64,000 nucleotides of DNA from Limnobacter litoralis. GTDB taxonomy: Bacteria > Pseudomonadota > Gammaproteobacteria > Burkholderiales > Burkholderiaceae_B. A model generated the notes under the pieces. It saw only the letters and a list, made by a program, of their open reading frames with translations, did no database searches and was not told where the DNA came from. This document shows, piece by piece, positions 1 to 64,000 of this stretch (positions are counted from its first letter, which is position 1; every line of letters starts with the position of its first letter). Position numbers and translations under genes: made by a program. The stretch spans positions 1-64,000 of the forward strand of contig NZ_BSOJ01000018.1 in NCBI RefSeq assembly GCF_030160455.1, read 5' to 3'.

Positions 1-118
1 ATTCTCAAGTTTACTCAACTCCGCGTAGACCCAAGGGAGTCGGGGGAATAAATCAGTGTGTCCCTAGGTGTGCTCTTGCTTGGCTGGGTCGGAGATCGAG
101 GTTAGTTGCTCTCGGTTA

Positions 119-634
119 GTGCGTATTCTCACAAGTATTTTATTTGTAGCCATGCTTTCAACCGTTTTCGCTGGGGAGGTAGATCAGCAGCTTTTCAATA
201 GGGGCTACGACCAGCTCTCTGATATTGAAAAAGTGAATCTTCCAGATGACGGCTTTTTGATATCCACTGGCGGCACCCAGAGCAGCACCGCGTTGTATGT
301 CGTGAATTTGGATGGCTGGGTGGTCAAACTTTTTCAGGGAACTGGCAAAGGCGAACCTGTTTTATCGAATGCGCTGCCAGTCGGAACAATCAATTTGAAA
401 CCCAATGAAAGAAACAAGCTGCGTGAGATGGTCGAGCAAATCTTGAATTCCAGGCAATCGTTTTCTCGGTTTCCTCCCCAGAATTCAAGTTTCAATTTAA
501 CGATGACGATACGCACTCCAACTGGGTTGAAATACATCAATTCCTACGGCCGCCCTGTGGGTAAGGTTGAGGAGGCGTTTGATTATTTGTTACAGCTTGT
601 TCAAGCCAATCAAAACGCGCATCGCCAGCCTTAG
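119..634 (+). CDS. Secreted protein of unknown function
   Basis: I do not recognise this protein. The GTG at 119 is preferred because the following residues (basic start, hydrophobic run, V-F-A before G-E) look like a Sec signal peptide cleaved near residue 18. An in-frame GTG at 68, immediately after a stop, would add 17 residues with two cysteines and has no clear Shine-Dalgarno either. The mature part of about 150 residues has no cysteine, no further membrane segment and no motif I can name. Its last bases overlap the convergent trxC stop by 4 nt. Real gene likely; function unknown. Confidence 0.55.
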   Translation: MRILTSILFVAMLSTVFAGEVDQQLFNRGYDQLSDIEKVNLPDDGFLISTGGTQSSTALYVVNLDGWVVKLFQGTGKGEPVLSNALPVGTINLKPNERNKLREMVEQILNSRQSFSRFPPQNSSFNLTMTIRTPTGLKYINSYGRPVGKVEEAFDYLLQLVQANQNAHRQP

Positions 635-1059
635 CCCTTGTTCAACTGCCCATCCAGCCACTGATTCAACTGCGCGGCACTCAACGCGCCTGAAACCCGG
701 CCCACTTCACGGCCGCCTTGAAACAGGATGGTCGTGGGTATGCTGCGCACGCCAAACCGCATGGAGGCTTGCGGGCTGGCGTCGCTGTCCACTTTGACGA
801 ATCGAATGTCGCGGCGGTTGGCGGCCAGCGATTCAAACTGCGGACCATACATTTTGCAGGGGCCGCACCAGTCTGCCCAAAAGTCCACCAGCACAGGTGC
901 ATCGGTTTTTTCAAGGAAGCGCGCAAGTGTGCTGTCGTTTAGGGGTACCGGTTTGGCAGGCGCAACATCGGCACCGCATCGCCCGCACACCGGGTGGTCG
1001 GTCAGTCGGCTGTCGGGCACGCGGTTGATGGCGTTGCAGTTGGGGCAAACAAGGTGCAT
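631..1059 (-). CDS. trxC: Thioredoxin 2 (TrxC)
   Basis: Cytoplasmic thiol-disulfide reductase of 142 residues. The thioredoxin-2 hallmark is visible: an N-terminal zinc-binding module with two CxxC pairs (C5/C8 and C25/C28) ahead of a thioredoxin fold whose active site is WCGPC at residues 64-68. The family is known for resistance to oxidative stress and zinc/redox-responsive activity. The ATG has a good Shine-Dalgarno (GGAGA) a few bases upstream. It follows a metallo-beta-lactamase-fold gene on the same strand and may be cotranscribed with it. Assignment is firm from the zinc module plus active site. Confidence 0.95.
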   Translation of the reverse strand: MHLVCPNCNAINRVPDSRLTDHPVCGRCGADVAPAKPVPLNDSTLARFLEKTDAPVLVDFWADWCGPCKMYGPQFESLAANRRDIRFVKVDSDASPQASMRFGVRSIPTTILFQGGREVGRVSGALSAAQLNQWLDGQLNKG

Positions 1060-1120
1060 GGTGTTCTCCGTTCAGGCATGCACCTTAGTTGGGCTGCTTC
1101 ACGCCAATTTCAAGACCCCT

Positions 1121-1765
1121 TCAGAATTGAAGGTCGCGCACGTAAGGGTTGCGTCTTCGTTCTTCCCCAAAATTGCTTTCAGGGCCGTGGCCGGGAATGA
1201 ACACGGTGTCGTTGCCCATGGGCCACAAACGCTGGCGAATGCTGTCGATCAGGGTGTCGTGGTCGCCCCCTGGAAAGTCGGTGCGGCCAATGCTGCCGGC
1301 AAACAGCACGTCGCCCACAAAGGCGCGTTTGGCGTCTTCTGAGTAAAACACCACGTGCCCCGGCGTGTGGCCCGGGCAGTGGCGAACTTGCAGGGTGCAT
1401 TCGCCAATTTGAACGGTGTCGCCATCGTTCAGCCAGCGCGTGGGTGTGAACGGCTTTGATTCCGGAAAGTTGAACATGCGGCTTTGCTCAGCCAGCCGGT
1501 CGATCCAGAACTGGTCGCCCGTGTGCGGGCCGATGATGGGCAGCTTGAGTTGTTCAGCCAGTGCGGCAGTGCCACCTGCGTGGTCGATGTGCGCGTGGGT
1601 CAGCCAGATTTGTTCAAGCTGCAGGCCTTTCTGTTCCACCACTTTCAACAGCTTGTCGAGTTCGCCACCGGGGTCGATCACAGCCGCTTTCAGCGTGCTG
1701 CTGCACCACACGATGGAGCAATTCTGTGCAAATGGAGTAACTGGAACGGTTTGATACTGAAGCAT
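1121..1765 (-). CDS. MBL-fold hydrolase, glyoxalase II-like (YcbL type)
   Basis: A 214-residue metallo-beta-lactamase-fold hydrolase. The metal site is visible: THAHIDH at residues 56-62 (H57, H59, D61, H62), the GHTPGH block, the VGDVLF aspartate segment and a C-terminal PGHGP histidine. Length and motif order fit the short glyoxalase-II-like (YcbL) family, which lacks most of the C-terminal helical domain of classical GloB; a separate classical gloB is at 35418-36197. Substrate is probably a glutathione or other thioester, by family analogy only. It lies 61 nt upstream of trxC on the same strand. Confidence 0.85.
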   Translation of the reverse strand: MLQYQTVPVTPFAQNCSIVWCSSTLKAAVIDPGGELDKLLKVVEQKGLQLEQIWLTHAHIDHAGGTAALAEQLKLPIIGPHTGDQFWIDRLAEQSRMFNFPESKPFTPTRWLNDGDTVQIGECTLQVRHCPGHTPGHVVFYSEDAKRAFVGDVLFAGSIGRTDFPGGDHDTLIDSIRQRLWPMGNDTVFIPGHGPESNFGEERRRNPYVRDLQF

Positions 1766-1856
1766 GTGTCGGGCCTGTCGTGACTTTGAAACGCCCGCTC
1801 ATGGTATTGAATATCGGCCAGCAGATCAATTCGATCCACTGGCCGGTGTGGCTTGC

Positions 1857-3800
1857 TTATCCCAGATGATTCAGCACATTCGTTTGAATCAGGTGTGTGG
1901 GGTCTGGCGCTGTACTAATGGACGAACTGGTGTGCACTGCCGTAAGGTCGCCACCCAGCAATGTGCCCACTGTTTTGGTCAGGCCGCTGGGGTCTGCGGC
2001 CGAGTTGTCCACCACGGCTTGTCCCACTGCTTCAATGCCGCCTGCCACCGGGCTCAACACGTTGGTGCTAACAGCTTCGGTCACGGGGTTCAGGGGGGCC
2101 AGGGCCGAGTTGGGGTTGGTCAGGTCGGTCAGGCCGTGGCCGACTTCCAGCAAGGTGCCGGGTATGCCGTTGGCAGTGCTGGTGTCGGCGGTGGTTCCCA
2201 CCACAGGGGCCAGAAGGCCATTGGTGACGGGGGCCAGCGCACTGTGGTCGCCCGCCAGCACGTTGCCGATGTCGCCCACGCCAGCGGCCAAACCGCTGAT
2301 TGCGCCATTGCTGGAGCCCACCAGCATGGAGACCGGTTCAACCACAGAAGCGAGTGGAGTGCCTGCACTGGCTGAGCTTAGGGCTGCGCCGGTGTCGTGC
2401 AGCACACCCACCAGGCCGTCAGAGCCTGCCATTGAACCGCTTAACAATCCACCCGATGTGCCGCCCAGCAGGCTGTCCAGAGGATTGGAAAATTCGCCGG
2501 CTGAAACGGTGCCGCCCGTGCTGTCGCCACCCAGCAGGGTGCCTACGGTGTTTAACAGACCACTTGGGTCAGACGCTGAATTGTCCACCAGTGTTTGTCC
2601 GATTGTTTCTACGCCGCTGGCAACAGGGCTCAGCAAGCTGTTGCTGACCGCATCGGTCACAGGGCTTAGCGGGGCCAGGGCCGAAGTGGGGTTGGTGAGG
2701 TCGGTCAAGCCCTGGCCAACATCCAGCACTGCGCCGGGAATGCCATTGTTGGTGCCGCTGTCGGCCATGGTGCCCACGATGGGGGCCAGCAAACCGGCGG
2801 TGATGGGCGCTAGCGCACTTTGGTCGCCTGCCAACACATTGCCAATTTCGCCCAGTGCTGCGGCCACGCCGCTGACCATGCCGTCGGTGGATCCCAGTGT
2901 TTGAGTCAGTGGATCAATCACGGGGGCCAAAGGCGTGCCTGCCGCGCCATCGGCCAGGCCGCTGGACACCGCATTCACAACGCCCACCAAACCGTCGTTG
3001 GTAACCGGGGTGCCACCTGTGCTGGTGCCGATTACGGTCGCCAGCAAGTTGGCTGTGCCAGTGGGGTCTTGTGCGGAAACCCCTGCCAGGCCATCGCCCA
3101 AGGTGGTCAAGCCGCTTGAAACCCCATCTGTGGCTGCGCTGACTGGGGCCAGTGGTGTTTGATTCACGCTGTCGCTGAGCGCACCCACGCCGCCAGCCAA
3201 ACCACCCGAGGTGCTTGTAGAGCCGGTGCCGGCACTTGTTCCACCATTGGTGCCGCCTGCAGTGCCACCACCGGTAAGGCCGCCCAGCAGGCCACCGCCG
3301 TTGCTGCCGTTGCTGCCGGTGTTGGTGGTGTCTGTGTTGTTGCCAGAGTCGCCACCGCCTGATGCGGCCAGACCCAAAGCGGCCAGTCCGCCAAGCAGTA
3401 GTCCACCGCCGCTGCCGCCAGCCAGCAAGCCTGCGCCGACCAGCCCGGCCATGGCGCCATTGCCTTGTTCCAGGTAGGCGGATGAAACATCGTCGTCCAC
3501 GTCGAACAGTTGCACGCCATCGCTGAGTGCAACCACTTTGGTTCGTGATTCTGCACCTTGCACGTCGCTGCCAGACTCTTCCAGGCGGGCAGACGCACCA
3601 GGCTGCAGCACCAGAAGGGTTTCACCTTGGCCCGCACCGCGCGCGGGAATGCGAATTTCAAGGGGTGCGCGTGAATTGTTGGTCAGTACATCGCCCCACT
3701 TCAGTTGGTCTTGTGGGTTGGCCTCTAGCACCTGACCTGCACGTTGCACGTTGACGGTGGCGTTGGAGGTTTTAACGATGGCGACTGGGGCATGGCTCAT
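1857..3800 (-). CDS. Gly/Ala-rich duplicated surface-type protein
   Basis: A 647-residue protein of unknown function. Residues 1-110 form a compact beta-rich segment resembling the FecR-like prefix seen on some large adhesins. Residues 115-150 are a hydrophobic Gly/Leu/Ala stretch and 151-205 a Gly/Thr/Asn-rich collagen-like spacer. Then come two copies of a 158-residue unit, about 269-426 and 461-618, each from D-G-L-V-G-V to T-L-L-G-G-D, plus a shorter related piece near 222-260. No cysteine and no classical signal peptide are visible. Similar low-complexity proteins are annotated as collagen-like repeat proteins; a surface or matrix role is inference. Antisense open frames here are composition artefacts. 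Confidence 0.75.
   Translation of the reverse strand: MSHAPVAIVKTSNATVNVQRAGQVLEANPQDQLKWGDVLTNNSRAPLEIRIPARGAGQGETLLVLQPGASARLEESGSDVQGAESRTKVVALSDGVQLFDVDDDVSSAYLEQGNGAMAGLVGAGLLAGGSGGGLLLGGLAALGLAASGGGDSGNNTDTTNTGSNGSNGGGLLGGLTGGGTAGGTNGGTSAGTGSTSTSGGLAGGVGALSDSVNQTPLAPVSAATDGVSSGLTTLGDGLAGVSAQDPTGTANLLATVIGTSTGGTPVTNDGLVGVVNAVSSGLADGAAGTPLAPVIDPLTQTLGSTDGMVSGVAAALGEIGNVLAGDQSALAPITAGLLAPIVGTMADSGTNNGIPGAVLDVGQGLTDLTNPTSALAPLSPVTDAVSNSLLSPVASGVETIGQTLVDNSASDPSGLLNTVGTLLGGDSTGGTVSAGEFSNPLDSLLGGTSGGLLSGSMAGSDGLVGVLHDTGAALSSASAGTPLASVVEPVSMLVGSSNGAISGLAAGVGDIGNVLAGDHSALAPVTNGLLAPVVGTTADTSTANGIPGTLLEVGHGLTDLTNPNSALAPLNPVTEAVSTNVLSPVAGGIEAVGQAVVDNSAADPSGLTKTVGTLLGGDLTAVHTSSSISTAPDPTHLIQTNVLNHLG
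1947..2996 (-). repeat. Internal 158-codon duplication
   Basis: Two diverged copies of one coding unit lie at 2523-2996 (residues 269-426) and 1947-2420 (residues 461-618), offset by 192 codons. Each contains the landmarks IGNVLAGD, SALAP, NGIPG, GLTDLTNP and DPSGL in the same order and spacing. The divergence suggests an old duplication maintained as protein repeats rather than a recent assembly artefact. Confidence 0.85.
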
Positions 3801-3904
3801 GGGGTTTCTCCTGCCGTATTCGGGCGCTTAATATTGGGATGGCTGGAGAATATCTTGAATGATTTCAGTTGCTTGAAATTCGCAATCAACCGTAACGAAG
3901 TCGC

Positions 3905-5191
3905 TCAGTTTGAGGCATGTGCAACTGGGTTGCTGATGCTGTAGCGCACCCGCAAGCCTTCACGCCACACCTTCAATTCACGGTGTTTGCGCAAGTACAT
4001 CAAAGCCACTGCCATGCCCATAAAGCCCGACATGGCGCACACCGCGATGGCCACCCGGGGGCCAAACACATCGGCCATCCATCCGGCCACGGGGGCACCC
4101 AGCGGCGTACCACCCAGCGCCACTGCCATGAAAATCGCCATGACCCGGCCGCGTCGGGTGGGTTCTGTCCACATCTGCACAGAACTGTTGGCCGTGGTGG
4201 TGAACATCTGCGCCGAGATACCCACAGCCACCAATGTGGCGCCAAACACCCAGTAACTGGGTGCCAGAGCCGAGGCTAGCAAGGTCAGGCCGAACGCGGC
4301 AGCACCACCGATCAGCAGCGTAAACCGTGGCCTGTCTTGCCGGGCTGAAATCAGCGCCCCAGCCACTGAACCAATGGCCATCATCGAACTGAGCACGCCG
4401 TACTGGCCTGCCCCCAAGTGGAAGGCTGTCACCGACATGGTCGAGATGAAAATCGGAAAGTTGATGCCGAATGTGCCAATCAGGAAAAACATGACCAGCA
4501 CGCAGAAAATGTCGGGGCGCTTGCGAATGTAAGAGAAGCCCTCGGTCAGCCCGCCGGCTGCACGTTTGGAAAAGTCACGCTGGATCGATTCGATCGGGTT
4601 GATTTTCAGCAAGGACAAAATCACTGCCAGATAAGTGAAGGCGTTCAATATGAACACCCAGCCCGCGCCAATCCCGCTGATCAGCAAACCCGCCATGGCA
4701 GGGCCGATCATGCGTGCAGCGTGAAATGAGGTCGAGTTCAGCGCCACGGCATTGGACAACAAATCGTCGCCCACAATTTCAGACACAAAGGCCTGCCGCG
4801 CAGGTGCATCAAAGGCGGCTACGCAGCCAAGGCACAGGGCAAACAGATAAACGTGCCAAAGCTGAACGGCACCCGTGATGCACAACACACCCAGGCCCAA
4901 TGCCAGCAGCCCCATGCTTGCCTGTGTGGCAATCAACAATTTGCGTCGGTCAAAATAGTCGGCTGCAAAACCCGTGACTGGCAGCATCAGCAATTGGGGG
5001 CCGAATTGCAGGCCCATCACGATGCCCACGGCGGTGGCGTTTTCTTGGGTGAGGGCGGTCAGAACGATCCAGTCTTGGGCGGTGCGTTGCATCCAGGTGC
5101 CCACGTTCGACACCAAGGCACCAATCGACCATATCTTGAAATTGCGGTTTGACAGTGACCTGAAGGTGGACAGAAACGATTTGCTGCGCAT
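3905..5191 (-). CDS. MFS transporter, EntS-like exporter family
   Basis: A 428-residue major facilitator with about 12 hydrophobic segments. The N-terminal FRSLSNRNFKIW segment, NVGTWMQRTAQDW and the YFDRR loop are typical of the EntS/DUF894 exporter group (family knowledge). The open frame extends to 5590, but that extension is polar, lacks membrane character and runs into the divergent soxC, so the ATG at 5191 is taken as start; its Shine-Dalgarno is weak. Substrate cannot be read from the sequence; relatives export siderophores, drugs or metabolites. Confidence 0.85.
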   Translation of the reverse strand: MRSKSFLSTFRSLSNRNFKIWSIGALVSNVGTWMQRTAQDWIVLTALTQENATAVGIVMGLQFGPQLLMLPVTGFAADYFDRRKLLIATQASMGLLALGLGVLCITGAVQLWHVYLFALCLGCVAAFDAPARQAFVSEIVGDDLLSNAVALNSTSFHAARMIGPAMAGLLISGIGAGWVFILNAFTYLAVILSLLKINPIESIQRDFSKRAAGGLTEGFSYIRKRPDIFCVLVMFFLIGTFGINFPIFISTMSVTAFHLGAGQYGVLSSMMAIGSVAGALISARQDRPRFTLLIGGAAAFGLTLLASALAPSYWVFGATLVAVGISAQMFTTTANSSVQMWTEPTRRGRVMAIFMAVALGGTPLGAPVAGWMADVFGPRVAIAVCAMSGFMGMAVALMYLRKHRELKVWREGLRVRYSISNPVAHASN

Positions 5192-5328
5192 GGAATAAAA
5201 AACCGCGAAAGAGAATTGGCCAAATCCGCTCGGCCAACTGGACAGATTATGCACCAAAGGTGATCTTGTCCACTCACTGGCGCGTGCGATAGACTGCCAG
5301 CACAACAACAAGTTCAGGATGTGAGACA

Positions 5329-6567
5329 GTGGCAGCAATTTCAAAGCGCCGCGCCTTTTTGCGGGCGGGTTTGCAAGCGGGTGTGGCGGCAAGTGCGGGC
5401 AAAGTGCTGCCTGCGTCGGCCACTGAAACCAACAACCCGAAGTGGATGAATGGGCCCGGTCAGCCGTTCGCGGCTTACGGTCAACCTGCACCCCAAGAAT
5501 CGCATGTGATTCGCCGTGTCGGCCTGAATTACCGGGGCATCGACGACAATGGCGCGGCGTGGTGTCCACTGGAGCAATTGCAGGGTTCAATCACACCCAA
5601 CGGTCTGCATTTTGTGCGCAACCACGTTGGCACCCCGGCCATTCAACCTGAGCAGCATCGCCTTTACATTCACGGTGAGGTGCAAAGGCCATTGCAATTC
5701 TCGGTGTCCAATTTGCTGCGCTACCCACAGGTGTCACGCCAGTTGTTCATCGAATGCGGTGGCAACAGCAGTGCAGGGTGGTCAGAATACCCGGTGCAGC
5801 GCACAGCGGGCCTCACCCATGGACTGGTGTCGGCCAGCGAATGGACGGGCGTTCCCGTGCGCCTGCTGCTTGAGGAGGCGGGCGTTCAAGCTTCCGCTCA
5901 GTGGGTGGTGGCCACTGGTAATGACTCTGGCGCATTTGACATGAGCATTCCGCTGGAAAAAATCATGGACGACTGCATCATTGCCCTGTACCAGAATGGC
6001 GAGCGCCTTCGCCCTGAAAATGGCTACCCCATGCGACTGCTGGTGCCCGGGTGGAAAGGGGTGCTTAGCGTGAAGTGGCTTGGTGGCTTGCAATTAAGCA
6101 GCCAACCTGCCATGAGCCGAAACGAAACCGCCCACTACACCGAAATTTTACCCAACGGCCTGTCGCGGCAATTTACCACCACCATGGCGGTAAAATCGCT
6201 AATTACCTCGCCCTCGCATGGCATGACTTTGGCGGGGCCGGGGGTGAAGGAAATCACGGGACTGGCCTGGAGTGGCCACGGCAAAATTGCGCGGGTTGAG
6301 GTGTCCACCGATGGCGGGCAAAGCTGGGCTGACGCCGAACTGTGCGAGCCACCTCGGCCCATGGCTTTGACGCGATTTCGCACCAGCTGGAAATGGGATG
6401 GCGAAGACCATATTTTGCAAAGCCGGGCCACCGATGAACGTGGCCATGTACAACCCACACGGCAGGCCTTGGTGGCTGAGCGAGGTGACAAGGGGTTCTA
6501 CCACTACAATGCGATTGTCTCTTGGGAAGTGAATTCATTCGGATTGGTGAGTCATGTGTATGTGTAA
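5329..6567 (+). CDS. soxC: Sulfite dehydrogenase SoxC-like molybdoprotein
   Basis: A 412-residue sulfite-oxidase-family molybdenum enzyme, probably periplasmic. SoxC with SoxD oxidises the sulfane sulfur of SoxY-bound intermediates in thiosulfate oxidation. An N-terminal twin-arginine signal (SKRRAFLRAG) is present. The molybdopterin-ligand cysteine is C143 within IECGGNS. The C-terminal Ig-like dimerisation domain ends in NSFGLVSHVYV. The start is a GTG at 5329 with AGGA upstream. It overlaps the SoxD-like cytochrome gene by 14 nt, so translation is coupled. No soxXYZAB genes are in the window. SoxC and SorA are homologous; the cytochrome partner favours SoxC. Confidence 0.85.
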   Translation: MAAISKRRAFLRAGLQAGVAASAGKVLPASATETNNPKWMNGPGQPFAAYGQPAPQESHVIRRVGLNYRGIDDNGAAWCPLEQLQGSITPNGLHFVRNHVGTPAIQPEQHRLYIHGEVQRPLQFSVSNLLRYPQVSRQLFIECGGNSSAGWSEYPVQRTAGLTHGLVSASEWTGVPVRLLLEEAGVQASAQWVVATGNDSGAFDMSIPLEKIMDDCIIALYQNGERLRPENGYPMRLLVPGWKGVLSVKWLGGLQLSSQPAMSRNETAHYTEILPNGLSRQFTTTMAVKSLITSPSHGMTLAGPGVKEITGLAWSGHGKIARVEVSTDGGQSWADAELCEPPRPMALTRFRTSWKWDGEDHILQSRATDERGHVQPTRQALVAERGDKGFYHYNAIVSWEVNSFGLVSHVYV

Positions 6568-7144
6568 GCGCCTGTTGATTGTGGGGTGCGTTGCCCTGCT
6601 GGCCACTGCGTGTGCCAGTCAGAACAAGGTGCAAGCGCCAAGCCCGGCCCTGGTTTTGCAAAGCCCTGCCCTGGGCCAGCCCATGAACGTGGCGCAATTG
6701 CCCGCATGGACGGCTTACACCGTGTTTGCAGACGGCACCGGTCTGCCACAAGGGCATGGCACCGCCGCCCAAGGTGCACAGGTGTATGGCAATCAATGCG
6801 TGCAATGCCATGGTGCCGCGGGCAAGGGTGGCGTGGCGGGGGCTGTCGCGGGGCCAGTGTTGCCGCGCGCTGAATGGATCAAATCCACCCGCCCTGCGCA
6901 CACCACAGGCCAGTATTGGCCCTACGCAACTACTGTGTTTGATTACATTCGCCGAGCCATGCCTGCCAATGCACCGGGCACGCTGAGCAATAACGAGGTG
7001 TATGCCCTGACCGCCTATTTGCTGGCCGAGCAGGGCGTGATTCAAAGCGACCAGGAAATGAACCCGCAAACCCTGCCTGCGGTCAACATGCCCAATCGGG
7101 ACGGGTTTGTGCGCAACCCCCAAGTGCCGGCAGCAGGGCACTGA
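6554..7144 (+). CDS. soxD: SoxD-like monoheme c-type cytochrome (lipoprotein)
   Basis: Electron-accepting cytochrome partner of the SoxC-like enzyme, 196 residues. The N-terminus has a lipobox (LLATAC, Cys20), implying lipid anchoring, and one heme motif CVQCH at residues 82-86. The downstream GQYWPYATT, FDYIRRAMP and NEVYALTAY blocks match the first domain of SoxD. Classical SoxD has about 380 residues with two hemes, so the second heme domain is missing here. The ATG at 6554 is followed by a second ATG at 6560, and either could start the protein. It is fused translationally to soxC by overlap and followed after 1 nt by the ROK kinase gene. Confidence 0.85.
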   Translation: MCMCKRLLIVGCVALLATACASQNKVQAPSPALVLQSPALGQPMNVAQLPAWTAYTVFADGTGLPQGHGTAAQGAQVYGNQCVQCHGAAGKGGVAGAVAGPVLPRAEWIKSTRPAHTTGQYWPYATTVFDYIRRAMPANAPGTLSNNEVYALTAYLLAEQGVIQSDQEMNPQTLPAVNMPNRDGFVRNPQVPAAGH

Positions 7145-7145
7145 C

Positions 7146-8054
7146 ATGCATCACTACTTGGGCATCGATTTGGGTGGCACCAAAACAGAGGTGGCGGTGT
7201 TGAATGCGGATAGTGAAATGCTGTTTCGGCACCGCTTGCCCACACCCGCGAATACTTACCCAGCAATACTGGAGACCATCGCCACGCTGGTTCAGCAGGC
7301 CCGGCAGTCCGTGGGGCTTGCCACAAGCACACCCGTCGGCTTGGGAATACCGGGTTGTGTGGATGCCCGCACCGGGCTGGTGCGAGGGGCCAACACCCAG
7401 GTGCTGAATGGCAAGCCGTTTTTAAAAGACCTTGAGACCCACTTGAAGTGCGGGGTTCGCATTGAGAATGACGCCAATTGCCTGGCGCTGAGCGAAGCCG
7501 TAGATGGGGCGGCAAGGGGCAGCGCGCTTGCATTCGCGGTGATTGCCGGCACGGGCTGTGGGGGCGGTTTGGCGATTCATCAAAAGGTGTGGTCTGGCAG
7601 AAACGCACTGGCAGGCGAATGGGGCCACAACCCCTTGCCCTGGCCGAGCCAGGATGAATTGGCCGTGCCGCGCTGCTGGTGCGGTCAAACAGGCTGCCTT
7701 GAAAGCTGGCTTTCCGGCCCTGCCGTGGCGGCTGATCACTACCGTGTAACTGGCGAGCACTGCACCGCCCCGCAACTGGTCGAACGGGCCGGGCAGGGCG
7801 ATGTTGCGGCCTTCAATACCTTGAGCCGACTTAAGGATCGACTGGCCCGCGCACTGGCGCAGGTGGTGAATCTGCTCGATCCCGATGTGATTGTGCTGGG
7901 GGGCGGAATTAGTCAAATTCACCTGCTCTACGACGGCTTGACCGAGCTGATTTCACGACACACCTTTTCCAGGGCGGTGGACACGCCCGTCAGGCCGGCA
8001 CTGCACGGCGATTCGTCGGGTGTGCGGGGTGCAGCCTGGCTGTGGCGGTCTTGA
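7146..8054 (+). CDS. ROK-family sugar kinase
   Basis: A 302-residue ROK-fold sugar kinase. The phosphate-binding DLGGTKTE motif is at residues 8-15, the catalytic aspartate at D109 (ENDANC), and the zinc-binding ROK signature CWCGQTGCLE at 177-186. Members phosphorylate fructose, N-acetylglucosamine or glucose; the overall pattern is closest to fructokinase/NagK types, but specificity is not readable. ATG 7146 is 1 nt after the cytochrome stop, so it sits in an apparent operon with soxCD although no functional link is obvious. Confidence 0.85.
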   Translation: MHHYLGIDLGGTKTEVAVLNADSEMLFRHRLPTPANTYPAILETIATLVQQARQSVGLATSTPVGLGIPGCVDARTGLVRGANTQVLNGKPFLKDLETHLKCGVRIENDANCLALSEAVDGAARGSALAFAVIAGTGCGGGLAIHQKVWSGRNALAGEWGHNPLPWPSQDELAVPRCWCGQTGCLESWLSGPAVAADHYRVTGEHCTAPQLVERAGQGDVAAFNTLSRLKDRLARALAQVVNLLDPDVIVLGGGISQIHLLYDGLTELISRHTFSRAVDTPVRPALHGDSSGVRGAAWLWRS

Positions 8055-8181
8055 ATGCACCTTGATGGGGCAAATCTTACGGTTTAATCATTTTTTAAGC
8101 TGGCACGCTAACTGCTAACACCCTTGACAACGGGGCCATGTCGGGCCCGGCAGTTTTTCAAAGTTGGAAAGGGGAAATACC

Positions 8182-8994
8182 ATGGCTTATTTAGTGCCGC
8201 AGGAATTTGTCACCAAGATGGTTGACGCAGGCGAATCGAAAATTTTCATGTCCACCCGCGACACGCTGATTCGCGGCTTCATGGCGGGTGCCATTCTGGC
8301 CTTGGCCGCCGTGTTCGCCGTCAGCGTGAACGTTCAAACCGGATATCCCATCATTGGAGCTGTTCTGTTTCCGGTGGGCTTTTGCATGCTTTACCTGATG
8401 GGCTTTGACCTGTTGACCGGCGTGTTCATGCTGACGCCGCTGGCCTTGATCGACAAGCGCCCCGGCGTGACGCTCAAAGGCGTGCTGCGCAACTGGGGCC
8501 TGGTCTTTTTGGGCAACTTCGCAGGCGCGTTGACGGTGGCCGTGTTGATGTCGATTGTGTTCACATTCGGTTTTACACAAGCGCCAGACAAGGTGGGACA
8601 CGTCATCGCCGGCATAGGCGAAGCGCGCACCCTGGGTTATGAAGCACACGGCGCGATGGGCATGCTGACCCTGTTCATCCGCGGTATTTTGTGTAACTGG
8701 ATGGTGTCAACTGGCGTGGTCGGCGCGATGATGTCAACCACCCTGGGCGGCAAAGTGATCGCCATGTGGATGCCCATCATGCTGTTTTTCGCGATGGCCT
8801 TTGAGCACTCCGTGGTGAACATGTTCCTGTTCCCTTCAGCCTTGCTGATGGGTGGCAACTTCTCAATTGCTGACTACTTCATCTGGAACGAAATTCCAAC
8901 CGCTTTGGGCAACCTGATCGGCGGCATTTCATTCACCGGTTTGACCTTGTACGCAACACACGTACGAACAGGCGCAAAGCGCGTAGCCGCCTGA
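8182..8994 (+). CDS. Formate/nitrite transporter (FNT) family channel
   Basis: A 270-residue pentameric-channel subunit of the FocA/NirC family in the inner membrane, with six hydrophobic segments. The family loops are visible (GNFAGA near residue 110 and the FEHSVVNMF block near 210, which carries the central histidine). The ATG at 8182 has a GGAAAGGGGAAA Shine-Dalgarno; an upstream TTG at 8164 is less likely. It is followed by a strong terminator and then by a PP2C/kinase gene. Formate, nitrite or hydrosulfide could be the anion; nitrite is favoured only by analogy with other loci pairing PP2C-kinase genes with nitrogen-oxyanion transporters. Confidence 0.88.
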   Translation: MAYLVPQEFVTKMVDAGESKIFMSTRDTLIRGFMAGAILALAAVFAVSVNVQTGYPIIGAVLFPVGFCMLYLMGFDLLTGVFMLTPLALIDKRPGVTLKGVLRNWGLVFLGNFAGALTVAVLMSIVFTFGFTQAPDKVGHVIAGIGEARTLGYEAHGAMGMLTLFIRGILCNWMVSTGVVGAMMSTTLGGKVIAMWMPIMLFFAMAFEHSVVNMFLFPSALLMGGNFSIADYFIWNEIPTALGNLIGGISFTGLTLYATHVRTGAKRVAA

Positions 8995-9020
8995 ATGTAA
9001 GCGTTCTCGGAAGTCCAACC

Positions 9021-9056
9021 AAGCCCGGCGCTTTCAAAAGGCGGCCGGGCTTTTTT
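9021..9056 (+). terminator. Rho-independent terminator after the FNT gene
   Basis: A 9-bp stem, AAGCCCGGC at 9021-9029 paired with GCCGGGCTT at 9044-9052, is followed by a T run at 9051-9056. It lies between the FNT stop (8994) and the PP2C-kinase start (9067), so the two genes are probably only partly cotranscribed. Confidence 0.9.
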
Positions 9057-9066
9057 CACAACACGC

Positions 9067-10806
9067 ATGCCTGCACAACTCACCGTTTCCCTTGGGCAAT
9101 TCTCAGACGCCGGTTTGAAACCCCTGAATCAGGATTTTCACGGTGCACTGGTGCCCCAACAACCTTTGCTGACCAGCAAAGGCATTGCTGTGGCGCTGGC
9201 CGATGGCATCAGCAGCAGCCCGGTGTCTCAGGTGGCGGCGGAAACCGTCGTCAAAACCTTTCTGGAAGATTACTACTGCACCTCCGAGGCCTGGTCCGTC
9301 AAAACGGCGGCGCACAAGGTGTTGTCCGCCATCAATTCCTGGTTGTGCGCGCAAACCCGGCAAAGCGGGTATGAACACAACCACGAGCGCGGGTATGTGT
9401 GCACCTTCAGTGCGCTGGTTTTTAAATCCAACACCGCGCATTTGCTGCACATTGGCGACACCCGGGTGTATCGGTTCAGAGGCACCGTTCTGGAGCAACT
9501 CACCGAGGATCATCGTGTGGTTCTGTCACGAGACAATTCGGTGTTGGCGCGGGCCATGGGCGCCAGCAGGCACCTGGAACTGGACTATCAGGCCTTTCCC
9601 ATGGAGCTTGGTGACATTTATTTGTTATTGACCGATGGTGTGTACGAGCCCCTCGGCCTTGCACAACTGCGGGCTGTGACACTTCAGCATCTGGAAGACA
9701 CGCCTGGCCTTGCGAAGGCATTGGTTCAACAGGCCAAGGCCGCTGGGAGTCCAGACAACTTAACCGCGCAAGTGGTGCGCATTGAAAGCCTGCCCCCCGA
9801 AACCGCCCAGGAATTGCAGAGCGAATGGATGGATTTGCCCCTGTGCATGGACTGGAGACCGGGCGCGCTCGTCGATGGTCTGCGCGTGGTGCGTGAACTG
9901 CACCGCAGCGGCCGCAGTCAGATTCACCTCGCGGTGGATGAGGTCAGCGGCAAGCAATTGGTGGTGAAAGTGCCTGCCAGCGAATTGGTTGAATTGCCGG
10001 GTTATCTGGAACGGTTTGTCATGGAGGAATGGATCGCCCGGCGTGTGAACAGCCCCCATGTTTTGAAGACCTGCAATTTGGGTCGCAAACGGCATTTTCT
10101 GTACGTGGTTATGGAATTTGTGCAGGGGCAAACGCTGGCGCAGTGGATGATTGACCACCCTCGGCCCACCCTGGAATCGGTGCGGCAAATCGTTGAGCAA
10201 ATTGCCCGTGGCTTGCAGGCCTTTCATCGCAGCGACATGCTTCACCAAGACCTGCGCCCTGAAAATATTTTGATCGACACCACGGGCACGGTGAAACTGA
10301 TCGATTTTGGTGCGGTGCGGGTGGCCGGGCTACGTGAAACAGCCGCTGCAACCGCCAGTGACGAGCACATGGGCTCGGCCCAATACCTGGCCCCTGAGTA
10401 TTTTTTAGGGCTGGATGGCACTGTGCGCTCCGAGGTGTTTTCGCTGGGCGTGTTGACCTATCAGATGCTGGCTGGCGGTCGGCTTCCTTACGGGGCCGAA
10501 GTGCCGCGTGCCCGTTCACTGGCCGCGCAAAAAAAGCTGCATTACGAATCGGTGTTGAGTGAAAAAAGCCCTATACCGGCCTGGGTGGATGGGGTGCTCC
10601 GCAAGGCTGTGCACCCTGATCCGGCAAGGCGACACCACGAAGTGTCCGAGTTTGTTCACGAGCTGCGTCAGCCCAGTGCCCACTATTTAAGACACACTGC
10701 ACCCGCCTTGATTGAACGCAACCCGGTTGCCTTCTGGCGTGGTCTTTCGCTGCTGTTGGGCGTTATCATCGTACTTCTGTTGGCCATGAATTCGATGAAG
10801 CCCTGA
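9067..10806 (+). CDS. Bifunctional PP2C phosphatase / Ser-Thr kinase, C-terminal TM
   Basis: A 579-residue fusion. Residues 1-245 are a PP2C-type metal phosphatase: NQD (21-23), DG (46-47), GDTR (130-133), TDG (189-191) and GSPDN (227-231). Residues 270-540 are a Hanks-type kinase: probable ATP lysine K301, catalytic HQDLRPEN (393-400), DFG (413-415) and APE (442-444). HQD replaces the usual HRD. A single C-terminal hydrophobic helix (about 557-574) should tether it to the inner membrane with both enzymes cytoplasmic. Comparable fusions are found beside nitrate/nitrite transporters in Pseudomonas and Burkholderia, and here an FNT channel lies upstream. Targets are unknown. The ATG is 11 nt past the terminator with a weak Shine-Dalgarno. 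Confidence 0.92.
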   Translation: MPAQLTVSLGQFSDAGLKPLNQDFHGALVPQQPLLTSKGIAVALADGISSSPVSQVAAETVVKTFLEDYYCTSEAWSVKTAAHKVLSAINSWLCAQTRQSGYEHNHERGYVCTFSALVFKSNTAHLLHIGDTRVYRFRGTVLEQLTEDHRVVLSRDNSVLARAMGASRHLELDYQAFPMELGDIYLLLTDGVYEPLGLAQLRAVTLQHLEDTPGLAKALVQQAKAAGSPDNLTAQVVRIESLPPETAQELQSEWMDLPLCMDWRPGALVDGLRVVRELHRSGRSQIHLAVDEVSGKQLVVKVPASELVELPGYLERFVMEEWIARRVNSPHVLKTCNLGRKRHFLYVVMEFVQGQTLAQWMIDHPRPTLESVRQIVEQIARGLQAFHRSDMLHQDLRPENILIDTTGTVKLIDFGAVRVAGLRETAAATASDEHMGSAQYLAPEYFLGLDGTVRSEVFSLGVLTYQMLAGGRLPYGAEVPRARSLAAQKKLHYESVLSEKSPIPAWVDGVLRKAVHPDPARRHHEVSEFVHELRQPSAHYLRHTAPALIERNPVAFWRGLSLLLGVIIVLLLAMNSMKP

Positions 10807-10819
10807 GGAGAGCAAAGCC

Positions 10820-11254
10820 ATGACGCAGGTCACTGTAGTCCAGAAGCACGCCTATCAAACTGAAGTGCATTTTGCGGGCAACCTGCCCGTGTTGACGGCC
10901 GATGAACCCGCGCCGATTGGCACTGGCACAGGCCCTTCCCCCATCGACCTGTTGGCCAGTGCAGTGGGCAATTGTTTGTTGGCCTCTCTGTATTTTGCCT
11001 TGACCAAGTTCAAAAATGCGCCTGCGCCCATGCGTTGCGAGGTGTCGGCCGAGCAGGGCAAAAACGCCGAGGGCAAAACCCGTGTGCTCGGCATTACGGC
11101 CAACATTCATTTGGCGGACGCGCCCGAAAGCCTGGCCCAGCTGGACCGCATTCTTGGACAGTTTGAAGAATTCTGCACCGTCACCCGCAGCGTGGCTGCG
11201 GGCATTCCGGTGGTGGTTTCGGTGTTTGATCCAAACGGCAACAAACTGAAATAG
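10820..11254 (+). CDS. OsmC-family peroxidase-like protein
   Basis: A 144-residue OsmC/Ohr-superfamily protein. Both redox cysteines are present, C52 in AVGNCLLAS and C119 in EEFCTVTRS, in the spacing used for thiol-dependent organic hydroperoxide reduction. It belongs to the general OsmC/YhfA-like group rather than clear Ohr. Shine-Dalgarno GAGGAG precedes the ATG, 13 nt after the kinase gene, so it is likely cotranscribed with it. It ends in TAG, convergent and almost abutting aidB. Confidence 0.88.
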   Translation: MTQVTVVQKHAYQTEVHFAGNLPVLTADEPAPIGTGTGPSPIDLLASAVGNCLLASLYFALTKFKNAPAPMRCEVSAEQGKNAEGKTRVLGITANIHLADAPESLAQLDRILGQFEEFCTVTRSVAAGIPVVVSVFDPNGNKLK

Positions 11255-11256
11255 GC

Positions 11257-12948
11257 TTAGATCTGCCAGGCCCTGGCCAGTATGGCGTCTACGTCAGCAC
11301 CGGCGGGCAGGGCACCGTAATTGTGCACCTGCTGGGCGCCCAGTCGGCTTGCACAAAATGCATCCGCCACGGCATGGGGTGCATGTTGAACCAGCAGCGC
11401 CGCTTCAAACGCCACAGCCATTTGGTCCACCAGCGTACGGGCCTGAAACTGCAGGCTGTGTGCGTCGCTGGGTTTGATGGCGGCAAATTGTTTGCCCAAC
11501 TCAGCCATGGCGTGGTCAAGCAGGCGGTTTCCGCCTTTGGCCCTGCCGATTTCAGCCATGAAACTCCTCAAAACAGCCGGTGTTTTGCCGATGGCGCGCA
11601 GCACGTCCAGACACTGTACGTTGCCACTGCCTTCCCAAATCGGGTTGATGACGGATTCTCTGAACAAGCGGGGGTATAGCGAGTTTTCCATGACGCCACT
11701 TCCACCGACACACTCCATCAACTCATAGCTGTGTTGGGGGCCACGCTTGCAGATCCAGTATTTGCCGACGGCTGTGGCCAGTCGTGCCAAATTGGCCTCG
11801 TGTTCGTCCTGGTCCTTCTGGTCCAATGCACGCGCCATGCGCATGCAAAAAGCGATCGAGGCCTCGTGTTCCAGGCTGAGGTCAGCCAGCACGTTTTTCA
11901 TCAAGGGCTGATCGATCAATTTGGCGCCAAATGCCGAGCGCTGGCGGCAATGGTGCATCACGTTGGCCAACCCTGCGCGCATCAGCGCGGCCGAGCCCAC
12001 CATGCAGTCAAACCGGGTCAGGCTGACCATTTCAATGATAGTGGGTACGCCTCGGCCTTCCTCACCGATCAGCCAGCCTTGTGCCCCGCGGAACTCCACC
12101 TCGCTTGATGCGTTGGAGCGGTTTCCCATCTTGTCTTTCAGGCGAATGACGTTCAGCGCATTTTTGCTGCCGTCGGGCAACCAGCGTGACACCGCGAAGC
12201 AAGACAGGCCCTGACCGGTTTGCGCCAGCACCAAAAACAGGTCGCACATGGGTGCAGACAAAAACCACTTGTGCCCAACCAGGCTGTACAACTGACCGGG
12301 GCCGGCCTGGGCAATGGGGTGTGCTTGGGTGGTGTTGGCGCGCACGTCTGAACCACCTTGCTTCTCGGTCATGCCCATGCCCACCGTGATGCCCAATTTG
12401 TCATCAATGGGCACATTGCGTGGGTCGTAGTGCCGGGCCAGGATTTTGTCTTCAAACATGGCCGCCACTTCGGGCTGCTGACGAATACTCGGAATCGACG
12501 CAAAAGTCATGGTGACCGGGCAGCCGTGCCCGGCTTCAATTTGCGATTGCATGAATGATTTGCCTGCACGCACCACGTGCGCTCCAGCTGCGGGATCGGT
12601 CCAGGGGCTGCTGTGCAGGCCTTCTTCCAGTGCGCTTTGCATCAGGGTGTGGTAGGCGTCGTGGTAGCGCACCAGATCCACCCGGTTTCCAAACCGGTCG
12701 TGCGTGTCCAGTTCAGGCGTGTATTTGTTGGCCAAATGCCCCAATTCAATGTAGCGGGCCTGTCCGCAACGGTTTCCAAATCGTCTCAGGTCAGCGTCGC
12801 CCCATTGCCCGCCCTCGCGGTGTACAGCCTCTTGCAGGGCAGTGTCTGCGGCATACAGGTTGTAGTCGCACAACTCGGTGGCCACGTTGCTGACGGTGTG
12901 CGTTTCCCCCTGAATGGGAGCCTGTCTGAATTCATTGCCTGATTTCAT
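11257..12948 (-). CDS. aidB: AidB-type acyl-CoA dehydrogenase
   Basis: A 563-residue acyl-CoA-dehydrogenase-fold flavoprotein. The N-terminal extension, the GMGMTEKQGGSDVR flavin-binding loop and the ECVGGSGVMEN segment match AidB (541 residues in E. coli), an adaptive-response protein reported to bind DNA and protect it from alkylation, with weak isovaleryl-CoA dehydrogenase activity. No ada or alkB is nearby. The upstream region is AT-rich and contains a perfect dyad (12992-13011) that could be an operator. A catabolic acyl-CoA dehydrogenase role cannot be excluded, but the length and N-terminus favour AidB. Confidence 0.88.
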   Translation of the reverse strand: MKSGNEFRQAPIQGETHTVSNVATELCDYNLYAADTALQEAVHREGGQWGDADLRRFGNRCGQARYIELGHLANKYTPELDTHDRFGNRVDLVRYHDAYHTLMQSALEEGLHSSPWTDPAAGAHVVRAGKSFMQSQIEAGHGCPVTMTFASIPSIRQQPEVAAMFEDKILARHYDPRNVPIDDKLGITVGMGMTEKQGGSDVRANTTQAHPIAQAGPGQLYSLVGHKWFLSAPMCDLFLVLAQTGQGLSCFAVSRWLPDGSKNALNVIRLKDKMGNRSNASSEVEFRGAQGWLIGEEGRGVPTIIEMVSLTRFDCMVGSAALMRAGLANVMHHCRQRSAFGAKLIDQPLMKNVLADLSLEHEASIAFCMRMARALDQKDQDEHEANLARLATAVGKYWICKRGPQHSYELMECVGGSGVMENSLYPRLFRESVINPIWEGSGNVQCLDVLRAIGKTPAVLRSFMAEIGRAKGGNRLLDHAMAELGKQFAAIKPSDAHSLQFQARTLVDQMAVAFEAALLVQHAPHAVADAFCASRLGAQQVHNYGALPAGADVDAILARAWQI

Positions 12949-12991
12949 GATGGGTTGTCTTTACTGCAGTTTGAATAGTTACAAATTTATC

Positions 12992-13011
12992 ACAATATAA
13001 TATTTTATTGT
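12992..13011. promoter_or_regulatory. Perfect dyad upstream of aidB
   Basis: ACAATA (12992-12997) and TATTGT (13006-13011) are perfect inverted arms around an 8-nt AT centre, 44 nt upstream of the aidB ATG. A TATAAT hexamer at 12996-13001 overlaps it on the plus strand. This fits a regulator site or promoter of aidB, or a promoter shared with feoA; the regulator is unknown. Confidence 0.45.
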
Positions 13012-13054
13012 AATCTGAATTGAATGGCTTGCTTTGGGCAATGGAGTTCAATAG

Positions 13055-13073
13055 AATGAGAAATATTCTTATT
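13055..13073. promoter_or_regulatory. Fur-box-like palindrome upstream of feoA
   Basis: AATGAGAA (13055-13062), a 3-nt centre and TTCTTATT (13066-13073) form a 19-bp inverted repeat with one mismatch, close to the classical Fur consensus. It ends 28 nt before the feoA ATG. Known Fur repression of feo operons supports iron-controlled expression; binding itself is inferred. Confidence 0.7.
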
Positions 13074-13101
13074 TGCGTTTTACCCTAAGTTCGCATTCAA
13101 C

Positions 13102-13413
13102 ATGACTCACAACCCACCACAGTTCGATTTCAGTCAATCGCTAGGCTTGTCGCTCGACAAGCTGCCATTGCGGCAATCCGCCGTGGTGTCGGCGGTTGCA
13201 GCACCCGCTGACAGCCCCGAATGGGCGCAGTGGCTCACCGAAATCGGTTTTATCCCCGGCGAACCCGTGGAGGTGCTGGCCAAGGGTATGCCGGGCTCTG
13301 ATCCATTGGTGGTCAGGGTGGGTGATTCCACTTTCGCATTGCGCCGCGCTGAAGCGGCCTGCATTCAATTGGCCAGTCAAATTGCACAAGGAAGGCTGAA
13401 GGCAGCAGCATGA
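13102..13413 (+). CDS. feoA: Ferrous iron transport protein A (FeoA)
   Basis: A 103-residue cytoplasmic SH3-like protein that supports the FeoB ferrous-iron transporter. The FeoA core (EWAQWLTEIGFIPGEPVEVL, a glycine-rich centre and VGDSTFALRRAEA) is clear. It carries an extra 20-25 residues at the N-terminus compared with the usual 75-85 residues. Its stop overlaps the feoB ATG (ATGA), so the two are translationally coupled. A Fur-like palindrome lies just upstream. Confidence 0.92.
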   Translation: MTHNPPQFDFSQSLGLSLDKLPLRQSAVVSAVAAPADSPEWAQWLTEIGFIPGEPVEVLAKGMPGSDPLVVRVGDSTFALRRAEAACIQLASQIAQGRLKAAA

Positions 13414-15296
13414 CCGAAGCCGTCGTCCATGTGTTCAAGCGTGGCCCGCTGGTTGCCCTGGTGGGCAATCCCAATTGCGGTAAAACAGCCTTGTTCAACA
13501 GGCTGACTGGCAGCAACCAAAAGGTTGCCAATTACGCCGGCGTCACTGTTGAACGCAAAGAAGGGCGAATGGTCAGCCCAAGCGGTAAAACTTTGCGCAT
13601 TCTGGACCTGCCTGGTGCTTACAGCCTGCACCCAAGATCGCCCGATGAATCAGTCACCGTGAATGTGTTGTACGGTCGCGCTGCGGGTGAAAAGCGGCCC
13701 GACCTGGTGGTGTGTGTGGTGGATGCCACGCACCTTCGTCGAAATTTGCGCCTGGTGTTGGCGGTCAAGCGCCTCGGCCTGCCTTGTGTGGTGGCCTTGA
13801 ACATGGCGGATTTGGCCGAAAAGCATGGCGTCAAAATTGACATGGATGCACTGGCCCGTGAATTGGGCGTACCTGTTGTGAAAACCGTGGCCATTGCCGG
13901 CGACGGTGCCGAAGCCTTGAAGCAGGTCATCGATCAGCCCGATATCTGGAAACACGCAAGTGATTTGCAAAACAATGGGGCCGCGCCAGAGGCAGACCCC
14001 CGCGGCGATCACGAAGCCGTGCGCAGCATGCTGGCCCGCCTTGGGTTAGACGAGGTCGTGCCGCATCACACCAGCGATCAAATTGACCGCGTGGTGCTTC
14101 ATCCGGTCTTCGGGCCCATTTTGCTGGCTGTGTTGCTGTTCTTTGTGTTTCAGGCGGTGTTTTCATGGGCTGAAACCCCCATGGGCTGGATCGAATCGGC
14201 CACCACCTGGCTGGGCAACGGCGTGGGCGCCTTGTTGCCAGATGGCTGGATCAAGAGCCTGGTGGTTGACGGATTGATTGCCGGTGTGGGCGGTGTTTTT
14301 GTGTTTCTACCGCAAATTCTGATTCTGTTTTTCTTCATCCTGATGCTTGAAGAATCGGGCTATTTGCCGCGTGCCGCGTTTTTGCTGGACCGAATCATGG
14401 GCAGCGTTGGCCTGTCGGGCCGTTCATTCATTCCCTTGTTGTCGAGTTTTGCCTGTGCCATTCCCGGCATTATGGCGGCGCGCACCATCAACAACCCGCG
14501 TGATCGCCTGGTGACCATCATGATCGCCCCGCTGATGACTTGCTCGGCGCGCTTGCCGGTGTACGCCTTGTTGATTGGCGCTTTTGTGCCACAGCGTGAA
14601 TTGTGGGGTGGTATCAACCAGCAGGGTTTGGTGCTGTTCGGTTTGTACATCGCCGGTATCTTCAGTGCCATGGCGGTGGCTTGGGTGCTCAAGCAGTTCA
14701 CAACCAAAGGGCAGGTGCGTTCGCTGATGATGGAATTGCCCGCCTATCACTGGCCCCGCGCGCGCAACATTGCAATCGGTTTGTGGCAGCGGGTCATGAT
14801 TTTCCTGCGCCGCGTGGGTGGCATCATTCTGGGCCTGACCATCATTCTCTGGTTCCTTGCCAGCTTTCCTGCGCCGCCGCTGGGTGCTGCGGGCGCAGCC
14901 ATTGAATACAGTTTTGCAGGCATGTTGGGCAAGGGCCTGGCTGTGCTGTTTGCGCCCATCGGATTTAACTGGCAGATCAGCATCGCGCTGGTGCCGGGCC
15001 TGGCTGCCCGTGAAGTGGCGGTCAGCGCCTTGGGTACGGTGTATGCCTTGTCAGCCACGGGTGACGACACCGCACAGGCCCTGACCCCGTTGATCAGCCA
15101 CGGCTGGACCTTGCCAACGGCTTTGTCGCTGTTGGTGTGGTATGTGTTTGCGCCCATGTGTTTGAGCACGCTGGCCACCATCAAACGTGAAACGGGTGGG
15201 TACAAAATGCCCTTGGTGGCAGCCTCGTATCTGTTTGCCTTGGCTTACACCGCGTCTTTCATCACCTATCACCTCACAGTCTGGCTGGGCTGGTAA
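13410..15296 (+). CDS. feoB: Ferrous iron transporter FeoB
   Basis: A 628-residue inner-membrane ferrous iron transporter. The N-terminal G domain shows G1 GNPNCGKT (19-26), G3 DLPGAYSL and G4 NMADL, followed by a helical GDI-like segment. The C-terminal half has about eight membrane segments with both Gate motifs, including the cysteine-containing SFACAIPG and MTCSARLP blocks. It is shorter than E. coli FeoB (773 residues), as in many proteobacteria. No feoC follows. It is coupled to feoA by a 4-nt overlap. Confidence 0.95.
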   Translation: MTEAVVHVFKRGPLVALVGNPNCGKTALFNRLTGSNQKVANYAGVTVERKEGRMVSPSGKTLRILDLPGAYSLHPRSPDESVTVNVLYGRAAGEKRPDLVVCVVDATHLRRNLRLVLAVKRLGLPCVVALNMADLAEKHGVKIDMDALARELGVPVVKTVAIAGDGAEALKQVIDQPDIWKHASDLQNNGAAPEADPRGDHEAVRSMLARLGLDEVVPHHTSDQIDRVVLHPVFGPILLAVLLFFVFQAVFSWAETPMGWIESATTWLGNGVGALLPDGWIKSLVVDGLIAGVGGVFVFLPQILILFFFILMLEESGYLPRAAFLLDRIMGSVGLSGRSFIPLLSSFACAIPGIMAARTINNPRDRLVTIMIAPLMTCSARLPVYALLIGAFVPQRELWGGINQQGLVLFGLYIAGIFSAMAVAWVLKQFTTKGQVRSLMMELPAYHWPRARNIAIGLWQRVMIFLRRVGGIILGLTIILWFLASFPAPPLGAAGAAIEYSFAGMLGKGLAVLFAPIGFNWQISIALVPGLAAREVAVSALGTVYALSATGDDTAQALTPLISHGWTLPTALSLLVWYVFAPMCLSTLATIKRETGGYKMPLVAASYLFALAYTASFITYHLTVWLGW

Positions 15297-15312
15297 GAGG
15301 CACTTCAGCGCA

Positions 15313-16260
15313 TCACGCGTTGTCTGTTTTGCTCCAGACCCGGTCCAGTGCCAGCAGCGCTGCCTCCAGCACCGGGTTGTTCATCATCGCTTTGGGGTAC
15401 ACAAAGTACAGGTTGGCGTTAATAGACACCGAGTTTGCGATGGCCACACCGTTGGTTTGACTTTCATGAATGGCGATTGAGTCTCGCGCAAGCGACAAAC
15501 CCACACCAGAACGCACCAGCGCCAGCATCGAGCTTTCCTGATCCACCATGGCCACCATGTTTTGAGGAATCGGTTTGTTGCCCAATGCGGCTTGTATCAA
15601 GCGATGATGCACCGAGACCGGGGGTGTTACCACCCAAGGCAGCTTCATGAGATCTGCCCAATTTTTGCCATTGACGCGGTTGCCCCAGCCGGGTGGGGCG
15701 ATCACCTTGTAGCTGAAACGGGTCAGGGTGCGCATCTCAAAGCGCGCCATGTGAGCCGGGTCCAGCCCCATCACCGACCAGTTTTCCTGCACGGCGCCCA
15801 CGTAAAAACCCACATCCAGTTTGTCTTCTACCAGCTTGGTCAGCACCTCGCCGCTCATGCCATGTTCAAGCGCAGGCTCCAGGCTGGGGGCGACTTTGAC
15901 CAGTTCATTCAAAAATGCGCCCAGGCGGGTAAATTCCGGATCAAGAATGGTGCCGATGCGCAGTTTGCCGTGAATGCCCCCTTTGAGGCGTGCCGCGGTA
16001 TAAGTGAAATCCAATAGTCCGTTCAGGGCTTTTTCGGCCGATTCCAGCAGCGCGCTGCCCTCGGCAGTGAGCACTAGACCCCGTGGGCTGCGCTGGAACA
16101 ACTCCAGTTGGACCAGTTCAGACAACTCTTTGATTTTTTGACTGATTGCAGGCTGGGTAAGGTGCAGGCGTTCCGCCGCGCGGGAGACATTGCCCTCTCT
16201 GGCCACGGTCACGAATGCCTGCATAAGGCGGGGGTCTACCGGTCTTTCCATCTTTTTCAC
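15313..16260 (-). CDS. LysR-family transcriptional regulator
   Basis: A 315-residue LysR-type regulator. The N-terminal winged HTH (residues 10-70, with AAERLHLTQPAISQKIKELS) precedes a type-2 periplasmic-binding-like effector domain. It is divergent from mmsA and the GMC oxidoreductase, the usual layout for a LysR protein controlling its neighbours and itself. A T-N11-A dyad lies in the intergenic region. The effector is unknown, plausibly an intermediate of the neighbouring oxidation pathway. Confidence 0.9.
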   Translation of the reverse strand: MKKMERPVDPRLMQAFVTVAREGNVSRAAERLHLTQPAISQKIKELSELVQLELFQRSPRGLVLTAEGSALLESAEKALNGLLDFTYTAARLKGGIHGKLRIGTILDPEFTRLGAFLNELVKVAPSLEPALEHGMSGEVLTKLVEDKLDVGFYVGAVQENWSVMGLDPAHMARFEMRTLTRFSYKVIAPPGWGNRVNGKNWADLMKLPWVVTPPVSVHHRLIQAALGNKPIPQNMVAMVDQESSMLALVRSGVGLSLARDSIAIHESQTNGVAIANSVSINANLYFVYPKAMMNNPVLEAALLALDRVWSKTDNA

Positions 16261-16273
16261 GCAGGCTTTTAGA

Positions 16274-16290
16274 TATAAAAAATACTTATA
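16274..16290. promoter_or_regulatory. T-N11-A dyad, candidate LysR operator
   Basis: TATAA (16274-16278) and TTATA (16286-16290) are perfect inverted arms around 7 nt and contain the T-N11-A spacing typical of LysR-type binding sites. The site lies 14 nt upstream of the LysR start and 85 nt upstream of mmsA. Confidence 0.5.
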
Positions 16291-16374
16291 CCACGCTTCA
16301 GTCGATCTGATTGGACTTGCAATGCACCAAAAGCGACACTAAAGGCGTTTTAACCTAACCTGAGAAGCAAAAAA

Positions 16375-17880
16375 ATGTCGACAAGCCAGATTTCAATTCA
16401 AAACTATGTGAATGGCCAGTTACTGGAGACAAGCAGCGGTCGCAGCATGCAGGTGTACAACCCCGCCACTGGTGAAGTGCGTGGTGCGGTTGGCATGAGC
16501 ACCCGAGCCGATGTGGACAAAGCCGTGGCCGCCGCCAAAGCAGCCTTTCCCGCCTGGTCCAACATGCCACCCATCAAGCGTGCCCGCCTGATGAACCGTT
16601 TTCTGGCGCTTGTGAACGAATACCGCGATGAACTCGCCAAAGCCATTACCCTGGAACATGGCAAGGTGTTCAACGACGCGCAAGGTGAAGTGGATCGCGC
16701 AATCGACGTCATTGAATTCTCATGTGGCATTCCCCAGCTTCTGAAGGGTGAGTACACCGAACAGGTTTCTACCGGTATCGACAACTGGACCATGCGCCAG
16801 CCGCTGGGCGTGGTCGCCGGTATCACCCCGTTCAACTTCCCTGTGATGGTGCCCGCCTGGATGTACCCCGTGGCCATTGCTGCGGGTAACACTTTCGTGC
16901 TCAAGCCCAGCCCTACCGATCCTTCTGCCTCGTTGTTGATCGCAGACCTGATGAAGAAAGCCGGTTTCCCGGATGGCGTATTCAACGTGGTGCAGGGCGA
17001 CAAAGAGTCTGTGGATGCACTGCTGGAGCACCCGGACGTAACCGCTGTTTCTTTTGTGGGCAGCACACCGATTGCCAACTACATCTATGAAACTGGCGCG
17101 CACCACGGCAAGCGTGTGCAGGCCCTGGGCGGTGCAAAAAATCACTTGGTGGTGATGCCCGACGCTGACATGGACAAAACCGTCGACGCCTTGATGGGCG
17201 CTGCATTCGGTTCTGCCGGTGAGCGCTGTATGGCCATTTCTGTGGCTGTTCTGGTGGGCGAAGCCGCCGACAAGATCATGCCGACATTGACCGAGCGTGC
17301 ACGCAACCTGCGCGTGGGCACCGGTATGGATATCACCAATGAAATGGGCCCCATCGTGACTGCGGCTGCCCGTGATCGCATTCGCGGTTACATCAACAAA
17401 GGCATCGCGGAAGGCGCGGAATTGCTGGTGGACGGTCGGGAATACGCCGTGCCCGGTTTCGACAATGGTTTCTACATGGGCGCCACCATTTTTGACCACG
17501 TCAAGCCTGAAATGGTCATCTACAAAGAAGAGATTTTTGGCCCCGTTCTGGCCTGCGTGCGCGTGGACACCTTCGAGCAAGCGCTCAAGCTGATCAACGA
17601 TCACGAGTTCGGCAATGGCGTCAGCTGCTTCACCAGCGACGGTGCAGTGGCTCGTGAATTCTCACGTCAAGTGCAAGTGGGCATGGTCGGTATTAACGTG
17701 CCCATTCCCGTTCCAATGGCCTGGCACGGCTTTGGCGGCTGGAAGAAGAGTCTGTTTGGCGACATGCACGCCTACGGCACCGAAGGTGTTCGCTTCTACA
17801 CCAAGCAGAAGAGCGTGATGCAGCGTTGGTCCAACACCATTGACAAGGGCGCCGAGTTCTCAATGCCTGTTGCCAAGTAA
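16375..17880 (+). CDS. mmsA: CoA-acylating methylmalonate-semialdehyde dehydrogenase
   Basis: A 501-residue aldehyde dehydrogenase that oxidises methylmalonate (or malonate) semialdehyde to propionyl-CoA (or acetyl-CoA) with NAD+ and CoA. The catalytic cysteine is C285 in AGERCMAIS; the [10 protein letters not shown] cofactor segment and KEEIFGPVL block are family-typical, and the length matches MmsA/IolA. Valine, beta-alanine or inositol catabolism are possible contexts, but no partner dehydrogenase (mmsB) is adjacent. Instead a GMC alcohol oxidoreductase starts 3 nt later, suggesting an alcohol-to-acyl-CoA route under the divergent LysR. Confidence 0.93.
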
Positions 17881-17883
17881 AGA

Positions 17884-19560
17884 ATGGCCATGACAACTCA
17901 AGCTGCATTCGACTTTGTCGTTGTGGGTGCGGGCAGTGCGGGTGCACTGCTTGCCAACCGACTCAGCGCCAACGGCAAGCACCAGGTGTTGCTGCTGGAG
18001 GCGGGTGGCAAAGACAACTACCCCTGGATTCACATCCCGGTGGGGTATTTGTACTGCATCGACAATCCCAAAACCGACTGGCGCTTCAAGACCGAGCCCG
18101 ACCAGGGTTTGAACGGTCGACAGCTGTTGTACCCCCGGGGCAAAACCCTGGGCGGTTGCTCTAGCATCAACGGCATGATTTACATGCGTGGGCAGTCCAA
18201 CAATTACGACGGGTGGGCCAAGGCAACTGGTGACGACGCCTGGAACTGGGACAACTGTCTGAAAGACTTCGTGGCGCACGAAAGCAATTTCCGCTTTGAC
18301 GAGTTGCGCGAAGCGGGGCAGGCGCAAGCAGACAAAGAACTGATCCATTTTCATGGTGAACAAGGTGAGTGGCGGGTTGAGCGCCAGCGCTTGCGTTGGG
18401 AAGTGCTGGACGCATTCGCGCAGGCGGCTGTGCAAGCCGGTATTCCAGCCACTCCCGATTTCAACCGTGGCACCAATGAAGGGGTGGGTTATTTCGAAGT
18501 GAACCAACGCAAGGGTTGGCGCTGGAACACCTCCAAGGCCTTTTTGAGGCCCGTTTTGGGCAAACGCCCGAACTTGACCCTGTGGACGCACGCCCAGGCC
18601 AAACGCCTGATTGTGGAAACAGGTGCAGACGGTGTGAAGGTGTGCACCGGCGTGGAGCTGCTGCACGAAGGGCAACTGGTGACTGTCAAGGCCCGAAAGG
18701 AAGTCATTTTGTCGGCCGGCGCAATCGGCAGCCCGCAGATTCTTCAGTTGTCGGGCATCGGTGGTGCATCATTGCTTCAAAAACATGGCATTGCCGTGCA
18801 GCATGAATTGCCGGGAGTGGGGCAAAACCTGCAAGATCACCTGCAGATCCGCTCTGTCTACCGGGTTCAAGGGGTTAAAACCCTGAACACGTTGGCCAAT
18901 TCCTGGTTTGGCAAAATGCGTATCGGCATGGAATACGTGTTCAAGCGCAGCGGCCCAATGAGCATGGCGCCTTCGCAGTTGGGGGCATTCACGCGCAGCT
19001 CGCCCGATCAGCCTTACCCGAACATTCAATACCACGTGCAACCACTGAGCTTGCCTGCGTTTGGTCAGCCTTTGCACACCTTCCCGGCGTTCACGGCCAG
19101 TGTGTGCAACCTCAGCCCAACCAGCCGTGGATCTGTTGAAATCAAGAGTGCAGACTTTCTGCAAGCGCCCGCGATTTCGCCCAACTATTTGTCGACCGAT
19201 GAAGATCGCAAGGTGGCGGCCGATTCATTGCGGGTGACCCGTCGCATTGTGGATCAGCCCGCCATGGCACCCTACAGGCCGGTCGAGTACAAGCCCGGTA
19301 TCGAGTTCCAGACGGATGAGGAGTTGGTGCGTTTGGCTGGCGACATTGCCACCACCATTTTTCACCCGGTTGGCACCGCGAAAATGGGCAAGGCGAGTGA
19401 CCCGATGGCGGTGGTGGATTCACATTTGCGCGTGATAGGCATGCGCGGTTTGCGTGTGGTGGACGCCAGTGTGATGCCGACCATTACCAGTGGCAACACC
19501 AACAGCCCAACCGTGATGATCGCTGAAAAGGCCTGGCGCTGGATTCTGGCGGGGGAATAA
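17884..19560 (+). CDS. GMC-family FAD alcohol dehydrogenase
   Basis: A 558-residue glucose-methanol-choline oxidoreductase. The N-terminal FAD fold (VVVGAGSAGALLANRL), the first GMC signature (GKTLGGCSSINGM), the second (GAIGSPQILQLSGIG) and the C-terminal catalytic segment (FHPVGTAKMG and NTNSPTVM) are present. It is closest in layout to choline dehydrogenase/alkanol dehydrogenase AlkJ types, oxidising an alcohol to an aldehyde. It follows mmsA by 3 nt and ends at a bidirectional terminator. ATGs at 17884 and 17890 are both possible. Substrate undetermined. Confidence 0.9.
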   Translation: MAMTTQAAFDFVVVGAGSAGALLANRLSANGKHQVLLLEAGGKDNYPWIHIPVGYLYCIDNPKTDWRFKTEPDQGLNGRQLLYPRGKTLGGCSSINGMIYMRGQSNNYDGWAKATGDDAWNWDNCLKDFVAHESNFRFDELREAGQAQADKELIHFHGEQGEWRVERQRLRWEVLDAFAQAAVQAGIPATPDFNRGTNEGVGYFEVNQRKGWRWNTSKAFLRPVLGKRPNLTLWTHAQAKRLIVETGADGVKVCTGVELLHEGQLVTVKARKEVILSAGAIGSPQILQLSGIGGASLLQKHGIAVQHELPGVGQNLQDHLQIRSVYRVQGVKTLNTLANSWFGKMRIGMEYVFKRSGPMSMAPSQLGAFTRSSPDQPYPNIQYHVQPLSLPAFGQPLHTFPAFTASVCNLSPTSRGSVEIKSADFLQAPAISPNYLSTDEDRKVAADSLRVTRRIVDQPAMAPYRPVEYKPGIEFQTDEELVRLAGDIATTIFHPVGTAKMGKASDPMAVVDSHLRVIGMRGLRVVDASVMPTITSGNTNSPTVMIAEKAWRWILAGE

Positions 19561-19589
19561 AAAAAGGGGCTTCTAAAGCCCCTTTTTTT
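19561..19589. terminator. Bidirectional terminator between the GMC gene and psiF-like gene
   Basis: GGGGCTT (19566-19572) pairs with AAGCCCC (19576-19582), flanked by an A run and a T run, so it can end transcription from both the GMC gene (plus) and the convergent psiF-like gene (minus). Confidence 0.92.
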
Positions 19590-19604
19590 GATCGTGCAAG
19601 CCAA

Positions 19605-19880
19605 TTAACCCTGCTTTTCACACTTCTTCATGAATGAATTTTTGGCGGCGCCTGCCAGCTTCTTGCCGTTTTTGTCCACGGCCTTCTCGGCGCATGATGT
19701 TTTCTTTTCCATGGCTTCACACTTCTTGATGGACGAGGCCTTAGCTGCACCAGTCAAAGGTTTGCCTGTTTTGCTGACCGCTTTGGCTTCACAGGTGGAC
19801 TGCGAAGCGGCTGGCGCAGCAGTTTGAGCGAACACCGGAGTGGCGAACAACAGTGCTGCGATCAATGCGATTTTTTTCAT
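19605..19880 (-). CDS. PsiF-repeat small secreted protein
   Basis: A 91-residue periplasmic protein with a clear signal peptide (residues 1-18, cleaved after V-F-A). It carries two tandem PsiF-type repeats, each with a leading cysteine and K-x-L-x-G-A-A-K followed by K-K-C. The family is named after the E. coli phosphate-starvation-inducible PsiF; biochemical function is unknown. Strongly basic and lysine-rich. Confidence 0.85.
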   Translation of the reverse strand: MKKIALIAALLFATPVFAQTAAPAASQSTCEAKAVSKTGKPLTGAAKASSIKKCEAMEKKTSCAEKAVDKNGKKLAGAAKNSFMKKCEKQG

Positions 19881-19988
19881 GAATTCTTCCTCATCGGGAC
19901 AAGAAATGGAACCTGCAGTGTGTCAGAAAGCAGGGCGTTTGTGTAGCTTAAAACGCGCTTAACAATCTAACCGTTGACAGGCTCAGCC

Positions 19989-20954
19989 CTACACCGCGCG
20001 CGCCAGGGTGTCTGCGATTGATCGGGCGGCCTGCGCTGCCGGTGACCTCTTGAGGTAAGCCTGCGCCTGCTCGGTGGACCCTTCTTTGGCGGGGTTGTAC
20101 CAAGGGCCGAAGTAAGACAGGTTCGACAAGGCCAGCCAAAGTGGCTTGGGCAGCAAACCCTTTTTGGCCGTTTTTTGCCATTGCAACCACACCCAAGGCT
20201 TGAAGACAGAGGGTTTTTTGGCCGCAAACCGGGGGTCTTGCCCCATGACGTGTGCAGCGCCGTCGACCCACAGTCCGAAAATCATCGGCACCACGATGGC
20301 CGCCAGGTAATAACGCGACAGGTAGTCACCCCCCAGGTGCTGGTACAGATCGAAAGCCACATTGCGATGTTCAATTTCCTCTGCGCCATGCCAGCGGATC
20401 AGATCCAGCAGCATGGCGTCGGCACCTGCCTTGTCCCACTGGTCGTTTTCAAGCGCGTACTTGCCCAACACGCAGGTCATGTGTTCAATGGTGGCCACCA
20501 AGCCCAGGCGCAACAGCAGCCAGCGCTTTTCAAACCACTTGGGTACAGGCTTGCCAAATGGCGAGTCGGCCAGCACCTGTTCAAATAAAAAATTCATCAC
20601 AGCCTGGTTGCGGCTTGAGTTGATTCCGCGTTCTTCCAGGTAATTGGAAATGGCGTCGCTGTGGCCGCGCGCGTGCATCGCTTCTTGTTTGATGAAGCCG
20701 CGCACGTCCTCTTTCAACTTGGCGTCGGTAATCATGGGCAGCGCCTTGTTGTACAGGCGACAAAACCAGAATTCACCGGCCGGCAAAATCATGTTGATTT
20801 CGTTGATGAAGTGGCTTGCGAAAGGTTCGCCCGGAATCCAGTCCAACTCCGTGTGTTCCCAGTCAAACTGAACTTTACGCTGCTCAAGCGCGGTGTCGGT
20901 GCGAGAGGCGGGGCGCTTGGTGGTGCGACCGAGTTTGTCCAGCAGCGTAGTCAT
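19989..20954 (-). CDS. PF10118-type predicted metal-dependent hydrolase
   Basis: A 321-residue protein of the uncharacterised metal-dependent hydrolase family (PF10118). Ferritin-like E/H pairs are spread through the sequence (FINEINMILPAGE, KQEAMHARGHS, HGAEEIEHRN), suggesting a di-metal helical bundle. The ATG at 20954 is chosen over a TTG at 20990 because of a strong GGAG 6 nt upstream. The function is not established; relatives occur near fatty-acid and lipid genes. It is followed at its 3' side by psiF. Confidence 0.8.
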   Translation of the reverse strand: MTTLLDKLGRTTKRPASRTDTALEQRKVQFDWEHTELDWIPGEPFASHFINEINMILPAGEFWFCRLYNKALPMITDAKLKEDVRGFIKQEAMHARGHSDAISNYLEERGINSSRNQAVMNFLFEQVLADSPFGKPVPKWFEKRWLLLRLGLVATIEHMTCVLGKYALENDQWDKAGADAMLLDLIRWHGAEEIEHRNVAFDLYQHLGGDYLSRYYLAAIVVPMIFGLWVDGAAHVMGQDPRFAAKKPSVFKPWVWLQWQKTAKKGLLPKPLWLALSNLSYFGPWYNPAKEGSTEQAQAYLKRSPAAQAARSIADTLARAV

Positions 20955-21138
20955 GGGGTCTCCAGAGTCATAGTGGAATTTTGTTCTCAAGCAATCTAAC
21001 CGTTACAGTTTGTAATGTAAATGTGCGCTGCAACAGAACGCGGAAATTTCTGTTCAAACTGTGTTTTCACTGCACCTGACAGCCCGCAAGCACAGTCAAA
21101 TGGCCGTACACTAATTACGCTAACTTATGGAGGTAGGC

Positions 21139-21510
21139 ATGATCGGTTACACAGTGTTGGGCACCAATGATCTGGATGGCAGCAAGGCATTTTTTGACCA
21201 GCTTTTGGCACCCTTGGGCGCGAAGCGTTTGATGGAAATGCCACGTGGCGTGATGTACGGCACTGCTTTAAATCAGGCTTTTTTGGGTGTCATGAAGCCC
21301 TACAATGGGGATGCGGCACAGTGTGGCAACGGCACCATGGTGGGTTTGGCGGGTGCCAGCCGCGACCAGGTTGATGAAGTCTACAAACTGGCCATCGAAC
21401 AATTGGGGTGCACTTGTGAGGGCGCACCCGGCGAACGCATGCCCGGGTTTTATGCCGCTTACTTCCGCACACCCGAGGGGCACAAGTTCAACATCTTCAA
21501 AATGGGTTGA
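21139..21510 (+). CDS. VOC-family glyoxalase-like protein
   Basis: A 123-residue vicinal-oxygen-chelate protein with the betaalphabetabetabeta pattern, opening with MIGYTVLGTNDLD and closing with YFRTPEGHKFNIF, where the E-G-H element supplies a metal ligand. The second ATG (21139) is preferred over 21127 because GGAGGTAGGC sits immediately upstream. Relatives are annotated glyoxalase/bleomycin-resistance-like; no substrate can be assigned. Confidence 0.85.
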   Translation: MIGYTVLGTNDLDGSKAFFDQLLAPLGAKRLMEMPRGVMYGTALNQAFLGVMKPYNGDAAQCGNGTMVGLAGASRDQVDEVYKLAIEQLGCTCEGAPGERMPGFYAAYFRTPEGHKFNIFKMG

Positions 21511-21540
21511 TCCCGAGGTGTTACGCTTGTAAGCTCACCC

Positions 21541-21568
21541 AGGGCGCTGTCTTGGTGCCCTTTTTTTT
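21541..21568 (+). terminator. Terminator after the VOC gene
   Basis: AGGGC (21541-21545) pairs with GCCCT (21557-21561), followed by an eight-T run. It separates the VOC gene from the ECF sigma gene. Confidence 0.8.
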
Positions 21569-21627
21569 GATATGAACATCTGTTTGATGATCTGCACCGT
21601 TTTATAACCAAGCAATGCGCTTAGCCG

Positions 21628-22239
21628 ATGATGCTTAACGACAATGAATTAAAAGGCCTGCTGGTGCGAACCGCCCGTGGGGACCAGGCTGCTTTTTCTG
21701 CCCTGTATGAAAAATCAGCGCCGGTGTTGTTGTCTGTGGCCAATCGAATCGTGGGCCGAAAAGAGCTGGGCGAAGAAGTGCTCCATGACGTTTTTGTCAA
21801 GGTGTGGCACAAGTCCAGAGAATTTGACCCCAAGGTTACGCAGGTAACCGCCTGGCTGATTGCGATGACCCGAAATCGGGCTCTGGATTTGGTAGCGAGT
21901 GCCAATGTGTCAAAAATGAATTTGGTGGACACCACCGATGAAGCCGTGCAAACCGCCCTGGATGTTTGCCTGAGTCAGGCTGACTTGTCGGATCGATCCG
22001 ACAATCCGCTGGACGCTGAAGAGGCTCGTCAATCCATTGGCCATCTAAGACACTGTATCGAGGCTTTAAAGCCTGAGGAAAAGCAGATGGTGGCGCTTGC
22101 TTATTATCACGGGATGAGCCATCAGGCGCTTTCCGATCACCTTGATCGGCCGTTGGGTACCGTGAAGACTGTGTGCAGACGGGCCATGGCCCGATTGAAA
22201 GAATGTGTTGAGCAGTGCACAAGTGGAGGTGCACGATGA
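21628..22239 (+). CDS. ECF sigma-70 factor
   Basis: A 203-residue extracytoplasmic-function sigma factor. Region 2 (AAFSALYEKSAP through EEVLHDVFVKVWHKSREFDP) and region 4 (LAYYHGMSHQALSDHLDRPLGTVKTVCRRAMARL) are both evident. It resembles the SigK/RpoE-like group that pairs with RskA-type anti-sigma factors, and the next gene is such a protein. The stop overlaps the anti-sigma ATG (ATGA), giving translational coupling. Autoregulation is likely by family habit. Confidence 0.93.
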   Translation: MMLNDNELKGLLVRTARGDQAAFSALYEKSAPVLLSVANRIVGRKELGEEVLHDVFVKVWHKSREFDPKVTQVTAWLIAMTRNRALDLVASANVSKMNLVDTTDEAVQTALDVCLSQADLSDRSDNPLDAEEARQSIGHLRHCIEALKPEEKQMVALAYYHGMSHQALSDHLDRPLGTVKTVCRRAMARLKECVEQCTSGGAR

Positions 22240-22943
22240 ATTTGAAAAATCACCCCAAGCTGGATGCCCTGTGCATGGAGTACCTGTCGGGACTGATGTC
22301 CCCGAGAGTGCGAGCACGGTTTACCCAAGCTTTGCACCGCGATCCGGATCTGCTTCGTTATCTTCATTCAATGGAGCAAACCGTCACGCCAAGCTATGGC
22401 AATATTGATCCAGAACAGCCTAGCCCCAGGGTTTGGGCACGCATCAATCACTCCCTGGGGTTGGAAAGCCGCGCGCCATCTACAAAACCTGGCTTGTTTG
22501 CACAGTTGGTTCAATGGTTTGTTCAAATGCCGCGCTGGGTGCCTGCGCTTTACCTCAGCACCTTCCTGATGATCGTGGGTACGGGCCTGTTTTTGTATGG
22601 GCCAGGTCATCTGGGCACCGAACCAGCGCTGGTGTTTGCGCAAGTGGACGCTGGTAGGTTGAGCCTGAAAGTGCAGGGGCATGACCATGCCATGCAATTC
22701 AGTTCGGTTCTGGTTGCACAGGCCAGTGGCAACCAGGTGCTGGAGCTTTGGCTGATTCCGCACGGACAAACCACTCCCGTGGCCGTCGGTGTGCTTAAGC
22801 AGGGTTCTTCAATTGCCGTGCAAGCGGACAATCTGATGCCTGCCCTCATTGAAGGGGCAACCCTGGCTGTGTCGGTGGAACCTGCTGGTGGATCACCTTC
22901 AAGTGGACCCACCGGGCCCGTGACTATTTTGCAGAAAGCTTGA
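22236..22943 (+). CDS. RskA-type anti-sigma factor
   Basis: A 235-residue membrane anti-sigma factor. A cytoplasmic N-terminal sigma-binding segment (1-95) is followed by one membrane helix (about 101-122) and a periplasmic RskA C-terminal domain with the typical LELWLIPHG, VGVLKQG and ATLAVSVEPAGGSP blocks. The zinc-binding HxxxCxxC motif is not seen. The ATG overlaps the sigma stop and has GGAGGTGC upstream, so the open frame's extension to 22215 is not used. It should hold the upstream ECF factor inactive until a redox or envelope signal. Confidence 0.9.
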   Translation: MNLKNHPKLDALCMEYLSGLMSPRVRARFTQALHRDPDLLRYLHSMEQTVTPSYGNIDPEQPSPRVWARINHSLGLESRAPSTKPGLFAQLVQWFVQMPRWVPALYLSTFLMIVGTGLFLYGPGHLGTEPALVFAQVDAGRLSLKVQGHDHAMQFSSVLVAQASGNQVLELWLIPHGQTTPVAVGVLKQGSSIAVQADNLMPALIEGATLAVSVEPAGGSPSSGPTGPVTILQKA

Positions 22944-23007
22944 TCGCATGCGCTGTCCTTGATCGAAAGACGCTATCCTTGGCGAATTCGATCAAAGGAC
23001 GGAATTC

Positions 23008-23601
23008 ATGCTGTTAAACCACGAAGAATCTCAACTTGTATTCATCGACTATCAAGAAAAGTTGATGCCCGCCATTTCGGACGGTGATTTTGTGCTGTCC
23101 AACGCGATTAAGCTGGCCAAGCTCGCCAAAAAAATGGGAGTGCCGGCGCATGCAACAGAGCAAATGCCCGAAAAGCTGGGTAGGCTCGATTCAACGCTTT
23201 TGGGTTTGTGTAAAGGCACCTTGGTTAAATCGTCATTTAATGCTTGTGCAGACGGGTTGGTTGATTTACTCAAGCCCAAGGCAAAAAGTGGCAACGCCCG
23301 TAGTCTGCCCAAACACCTTCAGAAAAACGAATCCGATATTCAAAGGCCGAGTGTTTTAATCGCAGGTGTTGAAGCCCACATCTGTTTGATGCAAACCGCG
23401 CTTGATTTGCTGGATCAGGAATTTGAGGTGTGGGTGGTAACCGACGCATGTGGTTCACGAACAGAAAGAAACCGCGACGCTGCATTTGACCGCCTTGCCG
23501 GCAATGGCGCTGAATTAATTACCACCGAAATGGTGATCTACGAATGGTTAGAAAGTGCAGAAAATGAACATTTTAAATACGCACTTGAACTGGTTAAATA
23601 A
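23008..23601 (+). CDS. Isochorismatase-family cysteine hydrolase
   Basis: A 197-residue isochorismatase-like hydrolase. The catalytic triad is complete: D14 in FIDYQEKL, K74 in TLVKSSF and C126 in VEAHICLMQT. The overall pattern is closest to the YcaC/ISOC1 branch, whose substrates are poorly defined. It stands alone between the sigma/anti-sigma pair and the H-NS gene. Confidence 0.88.
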   Translation: MLLNHEESQLVFIDYQEKLMPAISDGDFVLSNAIKLAKLAKKMGVPAHATEQMPEKLGRLDSTLLGLCKGTLVKSSFNACADGLVDLLKPKAKSGNARSLPKHLQKNESDIQRPSVLIAGVEAHICLMQTALDLLDQEFEVWVVTDACGSRTERNRDAAFDRLAGNGAELITTEMVIYEWLESAENEHFKYALELVK

Positions 23602-23618
23602 TACTTAATTTTTAAAAT

Positions 23619-23650
23619 TTGTAATTCGATAATAATCCGATTACAATCGG
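23619..23650 (+). promoter_or_regulatory. Promoter and overlapping dyad of the H-NS-type gene
   Basis: A -35-like TTGTAA (23619-23624), a 17-nt spacer and a -10 TACAAT (23642-23647) form a good sigma-70 promoter in an AT-rich leader. A perfect inverted repeat, CCGATT (23637-23642) and AATCGG (23645-23650), overlaps the -10 and could bind a regulator. Confidence 0.6.
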
Positions 23651-23682
23651 AAACACCGAATTCATATCCATTAAAGGTCAAA

Positions 23683-24015
23683 ATGAAAAAAGTAAATCTG
23701 TCAGCACTGAGCAGCGCAGAACTGAACGCATTGAAAGCAGACATCGACAAAGAATTGGCAGATCGCTCTTCCAAATTGAAAGCCATTGAAGAGGTCAAAA
23801 AACTGGCCGCAGACAAAGGCATCAAGCTGGACGATTTGATTGCTGAGCTGGGCGGAAAGGCTGCTCCAAAAGGCAAGCGTGAATTGGGTCCAGCCCCCAT
23901 TCGCTTCCGTCATCCACACGACGCCTCATTGACATGGTCTGGCCGTGGCAAGCGCCCCAACTGGATGAAAGATGCACTGGCCAAGGGCATTACTGAGGCA
24001 CAAATGGCTGTCTAA
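23683..24015 (+). CDS. H-NS-family nucleoid protein
   Basis: A 110-residue H-NS/BpH3-like nucleoid-associated protein. The N-terminal half is a charged coiled-coil oligomerisation region; the C-terminal half carries the AT-hook-like DNA-binding core (PIRFRHPHDASLTWSGRGKRPNWM). The family silences AT-rich or acquired DNA. It has a strong promoter of its own and a strong bidirectional terminator, consistent with an abundant monocistronic product. Confidence 0.93.
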   Translation: MKKVNLSALSSAELNALKADIDKELADRSSKLKAIEEVKKLAADKGIKLDDLIAELGGKAAPKGKRELGPAPIRFRHPHDASLTWSGRGKRPNWMKDALAKGITEAQMAV

Positions 24016-24033
24016 GCCCTTCTTGGGTTCATG

Positions 24034-24064
24034 AAAAAAGCCTGTCATTTGACAGGCTTTTTTT
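24034..24064. terminator. Bidirectional terminator between the H-NS gene and metZ
   Basis: AAAAAAGCCTGTC (24034-24046) and GACAGGCTTTTTT (24051-24063) pair perfectly around a 4-nt loop, serving the H-NS gene (plus) and convergent metZ (minus). Confidence 0.95.
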
Positions 24065-24085
24065 ATGCTCGACTTTTTAAGCGAT

Positions 24086-25291
24086 TTACAAGCCACGCGC
24101 CAGGTCGTTTTGAAGATCTTTAAAATCTTCCAGACCAATTGCCAATCGAATAAGACCTTGCTTAATACCGGCTGCCTGTCTGGCTTCGGGGCTTAATCGA
24201 CCGTGTGTGGTGGTACCGGGGTGGGTAATCGTGGTCCGGGTGTCGCCCAAGTTGGCAGTGATTGAAATCATTTGCGTTGAGTCAATCAATTTCCAGGCTG
24301 CCTCTCGCGCCTTTTCTTCCGATTCGGCTTTCAGGTCGAAAGACACAATGGCGCCCCCAGTTTTCTGCTGCTTCATGGCCAGGGCGTGTTGTGGATGGCT
24401 TTCAAGGCCGGGATAATAAACCCGCTCTACGGCCGGGCTGGCTTCCAGCCATTTGGCAATTTGCAGGGCTGTTTCAGACTGAGCCATCATTCTGATTTTC
24501 AGCGTTTCAAGCCCCTTCAACAAAACCCACGCGTTAAACGCAGACAGCGTAGGCCCCGCAGTTCTTAATACAGGCAATACCTTGTCTTTGAGCAGGTCTT
24601 TTTTGCCGCAAATGGCGCCGCCCAATACCCGGCCTTGGCCGTCCAGGTATTTGGTGGCTGAATGAATAATAATGTCTGCGCCAAATTCAACTGGTTTTTG
24701 CAAAGCGGGCGTACAAAAGCAGTTGTCCACCACACTCAATATATTGTGTTTGTGCGCCAAGTCACTCAAAGCCTGAATATCAATGACTTCAGTCAGCGGG
24801 TTTGAGGGTGTTTCCACATAAAACAGTTTGGTGTTGGGGCGAATGGCCTTTTCCCAGGCTGCAAGGTCGGTGCCCTCTACAAACGTGGTCTCAATGCCAA
24901 AACGCGCCAGAATATTCACAAACAGTTGAACCGTTGCCCCAAACAGGCTTTTGGAGGTGACCATGTGGTCGCCTTGGCTCATCAAGCCCATGCAGGCGGT
25001 GGTAATGGCTGCCATGCCAGAGGCAGTTGCCAGGCAGTATTCAGTGCCTTCCAGCACCGCCAGGCGCTCTTCAAACATCTGCACGCTGGGGTTGGTAAAG
25101 CGCGCGTACACGTTGCCTTCTTCGGTGCCGGCAAAGCGCGCTGCGGCTTGTGCTGCAGAATCGAAGACGAAACTGGACGTCAGGAACATCGCCTCGGAAT
25201 GCTCACCAAAAGGCGTGCGCTTGGTGCCGCTGCGAATGGCCTGGGTCGAGGTGTCCCACTGGCTTGGGGCGGTGTGGTCTTGCTTGCTCAT
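24086..25291 (-). CDS. metZ: O-succinylhomoserine sulfhydrylase (MetZ)
   Basis: A 401-residue PLP enzyme of the Cys/Met metabolism family that makes homocysteine from O-succinylhomoserine and sulfide in methionine synthesis. The PLP lysine is K214 in HSATKYLDG; the SGMAAIT and ETPSNPL blocks are family-typical. The opening motif (TQAIRSGTKRTPFGEHSEA) is characteristic of MetZ rather than MetB/MetC. It is preceded on the same strand by gltX (32 nt gap). Direct sulfhydrylation fits an organism with sulfide to hand. Confidence 0.93.
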   Translation of the reverse strand: MSKQDHTAPSQWDTSTQAIRSGTKRTPFGEHSEAMFLTSSFVFDSAAQAAARFAGTEEGNVYARFTNPSVQMFEERLAVLEGTEYCLATASGMAAITTACMGLMSQGDHMVTSKSLFGATVQLFVNILARFGIETTFVEGTDLAAWEKAIRPNTKLFYVETPSNPLTEVIDIQALSDLAHKHNILSVVDNCFCTPALQKPVEFGADIIIHSATKYLDGQGRVLGGAICGKKDLLKDKVLPVLRTAGPTLSAFNAWVLLKGLETLKIRMMAQSETALQIAKWLEASPAVERVYYPGLESHPQHALAMKQQKTGGAIVSFDLKAESEEKAREAAWKLIDSTQMISITANLGDTRTTITHPGTTTHGRLSPEARQAAGIKQGLIRLAIGLEDFKDLQNDLARGL

Positions 25292-25323
25292 ATTGACTTA
25301 TTGTCCTGTGTTCAGCGGTTTAA

Positions 25324-26751
25324 CTATGCAACAGCCCCAAGGCCTTGCGCAAGGCGTCGGCGGGTCTCTTCGCGGCCAAACAACACGATCACCTTGTCGA
25401 TTGAAGGGGTGTGTGTAATGCCGGTCAGCAACACGCGCAACGGCATGGCCAGTTTGGGCATTTTCAGGTTGTGGGCTTTGATGGTGGACTTGATCAGCCC
25501 GCTGATGGCCTCGTGAGACCACTCTGCGCTTTCCAGCGCACTCTGAAACTCCAGCAGGGCCTCTTTGACTCCAGCTTCTTCCAGCATGGGCAGAAGTGTT
25601 TCCTTCACATCGCCAACCGGGCGGTAAAACAGGGCCGCTTCGTCGCGAAGTTGCACAAGGGTAGAGGCGCGTTCAAGCACCAAGGCCAACACATCCTGAA
25701 GGGCTGGCCCGCTTTCGGTTGAATGGCCCGCCTGCGCAAGCCGTTTCTGTGTTTCCGACAACAGATAGGCTGGGTCGGCCTGCTTCATGTAATGGGCATT
25801 GACCCAGGCCAGCTTTTCGGGATCGAACTGTGCGGCCGATTTGGACAGGCTTGTGGAATCAAACCATTGAACCAGCTGGTCGCGACTGAAAATTTCGTCG
25901 TCGCCGTGGCTCCAGCCGAGGCGCGCCAGGTAGTTGATCATGGCGTCGGGCAAAAAGCCCTCGTCGTCGTATTGGGTAACAGCCACCGCGCCGTGCCGCT
26001 TGGACAGCTTTTCGCCATCGGGGCCTAGAATCATCGGGATGTGGCCGTACACAGGTTGATCGCCGCCAATCGCCCGTAGAATGTTGATCTGCCGGGGCGT
26101 GTTGTTGATGTGGTCGTCGCCACGAATCACGTGGGTGATCTTCATTTCCCAGTCGTCAACCACCACGCAGAAGTTGTAGGTTGGCGTGCCGTCTTGCCGG
26201 GCGATGATCAGATCGTCCAGTTCTTCGTTGTTGATCGAAATGGGGCCCTTCACCAAATCATCCCAGCTGACGGCACCCGTCAGCGGGTTTTTGAAGCGAA
26301 TAACGGGCTTTACCCCCTCTGGCGGAGTGGGAAGTACTTTTCCGGGCTCGGGTCGCCAAGTGCCGTCATAACGCATGCGCTGTCCATTTTTACGCTGCTG
26401 TTCGCGCATTTGATGCAAATCGTCCTGACTACAATAACAAGGGTAGGCATGTCCCTCGGCCAGCAATTTTTCAATCATTGCGGTGTAGCGGTCCATGCGC
26501 TGCATTTGATAGAAAGGGCCTTCGTCGTAGTCCAGCCCCAGCCAGTGCATGCCGTCCAGAATGGCTTGCACAGCCTGTGGGGTGGACCGTTCAAGGTCGG
26601 TGTCTTCGATGCGCAAAATGAACTGACCACCGTGGTGGCGGGCAAATGCCCAGCTGTACAGCGCAGTTCTGGCCCCGCCCAGGTGCAGGTAACCGGTCGG
26701 GCTGGGTGCAAAACGCGTACGGATGTTCGGATTAGTGCTGTTTGTTGGCAT
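25324..26751 (-). CDS. gltX: Glutamyl-tRNA synthetase
   Basis: A 475-residue class I aminoacyl-tRNA synthetase charging tRNA-Glu. The opening [20 protein letters not shown] carries the HIGH-type signature (HLGG, 23-26) and the KMSKS-type loop is KLSKRHG (248-254). A CxC pair at C105/C107 (PCYCS) resembles the zinc site of proteobacterial GluRS. Length matches the family. It lies upstream of metZ on the same strand and is divergent from the YcbK-like gene. Confidence 0.97.
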
Positions 26752-26815
26752 TTGATTAGTGACTTTTTTTCAAAGAACTTTTATTATAAGTTCAAGTAAA
26801 TTGTTAAGTAACGTT

Positions 26816-27451
26816 ATGAGCTCGTTCGATCGTCGGTCTTTTTTAAGGGCAGTCAGCACGCTGGCTGTCATCGGTTCTTCCGAGTTGTTCCTGACCAAAG
26901 GTGTTTTGGCCGCAGGTGCAGACATGACACCGCCCCCGGATTTGTTTGATCCGTCGCTGGTGGACCTGACCTTCTGGCTTCAGCCCAGAACGCTGTACAT
27001 GGTGCGTCCGCAGTCGGGTGAACGCCTGAAGCTGACCTACTGGAAAGACGGCAACATCAATCACGACGCTTATGCGCAAATCTGCGAACTGCTGCGCGAC
27101 GTTCAAGCCAGTATTGTATATCGCATGGACACCCAACTGATTGACACCCTGTGGGCTGCGCAGGCTTTTGTTCGCCGCTATGGCATTGACGCGCCGATTG
27201 AAATCACCTCGGGATACCGGTGCCCGGCCACCAATGCAAAGCTGATTGAGCGTGGCTTGCCCGCTGCACGCAATTCATTGCACATGCGCGGCCAGGCTGC
27301 TGATTTTCGGCTGAATGGCTTGAACACCCGTGTGCTCGGAGAGCTCGTTCAGGGCTTTCGCGCAGGCGGCGTTGGTTTTTACTTTCGAGTGGGTGCAAAA
27401 GGTGGCTGGATTCACGCTGACACGGGCCCTGAACGTGAATGGCATGGTTAA
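26816..27451 (+). CDS. Tat-exported DUF882/YcbK-like M15 peptidase-fold protein
   Basis: A 211-residue YcbK (DUF882) protein. The N-terminus has a twin-arginine signal (FDRRSFLRAV plus a hydrophobic stretch). The M15-type metal-binding elements are visible: LHMRGQAADFRL and WIHADTGP, giving H, D and H ligands, with GYRCPATNAK ahead of them. Members are thought to act on periplasmic peptidoglycan peptides. The ATG at 26816 is chosen to place the Tat motif at the N-terminus; the upstream open stretch overlaps the gltX promoter region. Confidence 0.88.
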   Translation: MSSFDRRSFLRAVSTLAVIGSSELFLTKGVLAAGADMTPPPDLFDPSLVDLTFWLQPRTLYMVRPQSGERLKLTYWKDGNINHDAYAQICELLRDVQASIVYRMDTQLIDTLWAAQAFVRRYGIDAPIEITSGYRCPATNAKLIERGLPAARNSLHMRGQAADFRLNGLNTRVLGELVQGFRAGGVGFYFRVGAKGGWIHADTGPEREWHG

Positions 27452-27483
27452 ATAAGCAATCCGCATAATTTGACGAGGGTGGG

Positions 27484-29778
27484 TTGTTGGCAGTACTAAG
27501 CACCAGTTCGCGCTTGGGGCGCTGTTTACTGAACGGCACACTTGGCCTGCTGGCTTCGGCCTTGCTGCTGGCCTGTACGCAGGGCGGAAATAACCCATAC
27601 CCCAGAAGCGGAAACGATTCCAACGCATCCACGCTCTATTCCGCATTCTCTTCTCGGCCCAAACACCTCGACCCTGCTTTGAGTTACGCCTCGGACGAGG
27701 CCGAGTTTACCTATCAGATCTACGAACCGCTGTTTCAGTATCACTACCTGAAGCGACCCTACACGCTTGAACCGCTGGTGGCCACTGAAATGCCTGTGCC
27801 GCAGTACCTGGACAAGTCTGGGCATGTATTGCCAGAAGCAGCACCTGCTGCGCAGGTTGCCACCAGTGTGTACACCATTCATTTGAAAAAAGGGGTGATG
27901 TACCAGCCGCACCCCGCTTTTGCCAAAGACGCACAAGGTCACAGCCTCTATTTGAATCTGGGCGCAAGTGCAGCCAATTACGATTCGCCCCTGCAATTCA
28001 AGGTGCAGGGCACGCGTGAATTGACCGCGGATGACTATGTGTATGAAATCAAGCGCTTGGCCAGTTCCCGGTTTGTTTCGCCGATCTTTGGCCACATGAG
28101 CGAATACATCGTCGGTCTGTCCGATCTGGCCAAGGCCCTGCAAGCGCATGACAAAGCACAGCTTCAGGCACTGCAAAGCCAAGCGGGCGCCGGTTTAACT
28201 GTTGGCACCGATGATCTGCCCTGGCTCGATTTGCGCCAATTCGATCTTTCAGGCGTCAAGGCACTTGACCCTTACACTTTGCAAATCCGCGTGCATGGCA
28301 AATACCCCCAGTTTTTGTATTGGTTGTCCATGCCGTTTTTCGCGCCTGTGCCCTGGGAGGTGGACGCCTTCTACAGCCAGAAAGGTTTCGAGAAGCACAA
28401 TTTGAACCTTGACTGGTGGCCCGTGGGCACCGGGGCTTACATGCTGACCGAAAACAACCCCAACAGCCGGATGGTGCTCAGCCGAAATCCGAATTTTCGG
28501 GGTGAACCTTATCCTTCCGAGGGCGCGCCGGGTGACCGAGAGCAGGGCCTTCTGGCCGATGCAGGCAAAACCATGCCTTTTATTGACAGAGCCGTTTTTA
28601 CCCGCGAGCAGGAAAGCATCCCTTATTGGAACAAGTTCTTGCAGGGCTACTACGACAGTTCAGGCTTGAGTTCTGACACGTTTGACCAGGCCATCAAATC
28701 GTCGGCCAACGGCGATTCAACCCTGACCCCTGAAATGCAGGACAAGGGCATTCGGTTGGAGAAAAGCCTGGCCCCCAGCATTTACTACCTGGGCTTTAAC
28801 TGGCTAGACCCCGTGGTGGGGCAGGGCAAAAATGCCCAAGACGCCCAGCGGGCCAGAAAGCTCAGGCAGGCCATCTCGATCGCGATGGATTGGGAGGAGT
28901 ATTCCCAAATATTCACCAATGGCAGGGCGCTGCCAGCCCAAGGCCCCATTCCACCGGGCATTTTTGGCTACGACCCCAGCGAGAAGGGCATTAACCACGT
29001 GGTGTACGACGTGGTCAACGGCAAGCCAGTTCGCAAACCCATTGCTCAGGCCATGGCTTTGATGGCGCAGGCCGGCTACCCCAATGGCATAGACCCGGCC
29101 ACCAAGCGCCCATTGCAACTGGCCCTTGACACCACGGGTGGCGGGCCCGGCGACAAAGCCCGCTTTGATTGGTATCGAAAGCAGTTTGCCAAATTGAACA
29201 TTGATCTTGAAATTCGCGCCACCGACTGGAACCGCTTTCAGGACAAGGTCAAGAAGGGCAACACGCAAATGTTCTTTTTGGGCTGGAATGCCGATTACCC
29301 AGACCCGGAAAATTTCCTGTTTTTGCTCTATGGCCCCAACAGCCGAACCAAAGCGGGTGGCGAAAACGCGTCCAACTACGCCAACCCGCAGTTCGACGCC
29401 CTGTTTGAGCAGGTCAAGACCATGCCGAACAGCCCCGAGCGCGCCGCCTTGATCGAGAAAATGACAGCGCTGGTGCAAGAAGACGTGCCTTGGCTGTTCG
29501 CCTTCACGCCACAGAATTTTGGGCTGATCCACCAGTGGATGGGCAACGTCAAACCCAATGCACTGGCAAGAAACAACCTGAAATATGAACGCGTTGACAC
29601 TGCACTGCGTGAAAAGGACCGTCTGGCCTGGAACCAGCCGCACTGGTGGCCCATTCCCGTAGGTGGCCTGATCTTCGTGGTGTTGGTGTTGCCCGCCTGG
29701 CTGGCATGGCGCAAACGCGAGCAAGCGACAGGCCTTCGCACCGACCTGGCTGAATACAGCAAAGGGGGCGGTCAATGA
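27484..29778 (+). CDS. Peptide-type ABC substrate-binding lipoprotein with C-terminal TM
   Basis: A 764-residue family-5 extracellular solute-binding protein, first gene of a four-gene ABC importer. The start is a TTG at 27484 (with GAGGGTGGG before it), giving a signal sequence that ends in a lipobox (ALLLAC). The SBP_bac_5 core spans roughly residues 70-690. Unusually, a hydrophobic helix near residue 725 (PVGGLIFVVLVLPAWLAW) followed by basic residues would anchor the C-terminus as well. The stop overlaps the next gene (ATGA). Likely substrates are oligopeptides or peptide-like compounds. Confidence 0.9.
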   Translation: MLAVLSTSSRLGRCLLNGTLGLLASALLLACTQGGNNPYPRSGNDSNASTLYSAFSSRPKHLDPALSYASDEAEFTYQIYEPLFQYHYLKRPYTLEPLVATEMPVPQYLDKSGHVLPEAAPAAQVATSVYTIHLKKGVMYQPHPAFAKDAQGHSLYLNLGASAANYDSPLQFKVQGTRELTADDYVYEIKRLASSRFVSPIFGHMSEYIVGLSDLAKALQAHDKAQLQALQSQAGAGLTVGTDDLPWLDLRQFDLSGVKALDPYTLQIRVHGKYPQFLYWLSMPFFAPVPWEVDAFYSQKGFEKHNLNLDWWPVGTGAYMLTENNPNSRMVLSRNPNFRGEPYPSEGAPGDREQGLLADAGKTMPFIDRAVFTREQESIPYWNKFLQGYYDSSGLSSDTFDQAIKSSANGDSTLTPEMQDKGIRLEKSLAPSIYYLGFNWLDPVVGQGKNAQDAQRARKLRQAISIAMDWEEYSQIFTNGRALPAQGPIPPGIFGYDPSEKGINHVVYDVVNGKPVRKPIAQAMALMAQAGYPNGIDPATKRPLQLALDTTGGGPGDKARFDWYRKQFAKLNIDLEIRATDWNRFQDKVKKGNTQMFFLGWNADYPDPENFLFLLYGPNSRTKAGGENASNYANPQFDALFEQVKTMPNSPERAALIEKMTALVQEDVPWLFAFTPQNFGLIHQWMGNVKPNALARNNLKYERVDTALREKDRLAWNQPHWWPIPVGGLIFVVLVLPAWLAWRKREQATGLRTDLAEYSKGGGQ

Positions 29779-30752
29779 CCTCGTATTTGCTTCGTCGAGT
29801 GGTGTATGGGCTGTTGGTGCTGTTGGGTGTCAACCTGATCACCTTTGCTCTGTTTTTCAAGGTCAACACCCCCGATGACATGGCGCGCATGGCGCTGGGT
29901 GGCAAACGGGTCACCCAGGAATCCATAGACCGCTGGAAGGCTGAACACGGCTACAACCTGCCGCTCTTGTACAACAGTGCAGAGCAGGGCACCGGCAGCC
30001 TGACCCACACCATTTTTTACCAGAAATCGGTGCCCATGTTCGTTGGCGATTTTGGTGAATCGGATGACGGGCGAAACATTGCCAACGAAATCAAGACCCG
30101 CGCAGGCCCCAGCCTTGCACTGGCCGTGCCGGTGTTCATTCTGGGCATTCTGCTCAACATTGCCTTGTCCCTGTTGCTGGTGTTTTTCCGGGGCACTTAC
30201 CTGGATGTGGGGGGCGTGGTGATTTGCGTGGTTGCCATGTCCATCTCTGGTCTGTTTTACATCATCGGTGGGCAATACCTGTTTGCAAAAATGCTAAGCC
30301 TGGTGCCGATCTCGGGGTTCCAGCCCGGCTTGCAGGCTTGGCGTTTTCTGGTGCTTCCGGTGTTCATCGGCGTGGTCGGCGGCATCGGCAGTGGCACACG
30401 CTGGTACCGCACGATTTTCCTTGAAGAGGCCAACAAAGACTATGTACGCACGGCACGATCAAAGGGTTTGTCAGAGCTGCAGGTGCTGCGCAGGCATGTG
30501 CTGCGCAATGGGCTCATTCCGATTCTGACGGGCTCGGTCACGGTCATTCCACTGTTGTTCATGGGCTCGCTCATCACGGAATCCTTTTTTGGCATTCCCG
30601 GTTTGGGCAGCTACACGATTGATGCCATTCAGGCGCAAGACTTTTCCATCGTGCGGTCCATGGTCTTTATTGGTTCCGTGTTGTACATGGTCGGTCTGGT
30701 TTTGACCGATGTGGCCTACACGTTGGCGGACCCTCGCGTCCGTCTGAGTTGA
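29775..30752 (+). CDS. ABC permease, DppB/OppB type
   Basis: A 325-residue inner-membrane permease with six hydrophobic segments. The cytoplasmic EAA loop (YVRTARSKGLSELQVLRRHVLRNG) that contacts the ATPase is clear. The GIPGLGSYTIDAI C-terminal segment is typical of the DppB/OppB family. It is translationally coupled to the substrate-binding protein by a 4-nt overlap and followed after 15 nt by the second permease. Confidence 0.93.
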   Translation: MTSYLLRRVVYGLLVLLGVNLITFALFFKVNTPDDMARMALGGKRVTQESIDRWKAEHGYNLPLLYNSAEQGTGSLTHTIFYQKSVPMFVGDFGESDDGRNIANEIKTRAGPSLALAVPVFILGILLNIALSLLLVFFRGTYLDVGGVVICVVAMSISGLFYIIGGQYLFAKMLSLVPISGFQPGLQAWRFLVLPVFIGVVGGIGSGTRWYRTIFLEEANKDYVRTARSKGLSELQVLRRHVLRNGLIPILTGSVTVIPLLFMGSLITESFFGIPGLGSYTIDAIQAQDFSIVRSMVFIGSVLYMVGLVLTDVAYTLADPRVRLS

Positions 30753-30767
30753 GGAGCGCACGTTTAC

Positions 30768-32159
30768 ATGGTTCTTCATTTGTTGCTGACGGATTGGTTG
30801 ATTTGGTTACTGGTGCTGGGCGTGTTGTTCTATGTGCGGCAGGTTGTTAAAAATCCTTTGTCACGTGCCTCATGGCATTTGGTGTTTCAGTCGCGCCTGG
30901 CCAGTGCCAGCGTGATTGTGCTTTTGTTTGCCGTCGGAATCACCTTGATGGACAGCGTGCACTTTCGCGTATCCGTCAAAGATCAGGCGCGCTATACCTC
31001 CCCCATTGTGTCGGGCCTTGACCTTGCCTTGGGGCCCTTGGCCTGGCAACGTGAAAAGTCGTATTCTGCGCCCTTCGCATTGACGGGCTTGAGCAAGGAA
31101 GTGGAACTCGTCAATGGAAAGCCGGAACGGGTATATCCACGTCTGAAATTTGGTGGAGCCCATCTGACCAGCGCCGCCGATCAATCCAGAGACTTGTGGG
31201 TACGCGCCTACAAGGGCCTGCTGGCGGGTGCCATGGTGTGGAGTTTGGTTGGTATGGCAGGCTGGCTGGTGCGCAGGCACGCCAGTGCTACCCTACAACA
31301 CGTCAGTTGGATGTCGTCCAATCCGGCGTATCGGGCGGCCCTGTGGACCCTGCTGGTGATGTGTCTGCTGGCGGGGCTGTTGTGGCAGTTCGCCAGCGCC
31401 TATCATGTGTTCGGCACCGACAAGGTGGGTCTGGATGTGTTCTACAGTGCCCTGAAAAGCTTGCGCACCGCCATGTTGATCGGTCTGTTAAGCACGCTGT
31501 TAACCCTGCCTTTGGGCATCTCGCTGGGCCTGGTGGCTGGCTATTTCAAGGGTTGGGTGGATGACCTGGTGCAGTACATTTACACCACATTGAATTCCAT
31601 TCCCTCTGTGCTGTTGATTGCTGCTGCAGTGTTGATTCTGCAGGTTGCGCTTGACAATCACCCCGACGCCTTCGCCAGCTCGATTGAGAAGGGAGACCTG
31701 CGCTTGTTCTTTTTGTGCCTCATTCTTGGGCTGACCAGTTGGACGGGCTTGGCCCGGCTGCTGCGTGGCGAGGTTTTGAAAATGCGAGAGCAGGACTACG
31801 TGCTTGCTGCGCGCGCCTGCGGGGTTTCCCACGCCAAAATTCTGTATCGCCATTTGCTGCCCAATTTGATGCACTTGGTGTTAATCGGCCTGGTCATGGA
31901 TTTTTCAAGTCTGGTTCTGGCCGAGGCGGTGTTGTCCTATGTGGGTGTGGGGGTAGACCCCTCCACCTTTTCCTACGGCACCATGATTAACGCTGCGCGT
32001 TTGGAGCTGAGCCGCGAACCCTTGGTGTGGTGGAGTCTGGCCGCTGCCTTCGTGTTCATGTTGAGCCTGGTGTTGTCTGCCAACCTGTTTGCCGATGCAG
32101 TCAGGGACGCCTTTGACCCCAGGGCCCGCCAGTTGAAATTGTCGCTGGTCAGGGTCTGA
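30768..32159 (+). CDS. ABC permease, DppC/OppC type with long N-terminal region
   Basis: A 463-residue second permease. The last 250 residues are a standard DppC core with the EAA loop (YVLAARACGVSHAKILYRHLLPNL) and SYVGVGVDPSTFSYGTMI. The first 200 residues are an extension with three or so membrane segments and a periplasmic domain, much longer than the usual 300-residue DppC. GAGGAG lies 12 nt before the ATG. It ends 10 nt before the ATPase gene. Confidence 0.92.
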   Translation: MVLHLLLTDWLIWLLVLGVLFYVRQVVKNPLSRASWHLVFQSRLASASVIVLLFAVGITLMDSVHFRVSVKDQARYTSPIVSGLDLALGPLAWQREKSYSAPFALTGLSKEVELVNGKPERVYPRLKFGGAHLTSAADQSRDLWVRAYKGLLAGAMVWSLVGMAGWLVRRHASATLQHVSWMSSNPAYRAALWTLLVMCLLAGLLWQFASAYHVFGTDKVGLDVFYSALKSLRTAMLIGLLSTLLTLPLGISLGLVAGYFKGWVDDLVQYIYTTLNSIPSVLLIAAAVLILQVALDNHPDAFASSIEKGDLRLFFLCLILGLTSWTGLARLLRGEVLKMREQDYVLAARACGVSHAKILYRHLLPNLMHLVLIGLVMDFSSLVLAEAVLSYVGVGVDPSTFSYGTMINAARLELSREPLVWWSLAAAFVFMLSLVLSANLFADAVRDAFDPRARQLKLSLVRV

Positions 32160-32169
32160 GGAGAAAACC

Positions 32170-34014
32170 ATGAGTGCACAAACTCTGCTGGACATTCAAA
32201 ACCTAACCACCCGATTGGCTTCTGAGGCGGGTTGGGTTCAGGCCATTGAAGACCTGGCTTTGTGTATTGAACGGGGTCAGACTTTTGCGCTGGTGGGCGA
32301 ATCCGGTTGCGGTAAATCCATGACGGCACTCAGCATTGCCCGCCTGTTGCCAGACTGCGGGGCCATTGTTGCAGGCAGCGTGGAACTTGCGGGGCACAAT
32401 ACACAAAGTGCGGGGCAAGACCTTTTGCGCATCAGCGAGTCGGCCATGCGCGGGGTGCGTGGCAAACGCATCTCCATGATTTTCCAGGAGCCCGGCACCA
32501 GCCTCAATCCCGTGATGACGGTGGGCGATCAACTGACCGAGGTCATCGGCCTGCACACCGGTGTAAGCCCTCAACAAGCGCGTGCTGAGGCCGCCAATTG
32601 GCTTGAAAAAGTCGGTATACCTGATCCGGTGGCGCGCCTTGCCCAATATCCATTCGAAATGTCGGGCGGTCAAAAGCAGCGTGTCATGATTGCAATGGCT
32701 TTGGCTGTCAAGCCAGACCTGTTGATTGCCGATGAGCCCACCACTGCGCTGGACGTGTCCATTCAGGCCCAGGTGCTGGATTTGCTGAGCCAATTGCAAA
32801 AAGAGCAGGGCATGGCCATGTTGTTGATTACGCATGATCTGGCCATTGTGAAAAGCATGGCCGATCACGTGGGGCTGATGTACGCCGGCCAACTGGTGGA
32901 ATCGGCCTCGGTGGACACCTTTTTTGCACAGCCCAGTCACCCCTATGCGCGTGCGCTGATGCGTGCATTGCCTCGTGCCGATCAGCGTGGGCAGGCGCTG
33001 TATGCCTTGCCGGGACGGGTGCCACCCTTGGTCAATCCGCCAGCGGGTTGTCGGTTTGCCTCGCGGTGTGAACACGCACGATCCGCCTGCTCGGAGGGGC
33101 CGGTCGAATTGGCCGCACTGGGCAACAGCGATCACTCGGTGCGGTGCATCCGTGTGAACGAGATCGTGCAGCTTGTGGCCCCTTCCAATGTAGTTGGCGC
33201 TGAACTGAAGCCGAAAACGGCCGGTCGCGTTCGACTTGAAGTGCGCGACTTGAAAGTCGCCTACGCACAAAAGAGTGGCCTGTTCAGCACGCGGTACAAG
33301 CCTGTGCTGAAGGGGCTGAGTTTTCAGTTGCGTCAGGGGCAAACTGTGGCACTGGTGGGCGAATCCGGCTCTGGAAAAACCACGGCAGCCCGCGCGTTGC
33401 TTGGATTGCTGGCAGATTCCGCCCGAATTGAAGGGCAGGCCCTGCTGGATGGTCAGGCATTGTGGGGGGCAGGCGCAGATTCCAGCTTGCAGTGGCGACG
33501 AACGATTCAGTTTGTATTTCAGGATCCCTTTGCGTCTTTGAACCCAAGACACCGCATCGCAGAAATCCTGGAAGAGCCATTGTTGGCCTTGTGCCCGGAC
33601 CTAACGGCAGAACAGCGTAAGGCCCGTGTGGCTGAGGTGCTTGAGCAAGTCAATCTGCCCGTTGAAAACCTGACGCGCTTTCCGCATGAGTTTTCAGGCG
33701 GTCAACGCCAGAGAATTGCAATTGCCAGGGCCTTGGTGTCCCGTCCGGCTGTGTTGATCTGCGATGAACCAACTTCCGCACTGGACGTGTCAGTGCAAGC
33801 GCAAATTCTAAACTTGCTCGGGGACCTTCAGCGCCAAACTGGCGTGGCCATGCTGTTCATTACCCACAACCTGGCCGTGGTTGAATATTTGGCGGACGAG
33901 GTGATTGTCTTGAAAACGGGCGAGGTGGTCGAGCAAGGCAATGCCACCGAATTGTTTGCAAACCCCGTACACGACTACACAAAAGGTTTGTTGGCTGCAG
34001 CCCCCCGATTGTAA
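32170..34014 (+). CDS. ABC ATPase with two nucleotide-binding domains (YejF/DppDF fusion)
   Basis: A 614-residue tandem ATPase powering the importer. Domain 1 has Walker A GESGCGKS, signature MSGGQKQR and Walker B LLIADEP; domain 2 has [16 protein letters not shown] and VLICDEP. Between them is the oligopeptide-transporter C-terminal element with its cysteines ([14 protein letters not shown]), which in relatives can hold a Fe-S cluster. Fusion of the DppD and DppF roles is known from YejF/GsiA. Shine-Dalgarno GAGGAG precedes the ATG. It is the last gene of the operon, convergent with mltD. Confidence 0.94.
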
Positions 34015-34020
34015 GGGCCT

Positions 34021-35283
34021 TTAGCCGTTCCAGTCTGTCCTGCTGGCCGAGCCAGGTACGGTCAGGTCCATGCCAACGTGCAAAACACTGTGTGTTTTCA
34101 GTCCATTGGCAGCCATCAAGCTGTGCACTGACACTTTCAGCTTGTGCGCAATGCCACCTATGGTGTCGCCTTTGCGCACTTTGTAGCTGCGCCCGGGTTT
34201 GCGGGTGGGTGGCTTGTAGTTTTTCAGGCTGGATTTGATTTCATCGGCTTTGTCGATGGGCACCAGCAAGGTTTGGCTCTGAGAGGCGACAAGCACCGGT
34301 TGCTTCAGCCCTGGGTTTAATTGCCTGAATTCTTCAAGCTTCAGCCCCGTCATTTTGGCCAGTTCGCGCAAATCCAGATCGCTTTTGCGCTTGATCGCCA
34401 CAAAGTAGGGCGCATTGGGCACATCTGGCAGGCTGACCCGGTATTGTTTTGGCGCACTGATGATGTTTTTCAAGGCTTGCAACTTCGGTACGTAGGCGGC
34501 TGTCTCTGCTGGCAGGTCAAGATTACGAAGTATCGGTTCACGCCCCGCATCCTGGGCCTTTTGAATGGCCTTGGCCACTGAACCTTCACCCCAATTGAAT
34601 GAGATCAGGGCCAGCTGCCAGTCGCCGTACATTTCATAGAGATACGTGAAATAGTCCAGAGCGGCTCGGGTGGAGGCCACCAGATCGCGCCGCTCGTCAA
34701 CCCATTCGTTCTGTTTCAGTTTGAAGTGCTGCCCCGTACTGGGAATGAATTGCCAAAGACCAGCGGCTGATGAGCTGGAGCGCGCGTGGGGATTGAATTT
34801 GCTTTCGATGAACGGAATTAAAGCGAGTTCGGTGGGCAAGCTGCGCTTTTCACATTCCTTGGCGATGTAGTAAATGTAGGGCTCTGAATCCTGAAGCATG
34901 GCTTCCAATGACCCTCGATGTCGCAGCCAGATATTCGTCTGGCTTTTGACAGCTGCGCCATTGACATCCGGAATGGCAAATCCTCGTCGAATGGCACCCC
35001 ACACTTCCCCATCGTCGCGCGTCAGATCCACCGACACCAGTTTGCTGCTGGCAGGCGCCTTCAGCTCAACGCCCTCGATGGGTGGTGCCGGTTGCACTTC
35101 CACTTCCCGGGTGGGTTCAAGTGCGGCGGTTGTGGCCGGAGCTTGCTCGATGTTTGGCGTTGCAGAAACACCTTCCTGAGCGGTGGTGCAGCCACATGAA
35201 AACAGCACCATCAAGCCCGCAAGGCCCCGTGCGGTCGTTGTGCGCCAGCAAGTTGGCTTTTCGTAATTGTTGTATTTTTTCAA
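34021..35283 (-). CDS. mltD: Membrane-bound lytic murein transglycosylase D
   Basis: A 420-residue lipoprotein that cleaves peptidoglycan glycan strands. A lipobox-like stretch lies at residues 25-32 (VLFSCGC). The SLT catalytic domain spans about 115-260 with the general acid E160 in IPFIESKFNP and the AAGLWQFIPSTG block. A LysM-like region near 305-345 and a clear LysM at about 365-412 (YKVRKGDTIGGIA) follow for glycan binding. E. coli MltD has a similar arrangement. It lies downstream of gloB on the same strand, as in many proteobacteria. Confidence 0.93.
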   Translation of the reverse strand: MKKYNNYEKPTCWRTTTARGLAGLMVLFSCGCTTAQEGVSATPNIEQAPATTAALEPTREVEVQPAPPIEGVELKAPASSKLVSVDLTRDDGEVWGAIRRGFAIPDVNGAAVKSQTNIWLRHRGSLEAMLQDSEPYIYYIAKECEKRSLPTELALIPFIESKFNPHARSSSSAAGLWQFIPSTGQHFKLKQNEWVDERRDLVASTRAALDYFTYLYEMYGDWQLALISFNWGEGSVAKAIQKAQDAGREPILRNLDLPAETAAYVPKLQALKNIISAPKQYRVSLPDVPNAPYFVAIKRKSDLDLRELAKMTGLKLEEFRQLNPGLKQPVLVASQSQTLLVPIDKADEIKSSLKNYKPPTRKPGRSYKVRKGDTIGGIAHKLKVSVHSLMAANGLKTHSVLHVGMDLTVPGSASRTDWNG

Positions 35284-35290
35284 TGACTTA

Positions 35291-35339
35291 AAGTCGATTC
35301 GACTTGGCTCGTTTCAAGTTAGGGTTCGATCCTAAGTCG
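35291..35339. promoter_or_regulatory. Palindrome-rich mltD upstream region
   Basis: AAGTCGA-T-TCGACTT (35291-35305) is a perfect 7-bp dyad, and a third AAGTCGA copy lies at 35333-35339. Between them TTAGG and CCTAA (35319-35335) pair around a 7-nt loop. The region sits between the gloB stop and the mltD start and could be an operator, an RNA hairpin or both; no long T run marks a standard terminator. Confidence 0.4.
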
Positions 35340-35417
35340 AGAACGACCTTTGAGTCAACCGAGAATTCCCGACTCCCTCCTTGTGTGGATGCCCGAATTT
35401 TTGCCAGTTCAAGGGGT

Positions 35418-36197
35418 TCAAAATGTGTCTTTTGCAGACCTCAAGCGCGCAAACTCCGCCACAGTGTTCGCGCGCAGAAAGACATTGCCCAGACGTTCAG
35501 TTTTCAGGCGTGTCGGTATTGTACTGATGCCCCGCCCACGCATGTCTTTCACCTCGGCGTGCCTGGCCTGAATGTCGGGATCGTCCGGGAATTCGTGAAG
35601 TGCGAAATTCATGTTGGACATCGTGTACTCGTGTGCGCAAAAAACAAGGGTGTGTGCGGGCAGGCGGTTTAACAACTGAAGCGAATCGAACATCTGTTGG
35701 GCCGTGCCTTCGAACAATCGACCACAGCCACCGGAAAAAAGGGTGTCACCGCAAAACAACCAGCAAGGCGCATCGGGACGCTCTGTCGTTCGGAAGTCGA
35801 TCACAAAGGCAAGGTGGTCGAGTGTGTGCCCAGGCACAGCGAGAGTTTGCAAGGTCAGGCCGGCCCACTGCAAGGTGTCCTCGTGCGCTGCAGTTTGCGT
35901 CACGGTGGGTATGCGCGGATTGTCAGGGCCATACACAGGTAGTTCGGGTTGCCCGGACGCCTTCAGCAGCGCCGCAACTCCGCCAGTGTGATCCGGGTGG
36001 TGATGCGTCACCAGAATGCCGCTAAGATGGTAACCTGTGGCTGTCAAAAAGCCTTGAACGCTGTCAGCACACCCTGGGTCCACCAGCAAGGTTTGCCCGC
36101 TAGGCTGGTGAACAATGGCCCACAGATAATTGTCATTGAATGCAGGAATGCCATGAACGGACCAATCCCCATGTTGGGTAGCAAGAAATGATTCCAT
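35418..36197 (-). CDS. gloB: Hydroxyacylglutathione hydrolase (glyoxalase II)
   Basis: A 259-residue classical glyoxalase II hydrolysing S-lactoylglutathione to lactate and glutathione. The binuclear metal motif THHHPDH is at residues 64-70 (H65, H67, D69, H70), with VPGHTLDH, FCGDTLFSGGCGR and the AHEYT block, plus the C-terminal helical substrate domain. The start is ATG 36197 (N-terminus [10 protein letters not shown]); the open frame continues to 36395 but that part is antisense to the methyltransferase. The two divergent genes overlap by 10 nt at their starts. Confidence 0.95.
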   Translation of the reverse strand: MESFLATQHGDWSVHGIPAFNDNYLWAIVHQPSGQTLLVDPGCADSVQGFLTATGYHLSGILVTHHHPDHTGGVAALLKASGQPELPVYGPDNPRIPTVTQTAAHEDTLQWAGLTLQTLAVPGHTLDHLAFVIDFRTTERPDAPCWLFCGDTLFSGGCGRLFEGTAQQMFDSLQLLNRLPAHTLVFCAHEYTMSNMNFALHEFPDDPDIQARHAEVKDMRGRGISTIPTRLKTERLGNVFLRANTVAEFARLRSAKDTF

Positions 36198-37018
36198 CTG
36201 AGCCTCTTGACGATCTGAATGAGTTACAGCTTCAGATGTTAACACTCGACGCCTGGTTGTCTGGCCCGCGCGGGCGCTACATCGTGCGCAGGGAGCAGCA
36301 ATGGATGGACGCCACCGTACCGGATTTGTTTGGCTTTCGGGCCGTGCAACTGGGCACTCGCATGCTGGACGGTTTGCGCGAAAACCGGATTCCACATCGG
36401 GCTTACCTTACCCAGGGTTTGGCCGCCAGTCATCCGCTTGACGCAACGCCTTTGAGTCCACCGGACTGTGTGGCCAACTTTCTTGAGTTGCCCTTTGAGT
36501 CACAGTCTCTGGATCTCATTGTCATGCCGCATGTGCTTGAGTTTTCAGAAGACCCCCACCAGCTGCTGCGGGAAGTGGAGCGTGTGTTGATGCCCGAAGG
36601 GCGCGTTATCATCACTGGCTTTAACCCCATGTCGGCTTGGGGTTTGCATCACGGCCTGTTCAAACGCTGGGGAAAAATTTGGCCTGATGGTTGTCAGCCT
36701 CTGCACATCAGTCGCTTGAAAGATTGGTTAAAATTGCTGTCCTTCGAACCCGAGCTGGGTCGGTTCGGGTGCTATCGCCTGCCTTTCGCCTCTGAAAAGA
36801 AGCTTGAAAGAATGGATTTTATGGAAAAAGCAGGTGATCGATGGTGGCCCGTGTGTGGTGCCGTGTACTTTGTCTGCGCGGTCAAACGCGTGCGTGGCAT
36901 GCGCCTGGTCGGGCCTGCGTTCAAACAAAAGCGATTGAGCGTTAAAAACCTGAAGCCGGCCGCCAGCCAACAATTGATCAACCAAAAGCCCGACGATGGG
37001 CACACCCCCTGTTCTTGA
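36188..37018 (+). CDS. SAM-dependent methyltransferase (class I)
   Basis: A 276-residue methyltransferase-fold protein found in the conserved gloB-methyltransferase-rnhA-dnaQ order of betaproteobacteria. The [40 protein letters not shown]-type post-I/II region is clear, but the usual glycine-rich motif I is poorly preserved, so cofactor use should be treated cautiously. Substrate unknown. It starts 10 nt inside the divergent gloB start and runs up to the rnhA ribosome-binding site. Confidence 0.85.
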
Positions 37019-37029
37019 GGAGTTTTGAT

Positions 37030-37494
37030 TTGTCAGACCATGCCATGCCTTCAGTGGTGATGTACGCGGACGGCGCCTGCAAGGGCAACCCTGGGCCTGG
37101 TGGCTGGGGTGCTTACCTGCAGTCGGGCCAACACGTGAAGGAACTGTGTGGCGGCGAAGCTCACACCACCAACAACCGCATGGAACTGATGGCCGTGATT
37201 GCTGGCCTGAATAGCTTGAAAAAGCGTTGCAGTGTGGATGTCTATCTGGATTCACAGTATGTCCGAAAGGGCATCACCGAGTGGATGCCCAAATGGAAGC
37301 TGAATGGATGGCGCACCGCGGACAAAAAGCCCGTCAAAAATGCGGACTTGTGGCAAACGCTGGATGAAGCCAGCGTGCGGCACCTGATTCGCTGGCACTG
37401 GGTGAAAGGTCATTCGGGTGTACCCGGCAATGAAAAAGCCGATCAACTGGCCAATCTGGGTGTTGAAAAAGTGCTTGCAGAAGGGGTTCAATAA
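37030..37494 (+). CDS. rnhA: Ribonuclease HI
   Basis: A 154-residue endonuclease that cuts RNA in RNA-DNA hybrids. Catalytic residues are visible: D14 in [14 protein letters not shown], the glutamate of NNRMEL, the aspartate of YLDSQYV and the C-terminal [11 protein letters not shown] histidine/aspartate. I choose the TTG at 37030 because GAGGAG (37017-37022) is spaced 7 nt from it; ATG 37045 is an alternative and TTG 37015 would overlap the Shine-Dalgarno. It is followed by dnaQ 3 nt later, the classical pairing. Confidence 0.94.
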
Positions 37495-37497
37495 GTC

Positions 37498-38214
37498 ATG
37501 AAATACATCGTACTGGACACTGAAACCACGGGTCTTGAAGTGCGCCTTGGTCACCGGCTGATCGAAGTGGGCTGCATTGAGGTGGCTGGAAGGCAGGTCA
37601 CCGACAACACCTGGCACCAATACATCAACCCTGAACGGGCGGTGGATGAGGGCGCCTTTCAGGTGCACGGCATTTCGGATGACATGCTGGCCGACAAACC
37701 GGTGTTTGCCAAAGTGGCCCAGTCTTTCCTTGATTTCATTCGGGGTTCAACCCTCATCATCCACAATGCCTCATTCGACGTGGGTTTTCTGGACATGGAG
37801 CTGGAGCGCCTGAATATGGGGCGCGTTCGGGATCATGTTGAAGACGTAATCGATTCGCTGGCCATGGCCCGTGAAATGTTTCCCGGCAAGCGCAACAACC
37901 TGGACGCCCTGTGCGACAGGTTGGGCGTAAACAATGGCCATCGCACCTTGCACGGCGCCTTGTTGGACGCCCAGATTCTGGCCGAGGTGTACCTCGCCAT
38001 GACGCGTGGGCAGGATAGCCTGGTCATCGATTTGGGCGCTGGTGGCGGTGGCGAAGGAGGGCAGTGGGTCAATCTGGCTGAACTCGAATTGCCGGATGTG
38101 GTTGTGACCGACGACGAGGCGGCCTTGCATGCCGAGTACCTGGCCACACTGGATCGTGAGGTCAAGGGCAAATGCGTCTGGAACGCCCTTCAAGATGCCC
38201 CTGAAACAGCCTGA
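37498..38214 (+). CDS. dnaQ: DNA polymerase III epsilon subunit
   Basis: A 238-residue 3'-5' proofreading exonuclease of the replicative polymerase. ExoI is LDTETTGLE (D7, E9), ExoII the HNASFDVGFLD block, and ExoIII the HRTLHGALLDAQ segment. The C-terminal tail should bind the alpha subunit. It lies directly after rnhA and 14 nt before the patatin-family gene. Confidence 0.96.
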   Translation: MKYIVLDTETTGLEVRLGHRLIEVGCIEVAGRQVTDNTWHQYINPERAVDEGAFQVHGISDDMLADKPVFAKVAQSFLDFIRGSTLIIHNASFDVGFLDMELERLNMGRVRDHVEDVIDSLAMAREMFPGKRNNLDALCDRLGVNNGHRTLHGALLDAQILAEVYLAMTRGQDSLVIDLGAGGGGEGGQWVNLAELELPDVVVTDDEAALHAEYLATLDREVKGKCVWNALQDAPETA

Positions 38215-38228
38215 AGGCGACTGCGACA

Positions 38229-39974
38229 TTGTCCAATTTGAACGCCCACCCCGTTGACAGTATGCAGGCAGCCATCGAGTTGCTGGCCAACCGTCTGGAT
38301 TTAAAAACTGAAGATGCGGGGCATTTGCTGGCGGCCTCCAAGTTGATCACACTGGAACGCGGGCAGCGTCTTTTTGAGCAGGGCGACCACAGTGAATCGT
38401 TTTACATCGTCCTGAAAGGGCAATTGCTGGGGCAACGCAGCAGGCCCGATGGCTTCATTGATCTGACCCTGAGCTTCTTTCCTGGTGAAATCATTGGGGA
38501 ACTGGGCTTTTTCGATCACTCCCCCCGCACCTTGTCTGTTCACGCCCGGCGTGACAGTCATTTGCTTGAAATCGATGGCAAGGCCTTCGAAGAATACGGC
38601 AAGCGCAGCCGTTCGGTGTACAACCACCTCATCCGCGTGTTGGTGTCACGTTTCAAGCGCGAATTGGGTTACAGCGCATCCAGCAATCAGCATCAGTTTG
38701 TGTGGTTTCAAAATCTGGCAGGTCTGTCTGGCGATGTGCTTCAACTAAAGGGCAGGTTGACTGGCCAGTTGGGCAAACGCTGCAAATTAAACACCTGGAC
38801 GGGGTCTGAGGGGTTCACACCTTCGCAGCAAGTCAGCGGCGCCTTGACCCACATGGAATGGATTGAGTCCGCCGATGAACAGGACTTTCCCGGTGAAGCC
38901 TTGCTGGATGACCTCGATGGCGTTGTGCTTTTTCTGGATGCCCAATCGCTTGAAGACCCCGCAGTGGTGTCCCAACTCAGGCGTTATCACATCTGCCCTG
39001 ATGCCCAAATCGATCTTCGCGTGGTGCTGTTGCACCGTTTGAAGCGGGTACAACCCCAATTGGCATCCAGAATCAGGGCCATCGTGTCCGACAGAGTGAC
39101 TGTGCTGCACTTGCGCACAGGTCACGATCAGGACCTTGTTCGCGTTGCCCGCCACATTCTGGGCGACACGCTGGGTCTTGTGTTGGGTGGCGGCGGAGCG
39201 CGCGGGTTTGCCCACGCGGGCTTTTATCGCGCCTTGCATGAGCATGGCGTCGTGATTGATTCAATTGGGGGCACCTCCATGGGCGCGCTGGTGGGCGCGT
39301 TGATCGCCTCGGGGCTTGGGCCCGACGAGGTCGACAAGGCTTTGGCATTGTCCTTTCGCAAAGGCCTGCCTTTTGGCCTGCGTGATTACCTGCTGCCCCG
39401 GCATGGCCTGATACGGTCCGCTTCAGTGGACAATATGTACCGGCGTGCCTTCGGGCAATCGACCATTGAGGATCAACTTATTCCGTTTTATGCCGTTAGC
39501 TGTAATCTGACCACCGGCAATCAGCACCTGTTCGATCAAGGTGAGTTGTGGCAGGCTGTCAGGGCAAGTACATCCATTCCGGTGTTTTTCGAACCCTGTG
39601 TCGTCAACAATCACATTCTTGTGGACGGCGCACTTCTGAACAACGTGCCGGTTGATTTCATGCGGGCCCGCGGTGTTCGGCGCATTGTGTCTGTGGATGT
39701 CGGCATGGAGGCCGATTTGGCGGTTACCGCTGGTGATCAGCCCGCTGACAGGGCACAATTGCCGACGGTCATGAAGTCGTTGATGCGAGTCATTGAACTG
39801 GGTGGTATCGCAAAGTCCCGGCAGGCAAGATCCATGTCGGATGTCTATGTGCAGCCGCCGATCGAAAAAATCGGCTTGCTGGAGTTTGAGCGCAGGGATG
39901 AGGTCATTGCGCTTGGCTACGAAGCAGGCCTGAAAGCAGTCCAGAATATACGTTCCCTGTATCCAGAGCAGTAA
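38229..39974 (+). CDS. Cyclic-nucleotide-binding patatin-like phospholipase
   Basis: A 581-residue protein. Residues about 35-145 are a cyclic-nucleotide-binding domain; its phosphate-binding cassette GELGFFDHSPRTLSVHA retains the key Glu and Arg (R100). Residues about 315-510 are a patatin hydrolase with oxyanion GGGGARG (320-326), nucleophile S350 in GTSMG and D466 in VDGALLNN. The architecture resembles neuropathy-target-esterase relatives with cNMP domains. A TTG start at 38229 is used; ATG 38262 is possible. The next gene encodes a putative cyclic-nucleotide phosphodiesterase, suggesting local cAMP control of lipid hydrolysis. Confidence 0.9.
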   Translation: MSNLNAHPVDSMQAAIELLANRLDLKTEDAGHLLAASKLITLERGQRLFEQGDHSESFYIVLKGQLLGQRSRPDGFIDLTLSFFPGEIIGELGFFDHSPRTLSVHARRDSHLLEIDGKAFEEYGKRSRSVYNHLIRVLVSRFKRELGYSASSNQHQFVWFQNLAGLSGDVLQLKGRLTGQLGKRCKLNTWTGSEGFTPSQQVSGALTHMEWIESADEQDFPGEALLDDLDGVVLFLDAQSLEDPAVVSQLRRYHICPDAQIDLRVVLLHRLKRVQPQLASRIRAIVSDRVTVLHLRTGHDQDLVRVARHILGDTLGLVLGGGGARGFAHAGFYRALHEHGVVIDSIGGTSMGALVGALIASGLGPDEVDKALALSFRKGLPFGLRDYLLPRHGLIRSASVDNMYRRAFGQSTIEDQLIPFYAVSCNLTTGNQHLFDQGELWQAVRASTSIPVFFEPCVVNNHILVDGALLNNVPVDFMRARGVRRIVSVDVGMEADLAVTAGDQPADRAQLPTVMKSLMRVIELGGIAKSRQARSMSDVYVQPPIEKIGLLEFERRDEVIALGYEAGLKAVQNIRSLYPEQ

Positions 39975-39995
39975 TAACAATTAAAAGAGGCCGAC

Positions 39996-40775
39996 ATGCA
40001 AAAACACTCCATTGTTGAAGTGTTGGGTTGCAGCGGAAGCATCGGAATACCCAGGCAGGGTACGACCAGCTTTCTGATTGATGATGACATTTTGATTGAT
40101 GCGGGCACCGGTGTTTGCGAACTCGATTTCGCCCGGCTCGAGAAAATAGAACACGTGCTGATCACGCACACCCATCTTGATCACATTTGTTCCCTGCCGT
40201 TTCTGGTCGACACCGTTGGCGTCGGAAGACCAAGGCCGTTGCGGGTCTATGCCATGCAATCTGTGCTGGATTCACTGCACAAACACATTTTCAACGACGA
40301 CATCTGGCCCGATTTCACCCGCATTCCCAACGAAACCAACCCTGTGATGGAATTTGTGCCACTGGAACCGGAAGACCATCTTGTGCTGGGCGACCGAACC
40401 CTGTTCACCGTGGCGGTCGAACACACCGTTCCGGCGGTCGGTGTGTTCTTGAAAACGCCCACAGGCGCGTGGTGTTTTTCGGGAGACACCCACCAAACCG
40501 ATCGCCTGTACCAGGTGATCAATCAAATGCCCGACATCCGGTATTTCTTCATTGAATCGGCCTTTCCTGACCGCGAAAAGTGGCTTGCCGACCTGGCCAA
40601 GCATCTGTGTCCCGATTTACTTTTTGCAGAACTGGACAAATTACGCAATACTTGTGAAATATGGATCAGTCATCTTAAGCCACGCGAGCATGATCTGATT
40701 CAACGGGAGTTGAAGCAGTATCAGGGCCTTCAGCAGCTGAAGGTATTGTCGGCAGGCATGAAATTTCAGATCTAA
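39996..40775 (+). CDS. Class II-type cyclic nucleotide phosphodiesterase (MBL fold)
   Basis: A 259-residue MBL-fold protein resembling class II 3',5'-cyclic-nucleotide phosphodiesterases (CpdP/PDE1). The metal motif HTHLDHICSLPFL (from residue 58) fits the class II signature, preceded by GCSGSIGIPRQGTTSFLI and followed by EHTVPAVG and FSGDTHQTD. It lies 21 nt after a cNMP-binding patatin, which strengthens the cyclic-nucleotide reading; a ribonuclease Z-like hydrolase would be the alternative. Confidence 0.8.
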   Translation: MQKHSIVEVLGCSGSIGIPRQGTTSFLIDDDILIDAGTGVCELDFARLEKIEHVLITHTHLDHICSLPFLVDTVGVGRPRPLRVYAMQSVLDSLHKHIFNDDIWPDFTRIPNETNPVMEFVPLEPEDHLVLGDRTLFTVAVEHTVPAVGVFLKTPTGAWCFSGDTHQTDRLYQVINQMPDIRYFFIESAFPDREKWLADLAKHLCPDLLFAELDKLRNTCEIWISHLKPREHDLIQRELKQYQGLQQLKVLSAGMKFQI

Positions 40776-40779
40776 CTAT

Positions 40780-42403
40780 ATGAACTATAAAGAATACGCG
40801 TGCAGCACACTGCTGGCCGTTGGCTTGGTTTTGCCTGTTATTTCCTATGTAAACCCTGTACATGCAGCCACCGCAGACGCTGCTGAAAAAGACCCAACCT
40901 TCGTTGTGTCGGCCTTCAAGGTGGAGGGTCCGGTGCTGATTCCACGGGCTGAAATTGACAAAGTGTTGGCTTTGTACGCCAATCGACCACTGACATTCTC
41001 CGATTTGCGCGAGGCCACCGTCCGCGTGGAAAAGCTGCATGCCGATGCAGGTTTCGAGGTGGTGCGCGCCATCATTCCTGAGCAGGACCTTACCCCCGGC
41101 GGCACGCTGACTATCCAGATTGTGGATGCCAGGCTTGACGAAGTCAAAGTCGGTGGCAACGCGCACTTTTCGTCCGATCAAATTCGCAAAGGCCTGGTGG
41201 TGCTAAGCCCTGGTGCGCTGATCAACACCATGGACATGGATCGGAACCTGCGGGTTTTGAACGACAACCCCGCCATCAACGCCCGGGTCACCCTTGAACC
41301 GAGCGACAAGCCTGCGCTGGTGGATGCCCAGGTGAAAGTGCAGGACCAAAACCCGTTGGGTGCATACGTCACTTTTGACAACACGGGCACGTCGTCCACA
41401 GGCCGCTTCCGACTGGGCTTGGTCGTGATCGACAACAACGTGTTTGGCAAAGGGGCACATGCTGACTGCACAAACAGTCACACCACCGGGGTGGTAGTCA
41501 GATGTGCAGGTGTACGGCCTGACCTACCGGGTGCCTTTCTACGCGCAAAACGGAATTCTCGACCTGACCTACAACGATTCCAATGTAAATGCGGGCACCT
41601 TCAGTATTGGCTCTTCCAGTTTGAATGTGCCGGGCGCTGGTACCACAACAGGCGTCAAATGGACTGAATTCCTCAATCGCCTGAACGGCATGGATCAGCG
41701 CGTGTTTTTTTCATTTGAGCACAAGCAATTCACCAGTCAGGTCTTGTTGAACAACACCGGCAGCAGCTTGACGCCCGATTTGCAATCCGACCCCTACACC
41801 CTCGGCTATACCCTGATAGACCAGCGCAATGCTTTAAGCCGTCAGTTTCAGTTGAGTTACTCCAAAAACTACGTCATGGGCGGCCAGAACTCAACAACGC
41901 AGTACGCCAAGTCCAATCCGCAATCCAAGGCCGATTTCGATGTTTTTCGTTTAAGCAGTTCCTGGTCTGACCAAATTTTCAGTCGATATCGGTTCACTGC
42001 CGCACTCGATGGCCAATACTCCAGCTATTCGCTGATCTCGGGCGAGCAGTTTGGCGCGGGTGGCGTGTATTCCGTTCGCGGTTTTGAAGAGCGCGCGGTG
42101 TCTGGCGACTCTGGTTTGCGTGAATCGTTCGAGCTGCTTAGCCCCAATGTGCTGCCCGACAAGTCGCCCTACCTGAAGCGACTTCAATATGCTGCTTTTG
42201 TAGAAGGGGCCCAGTTGCGCAGCAATGCTGTCACAGCCCCTACGTTGTCTGAAACACGGATTTTGGCGGCGGGTGTCGGGCTGCGATTTGCTTTGACCGA
42301 TCGTGACCAAATCTGCCTTGACCTGGCGCGCGTCATATCCGGCACCGTGGTTGAACCCCACGGTGACATGAAGTTGCACCTGTCCATTGCTGTCGCACTG
42401 TGA
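40780..42403 (+). pseudogene. Two-partner secretion transporter TpsB (ShlB/FhaC family), broken
   Basis: A 5' part in one frame (to about 41455) encodes a signal peptide, POTRA domains (FVVSAFKVEGPVLIP, KLHADAGF) and the barrel start. The rest continues in another frame (VYGLTYRVPFYAQNG to the stop at 42403). Dropping one G from GGGG at 41452-41455 restores the second frame, giving G-H-M-L-T-A-Q-T-V-T, but an in-frame TAG at 41495-41497 still interrupts before S-D-V-Q-V-Y. So at least two lesions are present. Intact TpsB is an outer-membrane Omp85-type pore exporting its TpsA partner; tpsA follows directly. Confidence 0.9.
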
Positions 42404-42413
42404 GACCAGCACC

Positions 42414-43229
42414 ATGAAACAGAACCGAAGCCCTTTGATGTCTACCCAACAATTCAAGCGAAAAACCCTTGCCTTGGCCGTCGGTGTGGCGCTGTCCTCC
42501 ATGGCGTATGCAAATCCGACCGGGATGAACGTCGTGGCTGGCCAGGCCACATCCCAGGCTCTGGGCGACCTGTTGAAGGTCACCAACTCGCCGGGTGCAG
42601 TCATCCAGTGGCAGCAATTCAACATTGACGCCAACCAGACCACCCAGTTCATCTAGCAAAACGCAGCCAGCCAAGTGTTCAACAAGGTGGTTGGTGGCGA
42701 CGTGTCGCAAATTCTGGGTTCACTGAAAAGCAATGGGCAGGTGTTTTTGATCAACCCGGCCGGGGTTATTTTTGGTCAGGGTGCTGTCATCGACACAGCG
42801 GGTTTTGTGGCCAGTGCGCTGGCCGCCTCCCCGGCTGATCTCGTCAACGGGCATTTGAAATTCGAGGGTGACCCTGCTTCAAACGCCAGCATTCAAAACC
42901 TGGGTACGCTGACCACGCACAGTGGCGGCTCCATCGTCCTGATTGCGCCCAATATTCAAAACAGCGGTATTATTCGCGCCGACGGCGAGGTGTTGCTTGC
43001 GGCTGGGCACAAGGTCACGATTGTCGACTTGAACCACCCCACCGTAGGCTTGAGTGTTGAAGCACAAGTGGGTGGTCAGGCGGTTAATTTGGGCGACATC
43101 GTGGGCAAAAACGCGTCCGTGTTTGCCAGTCTGATCAAAAACAGTGGTGTGGTTGAGGCGACGGGTGTTCAGCAGGGCGCAGGTGGCGTCATCCGCTTTG
43201 TGGCGCAAGACAACACGGTGCTGGTGTAG
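42414..43229 (+). pseudogene. Two-partner secreted exoprotein TpsA (filamentous hemagglutinin-like), broken
   Basis: The frame opens with a long signal (KRKTLALAVGVALSSMAYA) and a TPS domain (TSQALGDLLKVTNSPGAVIQW, FLINPAGVIFGQGA). A TAG at 42654-42656 sits exactly where the conserved FIQQNAAS motif needs a CAG glutamine; the reading frame is otherwise open from 42414 to 43226. It then ends at another TAG (43227-43229) after only about 270 codons, while TpsA proteins usually exceed 1000 residues. The 3' part is missing, replaced by the convergent GlcG-like gene. Confidence 0.9.
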
Positions 43230-44149
43230 CCGGTTACCGTGGTGTATGCCCCCGCTGTGGCCAGGTTCGCCATGCCGGCAACCGCTGGAATGGAGTTTGA
43301 AAATTGAAAGGTTTGGCCACCCGCTGTAATGCGGTCCGCGCGTATTTGTTCAGGGGCACGGAATGTGTCGCTGAGGGCGGCAAAAGCAACCTCTTCATCC
43401 AGGTCGGTCTCGACAGTCTGAATGTCCCTGTCAAGACTGTACACCCCGTTGGTGGCGACGTTTGCAGAGGTGATCACGCCAATACCCCCTACTACGCGGC
43501 CATTTTTGTAAATCGGAAATCCACCCGGATCCGCAGAGAGCCCCAGAGGCGCGCGTTTGGGCCCGAGGGTCGGGCTTTGGGAAAACCACACATTCAGGTC
43601 TGAGCAGGGCAGTTGGCTGAATTGAACGCCGTACAAAGGCCCTGACTCTTTGTTGGCCTCACCGGGCTGGAAGTGCTCCTGCACAATTTGACTGGCGGTT
43701 CGGCTGCTGAACGCGTTCCCGGTTGAGGACAGGTACGCACCTGTGATGGCTTTGGAAATGGCCGCCAGAGTACTGGGCACCACCGTACCGTCCAGACCCT
43801 GACCATTGGCGCCAGCCAGGCCACTTGTGATGGTGGTGTTTGGCGCAGCGTTGGTGGTTTGGTAGACGGCCAGCACGTTGCCCACGCGATCAGTAACCGC
43901 AATCGTCGCCTCTACGTTTCGATCTTTGGAAGCCTGGACCGCTCTGGAGACGATTTCATTGACATCGTTGACCGACAAGCTTTGTGTGCCAAGCGGAGCC
44001 ACATAAAAATTCAGTGTGGAAAGGCTGCCGTCGGAGCCGCCTCCACCACCACCGCAGGACATCAGGAGTGCGGACAGGCAAACAGCCATGCCCACCCCAA
44101 GGGTAATCGGCAGCTTGGCAGTCACTCTGTTTGTATCAAAATTCAGCAT
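43169..44149 (-). CDS. GlcG/HbpS-like lipoprotein, probably 3'-truncated
   Basis: A 326-residue lipoprotein (lipobox LLMSC, Cys32, followed by six or more glycines). The core from about 60 to 290 matches the GlcG/HbpS heme-binding fold (EATIAVTDRVGNVLAVYQT, RTASQIVQEHF, GGFPIYKNGRVVGGIGV). The final 20 or so residues are read from DNA antisense to the tpsA remnant, so the native C-terminus appears lost. ATG 44149 is used; longer frames overlap the upstream cytochrome gene. It is the last gene of a b-cytochrome/decaheme operon. Heme binding is a family-based inference. Confidence 0.75.
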   Translation of the reverse strand: MLNFDTNRVTAKLPITLGVGMAVCLSALLMSCGGGGGGSDGSLSTLNFYVAPLGTQSLSVNDVNEIVSRAVQASKDRNVEATIAVTDRVGNVLAVYQTTNAAPNTTITSGLAGANGQGLDGTVVPSTLAAISKAITGAYLSSTGNAFSSRTASQIVQEHFQPGEANKESGPLYGVQFSQLPCSDLNVWFSQSPTLGPKRAPLGLSADPGGFPIYKNGRVVGGIGVITSANVATNGVYSLDRDIQTVETDLDEEVAFAALSDTFRAPEQIRADRITAGGQTFQFSNSIPAVAGMANLATAGAYTTVTGYTSTVLSCATKRMTPPAPC

Positions 44150-44184
44150 GTGTGTTTCATTGTTGTGTTGTTTTGAGGAACTGC

Positions 44185-45660
44185 TCACTTGTTGCTGGTC
44201 TCTGCTTCCTGTATGCCTGTGATGCCCGCAGTTTCGAGCGGCTTGTGCAAATGGTAACCATGGCACAGACCGCAGTCGGATTTGACTTTGTTGGTTTCTG
44301 CCTTTGCGCCTGCATGGCAAGTGCGGCAGCTGTTGATGTCGGGCATCAACACGTCACTTGCCTTTTTGGATGTGGTGGCTGCATGACATGATTCGCATTT
44401 GTCAAAGGCATGGGCCTTGTGACTGAATTTGGCCATGGGCATCCAGCTGTGCTGAACTGGCATGGGATCAATTTTGTATTGGGGTAAATAAGCACCTGAA
44501 GTCTTGGTGTTTCCCGTGCCCGGAACTTTTTCAACAGTGTGGCAAACGACGCAAGCGGTTTTCTCGAATAGCTCACGCGTCGCCAATGTGGCCTGAGCGC
44601 GCGGATTGCCGCTCAGGTTTTGAAGCATGGATCGCTGGGGATCCTTTTCGCCAGGGCGGGTCCGCAATTGGCCCCGCAGTGCGTTGATCCGATTACGCTC
44701 TTCAGGGTGCACCGCGAGGTAGCTGTAAAATTCGTCGACTGTGCTCAAGACCGCTTGCACTGGGCCATGCGGAACCTGTCGGTCAGGCAATGCGGGTTCA
44801 AAGTTCAGGGTGTGGCAGCTTTGGCAATTCTTTTCCATGGTGACGGACAAGAACCCGGATGGCGTGTCCGCAGGGGTGTGGCAGTCGGAACAGACCATCA
44901 CCACCTTTTTGTTGGGGCCATCGACGCCCTTAGGGTCCAGATGCACGTCGTGCGGGAACTTGAAACTCGTTTTTTCACTGAGCGCATGGCCTGGTTCCGT
45001 GCGGACGCGGGTGAGATCACCTTGGTCTGGCCTGGTGGCCAGAGTCAGGCGAAACGCCGGGTGTTCTTTTGCAAAGTCCGCAACCGGTAGGGTTTTTGTC
45101 TCGGGTGCAGTGTCTTTGATGTGCGAATGACAGGCGGCACAATCGCTGCCGCTGAAGTGCCTGTTTTGCTCGGCAAGACTGTTCAGGCCTTTGTGATCGT
45201 GGTGGCAGCTCGCACAGCGACCTTCAGTGAAGTGGGTTTTGGGAAGATCTGCTTTCGCCACATGAAGGCCCATGTGTTGATGACAGCTCTCGCAGCTTTC
45301 ATCCTTCACACGGCTGAAATTGCCGGTGTGGCAAGCCTGGCAGTCACCTTGCCAGGCCTGGTGAACAGCGTCCAAGGGCCCTGGGTTCCAGGATTTGTCG
45401 AGCGCGAGCAGTGTGTGGGGGTTGCCCTGCGTGTTCAGCACGGAGGGGACAATCTGGCCCTTGACCGTTTGTGCAACAGCCTTGTTTGCACTGGGCACTT
45501 TGGCGGGTGTTGCCCATTCGGACGCCAATATTGGAACAATCAAAAACCCCAGCAGGATTGGAAGAAAAAGCAACCAGGCGAGTGGTCTTCTGAGGCCCAA
45601 TGGCTTCTGCAGTTTATCTAGCTGGGTTTGCAGTTTTGTTTGAGGTTTCTTTGCGGCCAT
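44185..45660 (-). CDS. Decaheme c-type cytochrome, membrane-anchored
   Basis: A 491-residue periplasmic multiheme cytochrome. One N-terminal membrane anchor (about 24-44) is followed by ten CxxCH motifs, at C107, C123, C149, C174, C257, C279, C370, C422, C445 and C463. Several extra histidines (SFKFPHDVH, KFSHKAH) fit bis-His ligation as in cytochrome c3/c7-type proteins. The ATG at 45660 (N-terminus MAAKKPQTKL) is used, giving a gap of 8 nt to the upstream b-type cytochrome gene. Together they should move electrons between the quinone pool and periplasmic or surface partners. The redox partner is not identified. Confidence 0.92.
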   Translation of the reverse strand: MAAKKPQTKLQTQLDKLQKPLGLRRPLAWLLFLPILLGFLIVPILASEWATPAKVPSANKAVAQTVKGQIVPSVLNTQGNPHTLLALDKSWNPGPLDAVHQAWQGDCQACHTGNFSRVKDESCESCHQHMGLHVAKADLPKTHFTEGRCASCHHDHKGLNSLAEQNRHFSGSDCAACHSHIKDTAPETKTLPVADFAKEHPAFRLTLATRPDQGDLTRVRTEPGHALSEKTSFKFPHDVHLDPKGVDGPNKKVVMVCSDCHTPADTPSGFLSVTMEKNCQSCHTLNFEPALPDRQVPHGPVQAVLSTVDEFYSYLAVHPEERNRINALRGQLRTRPGEKDPQRSMLQNLSGNPRAQATLATRELFEKTACVVCHTVEKVPGTGNTKTSGAYLPQYKIDPMPVQHSWMPMAKFSHKAHAFDKCESCHAATTSKKASDVLMPDINSCRTCHAGAKAETNKVKSDCGLCHGYHLHKPLETAGITGIQEAETSNK

Positions 45661-45668
45661 CGATTGCT

Positions 45669-46484
45669 TTACCAGTAATAGAACACGGACACAATGTGCG
45701 CGGTCAGGGCTGCCAGCAAACCCACTGACAGCGGAACGTGGAAAGCAAGCCAAAGATCAAGCCAATAGCGCATTTTGTAATATCGGCGTAATTGCCTCAG
45801 GTTCTTGAGTCGTTCAACCTGATTTTTGTAAAGGTCCGCCAGCGAGTCATCACGCGCAAGCTCCTTTTCGATCAGTTCTATCGCCTTCTCAGTTGCGCAA
45901 TTCTTAACCAAGCCCGAGCGTCGTTCCGACAATTGATTGAATATGAGTTGTTCGCTTGACAGATTGACTGCTTTGGTGACGTGCTCCGGGCAGCTTTTGA
46001 GCAGCCGAAGCACCTCCTTGTCGAGCGTTTCGATGTCTTCAACAATCGCTTTCGGGTCTTTTCGGTTCAGGGTGTCAGACATCTCGCGGGGGTAGCGCAC
46101 ATACAGCACCAAACCCCAGAGGCCAGACACAATGGTGGCCATCATCAACACATAGGCAAGCGAATGAACGTTCCAGCCAATCTGAAAGCCGGTGTGCAGC
46201 GTACCGACCACGACCAGAGCAAGGCCCAGATAGACGTGCGCAGACACCCATCCACGCAGCTGGCCCGTGGTGCTGGCGTATTGACGCTTTCGCACACCAA
46301 ACCAGATCAGCCATAGAATAAGGGCGGCACCGATGGTTCCGAGGGTATATCCCAGCCAGGTTCCGCCATTTGCGACAATTTTGGGTTGGTCTAGCGAGTA
46401 GGCCAAAGAGACAACCAAAATCAGGCAGACGGACCAGCGTAAATATAGAAAGTTTTTATAGTTAAAGAGATTGTCCTGAATCAT
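45669..46484 (-). CDS. b-type cytochrome-like integral membrane protein
   Basis: A 271-residue membrane protein with about five hydrophobic segments. Histidines placed inside or at the edge of helices (H83, H97, H107, H249, H263) suggest heme b ligation as in cytochrome b561/NapC-partner-type proteins. A charged cytoplasmic region with coiled-coil character (about 135-235) separates the last helix. I know no named family with certainty. It is first in an operon with the decaheme cytochrome and probably passes quinol electrons to it. Confidence 0.75.
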   Translation of the reverse strand: MIQDNLFNYKNFLYLRWSVCLILVVSLAYSLDQPKIVANGGTWLGYTLGTIGAALILWLIWFGVRKRQYASTTGQLRGWVSAHVYLGLALVVVGTLHTGFQIGWNVHSLAYVLMMATIVSGLWGLVLYVRYPREMSDTLNRKDPKAIVEDIETLDKEVLRLLKSCPEHVTKAVNLSSEQLIFNQLSERRSGLVKNCATEKAIELIEKELARDDSLADLYKNQVERLKNLRQLRRYYKMRYWLDLWLAFHVPLSVGLLAALTAHIVSVFYYW

Positions 46485-46543
46485 CTGGCCTTTGCCTTGG
46501 TCGAGTCAGTAAGGTATGTACGGCAAACTAGCAGCAGGATAAT

Positions 46544-46564
46544 GTAATACAGCTGGTATATTAC
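46544..46564. promoter_or_regulatory. Dyad between the divergent cytochrome and ccm operons
   Basis: GTAATA (46544-46549) and TATTAC (46559-46564) are perfect inverted arms, with nested ATAC...GTAT inside. The site lies midway in the 130-bp gap between the b-cytochrome start (minus) and ccmI (plus), where a single regulator could control both operons. Confidence 0.5.
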
Positions 46565-46614
46565 GTGAGGTTTGACGCCGTGCATATATCCAGTTTCGCT
46601 CTGAGGACCCTGCT

Positions 46615-47916
46615 GTGACCTTATCTTTTGCGTTTTTTTCGCTTATCTTCTTGTTTCTTATTGGATTTGTGGTTCGGCAGGTTTGGTCGCTGTTTTTCGT
46701 CCCTAACCCTTCAGGGCAGACCCCCGGCGGTGAGGGCCTTGCCAACTCACCGGAGTGGGCTGCACTTTACAACACGCGTGCTGAAATTGATTCCGATCCT
46801 CTGTTGGAAACGGAGTCTCGGGAGGTGCTGCTGGGCAACTGGCGCCAAATGGCGTCTGAAATCAAAAGCCGCGCAAGTGTGCTGAAAGCGCGCAATGACG
46901 AATCTGTAATTTCTGGTTATTCACTGTCTATTCTGAATATTGTTGCGGCTTTTGTCCTTTTGGGTGCAATCGGCTTCACTTGGTTTGTGGGCGGCTTTCA
47001 GTTTGATTTCACCCACTGGCCCCGGGGCCTGGGTCAAAGTGCCCCTGCTCAGGTTGAAAACGTGGACCAGGCCGTTGCTGCAAGCAAGGGGCATCCAGGT
47101 GACAACACCTCCATGAAAGCGCGGATTGCCGAGCTTGAAACGAAACTGAAGTCTGATCCCCAAGATCTGGATGGTTGGGTGTTGCTGGCGAGGTCTCAAG
47201 CGGCTTTGGGTCGGTACGGGGACAGCGCGGCATCTCTGAAGCGGGCTCTGCAATTGTCTCCTGGGCATCCGGTCCTGCTGGCCGATTTGGCCGACATGGT
47301 GGCCATGAACAACAACAAGAATTTGTTGGGTGAACCTGAAAAATACATTCAGGAGGCCCTGAAGAACGATCCCTCCAACGAAAAGGCCATTGCTTTGGCA
47401 GCCACCGCAGCCGAGCAAGCTGGCGACAAAGCCCGTGCCGCTGCCTACTGGAAGCGACTTGAGGAAGTTCAACAGCAAGCGCTGGCACGCCAACAGCAAA
47501 TGAATCAGACCAACGCGGGGGTCAATCAGGCCCAGAACACCGAGAGCACTGCAACAGAGCAGGGCGATTTGCAGGTTCGCGCCCAAGTGTCTGTGCCCAG
47601 CAGCTTTTCCAATGCCCAACACCCCAACGCAGCCCTGTTTGTCTTCATCAAAGGGCAGCCTGGTCCGGGCATGCCGCTGGCTGTTGTAAGGGTGCCCGCC
47701 TCTGAAATCAGGTCTGGTGTCAATCCGGTGCGAATTTCTTCAGGCGATTTTATTCAAGGTGGCAGTCTGGCCTCTTTGCCCGACAAAGTCTTCATTCAGG
47801 CCCGGCTTGCAATGTCGGGTACGCCAGCGCCCAGTCCAGATGACCTCAGCAGCGCCTGGATGTCACTGAGCAAATCTGCGCTGGGCCAGTTAATTGAGCT
47901 CTCATTGACGCGCTGA
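46615..47916 (+). CDS. ccmI: Cytochrome c maturation protein CcmI (CycH)
   Basis: A 433-residue apocytochrome chaperone of the heme-ligation complex. Two N-terminal membrane helices (about 4-23 and 104-125) flank a cytoplasmic loop (CcmI-1), and the periplasmic part carries TPR repeats (DGWVLLARSQAALGRYGDSAASLKRAL) plus a C-terminal beta domain (about 325-430). The start is GTG with AGGA upstream. Here ccmI leads the operon rather than ending it. Its TGA overlaps the next ATG by 1 nt. Confidence 0.92.
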   Translation: MTLSFAFFSLIFLFLIGFVVRQVWSLFFVPNPSGQTPGGEGLANSPEWAALYNTRAEIDSDPLLETESREVLLGNWRQMASEIKSRASVLKARNDESVISGYSLSILNIVAAFVLLGAIGFTWFVGGFQFDFTHWPRGLGQSAPAQVENVDQAVAASKGHPGDNTSMKARIAELETKLKSDPQDLDGWVLLARSQAALGRYGDSAASLKRALQLSPGHPVLLADLADMVAMNNNKNLLGEPEKYIQEALKNDPSNEKAIALAATAAEQAGDKARAAAYWKRLEEVQQQALARQQQMNQTNAGVNQAQNTESTATEQGDLQVRAQVSVPSSFSNAQHPNAALFVFIKGQPGPGMPLAVVRVPASEIRSGVNPVRISSGDFIQGGSLASLPDKVFIQARLAMSGTPAPSPDDLSSAWMSLSKSALGQLIELSLTR

Positions 47917-49256
47917 TGGGTGTCGTTGTGTCCAGTCGGATTGATCTCCAAAGCGACGGTTTGCACTTCGATTTGCCCGAGCTGCAGGCGGGTGGGGTAT
48001 TGCTAGGGCGTGATCTACGGGCCACCCTGTCCGCCGGTCAGTTGCATTGGGTGCGCGGTGGCAACGGTGTGGGCAAATCAACGCTTCTTAGAACCCTGGC
48101 AGGTGGGGTGTGCGGCCAATGTCACCTTTTGAAGTTTCCTTTTGGGCTTCGCTTGGAAATGACTGTTGCGCAGCACATGAATGCTTCTTTGGCGGCTTTG
48201 GGGCAGTCTTCTGCGTTGGTGGAGGCCTTGTTGCAGCAGGTCGGCCTGCTGGATTGGGCCGAGGAACGAATCCAAACCTTGTCCTCCGGCCAGCAAGCCA
48301 GGTTGGCCTTGGCCGTGTTGTCGGCCGCCGACAAAAAGGTCTGGCTACTGGACGAACCCTTGAATGCACTGGATCAGGATGGTTTGCAAATGCTGGGTGC
48401 GCTGGTGTCCGACCATGTTCGCCGGGGGGGCGTGGTTGTGTTGGCGTCTCATCAGTCGATTGGCGAGATGTTCGGCAAAACTGGCGCAATCGAACCCGTG
48501 GTCTGGATGTTTGAAAAAGGTCGATTGAATGGAGGCGAGGCCACCGCGGCTGCATCTCCTGCTGAATCCTCGCGTCCCGCTCAAGCCATGTCATTCAGGC
48601 TGGCCTTGTTGTCTTGCTGGCGCAGAGAATGGCTGCTGTTGAAGGCCAATCCCCAACAATTGGGGTGGATGGCACTTTTTCACTGGATGGTGATCTCATT
48701 CTTCGGGCTTGCCGTGTTGAAGTCGGATTCACCCTTCGCCTTGGCGGTGGTGTGGGTCAGCGCAATCCTGGCCGTGTTGCTGACAGCCAAAGACTGGTTT
48801 TCGGAGGATCACCGCACGGGCTGGTTGTCCTTTCTGCAGCACACCAGTGCCGTCGGTACTGACAAATACTGGCTGGCCCGCTGTGCCAGTGGAGTGGTGA
48901 CCCAATCTGCTTCTACAATGCCGGTGGTGCTCATGGCGGGTTTGCAGTTTGCCCTGCCGGTGGGGCAGGTGTTCTGGCTTGAACTGGCGCTGCTGTGCGG
49001 TATTTTCGCCATGACGCCCCTGCTGGGTCTGGTCAGTTTGATGGTGATGATGACCCGCGGTGGTGCCATTTTGGTGTATTTGCTGGCCTTGCCAGTGCTT
49101 GTGCCTGTGTTGATATTCGGGCTTGAGTGCAGTCAAGCGGCGGCCTTGGGGCGCTCTCCATGGGCCGCCTTTGCGGTGCTGCTGTGTTTGGCTGGCTTGT
49201 CGTTTATGGTTGCCCCGCCGGTGGCCCGGCGTTTGATTGCAATGATTCAGGAATAG
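47916..49256 (+). CDS. CcmA-CcmB fusion, heme exporter ATPase plus permease
   Basis: A 446-residue single reading frame combining two normally separate proteins. Residues about 1-208 are CcmA: Walker A GGNGVGKS, signature LSSGQQARLA and Walker B VWLLDEPLNALD. A short Ala/Ser/Pro-rich linker (about 212-228) leads into CcmB (from MSFRLALLSCWRREW), with about six membrane helices. In System I the CcmAB complex with CcmC releases heme-loaded CcmE. No stop or frameshift lies in the junction. The fusion is unusual for this system. It overlaps ccmI by 1 nt and is followed by ccmC. Confidence 0.93.
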   Translation: MGVVVSSRIDLQSDGLHFDLPELQAGGVLLGRDLRATLSAGQLHWVRGGNGVGKSTLLRTLAGGVCGQCHLLKFPFGLRLEMTVAQHMNASLAALGQSSALVEALLQQVGLLDWAEERIQTLSSGQQARLALAVLSAADKKVWLLDEPLNALDQDGLQMLGALVSDHVRRGGVVVLASHQSIGEMFGKTGAIEPVVWMFEKGRLNGGEATAAASPAESSRPAQAMSFRLALLSCWRREWLLLKANPQQLGWMALFHWMVISFFGLAVLKSDSPFALAVVWVSAILAVLLTAKDWFSEDHRTGWLSFLQHTSAVGTDKYWLARCASGVVTQSASTMPVVLMAGLQFALPVGQVFWLELALLCGIFAMTPLLGLVSLMVMMTRGGAILVYLLALPVLVPVLIFGLECSQAAALGRSPWAAFAVLLCLAGLSFMVAPPVARRLIAMIQE

Positions 49257-49258
49257 TG

Positions 49259-49963
49259 ATGATTGTGTTGAAGCAATTGGCCTCTCCGCCGAAGTTTTAC
49301 GCCTTTGCAAGCAGTGTGTGGCCCTGGCTCACGGGCCTGGGGGGCTTGATTCTGTTGGCAGGTTTGATCGTGGGGCTGTTGGTTGCGCCAGCAGACGCAG
49401 TGCAAGGCGAGGTTTATCGTGCAATCTACGTACACGTGGCCACTGCTTGGATGTCCATGTTCCTCTACCTCGTGGCGTGTGGATACGCAGTGCTGCATTG
49501 GGTTTACCGCACCAATGTGTCCGCGGTCATGATGCGGGCCATATTGCCCACAGGCGGCTGGATGACCCTGGTAGCGCTGGTCACGGGCGCGCTGTGGGGC
49601 AAGCCCACCTGGGGAACCTATTGGGTGTGGGACGCCCGAATGACCTCGGAATTGTTGCTCCTGTTCATTTATTTGGGTCTGATCGCACTGGGTCAACTGG
49701 CCGCTGATCCCTCGAAATCAGACCGACTGTTGTCGATTGGTTTGCTGCTTGCGGCGGTCAACATTCCATTGATTTACTTCTCAGTGATTTTCTGGAACAC
49801 GCTGCATCAAGGCTACAGCGTGTCACTGTCGGGCAGCCATCTCGACACTTCAATTGCCTGGGGCATGTGGTTGTCTGTGTTGGGCGTCTGGTTTTGGTGT
49901 GCAGGAACGGTGCTCAACAGGGCAAGGCATTTACTGGTGCTGCGCAGGGGGGCATTTCGATGA
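49259..49963 (+). CDS. ccmC: Heme-handling protein CcmC
   Basis: A 234-residue inner-membrane protein with six helices that attaches heme to CcmE. The tryptophan-rich WGTYWVWDARMTS motif and periplasmic histidines (YVHVATAW, LHQGYSVS) are present. ATG 49259 is used, 2 nt after the ccmAB stop; the longer open frame is antisense to nothing useful and lacks membrane character. Its TGA overlaps the ccmD ATG. Confidence 0.95.
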   Translation: MIVLKQLASPPKFYAFASSVWPWLTGLGGLILLAGLIVGLLVAPADAVQGEVYRAIYVHVATAWMSMFLYLVACGYAVLHWVYRTNVSAVMMRAILPTGGWMTLVALVTGALWGKPTWGTYWVWDARMTSELLLLFIYLGLIALGQLAADPSKSDRLLSIGLLLAAVNIPLIYFSVIFWNTLHQGYSVSLSGSHLDTSIAWGMWLSVLGVWFWCAGTVLNRARHLLVLRRGAFR

Positions 49964-50133
49964 ACCCTTGGACCACGGTGGCGGTTTGTGTGGCGCTTAC
50001 CCTTGTTGTAATGATTCTGGATGCCTGCATGGCCATGCGGTCTGCAAGGCAGCCAAACTCTGACAAACTTGACAAGGGCCGGGCTGCGCGCCAGGCCAGA
50101 CTTGAATCTGAATTGGCGGACAAAGGGCAATGA
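49960..50133 (+). CDS. ccmD: Cytochrome c maturation protein CcmD
   Basis: A 57-residue single-helix membrane protein. The helix (about residues 4-22) is followed by a basic, helical cytoplasmic tail (KLDKGRAARQARLESEL), as in CcmD, which stabilises the CcmABC-CcmE complex. It starts inside the ccmC stop (ATGA) and ends inside the ccmE start, so it is coupled on both sides. Confidence 0.85.
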   Translation: MNPWTTVAVCVALTLVVMILDACMAMRSARQPNSDKLDKGRAARQARLESELADKGQ

Positions 50134-50537
50134 CAACTGCAAGATCCAAACGCATCGCCTGGCTGGCGGCCATTGTTGTGGTGGCCACAGGGTTTGGCGT
50201 TTCACTTTACAAAGTGTTCAATGACAACCTGGTGTTTTTTTACACGCCCACACAAATTTTGCATGGCGACACACCCACAGGCCTGAAAAGTTATCGTCTT
50301 GGCGGCATGGTGGTTCAGGGCAGCCTTCAGCGAGAACCCAATACTTTGACTGTCCATTTCAATGTAACCGATCAGAAAATGACGGTGCCTGTAACCTTCA
50401 CTGGCATCTTGCCCGACTTGTTTAAAGAAGGGGCCGGTGTGGTGGCCGACGGCGGGTGGAACGGACAATTGTTTACCGCCAAAGAGGTGCTGGCCAAGCA
50501 CGACGAAAAATACATGCCTCCTGGAGTACCGAAGTGA
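50130..50537 (+). CDS. ccmE: Heme chaperone CcmE
   Basis: A 135-residue periplasmic heme chaperone. One N-terminal anchor (about 8-28) is followed by an OB-fold and the heme-binding LAKHDEKYMPP, with covalent-heme His124 and Tyr128 (HxxxY type). It receives heme from CcmC and delivers it to CcmF. Coupled to ccmD by a 4-nt overlap and to ccmF by a GTGA overlap. Confidence 0.96.
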   Translation: MTTARSKRIAWLAAIVVVATGFGVSLYKVFNDNLVFFYTPTQILHGDTPTGLKSYRLGGMVVQGSLQREPNTLTVHFNVTDQKMTVPVTFTGILPDLFKEGAGVVADGGWNGQLFTAKEVLAKHDEKYMPPGVPK

Positions 50538-52555
50538 TCGCGTTTCTGTCGCAGTTTTTTCTCTCCCTTGCCTTGATGCTTTGTTTGATGGGTTCCGGCC
50601 TTGGCTTTTACAAAATCAGGGGGGTGTTCAGCCACGGACCTGCGGTGCCTTTGCTCAAGGCCATGGAGCGCAACGCGGTACTGATTTTTGCTTTGGTGCT
50701 GTTGGCGTTTGCAGGCCTTGCCTACTCGTTTGCGATCAGTGATTTTTCAATTCGAAATGTGGCTGAAAACTCCAACAGTATTTTGCCTTTGCCTTTCAAG
50801 ATTGCCGCCACATGGGGCTCCCATGAGGGTTCATTCCTGTTGTGGATCCTGATGTTTTCCGGCTGGATGATGGCCTTGGCGCTGTCTCGGTTTGAAGTGA
50901 CCGCCTGTTTCAAGGTGCGTGTGCTGGCCACTTTGCAGCTGGTCATGATCGGCTTTTTGCTTTACCTGCTGATTGCCTCCAATCCGTTTGAGTACCTGAA
51001 CCCTGCACCCGTTGAAGGGCGTGACTTGAACCCATTGTTGCAGGACATTGTGATGATCATCCACCCACCCATGCTGTACATGGGTTACGTGGGCTTTGGT
51101 GTGTCATTTGCCTTTGCAATTGCCGGTTTGCTTGAGGGTCGATTTGACATGACCTGGGCACGGTGGAGCCGTCCTTGGGCCAACACCGCATGGGGGTTCC
51201 TGACGCTTGGCATTATGTTGGGCAGCTGGTGGGCCTACCGTGAGTTGGGCTGGGGGGGCTGGTGGTTCTGGGATCCCGTTGAAAATGCATCCCTAATGCC
51301 CTGGCTGGCTGGCACGGCACTCATCCACTCATTGGCTGTCAGTGAAAAACGGGGTGCGCTTCGCAGCTGGACGCTTCTGCTTGCATTGACTGCCTTTGCA
51401 CTGTCACTTCTCGGCACTTTTCTCGTCAGGTCGGGCGTTCTGACATCCGTTCATGCCTTTGCAACCGACCCAAGGCGTGGCGTCTTCATTCTTGCTTTGT
51501 TGTTTGCAGTGGTGGGCGGCAGCTATGTGCTTTACGCGCTTCGCACCCGTGAGGTGGGCTCTGGCGGCGAATTCACTGCCACCAGTCGTGAAGCGCTCTT
51601 GTTGTCCAACAATGTCATGATGTCGGCGGCACTGGTGACCGTCATGCTGGGTACGCTGTATCCCCTGGCGGTTGAAGTGCTAAGCCAGCGAAAAATGTCA
51701 GTGGGCCAGCCTTATTTTGAATTGCTGTTTGTGCCCATTCTGCTTCCCGCTTTGATCTTGATGGCCTTTGGCCCAGAGAGCCGCTGGAAAGACACACGGC
51801 TGGCCAAATATGCAAAGCCAGGTGTTTGGGCATTGGGCTTTGCGGGGCTGGCCTTGTTGAGTTCGGTGGTGCTTTACTCACACTTCAGCTGGGTGTGGGC
51901 ATTCGGCTTGGTTGCAGCTGCATTTTTGGCGGGCGGCACTGTTCACCACGCGGTACAGTCCATTCGCAAAATCGGAGAAAGCCAACCCAACAGCGGGTTG
52001 TGGTTCCGTATTAATCGCTTGTCATTGTCGTATTGGGGCATGATTATCGCCCACCTTGGCGTTGCGGTTTTTGTGATTGGTGTGGGTTGGACAAAGACCT
52101 TTGAAGTAGAAACAGACGCGGTGCTTAAACCGGGCGAAACGTCGCAGGTTGGGCCTTGGCGCGTGACGTTTCTGGGTGTAGACAACATCACCGGCAGCAA
52201 TTACCGCGCCGATGCAGGCGTGTTTGAACTGACCAAGGGTGTTGGCAATGTGATCTACCTGCTTGAACCCGAAAAACGTCAGTATGCTTCTTCAGCACAG
52301 GCCATGACCGAATCTGCAATTCACACAGACTGGTTCAGCGATGTTTACGTGTCTCTTGGTGAGCCGGTGCAGTCCGACAAATCCGGGCAACAGGCCTCTG
52401 CCTGGGGCGTTCGGCTGTATTACAAGCCACTGGTCAATTTGATCTGGATTGGTTGCATCATCATGGCCTTGGGTGGTTTTCTGACTGTGTTTGACAAGCG
52501 ATACCAGAGTCGCAAAAAGAGTGGGGCAACGGTGACGGGGGAAGTGAATGCTTAA
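50534..52555 (+). CDS. ccmF: Heme lyase subunit CcmF
   Basis: A 673-residue inner-membrane heme lyase with many helices. The WGSHEGSFLLWI and WGGWWFWDPVENASLMPWL motifs and periplasmic histidines are characteristic. The start is GTG 50534, overlapping the ccmE stop; the frame's extension to 50456 is in ccmE and is not used. It ligates heme to apocytochromes with CcmH/CcmI. Confidence 0.96.
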   Translation: MIAFLSQFFLSLALMLCLMGSGLGFYKIRGVFSHGPAVPLLKAMERNAVLIFALVLLAFAGLAYSFAISDFSIRNVAENSNSILPLPFKIAATWGSHEGSFLLWILMFSGWMMALALSRFEVTACFKVRVLATLQLVMIGFLLYLLIASNPFEYLNPAPVEGRDLNPLLQDIVMIIHPPMLYMGYVGFGVSFAFAIAGLLEGRFDMTWARWSRPWANTAWGFLTLGIMLGSWWAYRELGWGGWWFWDPVENASLMPWLAGTALIHSLAVSEKRGALRSWTLLLALTAFALSLLGTFLVRSGVLTSVHAFATDPRRGVFILALLFAVVGGSYVLYALRTREVGSGGEFTATSREALLLSNNVMMSAALVTVMLGTLYPLAVEVLSQRKMSVGQPYFELLFVPILLPALILMAFGPESRWKDTRLAKYAKPGVWALGFAGLALLSSVVLYSHFSWVWAFGLVAAAFLAGGTVHHAVQSIRKIGESQPNSGLWFRINRLSLSYWGMIIAHLGVAVFVIGVGWTKTFEVETDAVLKPGETSQVGPWRVTFLGVDNITGSNYRADAGVFELTKGVGNVIYLLEPEKRQYASSAQAMTESAIHTDWFSDVYVSLGEPVQSDKSGQQASAWGVRLYYKPLVNLIWIGCIIMALGGFLTVFDKRYQSRKKSGATVTGEVNA

Positions 52556-53081
52556 ACGTCTTAAACTCTTCTTGCCCCTGCTGGTTCTTGCCTTTCTCGG
52601 GATTTTTTTGTTCCGTGGGTTGTGGCTAGACCCCAAAAAGTTGCCTTCTGCGCTAATTGGAAAACCTGTGGCAACGATGAATTTGCCGGTGTTGCCCTTC
52701 GATCCGTCCATCGTGAGTGTCGATCAGATTCGTGATTTTCGAACCAACAAGGATTTTTTAGGCAAACCCTGGTTGCTGAATGTTTTTGCCTCCTGGTGCC
52801 AGAGTTGTCTGGAAGAGCATCCCCGTTTGCTCAAGCTGGCCAAAGAAAAGAAGGTTTTTTTGGTGGGCTTGGCCTACAAAGACGATCTGGAAGCCACGCG
52901 ACAGTGGCTGGCTGAACACGGAAACCCTTACAGCCTGATATTGGTTGATCAGTCGGGTCGTTTTGGCATCGACATGGGTGTTTATGGCGTGCCCGAAACC
53001 TTCGTCATCAACGACAAAAACATCATCGTACGCAAACAGGTCGGGCCCATTCCTGCTAACTTTGATCCGGATCAGCCATGA
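52548..53081 (+). CDS. ccmG: Thiol-disulfide protein CcmG (DsbE)
   Basis: A 177-residue membrane-anchored periplasmic thioredoxin that reduces apocytochrome cysteines. An N-terminal anchor (about 8-23) is followed by active site WCQSC (83-87), where Q-S replaces the common P-T dipeptide, and GVYGVPETFVIN with the cis-proline. It overlaps ccmF by 8 nt and ccmH by 4 nt. Confidence 0.94.
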   Translation: MLKRLKLFLPLLVLAFLGIFLFRGLWLDPKKLPSALIGKPVATMNLPVLPFDPSIVSVDQIRDFRTNKDFLGKPWLLNVFASWCQSCLEEHPRLLKLAKEKKVFLVGLAYKDDLEATRQWLAEHGNPYSLILVDQSGRFGIDMGVYGVPETFVINDKNIIVRKQVGPIPANFDPDQP

Positions 53082-53485
53082 ATCCCAATTTGTTGACACC
53101 CCAAGAGACCATCAAATACCGCGATGTCTCAAGTGAACTGAGATGTCTGGTCTGTCAAAATCAGTCGATCGCGGATTCGCATGCCTCGCTGGCCATTGAT
53201 TTGAAAGAAGAAATTGCCGATCAGGTTCATGCAGGGAAAACCAAGGCCGAGATCAAATCGTACATGGTGGATCGTTACGGTGAATTCGTGCTGTACAAGC
53301 CCGCCTACACCGCCAACAACGCCGTTTTGTGGGCTGGTCCTTTTGTCGTGCTTGTGTTGGCTGCCATTTTGGTCCGAAAGACCATCCAGAAATCGAAGCA
53401 GGGAAGACGCACCGAGCAAAGCGCCGAGACCGAAGCGAAGTGGGCGGACGAGTTGTATGAAAAAGATCGGCAAGAGCAGGATTAG
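53078..53485 (+). CDS. ccmH: Cytochrome c maturation protein CcmH (CycL), no signal peptide
   Basis: A 135-residue CcmH. The redox motif LRCLVCQNQSIADSHA has C23 and C26, and a single helix (about 86-104) is followed by a basic tail. The usual N-terminal signal sequence is absent: the ATG at 53078 begins directly with MNPNLLTPQE and a TGA stop lies in frame just upstream (53063-53065). Export would then rely on N-out insertion through the C-terminal helix. It is the last ccm gene, before a repeat-rich gap. Confidence 0.9.
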   Translation: MNPNLLTPQETIKYRDVSSELRCLVCQNQSIADSHASLAIDLKEEIADQVHAGKTKAEIKSYMVDRYGEFVLYKPAYTANNAVLWAGPFVVLVLAAILVRKTIQKSKQGRRTEQSAETEAKWADELYEKDRQEQD

Positions 53486-53581
53486 TCGGACTGTCTCGCC
53501 TGTGGCCTTGGTGCTTGTCCCAAGCGCGCTGCTCTGTCTATCTCGCCCTTGAATTGCCCATTCAACTTGTAATTGCCTCTG

Positions 53582-53659
53582 GCCTTGGAAGCCCGAGCGA
53601 CAACTCGCCCCGCTAAAGCCGGGGCTCAGACAAGTCGCAGGTCGGGCATGTTCCAAGGC
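53582..53659 (+). repeat. Structured hairpin element, copy A
   Basis: The outer stem is GCCTTGGAA (53582-53590) with TTCCAAGGC (53651-53659). Next are GCCCGA (53591-53596) with TCGGGC (53642-53647) and GCGAC (53597-53601) with GTCGC (53634-53638), leaving 3-nt bulges on the 3' side. An inner stem pairs GCCCCG (53607-53612) with CGGGGC (53620-53625). Copy B is the same element inverted. Confidence 0.85.
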
Positions 53660-53781
53660 TGCGAGTCAACACAAGTGGGGCAATTCTTGAATCGGGCTTC
53701 GACAGACTGGGCAGTGCGCTTGGGGCAGTCCGAGGCTTCGGTCAAAGTTGGTGAACTGTACGATGAGGATCAAACTGAATT

Positions 53782-53869
53782 GGTCAGCAGGTCAGCAGGT
53801 CAGCAGGTCAGCAGGTCAGCAGGTCAGCAGGTCAGCAGGTCAGCAGGTCAGCAGGTCAGCAGGTCAACA
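53782..53869. repeat. Octamer tandem array (GGTCAGCA) x10, plus one variant
   Basis: Ten perfect GGTCAGCA units run from 53782 to 53861, followed by a variant GGTCAACA (53862-53869). The unit is not a multiple of three, so copy changes would shift any reading frame through it. There are no spacers, so it is not CRISPR. Confidence 0.97.
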
Positions 53870-53970
53870 GATTGGTTTGAATCCCTCTACCAGTGTTCCG
53901 CGTGGTCAGGCTTTGCAGGTGGGTGTGTCACGCAGCGCGATTCAGGGTTGCCCGGCTGCTCAGCCCCGCA

Positions 53971-54046
53971 GCTTTGGAACATGCTCGACCTGCGACATGT
54001 TTGAGTGGCTTGCAAAGCCACGAGTTGTCGCTCGGGCTTCCAAAGC
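53971..54046 (-). repeat. Structured hairpin element, copy B (inverted)
   Basis: The outer stem is GCTTTGGAA (53971-53979) with TTCCAAAGC (54038-54046); GCTCGA (53984ff) faces TCGGGC (54032-54037) with one G-T wobble; GCGAC (53992-53996) pairs with GTCGC (54027-54031); an inner stem pairs GTGGCTT (54005-54011) with AAGCCAC (54015-54021). Relative to copy A, stem changes are compensatory. Confidence 0.85.
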
Positions 54047-54076
54047 CAGGGTTCTGATCAGCGTCTTTGGGGCAAA

Positions 54077-54170
54077 CCAAGCGCAAGTGACATACCCACC
54101 TGCAACAGCCGACTCAGCAATAACCAACCGCAAGTGACATGCCCATCTGCAATAGCCGACCAAGCAACAG
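54077..54170. repeat. Degenerate 47-bp direct repeat
   Basis: Two adjacent copies (54077-54123 and 54124-54170) share CCAA, CGCAAGTGACAT, CCCA, CTGCAA, AGCCGAC and AGCAA in the same order. Short AGCAACAGCC pieces continue to about 54190. Confidence 0.8.
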
Positions 54171-54208
54171 CCGGCCCAGCAACAGCCAAGCCGGCCTGTC
54201 AAACTTCG

Positions 54209-55870
54209 TCACTTCAATGGCTTGTACCGAATCCGCTTGGGCTTGGCACCTTCCTCACCAAGTCGCTTGATTTTATCGGCTTCGTATTCCTGATAGTTAC
54301 CGTCAAAGAATACCCACTGTGAGTCGCCTTCACAGGCCAAAATGTGGGTTGCAATACGGTCCAGAAACCAGCGGTCGTGGCTGGTAACCAGTACAGATCC
54401 GGCGAATTCAAGCAAGGCGTCTTCCAGTGATCGCAGGGTTTCCACGTCAAGGTCGTTTGAAGGTTCGTCAAGCAGCAACACGTTGCCACCAGAAATCAGT
54501 GTTTTGGCCATGTGCAGCCGACCACGCTCTCCACCTGACAGGTTGCCAATCAGTTTCTGCTGGTCGCCGCCTTTGAAGTTGAAGCGACCCAGATAGGCGC
54601 GGGAGGACATTTCAAACTTGCCGACCGTCAAAATGTCGGCCCCATCAGAAACGCCTTCAAACACGGTTTTGTCGTTTGGCAAACTGTCGCGAGTCTGGTC
54701 GACCACGGCCATTCGGACGGTGCTACCGATCACGATTTCGCCAGAGTCTGGCTGCTCTTTGCCAGCGATCATTTTGAACAGCGTTGATTTACCTGCACCG
54801 TTGGGTCCAATGACGCCGACGATTGCACCGGGTGGAATTTTGAAACTCAAATTGTCAATCAGCAATCGATCGCCAAATGCCTTGCTGACATTCTTGAATT
54901 CAATGACCTCATTGCCCAGCCTTTCAGCCACGGGAATGAAAATTTCTTGTGTTTCATTTCGCTTCTGGTATTCGTGGCTGGACAGTTCTTCAAATCGCGC
55001 GATACGCGCTTTTGATTTCGCTTGGCGGCCCTTCGGGTTCTGACGCACCCACTCCAGTTCTTTCTTCAGCGCTTTCTGACGGGCAGATTCGGAGGCTTCT
55101 TCCTGCTTCAAGCGACCTTCTTTTTGCTCAAGCCATGAGCTGTAATTTCCTTTCCAGGGAATGCCATGCCCACGGTCCAGTTCAAGAATCCATTCAGCGG
55201 CATTGTCGAGGAAGTATCGGTCGTGAGTGACTGCGACCACTGTGCCCGGGAACTTGTGCAGGTATTGCTCCAGCCAATCAACGGACTCCGCATCCAGGTG
55301 GTTGGTGGGCTCATCCAGCAGCAGCATGTCGGGTTTGCTCATCAACAGGCGGCACAGCGCCACGCGCCGTTTTTCACCACCCGACAGGTTGCCGACTTTG
55401 GCGTCCCACGGTGGAAGGCGAAGCGAATCGGCGGCGATTTCCATCAAGTGCTCGACGTCATTTCCGGCTGCGGCAATGACCGCTTCCCACTTGGCCTGTT
55501 CTTCGGCCAGTTTGTCGAAGTCTGCGTCCGGCTCGGCGTAGGCTGCGTAAATCTCTTCAAGTTTTTGTTGGGCAACGGCGAGGTCGCCCAAACCTTCTTC
55601 CACGGCTTGCCTGACGGTGTGGTCTGGGTTCAATTCGGGCTCTTGGGACAGGTAGCCGATTGAGATGCCAGGCATTGGCTCGGCCTCGCCCTCGATGTCC
55701 TTGTCTACGCCTGCCATTATTTTTAGCAGGGTGGATTTGCCAGAGCCGTTCAGGCCCAACACACCAATTTTCGCCCCAGGGAAGAAGCTCAAAGAAATGT
55801 CTTTAAGGATTTGTCGCTTGGGGGGAACAATCTTGCCCACCCGATTCATGCTGTAAACGTATTGAGCCAT
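54209..55870 (-). CDS. ettA: ABC-F translational throttle protein EttA
   Basis: A 553-residue soluble ABC-F ATPase acting at the ribosomal E site according to energy status. Two ABC domains are visible: Walker A GLNGSGKST and GPNGAGKST, signatures LSGGEKRR and LSGGERGR, Walker B MLLLDEP and VLLLDEP. The linker between them contains the basic ESARQKALKKELEW region, with the arm in domain 1. Length equals E. coli EttA (555). No membrane partner. Confidence 0.96.
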   Translation of the reverse strand: MAQYVYSMNRVGKIVPPKRQILKDISLSFFPGAKIGVLGLNGSGKSTLLKIMAGVDKDIEGEAEPMPGISIGYLSQEPELNPDHTVRQAVEEGLGDLAVAQQKLEEIYAAYAEPDADFDKLAEEQAKWEAVIAAAGNDVEHLMEIAADSLRLPPWDAKVGNLSGGEKRRVALCRLLMSKPDMLLLDEPTNHLDAESVDWLEQYLHKFPGTVVAVTHDRYFLDNAAEWILELDRGHGIPWKGNYSSWLEQKEGRLKQEEASESARQKALKKELEWVRQNPKGRQAKSKARIARFEELSSHEYQKRNETQEIFIPVAERLGNEVIEFKNVSKAFGDRLLIDNLSFKIPPGAIVGVIGPNGAGKSTLFKMIAGKEQPDSGEIVIGSTVRMAVVDQTRDSLPNDKTVFEGVSDGADILTVGKFEMSSRAYLGRFNFKGGDQQKLIGNLSGGERGRLHMAKTLISGGNVLLLDEPSNDLDVETLRSLEDALLEFAGSVLVTSHDRWFLDRIATHILACEGDSQWVFFDGNYQEYEADKIKRLGEEGAKPKRIRYKPLK

Positions 55871-55890
55871 TCAAAAGGTCCTGTTGATGT

Positions 55891-57033
55891 TTATGCAACG
55901 CCGGGCAATTGGCCTGACAGCGCTTGTCTTTCCTTGCTGGCTTCGCCAAGCAGAGCCATGCCCAACAACGCCCCATCTGCTGCCTTGAAAAGCGCCTTAA
56001 CGCCGTTGTCGTCGGCCATTACCTCCCATGTGCCTTCATGGTGGGGAAGCGGAGGATTGACGACCGCAGGGCAGTCGGGTGTTTTGATGGTCACTGGCAT
56101 AGCTGGAAACTTGATCGGCGTTTCCTTGCCGGTCAGTGTTTGTGCAATGGCACGGGCCGCCTGCATCACGGGCATGATGTAGGGCAACACGTATTTGCCG
56201 TGGTATTGCGCACAATCACCGAGTGCGTAAATACTAGCATCGTTCGTGCGGCCAAATTCATCCACCAGCACACCCCGGTCCGATGATATTCCACTGTCTT
56301 GCGCCAGCTTGGTTCTCGGCACCAAGCCAACGGCTGACAGCACCAGTTCCGCAGTTTCCTGCTCGCCTTTCGAGTCTTCCAGTTTGTAGGCGCCATCGAT
56401 TTTCTCAATGCGCTTGACGCTGCGTCCCAGCTTCCATTGCACCCCTTGCTCGGCAAGCTTTTTTTGGAGAAATTCGCTGGCCTGCTCTGGCAGCAAGCGG
56501 GCCAGCGCGCGATCTGCAAGATCGTACACCGTCGCTTTGATGCCAGCTTTCAAAAGGTCATTGGCAAATTCACAGCCAATCAGCCCGGCACCCAGCACAG
56601 CCACATGCTTTTTATCTTCCAGTTCTCGTCTGAAGGTGTCGTAGTCTGTCAAATCGTTGACGCTGAGCACATCGCCCGCACCTGATCCTTCAATGGGCAA
56701 TTTGATGGTGTCTGCGCCCAGCGCAAGCACCAGTTGATCGTAGGGGTATTCGGCTGTGGCTGTTCTTACTACCTTGGCAGAACGGTCGATTGCAGTCACA
56801 GTGGTTTGGCTGATCAGTTCGACGTTTTGTTGCTCAGCCAGTTTGGCTGCTGGAGTCATAACAAGCGTTCCGGGTGTTTTGCCACTGGCCAGTGCGTTCG
56901 ACAGCATGGGTTTGGAATAAAAATCGCCACTGTCTGCGGTAATCAGCCGAATTTCATGGTCAGGCGCTGCTTTTCTCAATTCGCGGGCCAATGTCCAAGC
57001 TGCAACGCCGCTGCCGATGATTGTTGTGTTCAT
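55891..57033 (-). CDS. FAD-dependent NAD(P)H oxidoreductase, rubredoxin-reductase-like
   Basis: A 380-residue pyridine-nucleotide flavoprotein. It has an N-terminal FAD fold (TTIIGSGVAAWTLAREL), an NAD(P)H fold (HVAVLGAGLIGCEFANDL) and an FAD-contact ALGDCAQYHG block. Overall it resembles rubredoxin/ferredoxin reductases (AlkT, RubB). No rubredoxin gene is adjacent, so the acceptor is unknown. It is upstream of ettA on the same strand; a 20-nt gap separates them. Confidence 0.88.
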   Translation of the reverse strand: MNTTIIGSGVAAWTLARELRKAAPDHEIRLITADSGDFYSKPMLSNALASGKTPGTLVMTPAAKLAEQQNVELISQTTVTAIDRSAKVVRTATAEYPYDQLVLALGADTIKLPIEGSGAGDVLSVNDLTDYDTFRRELEDKKHVAVLGAGLIGCEFANDLLKAGIKATVYDLADRALARLLPEQASEFLQKKLAEQGVQWKLGRSVKRIEKIDGAYKLEDSKGEQETAELVLSAVGLVPRTKLAQDSGISSDRGVLVDEFGRTNDASIYALGDCAQYHGKYVLPYIMPVMQAARAIAQTLTGKETPIKFPAMPVTIKTPDCPAVVNPPLPHHEGTWEVMADDNGVKALFKAADGALLGMALLGEASKERQALSGQLPGVA

Positions 57034-57306
57034 ACTTAAATCAATCCTATGGGTCGAAATGGTTTTCGATAGTTTATTTTTATTTTACTACGCGTTCAAT
57101 TCAAAATTTCTATCGAATTGATGGGGAATTCGCTTTAAACGCAAAGCAGTTCTTGAATATCTGTATTTTTGCACTTATCAAATTCAAAAGCTTTGTCTAA
57201 GATGTAGGCGATGTGGTCAATTGTTGGGCATTCGGCCTTGCGTTTGGCGACAATCCTTTATTATTAGACCAAGCAAATACAATAACACCTTAATGGGAGA
57301 CTCATT

Positions 57307-58170
57307 TTGAACAAACTAGATCGAGCCCGTGCAACCCGATTTTTTGTCAGGGCCTCGATGGCCCTCTCGGTTGTGGTTCTCAGCGCCTGTAGCAACATGC
57401 ACTCCATTCGTGACGTGCCTGAGGCGCTTGATTCCGAGTTCGACAACGCCTCGCCCCGTGAATTCATCACACCGATTGATCTCGCCAAAATCAAACTGGG
57501 CATGACCCCACTCGAGGTGCGCAATCGCCTTGGGCCACCCATGCTGAGTAATCAGGAAAACGAAAAGCGCTGGGATTATGTGTTGAAGAAAAACGGCAAC
57601 GATGGCGAGAAATACGTGCCTTACGCGGTTTATTTCCAGGATTACAAGGTGGTCAAGCTTGCTGAGCTGGAACCACCTCCCCCCAGCATCGTGAAAGCAG
57701 GTGAAGCGCCCGCTGCGCCAGCGCCCGCTGAACCCGCACCTGCGCCTGCAGCGGCGGCACCAGCAGTTGATCTGGGTGCCTCGGTGGAAGCGCCAGCCCC
57801 TTCTATGGAAACCGGTGGGCAAGTTGACGATGCTGCTGCAATCAATGACATGGTCAATGGTTGGGCCCAGGCCTGGTCTTCCAAGGATGTCAACAAGTAC
57901 CTGAGTTACTATGCCGACACTTTCGAGCACCACATGAAGTCACGCAAAGCATGGGTGGCTCAGCGCAAGCAGCGTCTTGGCAAACCTGGTTCCATCAGCG
58001 TCAACGTGTCTGACGTCAAAATCAGCATGCAGTCTGATTCTCTGGCCAATGTCACCTTCAAGCAGGACTACACATCGGACGGCTATACCGACTCAGGCGA
58101 GAAGACTCTCGTACTGTCAAAGGCTTCCGGTTCCTGGAAAATCCAAAGCGAAAGCTTCGACAAGAAGTGA
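57307..58170 (+). CDS. BamE-domain plus NTF2-like lipoprotein
   Basis: A 287-residue lipoprotein. Lipobox LSAC (Cys28) is followed by a BamE/SmpA-OmlA-like domain (about 50-120: KIKLGMTPLEVRNRLGPP, RWDYVLK), a Pro/Ala-rich linker (about 125-165) and an NTF2/SnoaL-like domain (about 175-285: AQAWSSKDVNKYLSYYADTF). The TTG start has GGGAG upstream. The combination suggests envelope localisation; the C-terminal domain could bind a ligand or peptidoglycan-enzyme partner (as in Cds6-type domains). It is monocistronic with a strong terminator. Confidence 0.85.
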   Translation: MNKLDRARATRFFVRASMALSVVVLSACSNMHSIRDVPEALDSEFDNASPREFITPIDLAKIKLGMTPLEVRNRLGPPMLSNQENEKRWDYVLKKNGNDGEKYVPYAVYFQDYKVVKLAELEPPPPSIVKAGEAPAAPAPAEPAPAPAAAAPAVDLGASVEAPAPSMETGGQVDDAAAINDMVNGWAQAWSSKDVNKYLSYYADTFEHHMKSRKAWVAQRKQRLGKPGSISVNVSDVKISMQSDSLANVTFKQDYTSDGYTDSGEKTLVLSKASGSWKIQSESFDKK

Positions 58171-58188
58171 TGTAGATTCGACAGCGTT

Positions 58189-58216
58189 TAAAAGGAGGCT
58201 TCGGCCTCCTTTTTTA
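58189..58216 (+). terminator. Terminator with UUCG loop after the BamE-NTF2 gene
   Basis: AAAAGGAGGC (58190-58199) pairs with GCCTCCTTTT (58204-58213) around a TTCG tetraloop, followed by T residues. The stop of the convergent DUF486 gene lies at its edge, so it may serve both strands. Confidence 0.95.
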
Positions 58217-58558
58217 TTTGCCTCTAAACATGAAATACACCGCGCCCATCAGGCAAATGCCAGACCACAGATAATCGAGGCGGGGTGGCTCTTTCATGAA
58301 GAAGATCGAGAATGGTAAAAACACAGACAGGGTTACCACTTCCTGAATGATCTTGAGCTGCCCCAAGGTGAAGTGGGTGTAGCCAATTCGGTTGGCTGGC
58401 ACCTGCAGCAGGTATTCGAAAAAGGCAATTCCCCAACTGACCACCACCGCGATAATCCACGGCTTGTTGTTGAGCTCTTTGAGGTGACCGTACCACGCGA
58501 AAGTCATGAAAATGTTGCTGCAAATCAGCAACCCAACGGTACTGTAGACAGGATTCAT
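58214..58558 (-). CDS. DUF486 / DMT-superfamily small membrane protein
   Basis: A 114-residue inner-membrane protein with four hydrophobic segments. The ICSNIFMTFAWYGHLK, YLLQVPANRIGY and FTLGQLKIIQE blocks are typical of the uncharacterised DUF486 family related to small drug/metabolite transporters. Function unknown. Confidence 0.88.
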   Translation of the reverse strand: MNPVYSTVGLLICSNIFMTFAWYGHLKELNNKPWIIAVVVSWGIAFFEYLLQVPANRIGYTHFTLGQLKIIQEVVTLSVFLPFSIFFMKEPPRLDYLWSGICLMGAVYFMFRGK

Positions 58559-58596
58559 TGATTACTGCTCCAAAGAAAACTGCGGCCACTATAAAT

Positions 58597-58622
58597 AAAA
58601 AAACCCGCCAATGGGCGGGTTT
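58597..58622 (-). terminator. Terminator upstream of the DUF486 gene
   Basis: AAACCCGCC (58601-58609) pairs with GGCGGGTTT (58614-58622). On the minus strand the A run becomes a T run after the stem, so it ends transcription of the saccharopine-dehydrogenase-like gene. Confidence 0.9.
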
Positions 58623-58647
58623 GTAAACAATCAACTTAAGAATTTAT

Positions 58648-59703
58648 TCAGTTTTCGAACAATTGGATTTTTCCGCAGCCGTCTAGCCTTTCAACGAAGT
58701 CACTGCCCATCAGCTTGGAAGGCGTGTAGGCGCCACCAGGAATGGATTTTTCCATCAGGATGTAACTGGCGATTGCCAGAGAACCTAGCACGGTTAAAGA
58801 GTACCCGTTGATGGTTCGCAAGCGGGCGACCAGCTTTTTTCCTTCGGGGTTGGTGACCTCTCCCCACACAAAAGCGGGCATCTTGGCACGCGCCGCCTCG
58901 GTTGGGCCTTCCACCTTCGCAGCCTGCTTTTTCATCACGCCTTGAACCACTGAAAGTCCCAAAAGCGGCTTCGCCAAGTTGGCCATTTTCATCATGCGTA
59001 CGGATTTCGGCGAGGAGGGAATGTAAACCTCAATGTTTCGAATGCCCGTGCTGTGAAAGGCTGTTGACACATCACCCCAAGGAATTGTGACTGAAAATTT
59101 GGTGCCGTTGCCGTAGTTGATTTCTCGGGTTTTGTAGCCAAGAGGCACCCGTTGGATCACGCCATCGGATCGAATCTGTCCGCCATTTTTCATGGCTTCA
59201 ACCGTGGTTTTGGCAGTGCCGGCAGACAGTCCGCTTCGGGAATCAAAGCCCAATGCGAGGGTTATGGCATCCGGCATCTGTTCATGCAGTCTGGCTGCTA
59301 CGCAATCAGTCGGGATGACATCAAAGCCAACGCCGGGGCACAGCACTACTTTCTGCTTTTTGGCTTTCGCACTCAGTGACTGAGCCAGCTCGAACACGCT
59401 GATCTCGCCAGTGATGTCGAGGTAATGGGCCCGTTTTTCGAGGCAAGCCAACATCATCGGTTCCGCGGTCACAGAAAAAGGCCCGGCACAATGCAACACC
59501 AGGTCAATATTGTCCAGGCCAGCCAGCAAAGCTTCAGGCTCGTCCAATCCGAATGTCCGGTATGGCAAATTGAGTTCATTCGACAGGGCTTGCAGGGCTG
59601 TTTCGTTACGTCCTGCCAGCACTGGCTTCAGGCCGCGTTTGGCCGCTTCACGGGCAATCAGGTTTCCGGTGTAGCCATTTGCGCCATAAATCATCCAGGG
59701 CAT
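58648..59703 (-). CDS. Saccharopine dehydrogenase-like NADP-binding reductase
   Basis: A 351-residue oxidoreductase. The N-terminal Rossmann fold opens with MPWMIYGANGYTGNLIAREA, typical of the saccharopine dehydrogenase NADP-binding family and of trans-acting enoyl reductases. No separate catalytic signature identifies a substrate. True lysine metabolism is unlikely because the C-terminal domain differs. It is followed by a terminator and preceded by coxG on the same strand. Confidence 0.85.
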   Translation of the reverse strand: MPWMIYGANGYTGNLIAREAAKRGLKPVLAGRNETALQALSNELNLPYRTFGLDEPEALLAGLDNIDLVLHCAGPFSVTAEPMMLACLEKRAHYLDITGEISVFELAQSLSAKAKKQKVVLCPGVGFDVIPTDCVAARLHEQMPDAITLALGFDSRSGLSAGTAKTTVEAMKNGGQIRSDGVIQRVPLGYKTREINYGNGTKFSVTIPWGDVSTAFHSTGIRNIEVYIPSSPKSVRMMKMANLAKPLLGLSVVQGVMKKQAAKVEGPTEAARAKMPAFVWGEVTNPEGKKLVARLRTINGYSLTVLGSLAIASYILMEKSIPGGAYTPSKLMGSDFVERLDGCGKIQLFEN

Positions 59704-59723
59704 TGCGTCTCCTCACGCGTGAA

Positions 59724-59753
59724 AAACCCCCGGGTTGGCAAACCAGGGGGCTT
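59724..59753 (-). terminator. Terminator after the CoxG-like gene
   Basis: CCCCC (59727-59731) and GGTT (59733-59736) pair with AACC (59741-59744) and GGGGG (59746-59750); read on the minus strand the stem is followed by five T residues. Confidence 0.8.
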
Positions 59754-59769
59754 TGGGGGTGTTGTAAGA

Positions 59770-60234
59770 TCAGGATTCAAGCTTGGCTTTAATTCGGTCC
59801 AGGAAGGTGCTGACCTGTCCATCAAATTCTGACTTTACGATGCCTTCCGCGATGCCTTTCATCAGCCTTGGCACTGGCATCTCGAACTCACCCGTTGACC
59901 TGAAACCGATCGTACAGGCCTTGTCTCCTTTCGCAGTGATGACCCAGCCGCCACTCACGGTGGCATTGCCTTCGCCAGGTGCCGGGTTCCAATCAATGGT
60001 GCTTGAGCCATTGTTGCTGTATTTGACGGTGTACTTTACTTGGTGCGAAATGCCAGCGGCACCGATTTTGGCCATTTCCCAGCGCCAAACGGAATCACCC
60101 AGGTCTACGATTTTGTCGAGCTTGGGAAACATGGTTACAGTGCTGGCGACGTCAACCAATTGGTCAAATGCCTTTTTTGCGCTGCAAGCCACGTCGAATT
60201 TTTTGTCAATGGAAACCTTGATGTCTACCGCCAT
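59770..60234 (-). CDS. SRPBCC/CoxG-family lipid-binding-fold protein
   Basis: A 154-residue START/SRPBCC-fold protein resembling carbon monoxide dehydrogenase subunit G. The START-like sequence (VACSAKKAFDQLVDVASTVTMFPKLDKIVDLGDSVWRWEM) is clear. ATG 60234 has GGAG in ideal position, so the open frame's extension to 60420 is rejected. No CO dehydrogenase genes are near; a general lipid- or polyketide-binding role is possible. Confidence 0.85.
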   Translation of the reverse strand: MAVDIKVSIDKKFDVACSAKKAFDQLVDVASTVTMFPKLDKIVDLGDSVWRWEMAKIGAAGISHQVKYTVKYSNNGSSTIDWNPAPGEGNATVSGGWVITAKGDKACTIGFRSTGEFEMPVPRLMKGIAEGIVKSEFDGQVSTFLDRIKAKLES

Positions 60235-60600
60235 AATCTCCTCGCTTGTTGTCTGGTATTGCTTATATCTGAAGTGTAGCGTTAATCGGTGGGTGCGAGA
60301 ACCGATAGTGCGCCGTCGACTTGTCTTTGATTGCAGGGTATTCAGTGCCTGCAAACAAGGTTCTCTGGTAACAGATTGGCTTGTTGCGACGCAGCATTTA
60401 TAAATCAATTCATAAATCACTAAAAAAGAGCATGTCTGGAGGGGTGCGTCATTTTTATGGTGCGCTGCACATTAACTGCCTGTTTTTTTTGAGTTTCTGC
60501 TCTAGAAAATTCGGCCTGTTTTTGGTGCAATGAGGTTGACATCGCGGCAGTAAAAGCGCATGTTACGCTCAAGTAACTTTGATAAACCCGAGGAGTTTTT
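60235..60600. other. 366-nt divergent intergenic region upstream of fadE
   Basis: Non-coding as far as I can see. It contains the coxG ribosome-binding site at one end and, at the other, TTGACA (60536-60541) followed 17 nt later by a weak -10 candidate, with GAGGAG before the fadE ATG. No repeat, hairpin of note or RNA gene is evident. Confidence 0.6.
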
Positions 60601-63096
60601 ATGTCAAACGTTCTCTTTGCCGCATTGTCAGCCTTGGTGCTGATTGGCTTGGTGTACAGGGCAGCCAGTCTGTTCACATTCACCGCCGTTGTGGGTCTGG
60701 TCGCCCTTGGTTTTTACGGACTGGGTGGCCTTGGCCAAACAGGTTTGATCGTGTTCGCAGCCATTTACGTGCCCGTCGCTTTGTTGCTGAACGTGGCCGG
60801 TTTGCGCCGCGCAGTGCTCAGCGCTCCGATTTTCAAAGCTTTTTCCAAAGCGTTGCCCGCGATGAGTCAGACCGAGAAAGACGCTCTGGAAGCTGGCGAC
60901 ACTTGGTGGGAAGCCGAAATGTTCGGTGGCAAGCCTGAATGGTCCAAGCTGATGAATGTGAAATTCACCGAACTGACTGCCGATGAAAAGTCGTTCCTGG
61001 AGAATGAAACTGAGCAACTGTGCAAAATGGTGGATGACTGGAAAGTGTCTTTCGAACTGAAAGATCTGCCAGAGGAAGTCTGGAACTTCATGCGCAAGAA
61101 CAAGTTTTTCGCCATGTTGATTTCCAAAGAGCACGGCGGTCTCGGTTTCTCTCCATACGCGCAGTCTTGTGTGGTCGCAAAAATTGCCACTCGCTCATTG
61201 ACAGCGTCGGTCACCGTTATGGTTCCCAACTCATTGGGCCCAGGCGAGTTGATCATGCACTACGGCACAGACGAGCAGAAAAAATACTGGTTGCCACGTC
61301 TGGTAGATGGCACCGAAATTCCATGTTTCGGTTTGACTGGCCCTGAGGTGGGTTCTGACGCCTCTGCAATTCCCGACACGGGCGTTGTGGTCAAGCGCAA
61401 GGTCAATGGCAAAGAAGAACTCGGCATCATGCTGAACTTCAGCAAGCGTTACATCACCTTGGCGCCAGTGGCCACCGTGGTGGGTCTTGCTTTCAAATTG
61501 AAAGACCCCAACGGTCTGCTGGGTGACCCTAACAAGACCGAATACGGCATCACTTGTGCCTTGCTTGAAGCGAATACACCGGGCGTTGACATTGGTCGTC
61601 GTCATTACCCCGGTGCGGCCTTCATGAACGGCCCAATTTTCGGTAAAGATGTTTACATTCCATTGACCTCGATTATTGGCGGTCGTGAAATGGCCGGTAA
61701 AGGCTGGCGCATGTTGGTTGAGTGCCTGTCTGCGGGTCGCGGTATTTCATTGCCAGCCCTGTCTGCTGCCTCTGGCTGGGGCATGTACCTTGCCACGGGT
61801 GCCTACGCCCGCATTCGCCGTCAGTTCAAATTGCCAATCGGCAAGTTTGAGGGTGTTCAGGAAGCCACAGGCAAGATCGCTGGTTTGACCTACAAACTTG
61901 AAGCATCGCGCATTTTGACTGCGACTGCCTGTGCTGAATGCGCACCTTCAGTCATCACCGCGATGATGAAATTCCACATGACCGAAATGATGCGTGAAAT
62001 CATTCTGCGTTCCATGGACGTTCATGGTGGTCGTACCGTCATTCTTGGCCCACGCAATTATTTGGGGCAGGCTTATCAGGCCATGCCGGTTGCCATTACA
62101 GTTGAAGGCGCCAACATCATGACCCGCAACCTGATCGTGTTTGGTCAGGGTGCCATCCGCTGTCATCCCTGGGTCTTGAAGGAAATGCAAGCCGCCCAGA
62201 ACCCGAACAAGGCAGAAGGACTGCGTGACTTCGACAAGGCATTCTTCGGTCACTTGGGTCACATCGTGAACCGCGCAATTCGCGCTCTGGTGCTCGGTTT
62301 GACCGGTAATCGTCTGGCCAAGAGCCCAGTCTCTGGTGAAATGGCACCTTACGCCAAGGCAATTGAGCGCCGCTCTGCAGCGCTGGCTTTCACAGCCGAT
62401 GTGGCCATGGGTGTGCTCGGTGGTGAACTGAAGCGCCGTGAGCGTCTGTCTGCCCGTCTTGGCGATGTGCTCAGCCACTTGTACATGGCTTCTGCTGTCA
62501 TCAAGTATTATGAAACCAACGGACGCAACGCCGAAGAACTGGTCCATGCCAAGTGGGCGCTTGAAGATTCACTGGCTGAAATCGACAAGGCTTTGAACGA
62601 ATTCAACCGCAACTTCCCCAACAAGGCTGTTGGTCGTCTGTTGAGCTTCGTGGCGTTCCCATTCGGAATGGGCAAATGCAAAGGCCCAAGCGACTCCCTG
62701 AATGCGGATGCGGCTGAATTGCTGATGACCCGTAACGTGTTTGCCGAGCGTCTGCTGGACAAGGTGTTTGTGGGCGAAGGTTCTTCCGATCCGACAGGCC
62801 GAATTCTGGAAGCGGCTGACAAACTGTTGTCGATCGAGCCTGGGTACAGCAACTTCCTGAAGGCAGTGTCTTCCGGCAAGGTTGTGGGTGACGGTCTTGA
62901 AGCGCAATTGAAAGACGCAGTCGAGAAGCGGGTTATTGACGCTGCATTGGCTCAGGGCATCCGTGAGTTTGAACCCATGCGATTCGATGCCATCTTGACC
63001 GACGATTTCAGCAAGGAATACCTGGCCTCGGCTGGCGCAATTCCCGATGTAAAAATGAACGTCAAGCCTGTGGTGGAGTATCGCGAAGCGGCTTAA
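60601..63096 (+). CDS. fadE: FadE-type acyl-CoA dehydrogenase
   Basis: An 831-residue membrane-associated acyl-CoA dehydrogenase (E. coli FadE 814). Two hydrophobic N-terminal segments (about 3-25 and 35-65) are followed by the dehydrogenase core with CFGLTGPEVGSDASAIPDTG (flavin loop), GKIAGLTYKLEASRILTA and the DVHGGRTVILG segment. It performs the first step of fatty-acid beta-oxidation. ATG has GAGGAG upstream. A strong terminator follows. Regulation by a fatty-acid regulator is likely but no site is certain. Confidence 0.95.
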   Translation: MSNVLFAALSALVLIGLVYRAASLFTFTAVVGLVALGFYGLGGLGQTGLIVFAAIYVPVALLLNVAGLRRAVLSAPIFKAFSKALPAMSQTEKDALEAGDTWWEAEMFGGKPEWSKLMNVKFTELTADEKSFLENETEQLCKMVDDWKVSFELKDLPEEVWNFMRKNKFFAMLISKEHGGLGFSPYAQSCVVAKIATRSLTASVTVMVPNSLGPGELIMHYGTDEQKKYWLPRLVDGTEIPCFGLTGPEVGSDASAIPDTGVVVKRKVNGKEELGIMLNFSKRYITLAPVATVVGLAFKLKDPNGLLGDPNKTEYGITCALLEANTPGVDIGRRHYPGAAFMNGPIFGKDVYIPLTSIIGGREMAGKGWRMLVECLSAGRGISLPALSAASGWGMYLATGAYARIRRQFKLPIGKFEGVQEATGKIAGLTYKLEASRILTATACAECAPSVITAMMKFHMTEMMREIILRSMDVHGGRTVILGPRNYLGQAYQAMPVAITVEGANIMTRNLIVFGQGAIRCHPWVLKEMQAAQNPNKAEGLRDFDKAFFGHLGHIVNRAIRALVLGLTGNRLAKSPVSGEMAPYAKAIERRSAALAFTADVAMGVLGGELKRRERLSARLGDVLSHLYMASAVIKYYETNGRNAEELVHAKWALEDSLAEIDKALNEFNRNFPNKAVGRLLSFVAFPFGMGKCKGPSDSLNADAAELLMTRNVFAERLLDKVFVGEGSSDPTGRILEAADKLLSIEPGYSNFLKAVSSGKVVGDGLEAQLKDAVEKRVIDAALAQGIREFEPMRFDAILTDDFSKEYLASAGAIPDVKMNVKPVVEYREAA

Positions 63097-63117
63097 TCAA
63101 AAAGCCACGTCGCAATC

Positions 63118-63146
63118 AAAAAGCCCGCATTGATGCGGGCTTTTTG
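63118..63146 (+). terminator. Terminator after fadE
   Basis: AAAAAGCCCGCAT (63118-63130) pairs with ATGCGGGCTTTTT (63133-63145) with a 2-nt loop drawn as such; with a more usual 4-nt loop the stem is 12 bp. Confidence 0.95.
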
Positions 63147-63181
63147 TTTTGTAGCGGGCCTGTTTCAGATATGCTGAATGC

Positions 63182-64000
63182 ATGACAAAACACCTGATTA
63201 CTGAAAAGCGATTTGGCGCGTTTTTCACGACGCAATTTCTGGGCGCATTCAACGACAATCTGTTGAAGTTTGCAGTCACACTTGCCGTCACCTTCAACGA
63301 TTCATTGCGCGGTACCTACTCCCCCGGCCTCTTGGTCAATCTAATTGCTGCGCTGTTTATTCTTCCGTTTTTTCTGTTTTCAGCCACAAGTGGCCAGTTG
63401 GCTGACAAGTATGACAAAACGCAGGTCATGCGCATGGCCAAATACCTGGAGCCTCCCATCGTTATTTTGACGACCTTGGGGTTTGTGCTGAATTCAGTCT
63501 ACATTTTGATGGCAGCCCTGTTCCTGCTGGGTACACAGGCCGCCTTTTTTGGTCCTGCCAAGTACGCTTACCTGCCTGAGCAAATGCAGGCCCGCGAATT
63601 GGTGCTCGCCAACGCATTGGTTGAAACAGCCACCTTTGTCGCCATTTTGCTCGGCACCATCGCAGGTGGTGCCTTGATGAGTCACTCCTCGGCGTCCATT
63701 GCGGTGTATGCCGTGTGTGGATTTGCCTTCTGTGTCGCACTGGCGGGTGTGTGGTCTTCTCGCCAAATGCCTTTAACACCCTCGGCGCACGCCGATCTGA
63801 AGGTCAACTGGAATTTCCTGACTGAAACTTGGCACAACATCCGCTTTGCCCGTAATTTGACGCAGGTGTGGCCTTACCTGCTTGGTATTTCATGGCTGTG
63901 GTTTGTGGGTGCCACCTATCTGACCCAGTTTCCGTTGTTGACCAAAGTTGTGCTAAACGCCAGCCCGGGGGTTGCCACATTTCTGCTCTTTCTGTTTACG
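63182..64000 (+). CDS. LplT-like MFS lysophospholipid transporter (partial, runs off window)
   Basis: The frame is open from ATG 63182 to the last base, 273 codons with no stop. The opening (FFTTQFLGAFNDNLLKFA) and the FGPAKYAYLPEQM and VLANALVE blocks match LplT, the MFS flippase for lysophosphatidylethanolamine, or the N-terminal half of LplT-acyltransferase (Aas-like) fusions. Which of the two depends on sequence beyond the window. At least seven membrane segments are already visible. The neighbouring fadE gives a shared lipid theme but a terminator separates them. Confidence 0.85.
   Translation, partial: MTKHLITEKRFGAFFTTQFLGAFNDNLLKFAVTLAVTFNDSLRGTYSPGLLVNLIAALFILPFFLFSATSGQLADKYDKTQVMRMAKYLEPPIVILTTLGFVLNSVYILMAALFLLGTQAAFFGPAKYAYLPEQMQARELVLANALVETATFVAILLGTIAGGALMSHSSASIAVYAVCGFAFCVALAGVWSSRQMPLTPSAHADLKVNWNFLTETWHNIRFARNLTQVWPYLLGISWLWFVGATYLTQFPLLTKVVLNASPGVATFLLFLFT

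Follow-up and report, generated by a model that had tools for sequence, protein, structure and literature searches.

Facing hairpins with a conserved tip between ccmH and an EttA-type gene of Limnobacter litoralis: a candidate mobile DNA element

The gap between two converging genes of Limnobacter litoralis is occupied by a repeated unit built from two long, inward-facing and non-identical hairpins. The unit recurs in facing pairs, its hairpin tip is conserved on species-specific pairing arms, it is present or absent at orthologous sites, and some of its relatives enclose cargo genes. We consider it to be, with a probability of roughly one half, a non-autonomous mobile DNA element with a conserved tip that a putative enzyme would read. 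A preliminary description had noticed the two hairpins and interpreted them as a small mobile or processed element under selection for structure; the observation was confirmed and the interpretation is partly supported. Positions below are those of the window, the whole stretch of 64,000 nucleotides that was analyzed.

Layout of the locus and copies in the L. litoralis genome

The unit comprises the whole of 53489-54195 and fills nearly all of the space between ccmH, which ends at 53485, and a minus-strand gene for an EttA-type ABC-F protein, which ends at 54209 (Table 1). Hairpins A and B, each nearly a perfect inverted copy of the other, fold as was initially proposed, with stems of 9, 6 and 5 bp, one-sided 3-nt bulges and an inner hairpin, and the DNA folding z-scores of -4.0 to -5.9 are well beyond those of shuffles. 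The compensating change from C-G to T-A is present in the outer stem, the inner stems of A and B have different sequences that are paired in both, and the octamer array lies between the copies as described. The extent assigned to the hairpins (53582-53659 and 53971-54046) holds for the core fold but not for the length, since the arms continue to pair outward to about 53516-53727 for A and 53913-54105 for B, giving two hairpins of ~210 and ~190 nt. The left outer arm, which is common to all nine units of the genome, base-pairs with 53701-53727. The 47-bp tandem repeats are located at 54075-54168, outside hairpin B, and most units have comparable tandem arrays on their outer sides; these arrays may have originated by slippage at the hairpins.

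Table 1. Parts of the unit, in window coordinates
Feature	Position	Strand	Remarks
Left outer arm, partial tandem repeat (CCAAGCGC..CTGTC..TTGCCC)	53489..53578		directly after the ccmH stop codon
Hairpin A	53579..53665	+	head AACTCG-[CCCCGCTAAAGCCGGGG]-CTCAGACA at 53602-53632
Inner arm of A	53666..53745		complement of the left outer arm
Octamer array GGTCAGCA	53782..53869		ten copies by exact match and one degenerate copy
Inner arm of B	53905..53964		complement of the right outer arm
Hairpin B, inverted homologue of A	53965..54049	-	head AACTCG-[TGGCTTTGCAAGCCA]-CTCAAACA at 53998-54026
Right outer arm, 47-bp tandem repeats (AAGCGCAAGTGACATGCCCACCTGCAATAGCCGACTCAGC)	54050..54195		

The proposal of a dispersed repeat family, for which further copies were needed, is borne out by searches of the L. 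litoralis genome, which returned nine A...B pairs spread over seven contigs, in every case A followed by inverted B, as well as one solo hairpin (contig C30) and one diverged pair (contig C17) that encloses an ORF for a 97-aa membrane protein. The units are about 430-610 bp long and contain from 0 to 12 copies of the octamer. With the array left out, the cores of the nine units are 88-94% identical, and their flanks are at chance identity (mean 43%). No terminal inverted repeats of the whole unit were evident in this genome, where the outer ends are tandem repeats. The same genome also has two minus-strand head hairpins, 311 bp apart, that belong to a different subfamily (G000 C2:25286-25621, L140).

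Comparison of the copies revealed seven base pairs altered on both sides, with 98% of the cells remaining paired versus about 45% or less in a control with slid partners; when the C17 pair was added, three pairs of the 5-bp stem were also altered on both sides. The structure is kept across these copies, which by itself is modest evidence because the rows are few and related. The earlier argument for selection on structure is upheld as to the structure-preserving changes, but covariation between A and B alone represents few events, and it is other genomes that provide the strong evidence.

Conservation and distribution of the hairpin tip

The exact 165-nt sequence was essentially absent from 60 relatives, and an exact search of genome contigs with a species-specific 23-mer yielded no match, as expected from arms that are species-specific. 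Covariance modeling, which had been suggested as a check, did find the structure elsewhere: a model of the A, B and C17 halves gave 12 matches in one relative (G015) and further matches in G002, G007 and two other genera. The sole part common to the aligned hairpins of relatives is the tip, AACTCGC-loop-GCTCAnACA, and the same tip is present in four genomes of the genus (that of L. litoralis included) and in two other genera. Across the order, AACTCGC-N(3-12)-GCTCAnACA was identified in 102 of 399 Burkholderiales genomes, compared with ~13 for the backward control, and reached 33 copies in a single genome (G556). Within a sample of the phylum, some other Gammaproteobacteria have many copies of the tip (37, 33, 32 and 26); outside Gammaproteobacteria, its counts in this sample are at or below control.

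A scan of named genomes used the pattern AACTCGCTNCGCTCARACA, for which arithmetic predicts ~15 chance matches in the whole collection. Among the matches listed are Marinobacter, Variovorax, Haemophilus, Rodentibacter, Stenotrophomonas, Luteimonas and Ralstonia, and also Lachnospiraceae, Bacteroidota, Fusobacterium, Patescibacteria and others. In 76 of 126 of these listed matches, arm pairing exceeds the 99th percentile for random positions, and the listed examples from Clostridium and Selenomonas are long, nearly perfect hairpins. Judged from sequence, the tip family likely extends beyond Proteobacteria, in a set that includes chance matches and metagenome bins.

Similarity searches of plasmids and phages returned one Variovorax record. 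In phages, sequence matches to the tip occur within a gene with repeated residues (39 viral loci), near P2-like head-completion genes (12) and near a Zot-like gene of filamentous phages (8); these loci include L453, L450 and L465.

The arms are unrelated between genomes, yet each pairs with its own partner, with a median score of 12.5 where swapped arms average 6.1, and 134 of 178 distinct hairpins score above the 95th percentile of swapped arms. A mismatch-tolerant search for the tip added almost no true hairpins, indicating that the tip is nearly invariant, an invariance that is partly ascertainment since the loci were gathered by exact tip.

Facing pairs, boundaries and cargo

Inward-facing (+-) arrangements account for 33 of 43 close neighboring heads, the remainder being -+ (4), ++ (2) and -- (4), and for 14 of 16 in the named genomes, among the matches listed. 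One genome (G1020, L234-L236) has head pairs that face outward, 350-520 bp apart, the reverse of nearly all others. Four genomes from a single Burkholderiales family (G337, G541, G622 and G418) have terminal inverted repeats (TCAAAACCGTCGGGGGTTGCCCGACAGCAAGTTAC) ~135 nt outside each head, and the units that they bound are 542-3618 bp long. No target-site duplication was visible at 12 units. At three loci, the orthologous site of a sister species has the same neighboring genes and no head; because the sites without the unit belong to different species, loss is indistinguishable from gain.

Several of the bounded units hold one to three unrelated genes. For example, L317 contains an AAA ATPase resembling OLD/AriA-type proteins, L318 a 513-aa protein of no family, and L136, L179 and L319 ORFs of 175-239 aa, while L139 carries an alcohol dehydrogenase, a putative short-chain dehydrogenase (read from sequence) and an HxlR regulator. 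In addition, a RelA/SpoT-domain protein that matches the phage-defense candidate PDC-S33 lies beside a head at L328, where the contig ends within the unit, and a KAP NTPase (PDC-S20) adjoins a head at L245, outside any fully bounded unit. Some cargo in this small set resembles anti-phage genes.

Alternative explanations and significance

The description of the hairpins as having no named counterpart stands: neither Rfam nor open-access literature text, searched by tip and arm sequence, yielded a match, and membership in an RNA family was rejected for want of an Rfam match. It is rather unlikely that the unit acts at the RNA level, as a two-way terminator or 3'-end stabilizer for converging genes that spread between intergenic regions by recombination. 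Its surroundings would suit such a role, with 46 of 88 clusters between convergent genes, 35 between tandem and 7 between divergent genes (raw counts from a rough gene caller), and in two sister species (G006 and G002; L063, L064) the ccmH-ettA gap is short and has an ordinary two-way terminator in place of the unit. However, no T tract follows the hairpins and a terminator scan was at about the level of shuffles, so that an intrinsic terminator was rejected; Rfam again offers no match, and cargo units with terminal repeats are left unexplained. The stem mismatches, in the top orientation, comprise 219 G-T and 246 A-C and thus show no G-T excess; since selection at the RNA level should favor G-T on the transcribed strand, they point to DNA and argue against selection on RNA, although a bias could be hidden if both orientations are transcribed. 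A processed RNA element, as had been considered initially, is disfavored on the same grounds. The ccmH-ettA gap of another relative (G015) contains a GST-like gene.

The preliminary description had also suggested a RAYT/transposase partner, and we regard it as quite improbable that a RAYT-type Y1 transposase, lost or unassembled in some carriers, moves the unit as a repeat of the REPIN/BIME or TIRtron-like kind. REP doublets are inverted pairs of extragenic hairpins, the REPIN plan (PMC3116915), and PMC3733652 describes TIRtrons as RAYT-like genes between long, sometimes self-complementary terminal repeats, with repeat families in, e.g., Stenotrophomonas maltophilia. Nevertheless, Y1_Tnp is absent from the complete-looking L. 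litoralis genome, 9 of 20 carrier genomes lack it as well, among them G556 with its 33 copies, and no head was found in any of 20 fetched regions around Y1_Tnp genes, for which reasons the partnership was rejected. Clustering of the proteins near heads revealed no common family outside phage groups, and no accompanying mobilizing enzyme was found for the element. At one locus (L232, G822 C1:1242300-1245400), a RAYT gene and an MGMT-like gene do lie between two inward-facing heads, but this RAYT is accompanied by its own GTAG repeats, and its proximity to the heads appears coincidental.

The likeness to REPINs and REP doublets lies in dispersed extragenic inverted hairpin doublets that are mostly downstream of genes (PMC3116915, PMC3733652). 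The units here differ in being about 430-610 bp rather than roughly 70 bp between ends, in lacking the GTAG or CGTC tag in A and B of all nine units, in having as their conserved part a hairpin tip that is common to different species, and in that RAYT is not required and genes can be carried. They share with TIRtrons, as the text of PMC3733652 presents them, long and partly self-complementary inverted repeats and the formation of repeat families, and differ from them in having no Y1 transposase beside the heads (20 regions); this separation is by text description, and partial overlap is possible.

It is comparably improbable that slippage and gene conversion spread these hairpins as passive palindromes, with a shared tip that reflects how stable GNA loops and tandem G-A mismatches are in DNA. 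The bottom-strand sequence of the tip, TGTnTGAGC-GNA-GCGAGTT, joins a GCGNAGC loop (GNA closed by G-C) to PyGAPu tandem G-A mismatches. Both GNA loops closed by G-C and tandem G-A pairs in a PyGAPu context are unusually stable in DNA, and the outer ends and center of the unit hold tandem arrays typical of slippage. However, stability requires neither the flanking TGTnT nor the order of facing pairs, and the clean terminal repeats with cargo would remain unexplained. Finally, we see it as highly improbable that the hairpins are attC-like recombination sites of an integron-type cassette system: although single genes, some of them defense-like, are bounded by long hairpins with imperfect, asymmetric pairing, much as structured hairpins bound single promoter-poor genes in integrons, A and B lack the attC core GTTRRRY/RYYYAAC (one chance match excepted), and the heads form inverted facing pairs, unlike the direct attC sites of integrons.

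MITEs and mobile insertion cassettes are likewise non-autonomous, with optional passenger genes and terminal inverted repeats (here seen in one family); the present element differs from them in having no target duplication, no related insertion sequence that could be found, and two internal hairpins with a conserved tip. In the best reading, the element resembles REPINs, MITEs and cassettes in style, yet fails tested defining features of the REPIN and of the MITE-type cassette.

As a non-autonomous mobile DNA element, the unit would use the bottom-strand tip as a conserved recognition signal. When the locus is single-stranded, e.g., during replication, each arm would fold, and a putative enzyme acting in trans would read both tips and mobilize the intervening DNA, whether or not this includes a passenger gene; the resulting copies would land mostly downstream of genes, where harm is least. 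We infer the single-stranded folding, the enzyme, the route and movement itself, and against them stand the lack of an accompanying enzyme, of a target-site duplication and of clean terminal repeats in L. litoralis, and the outward pairs of G1020.

More tentatively, and at less than even odds, the heads may belong to a widespread, undescribed hairpin-bounded cassette system, in which a putative enzyme would recognize the single-stranded tip in facing pairs and move the intervening segment. If so, such cassettes, distributed over many lineages of bacteria, would be often empty and would sometimes hold single genes, anti-phage candidates among them. A tip of ~19 bases that is nearly unchanged while the arms vary freely implies a shared reader. 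Its discovery would bring to light either a new mobilizing enzyme or a new signal based on DNA structure, and would offer a way to study how single genes, some of them anti-phage-like, move without a visible transposase.
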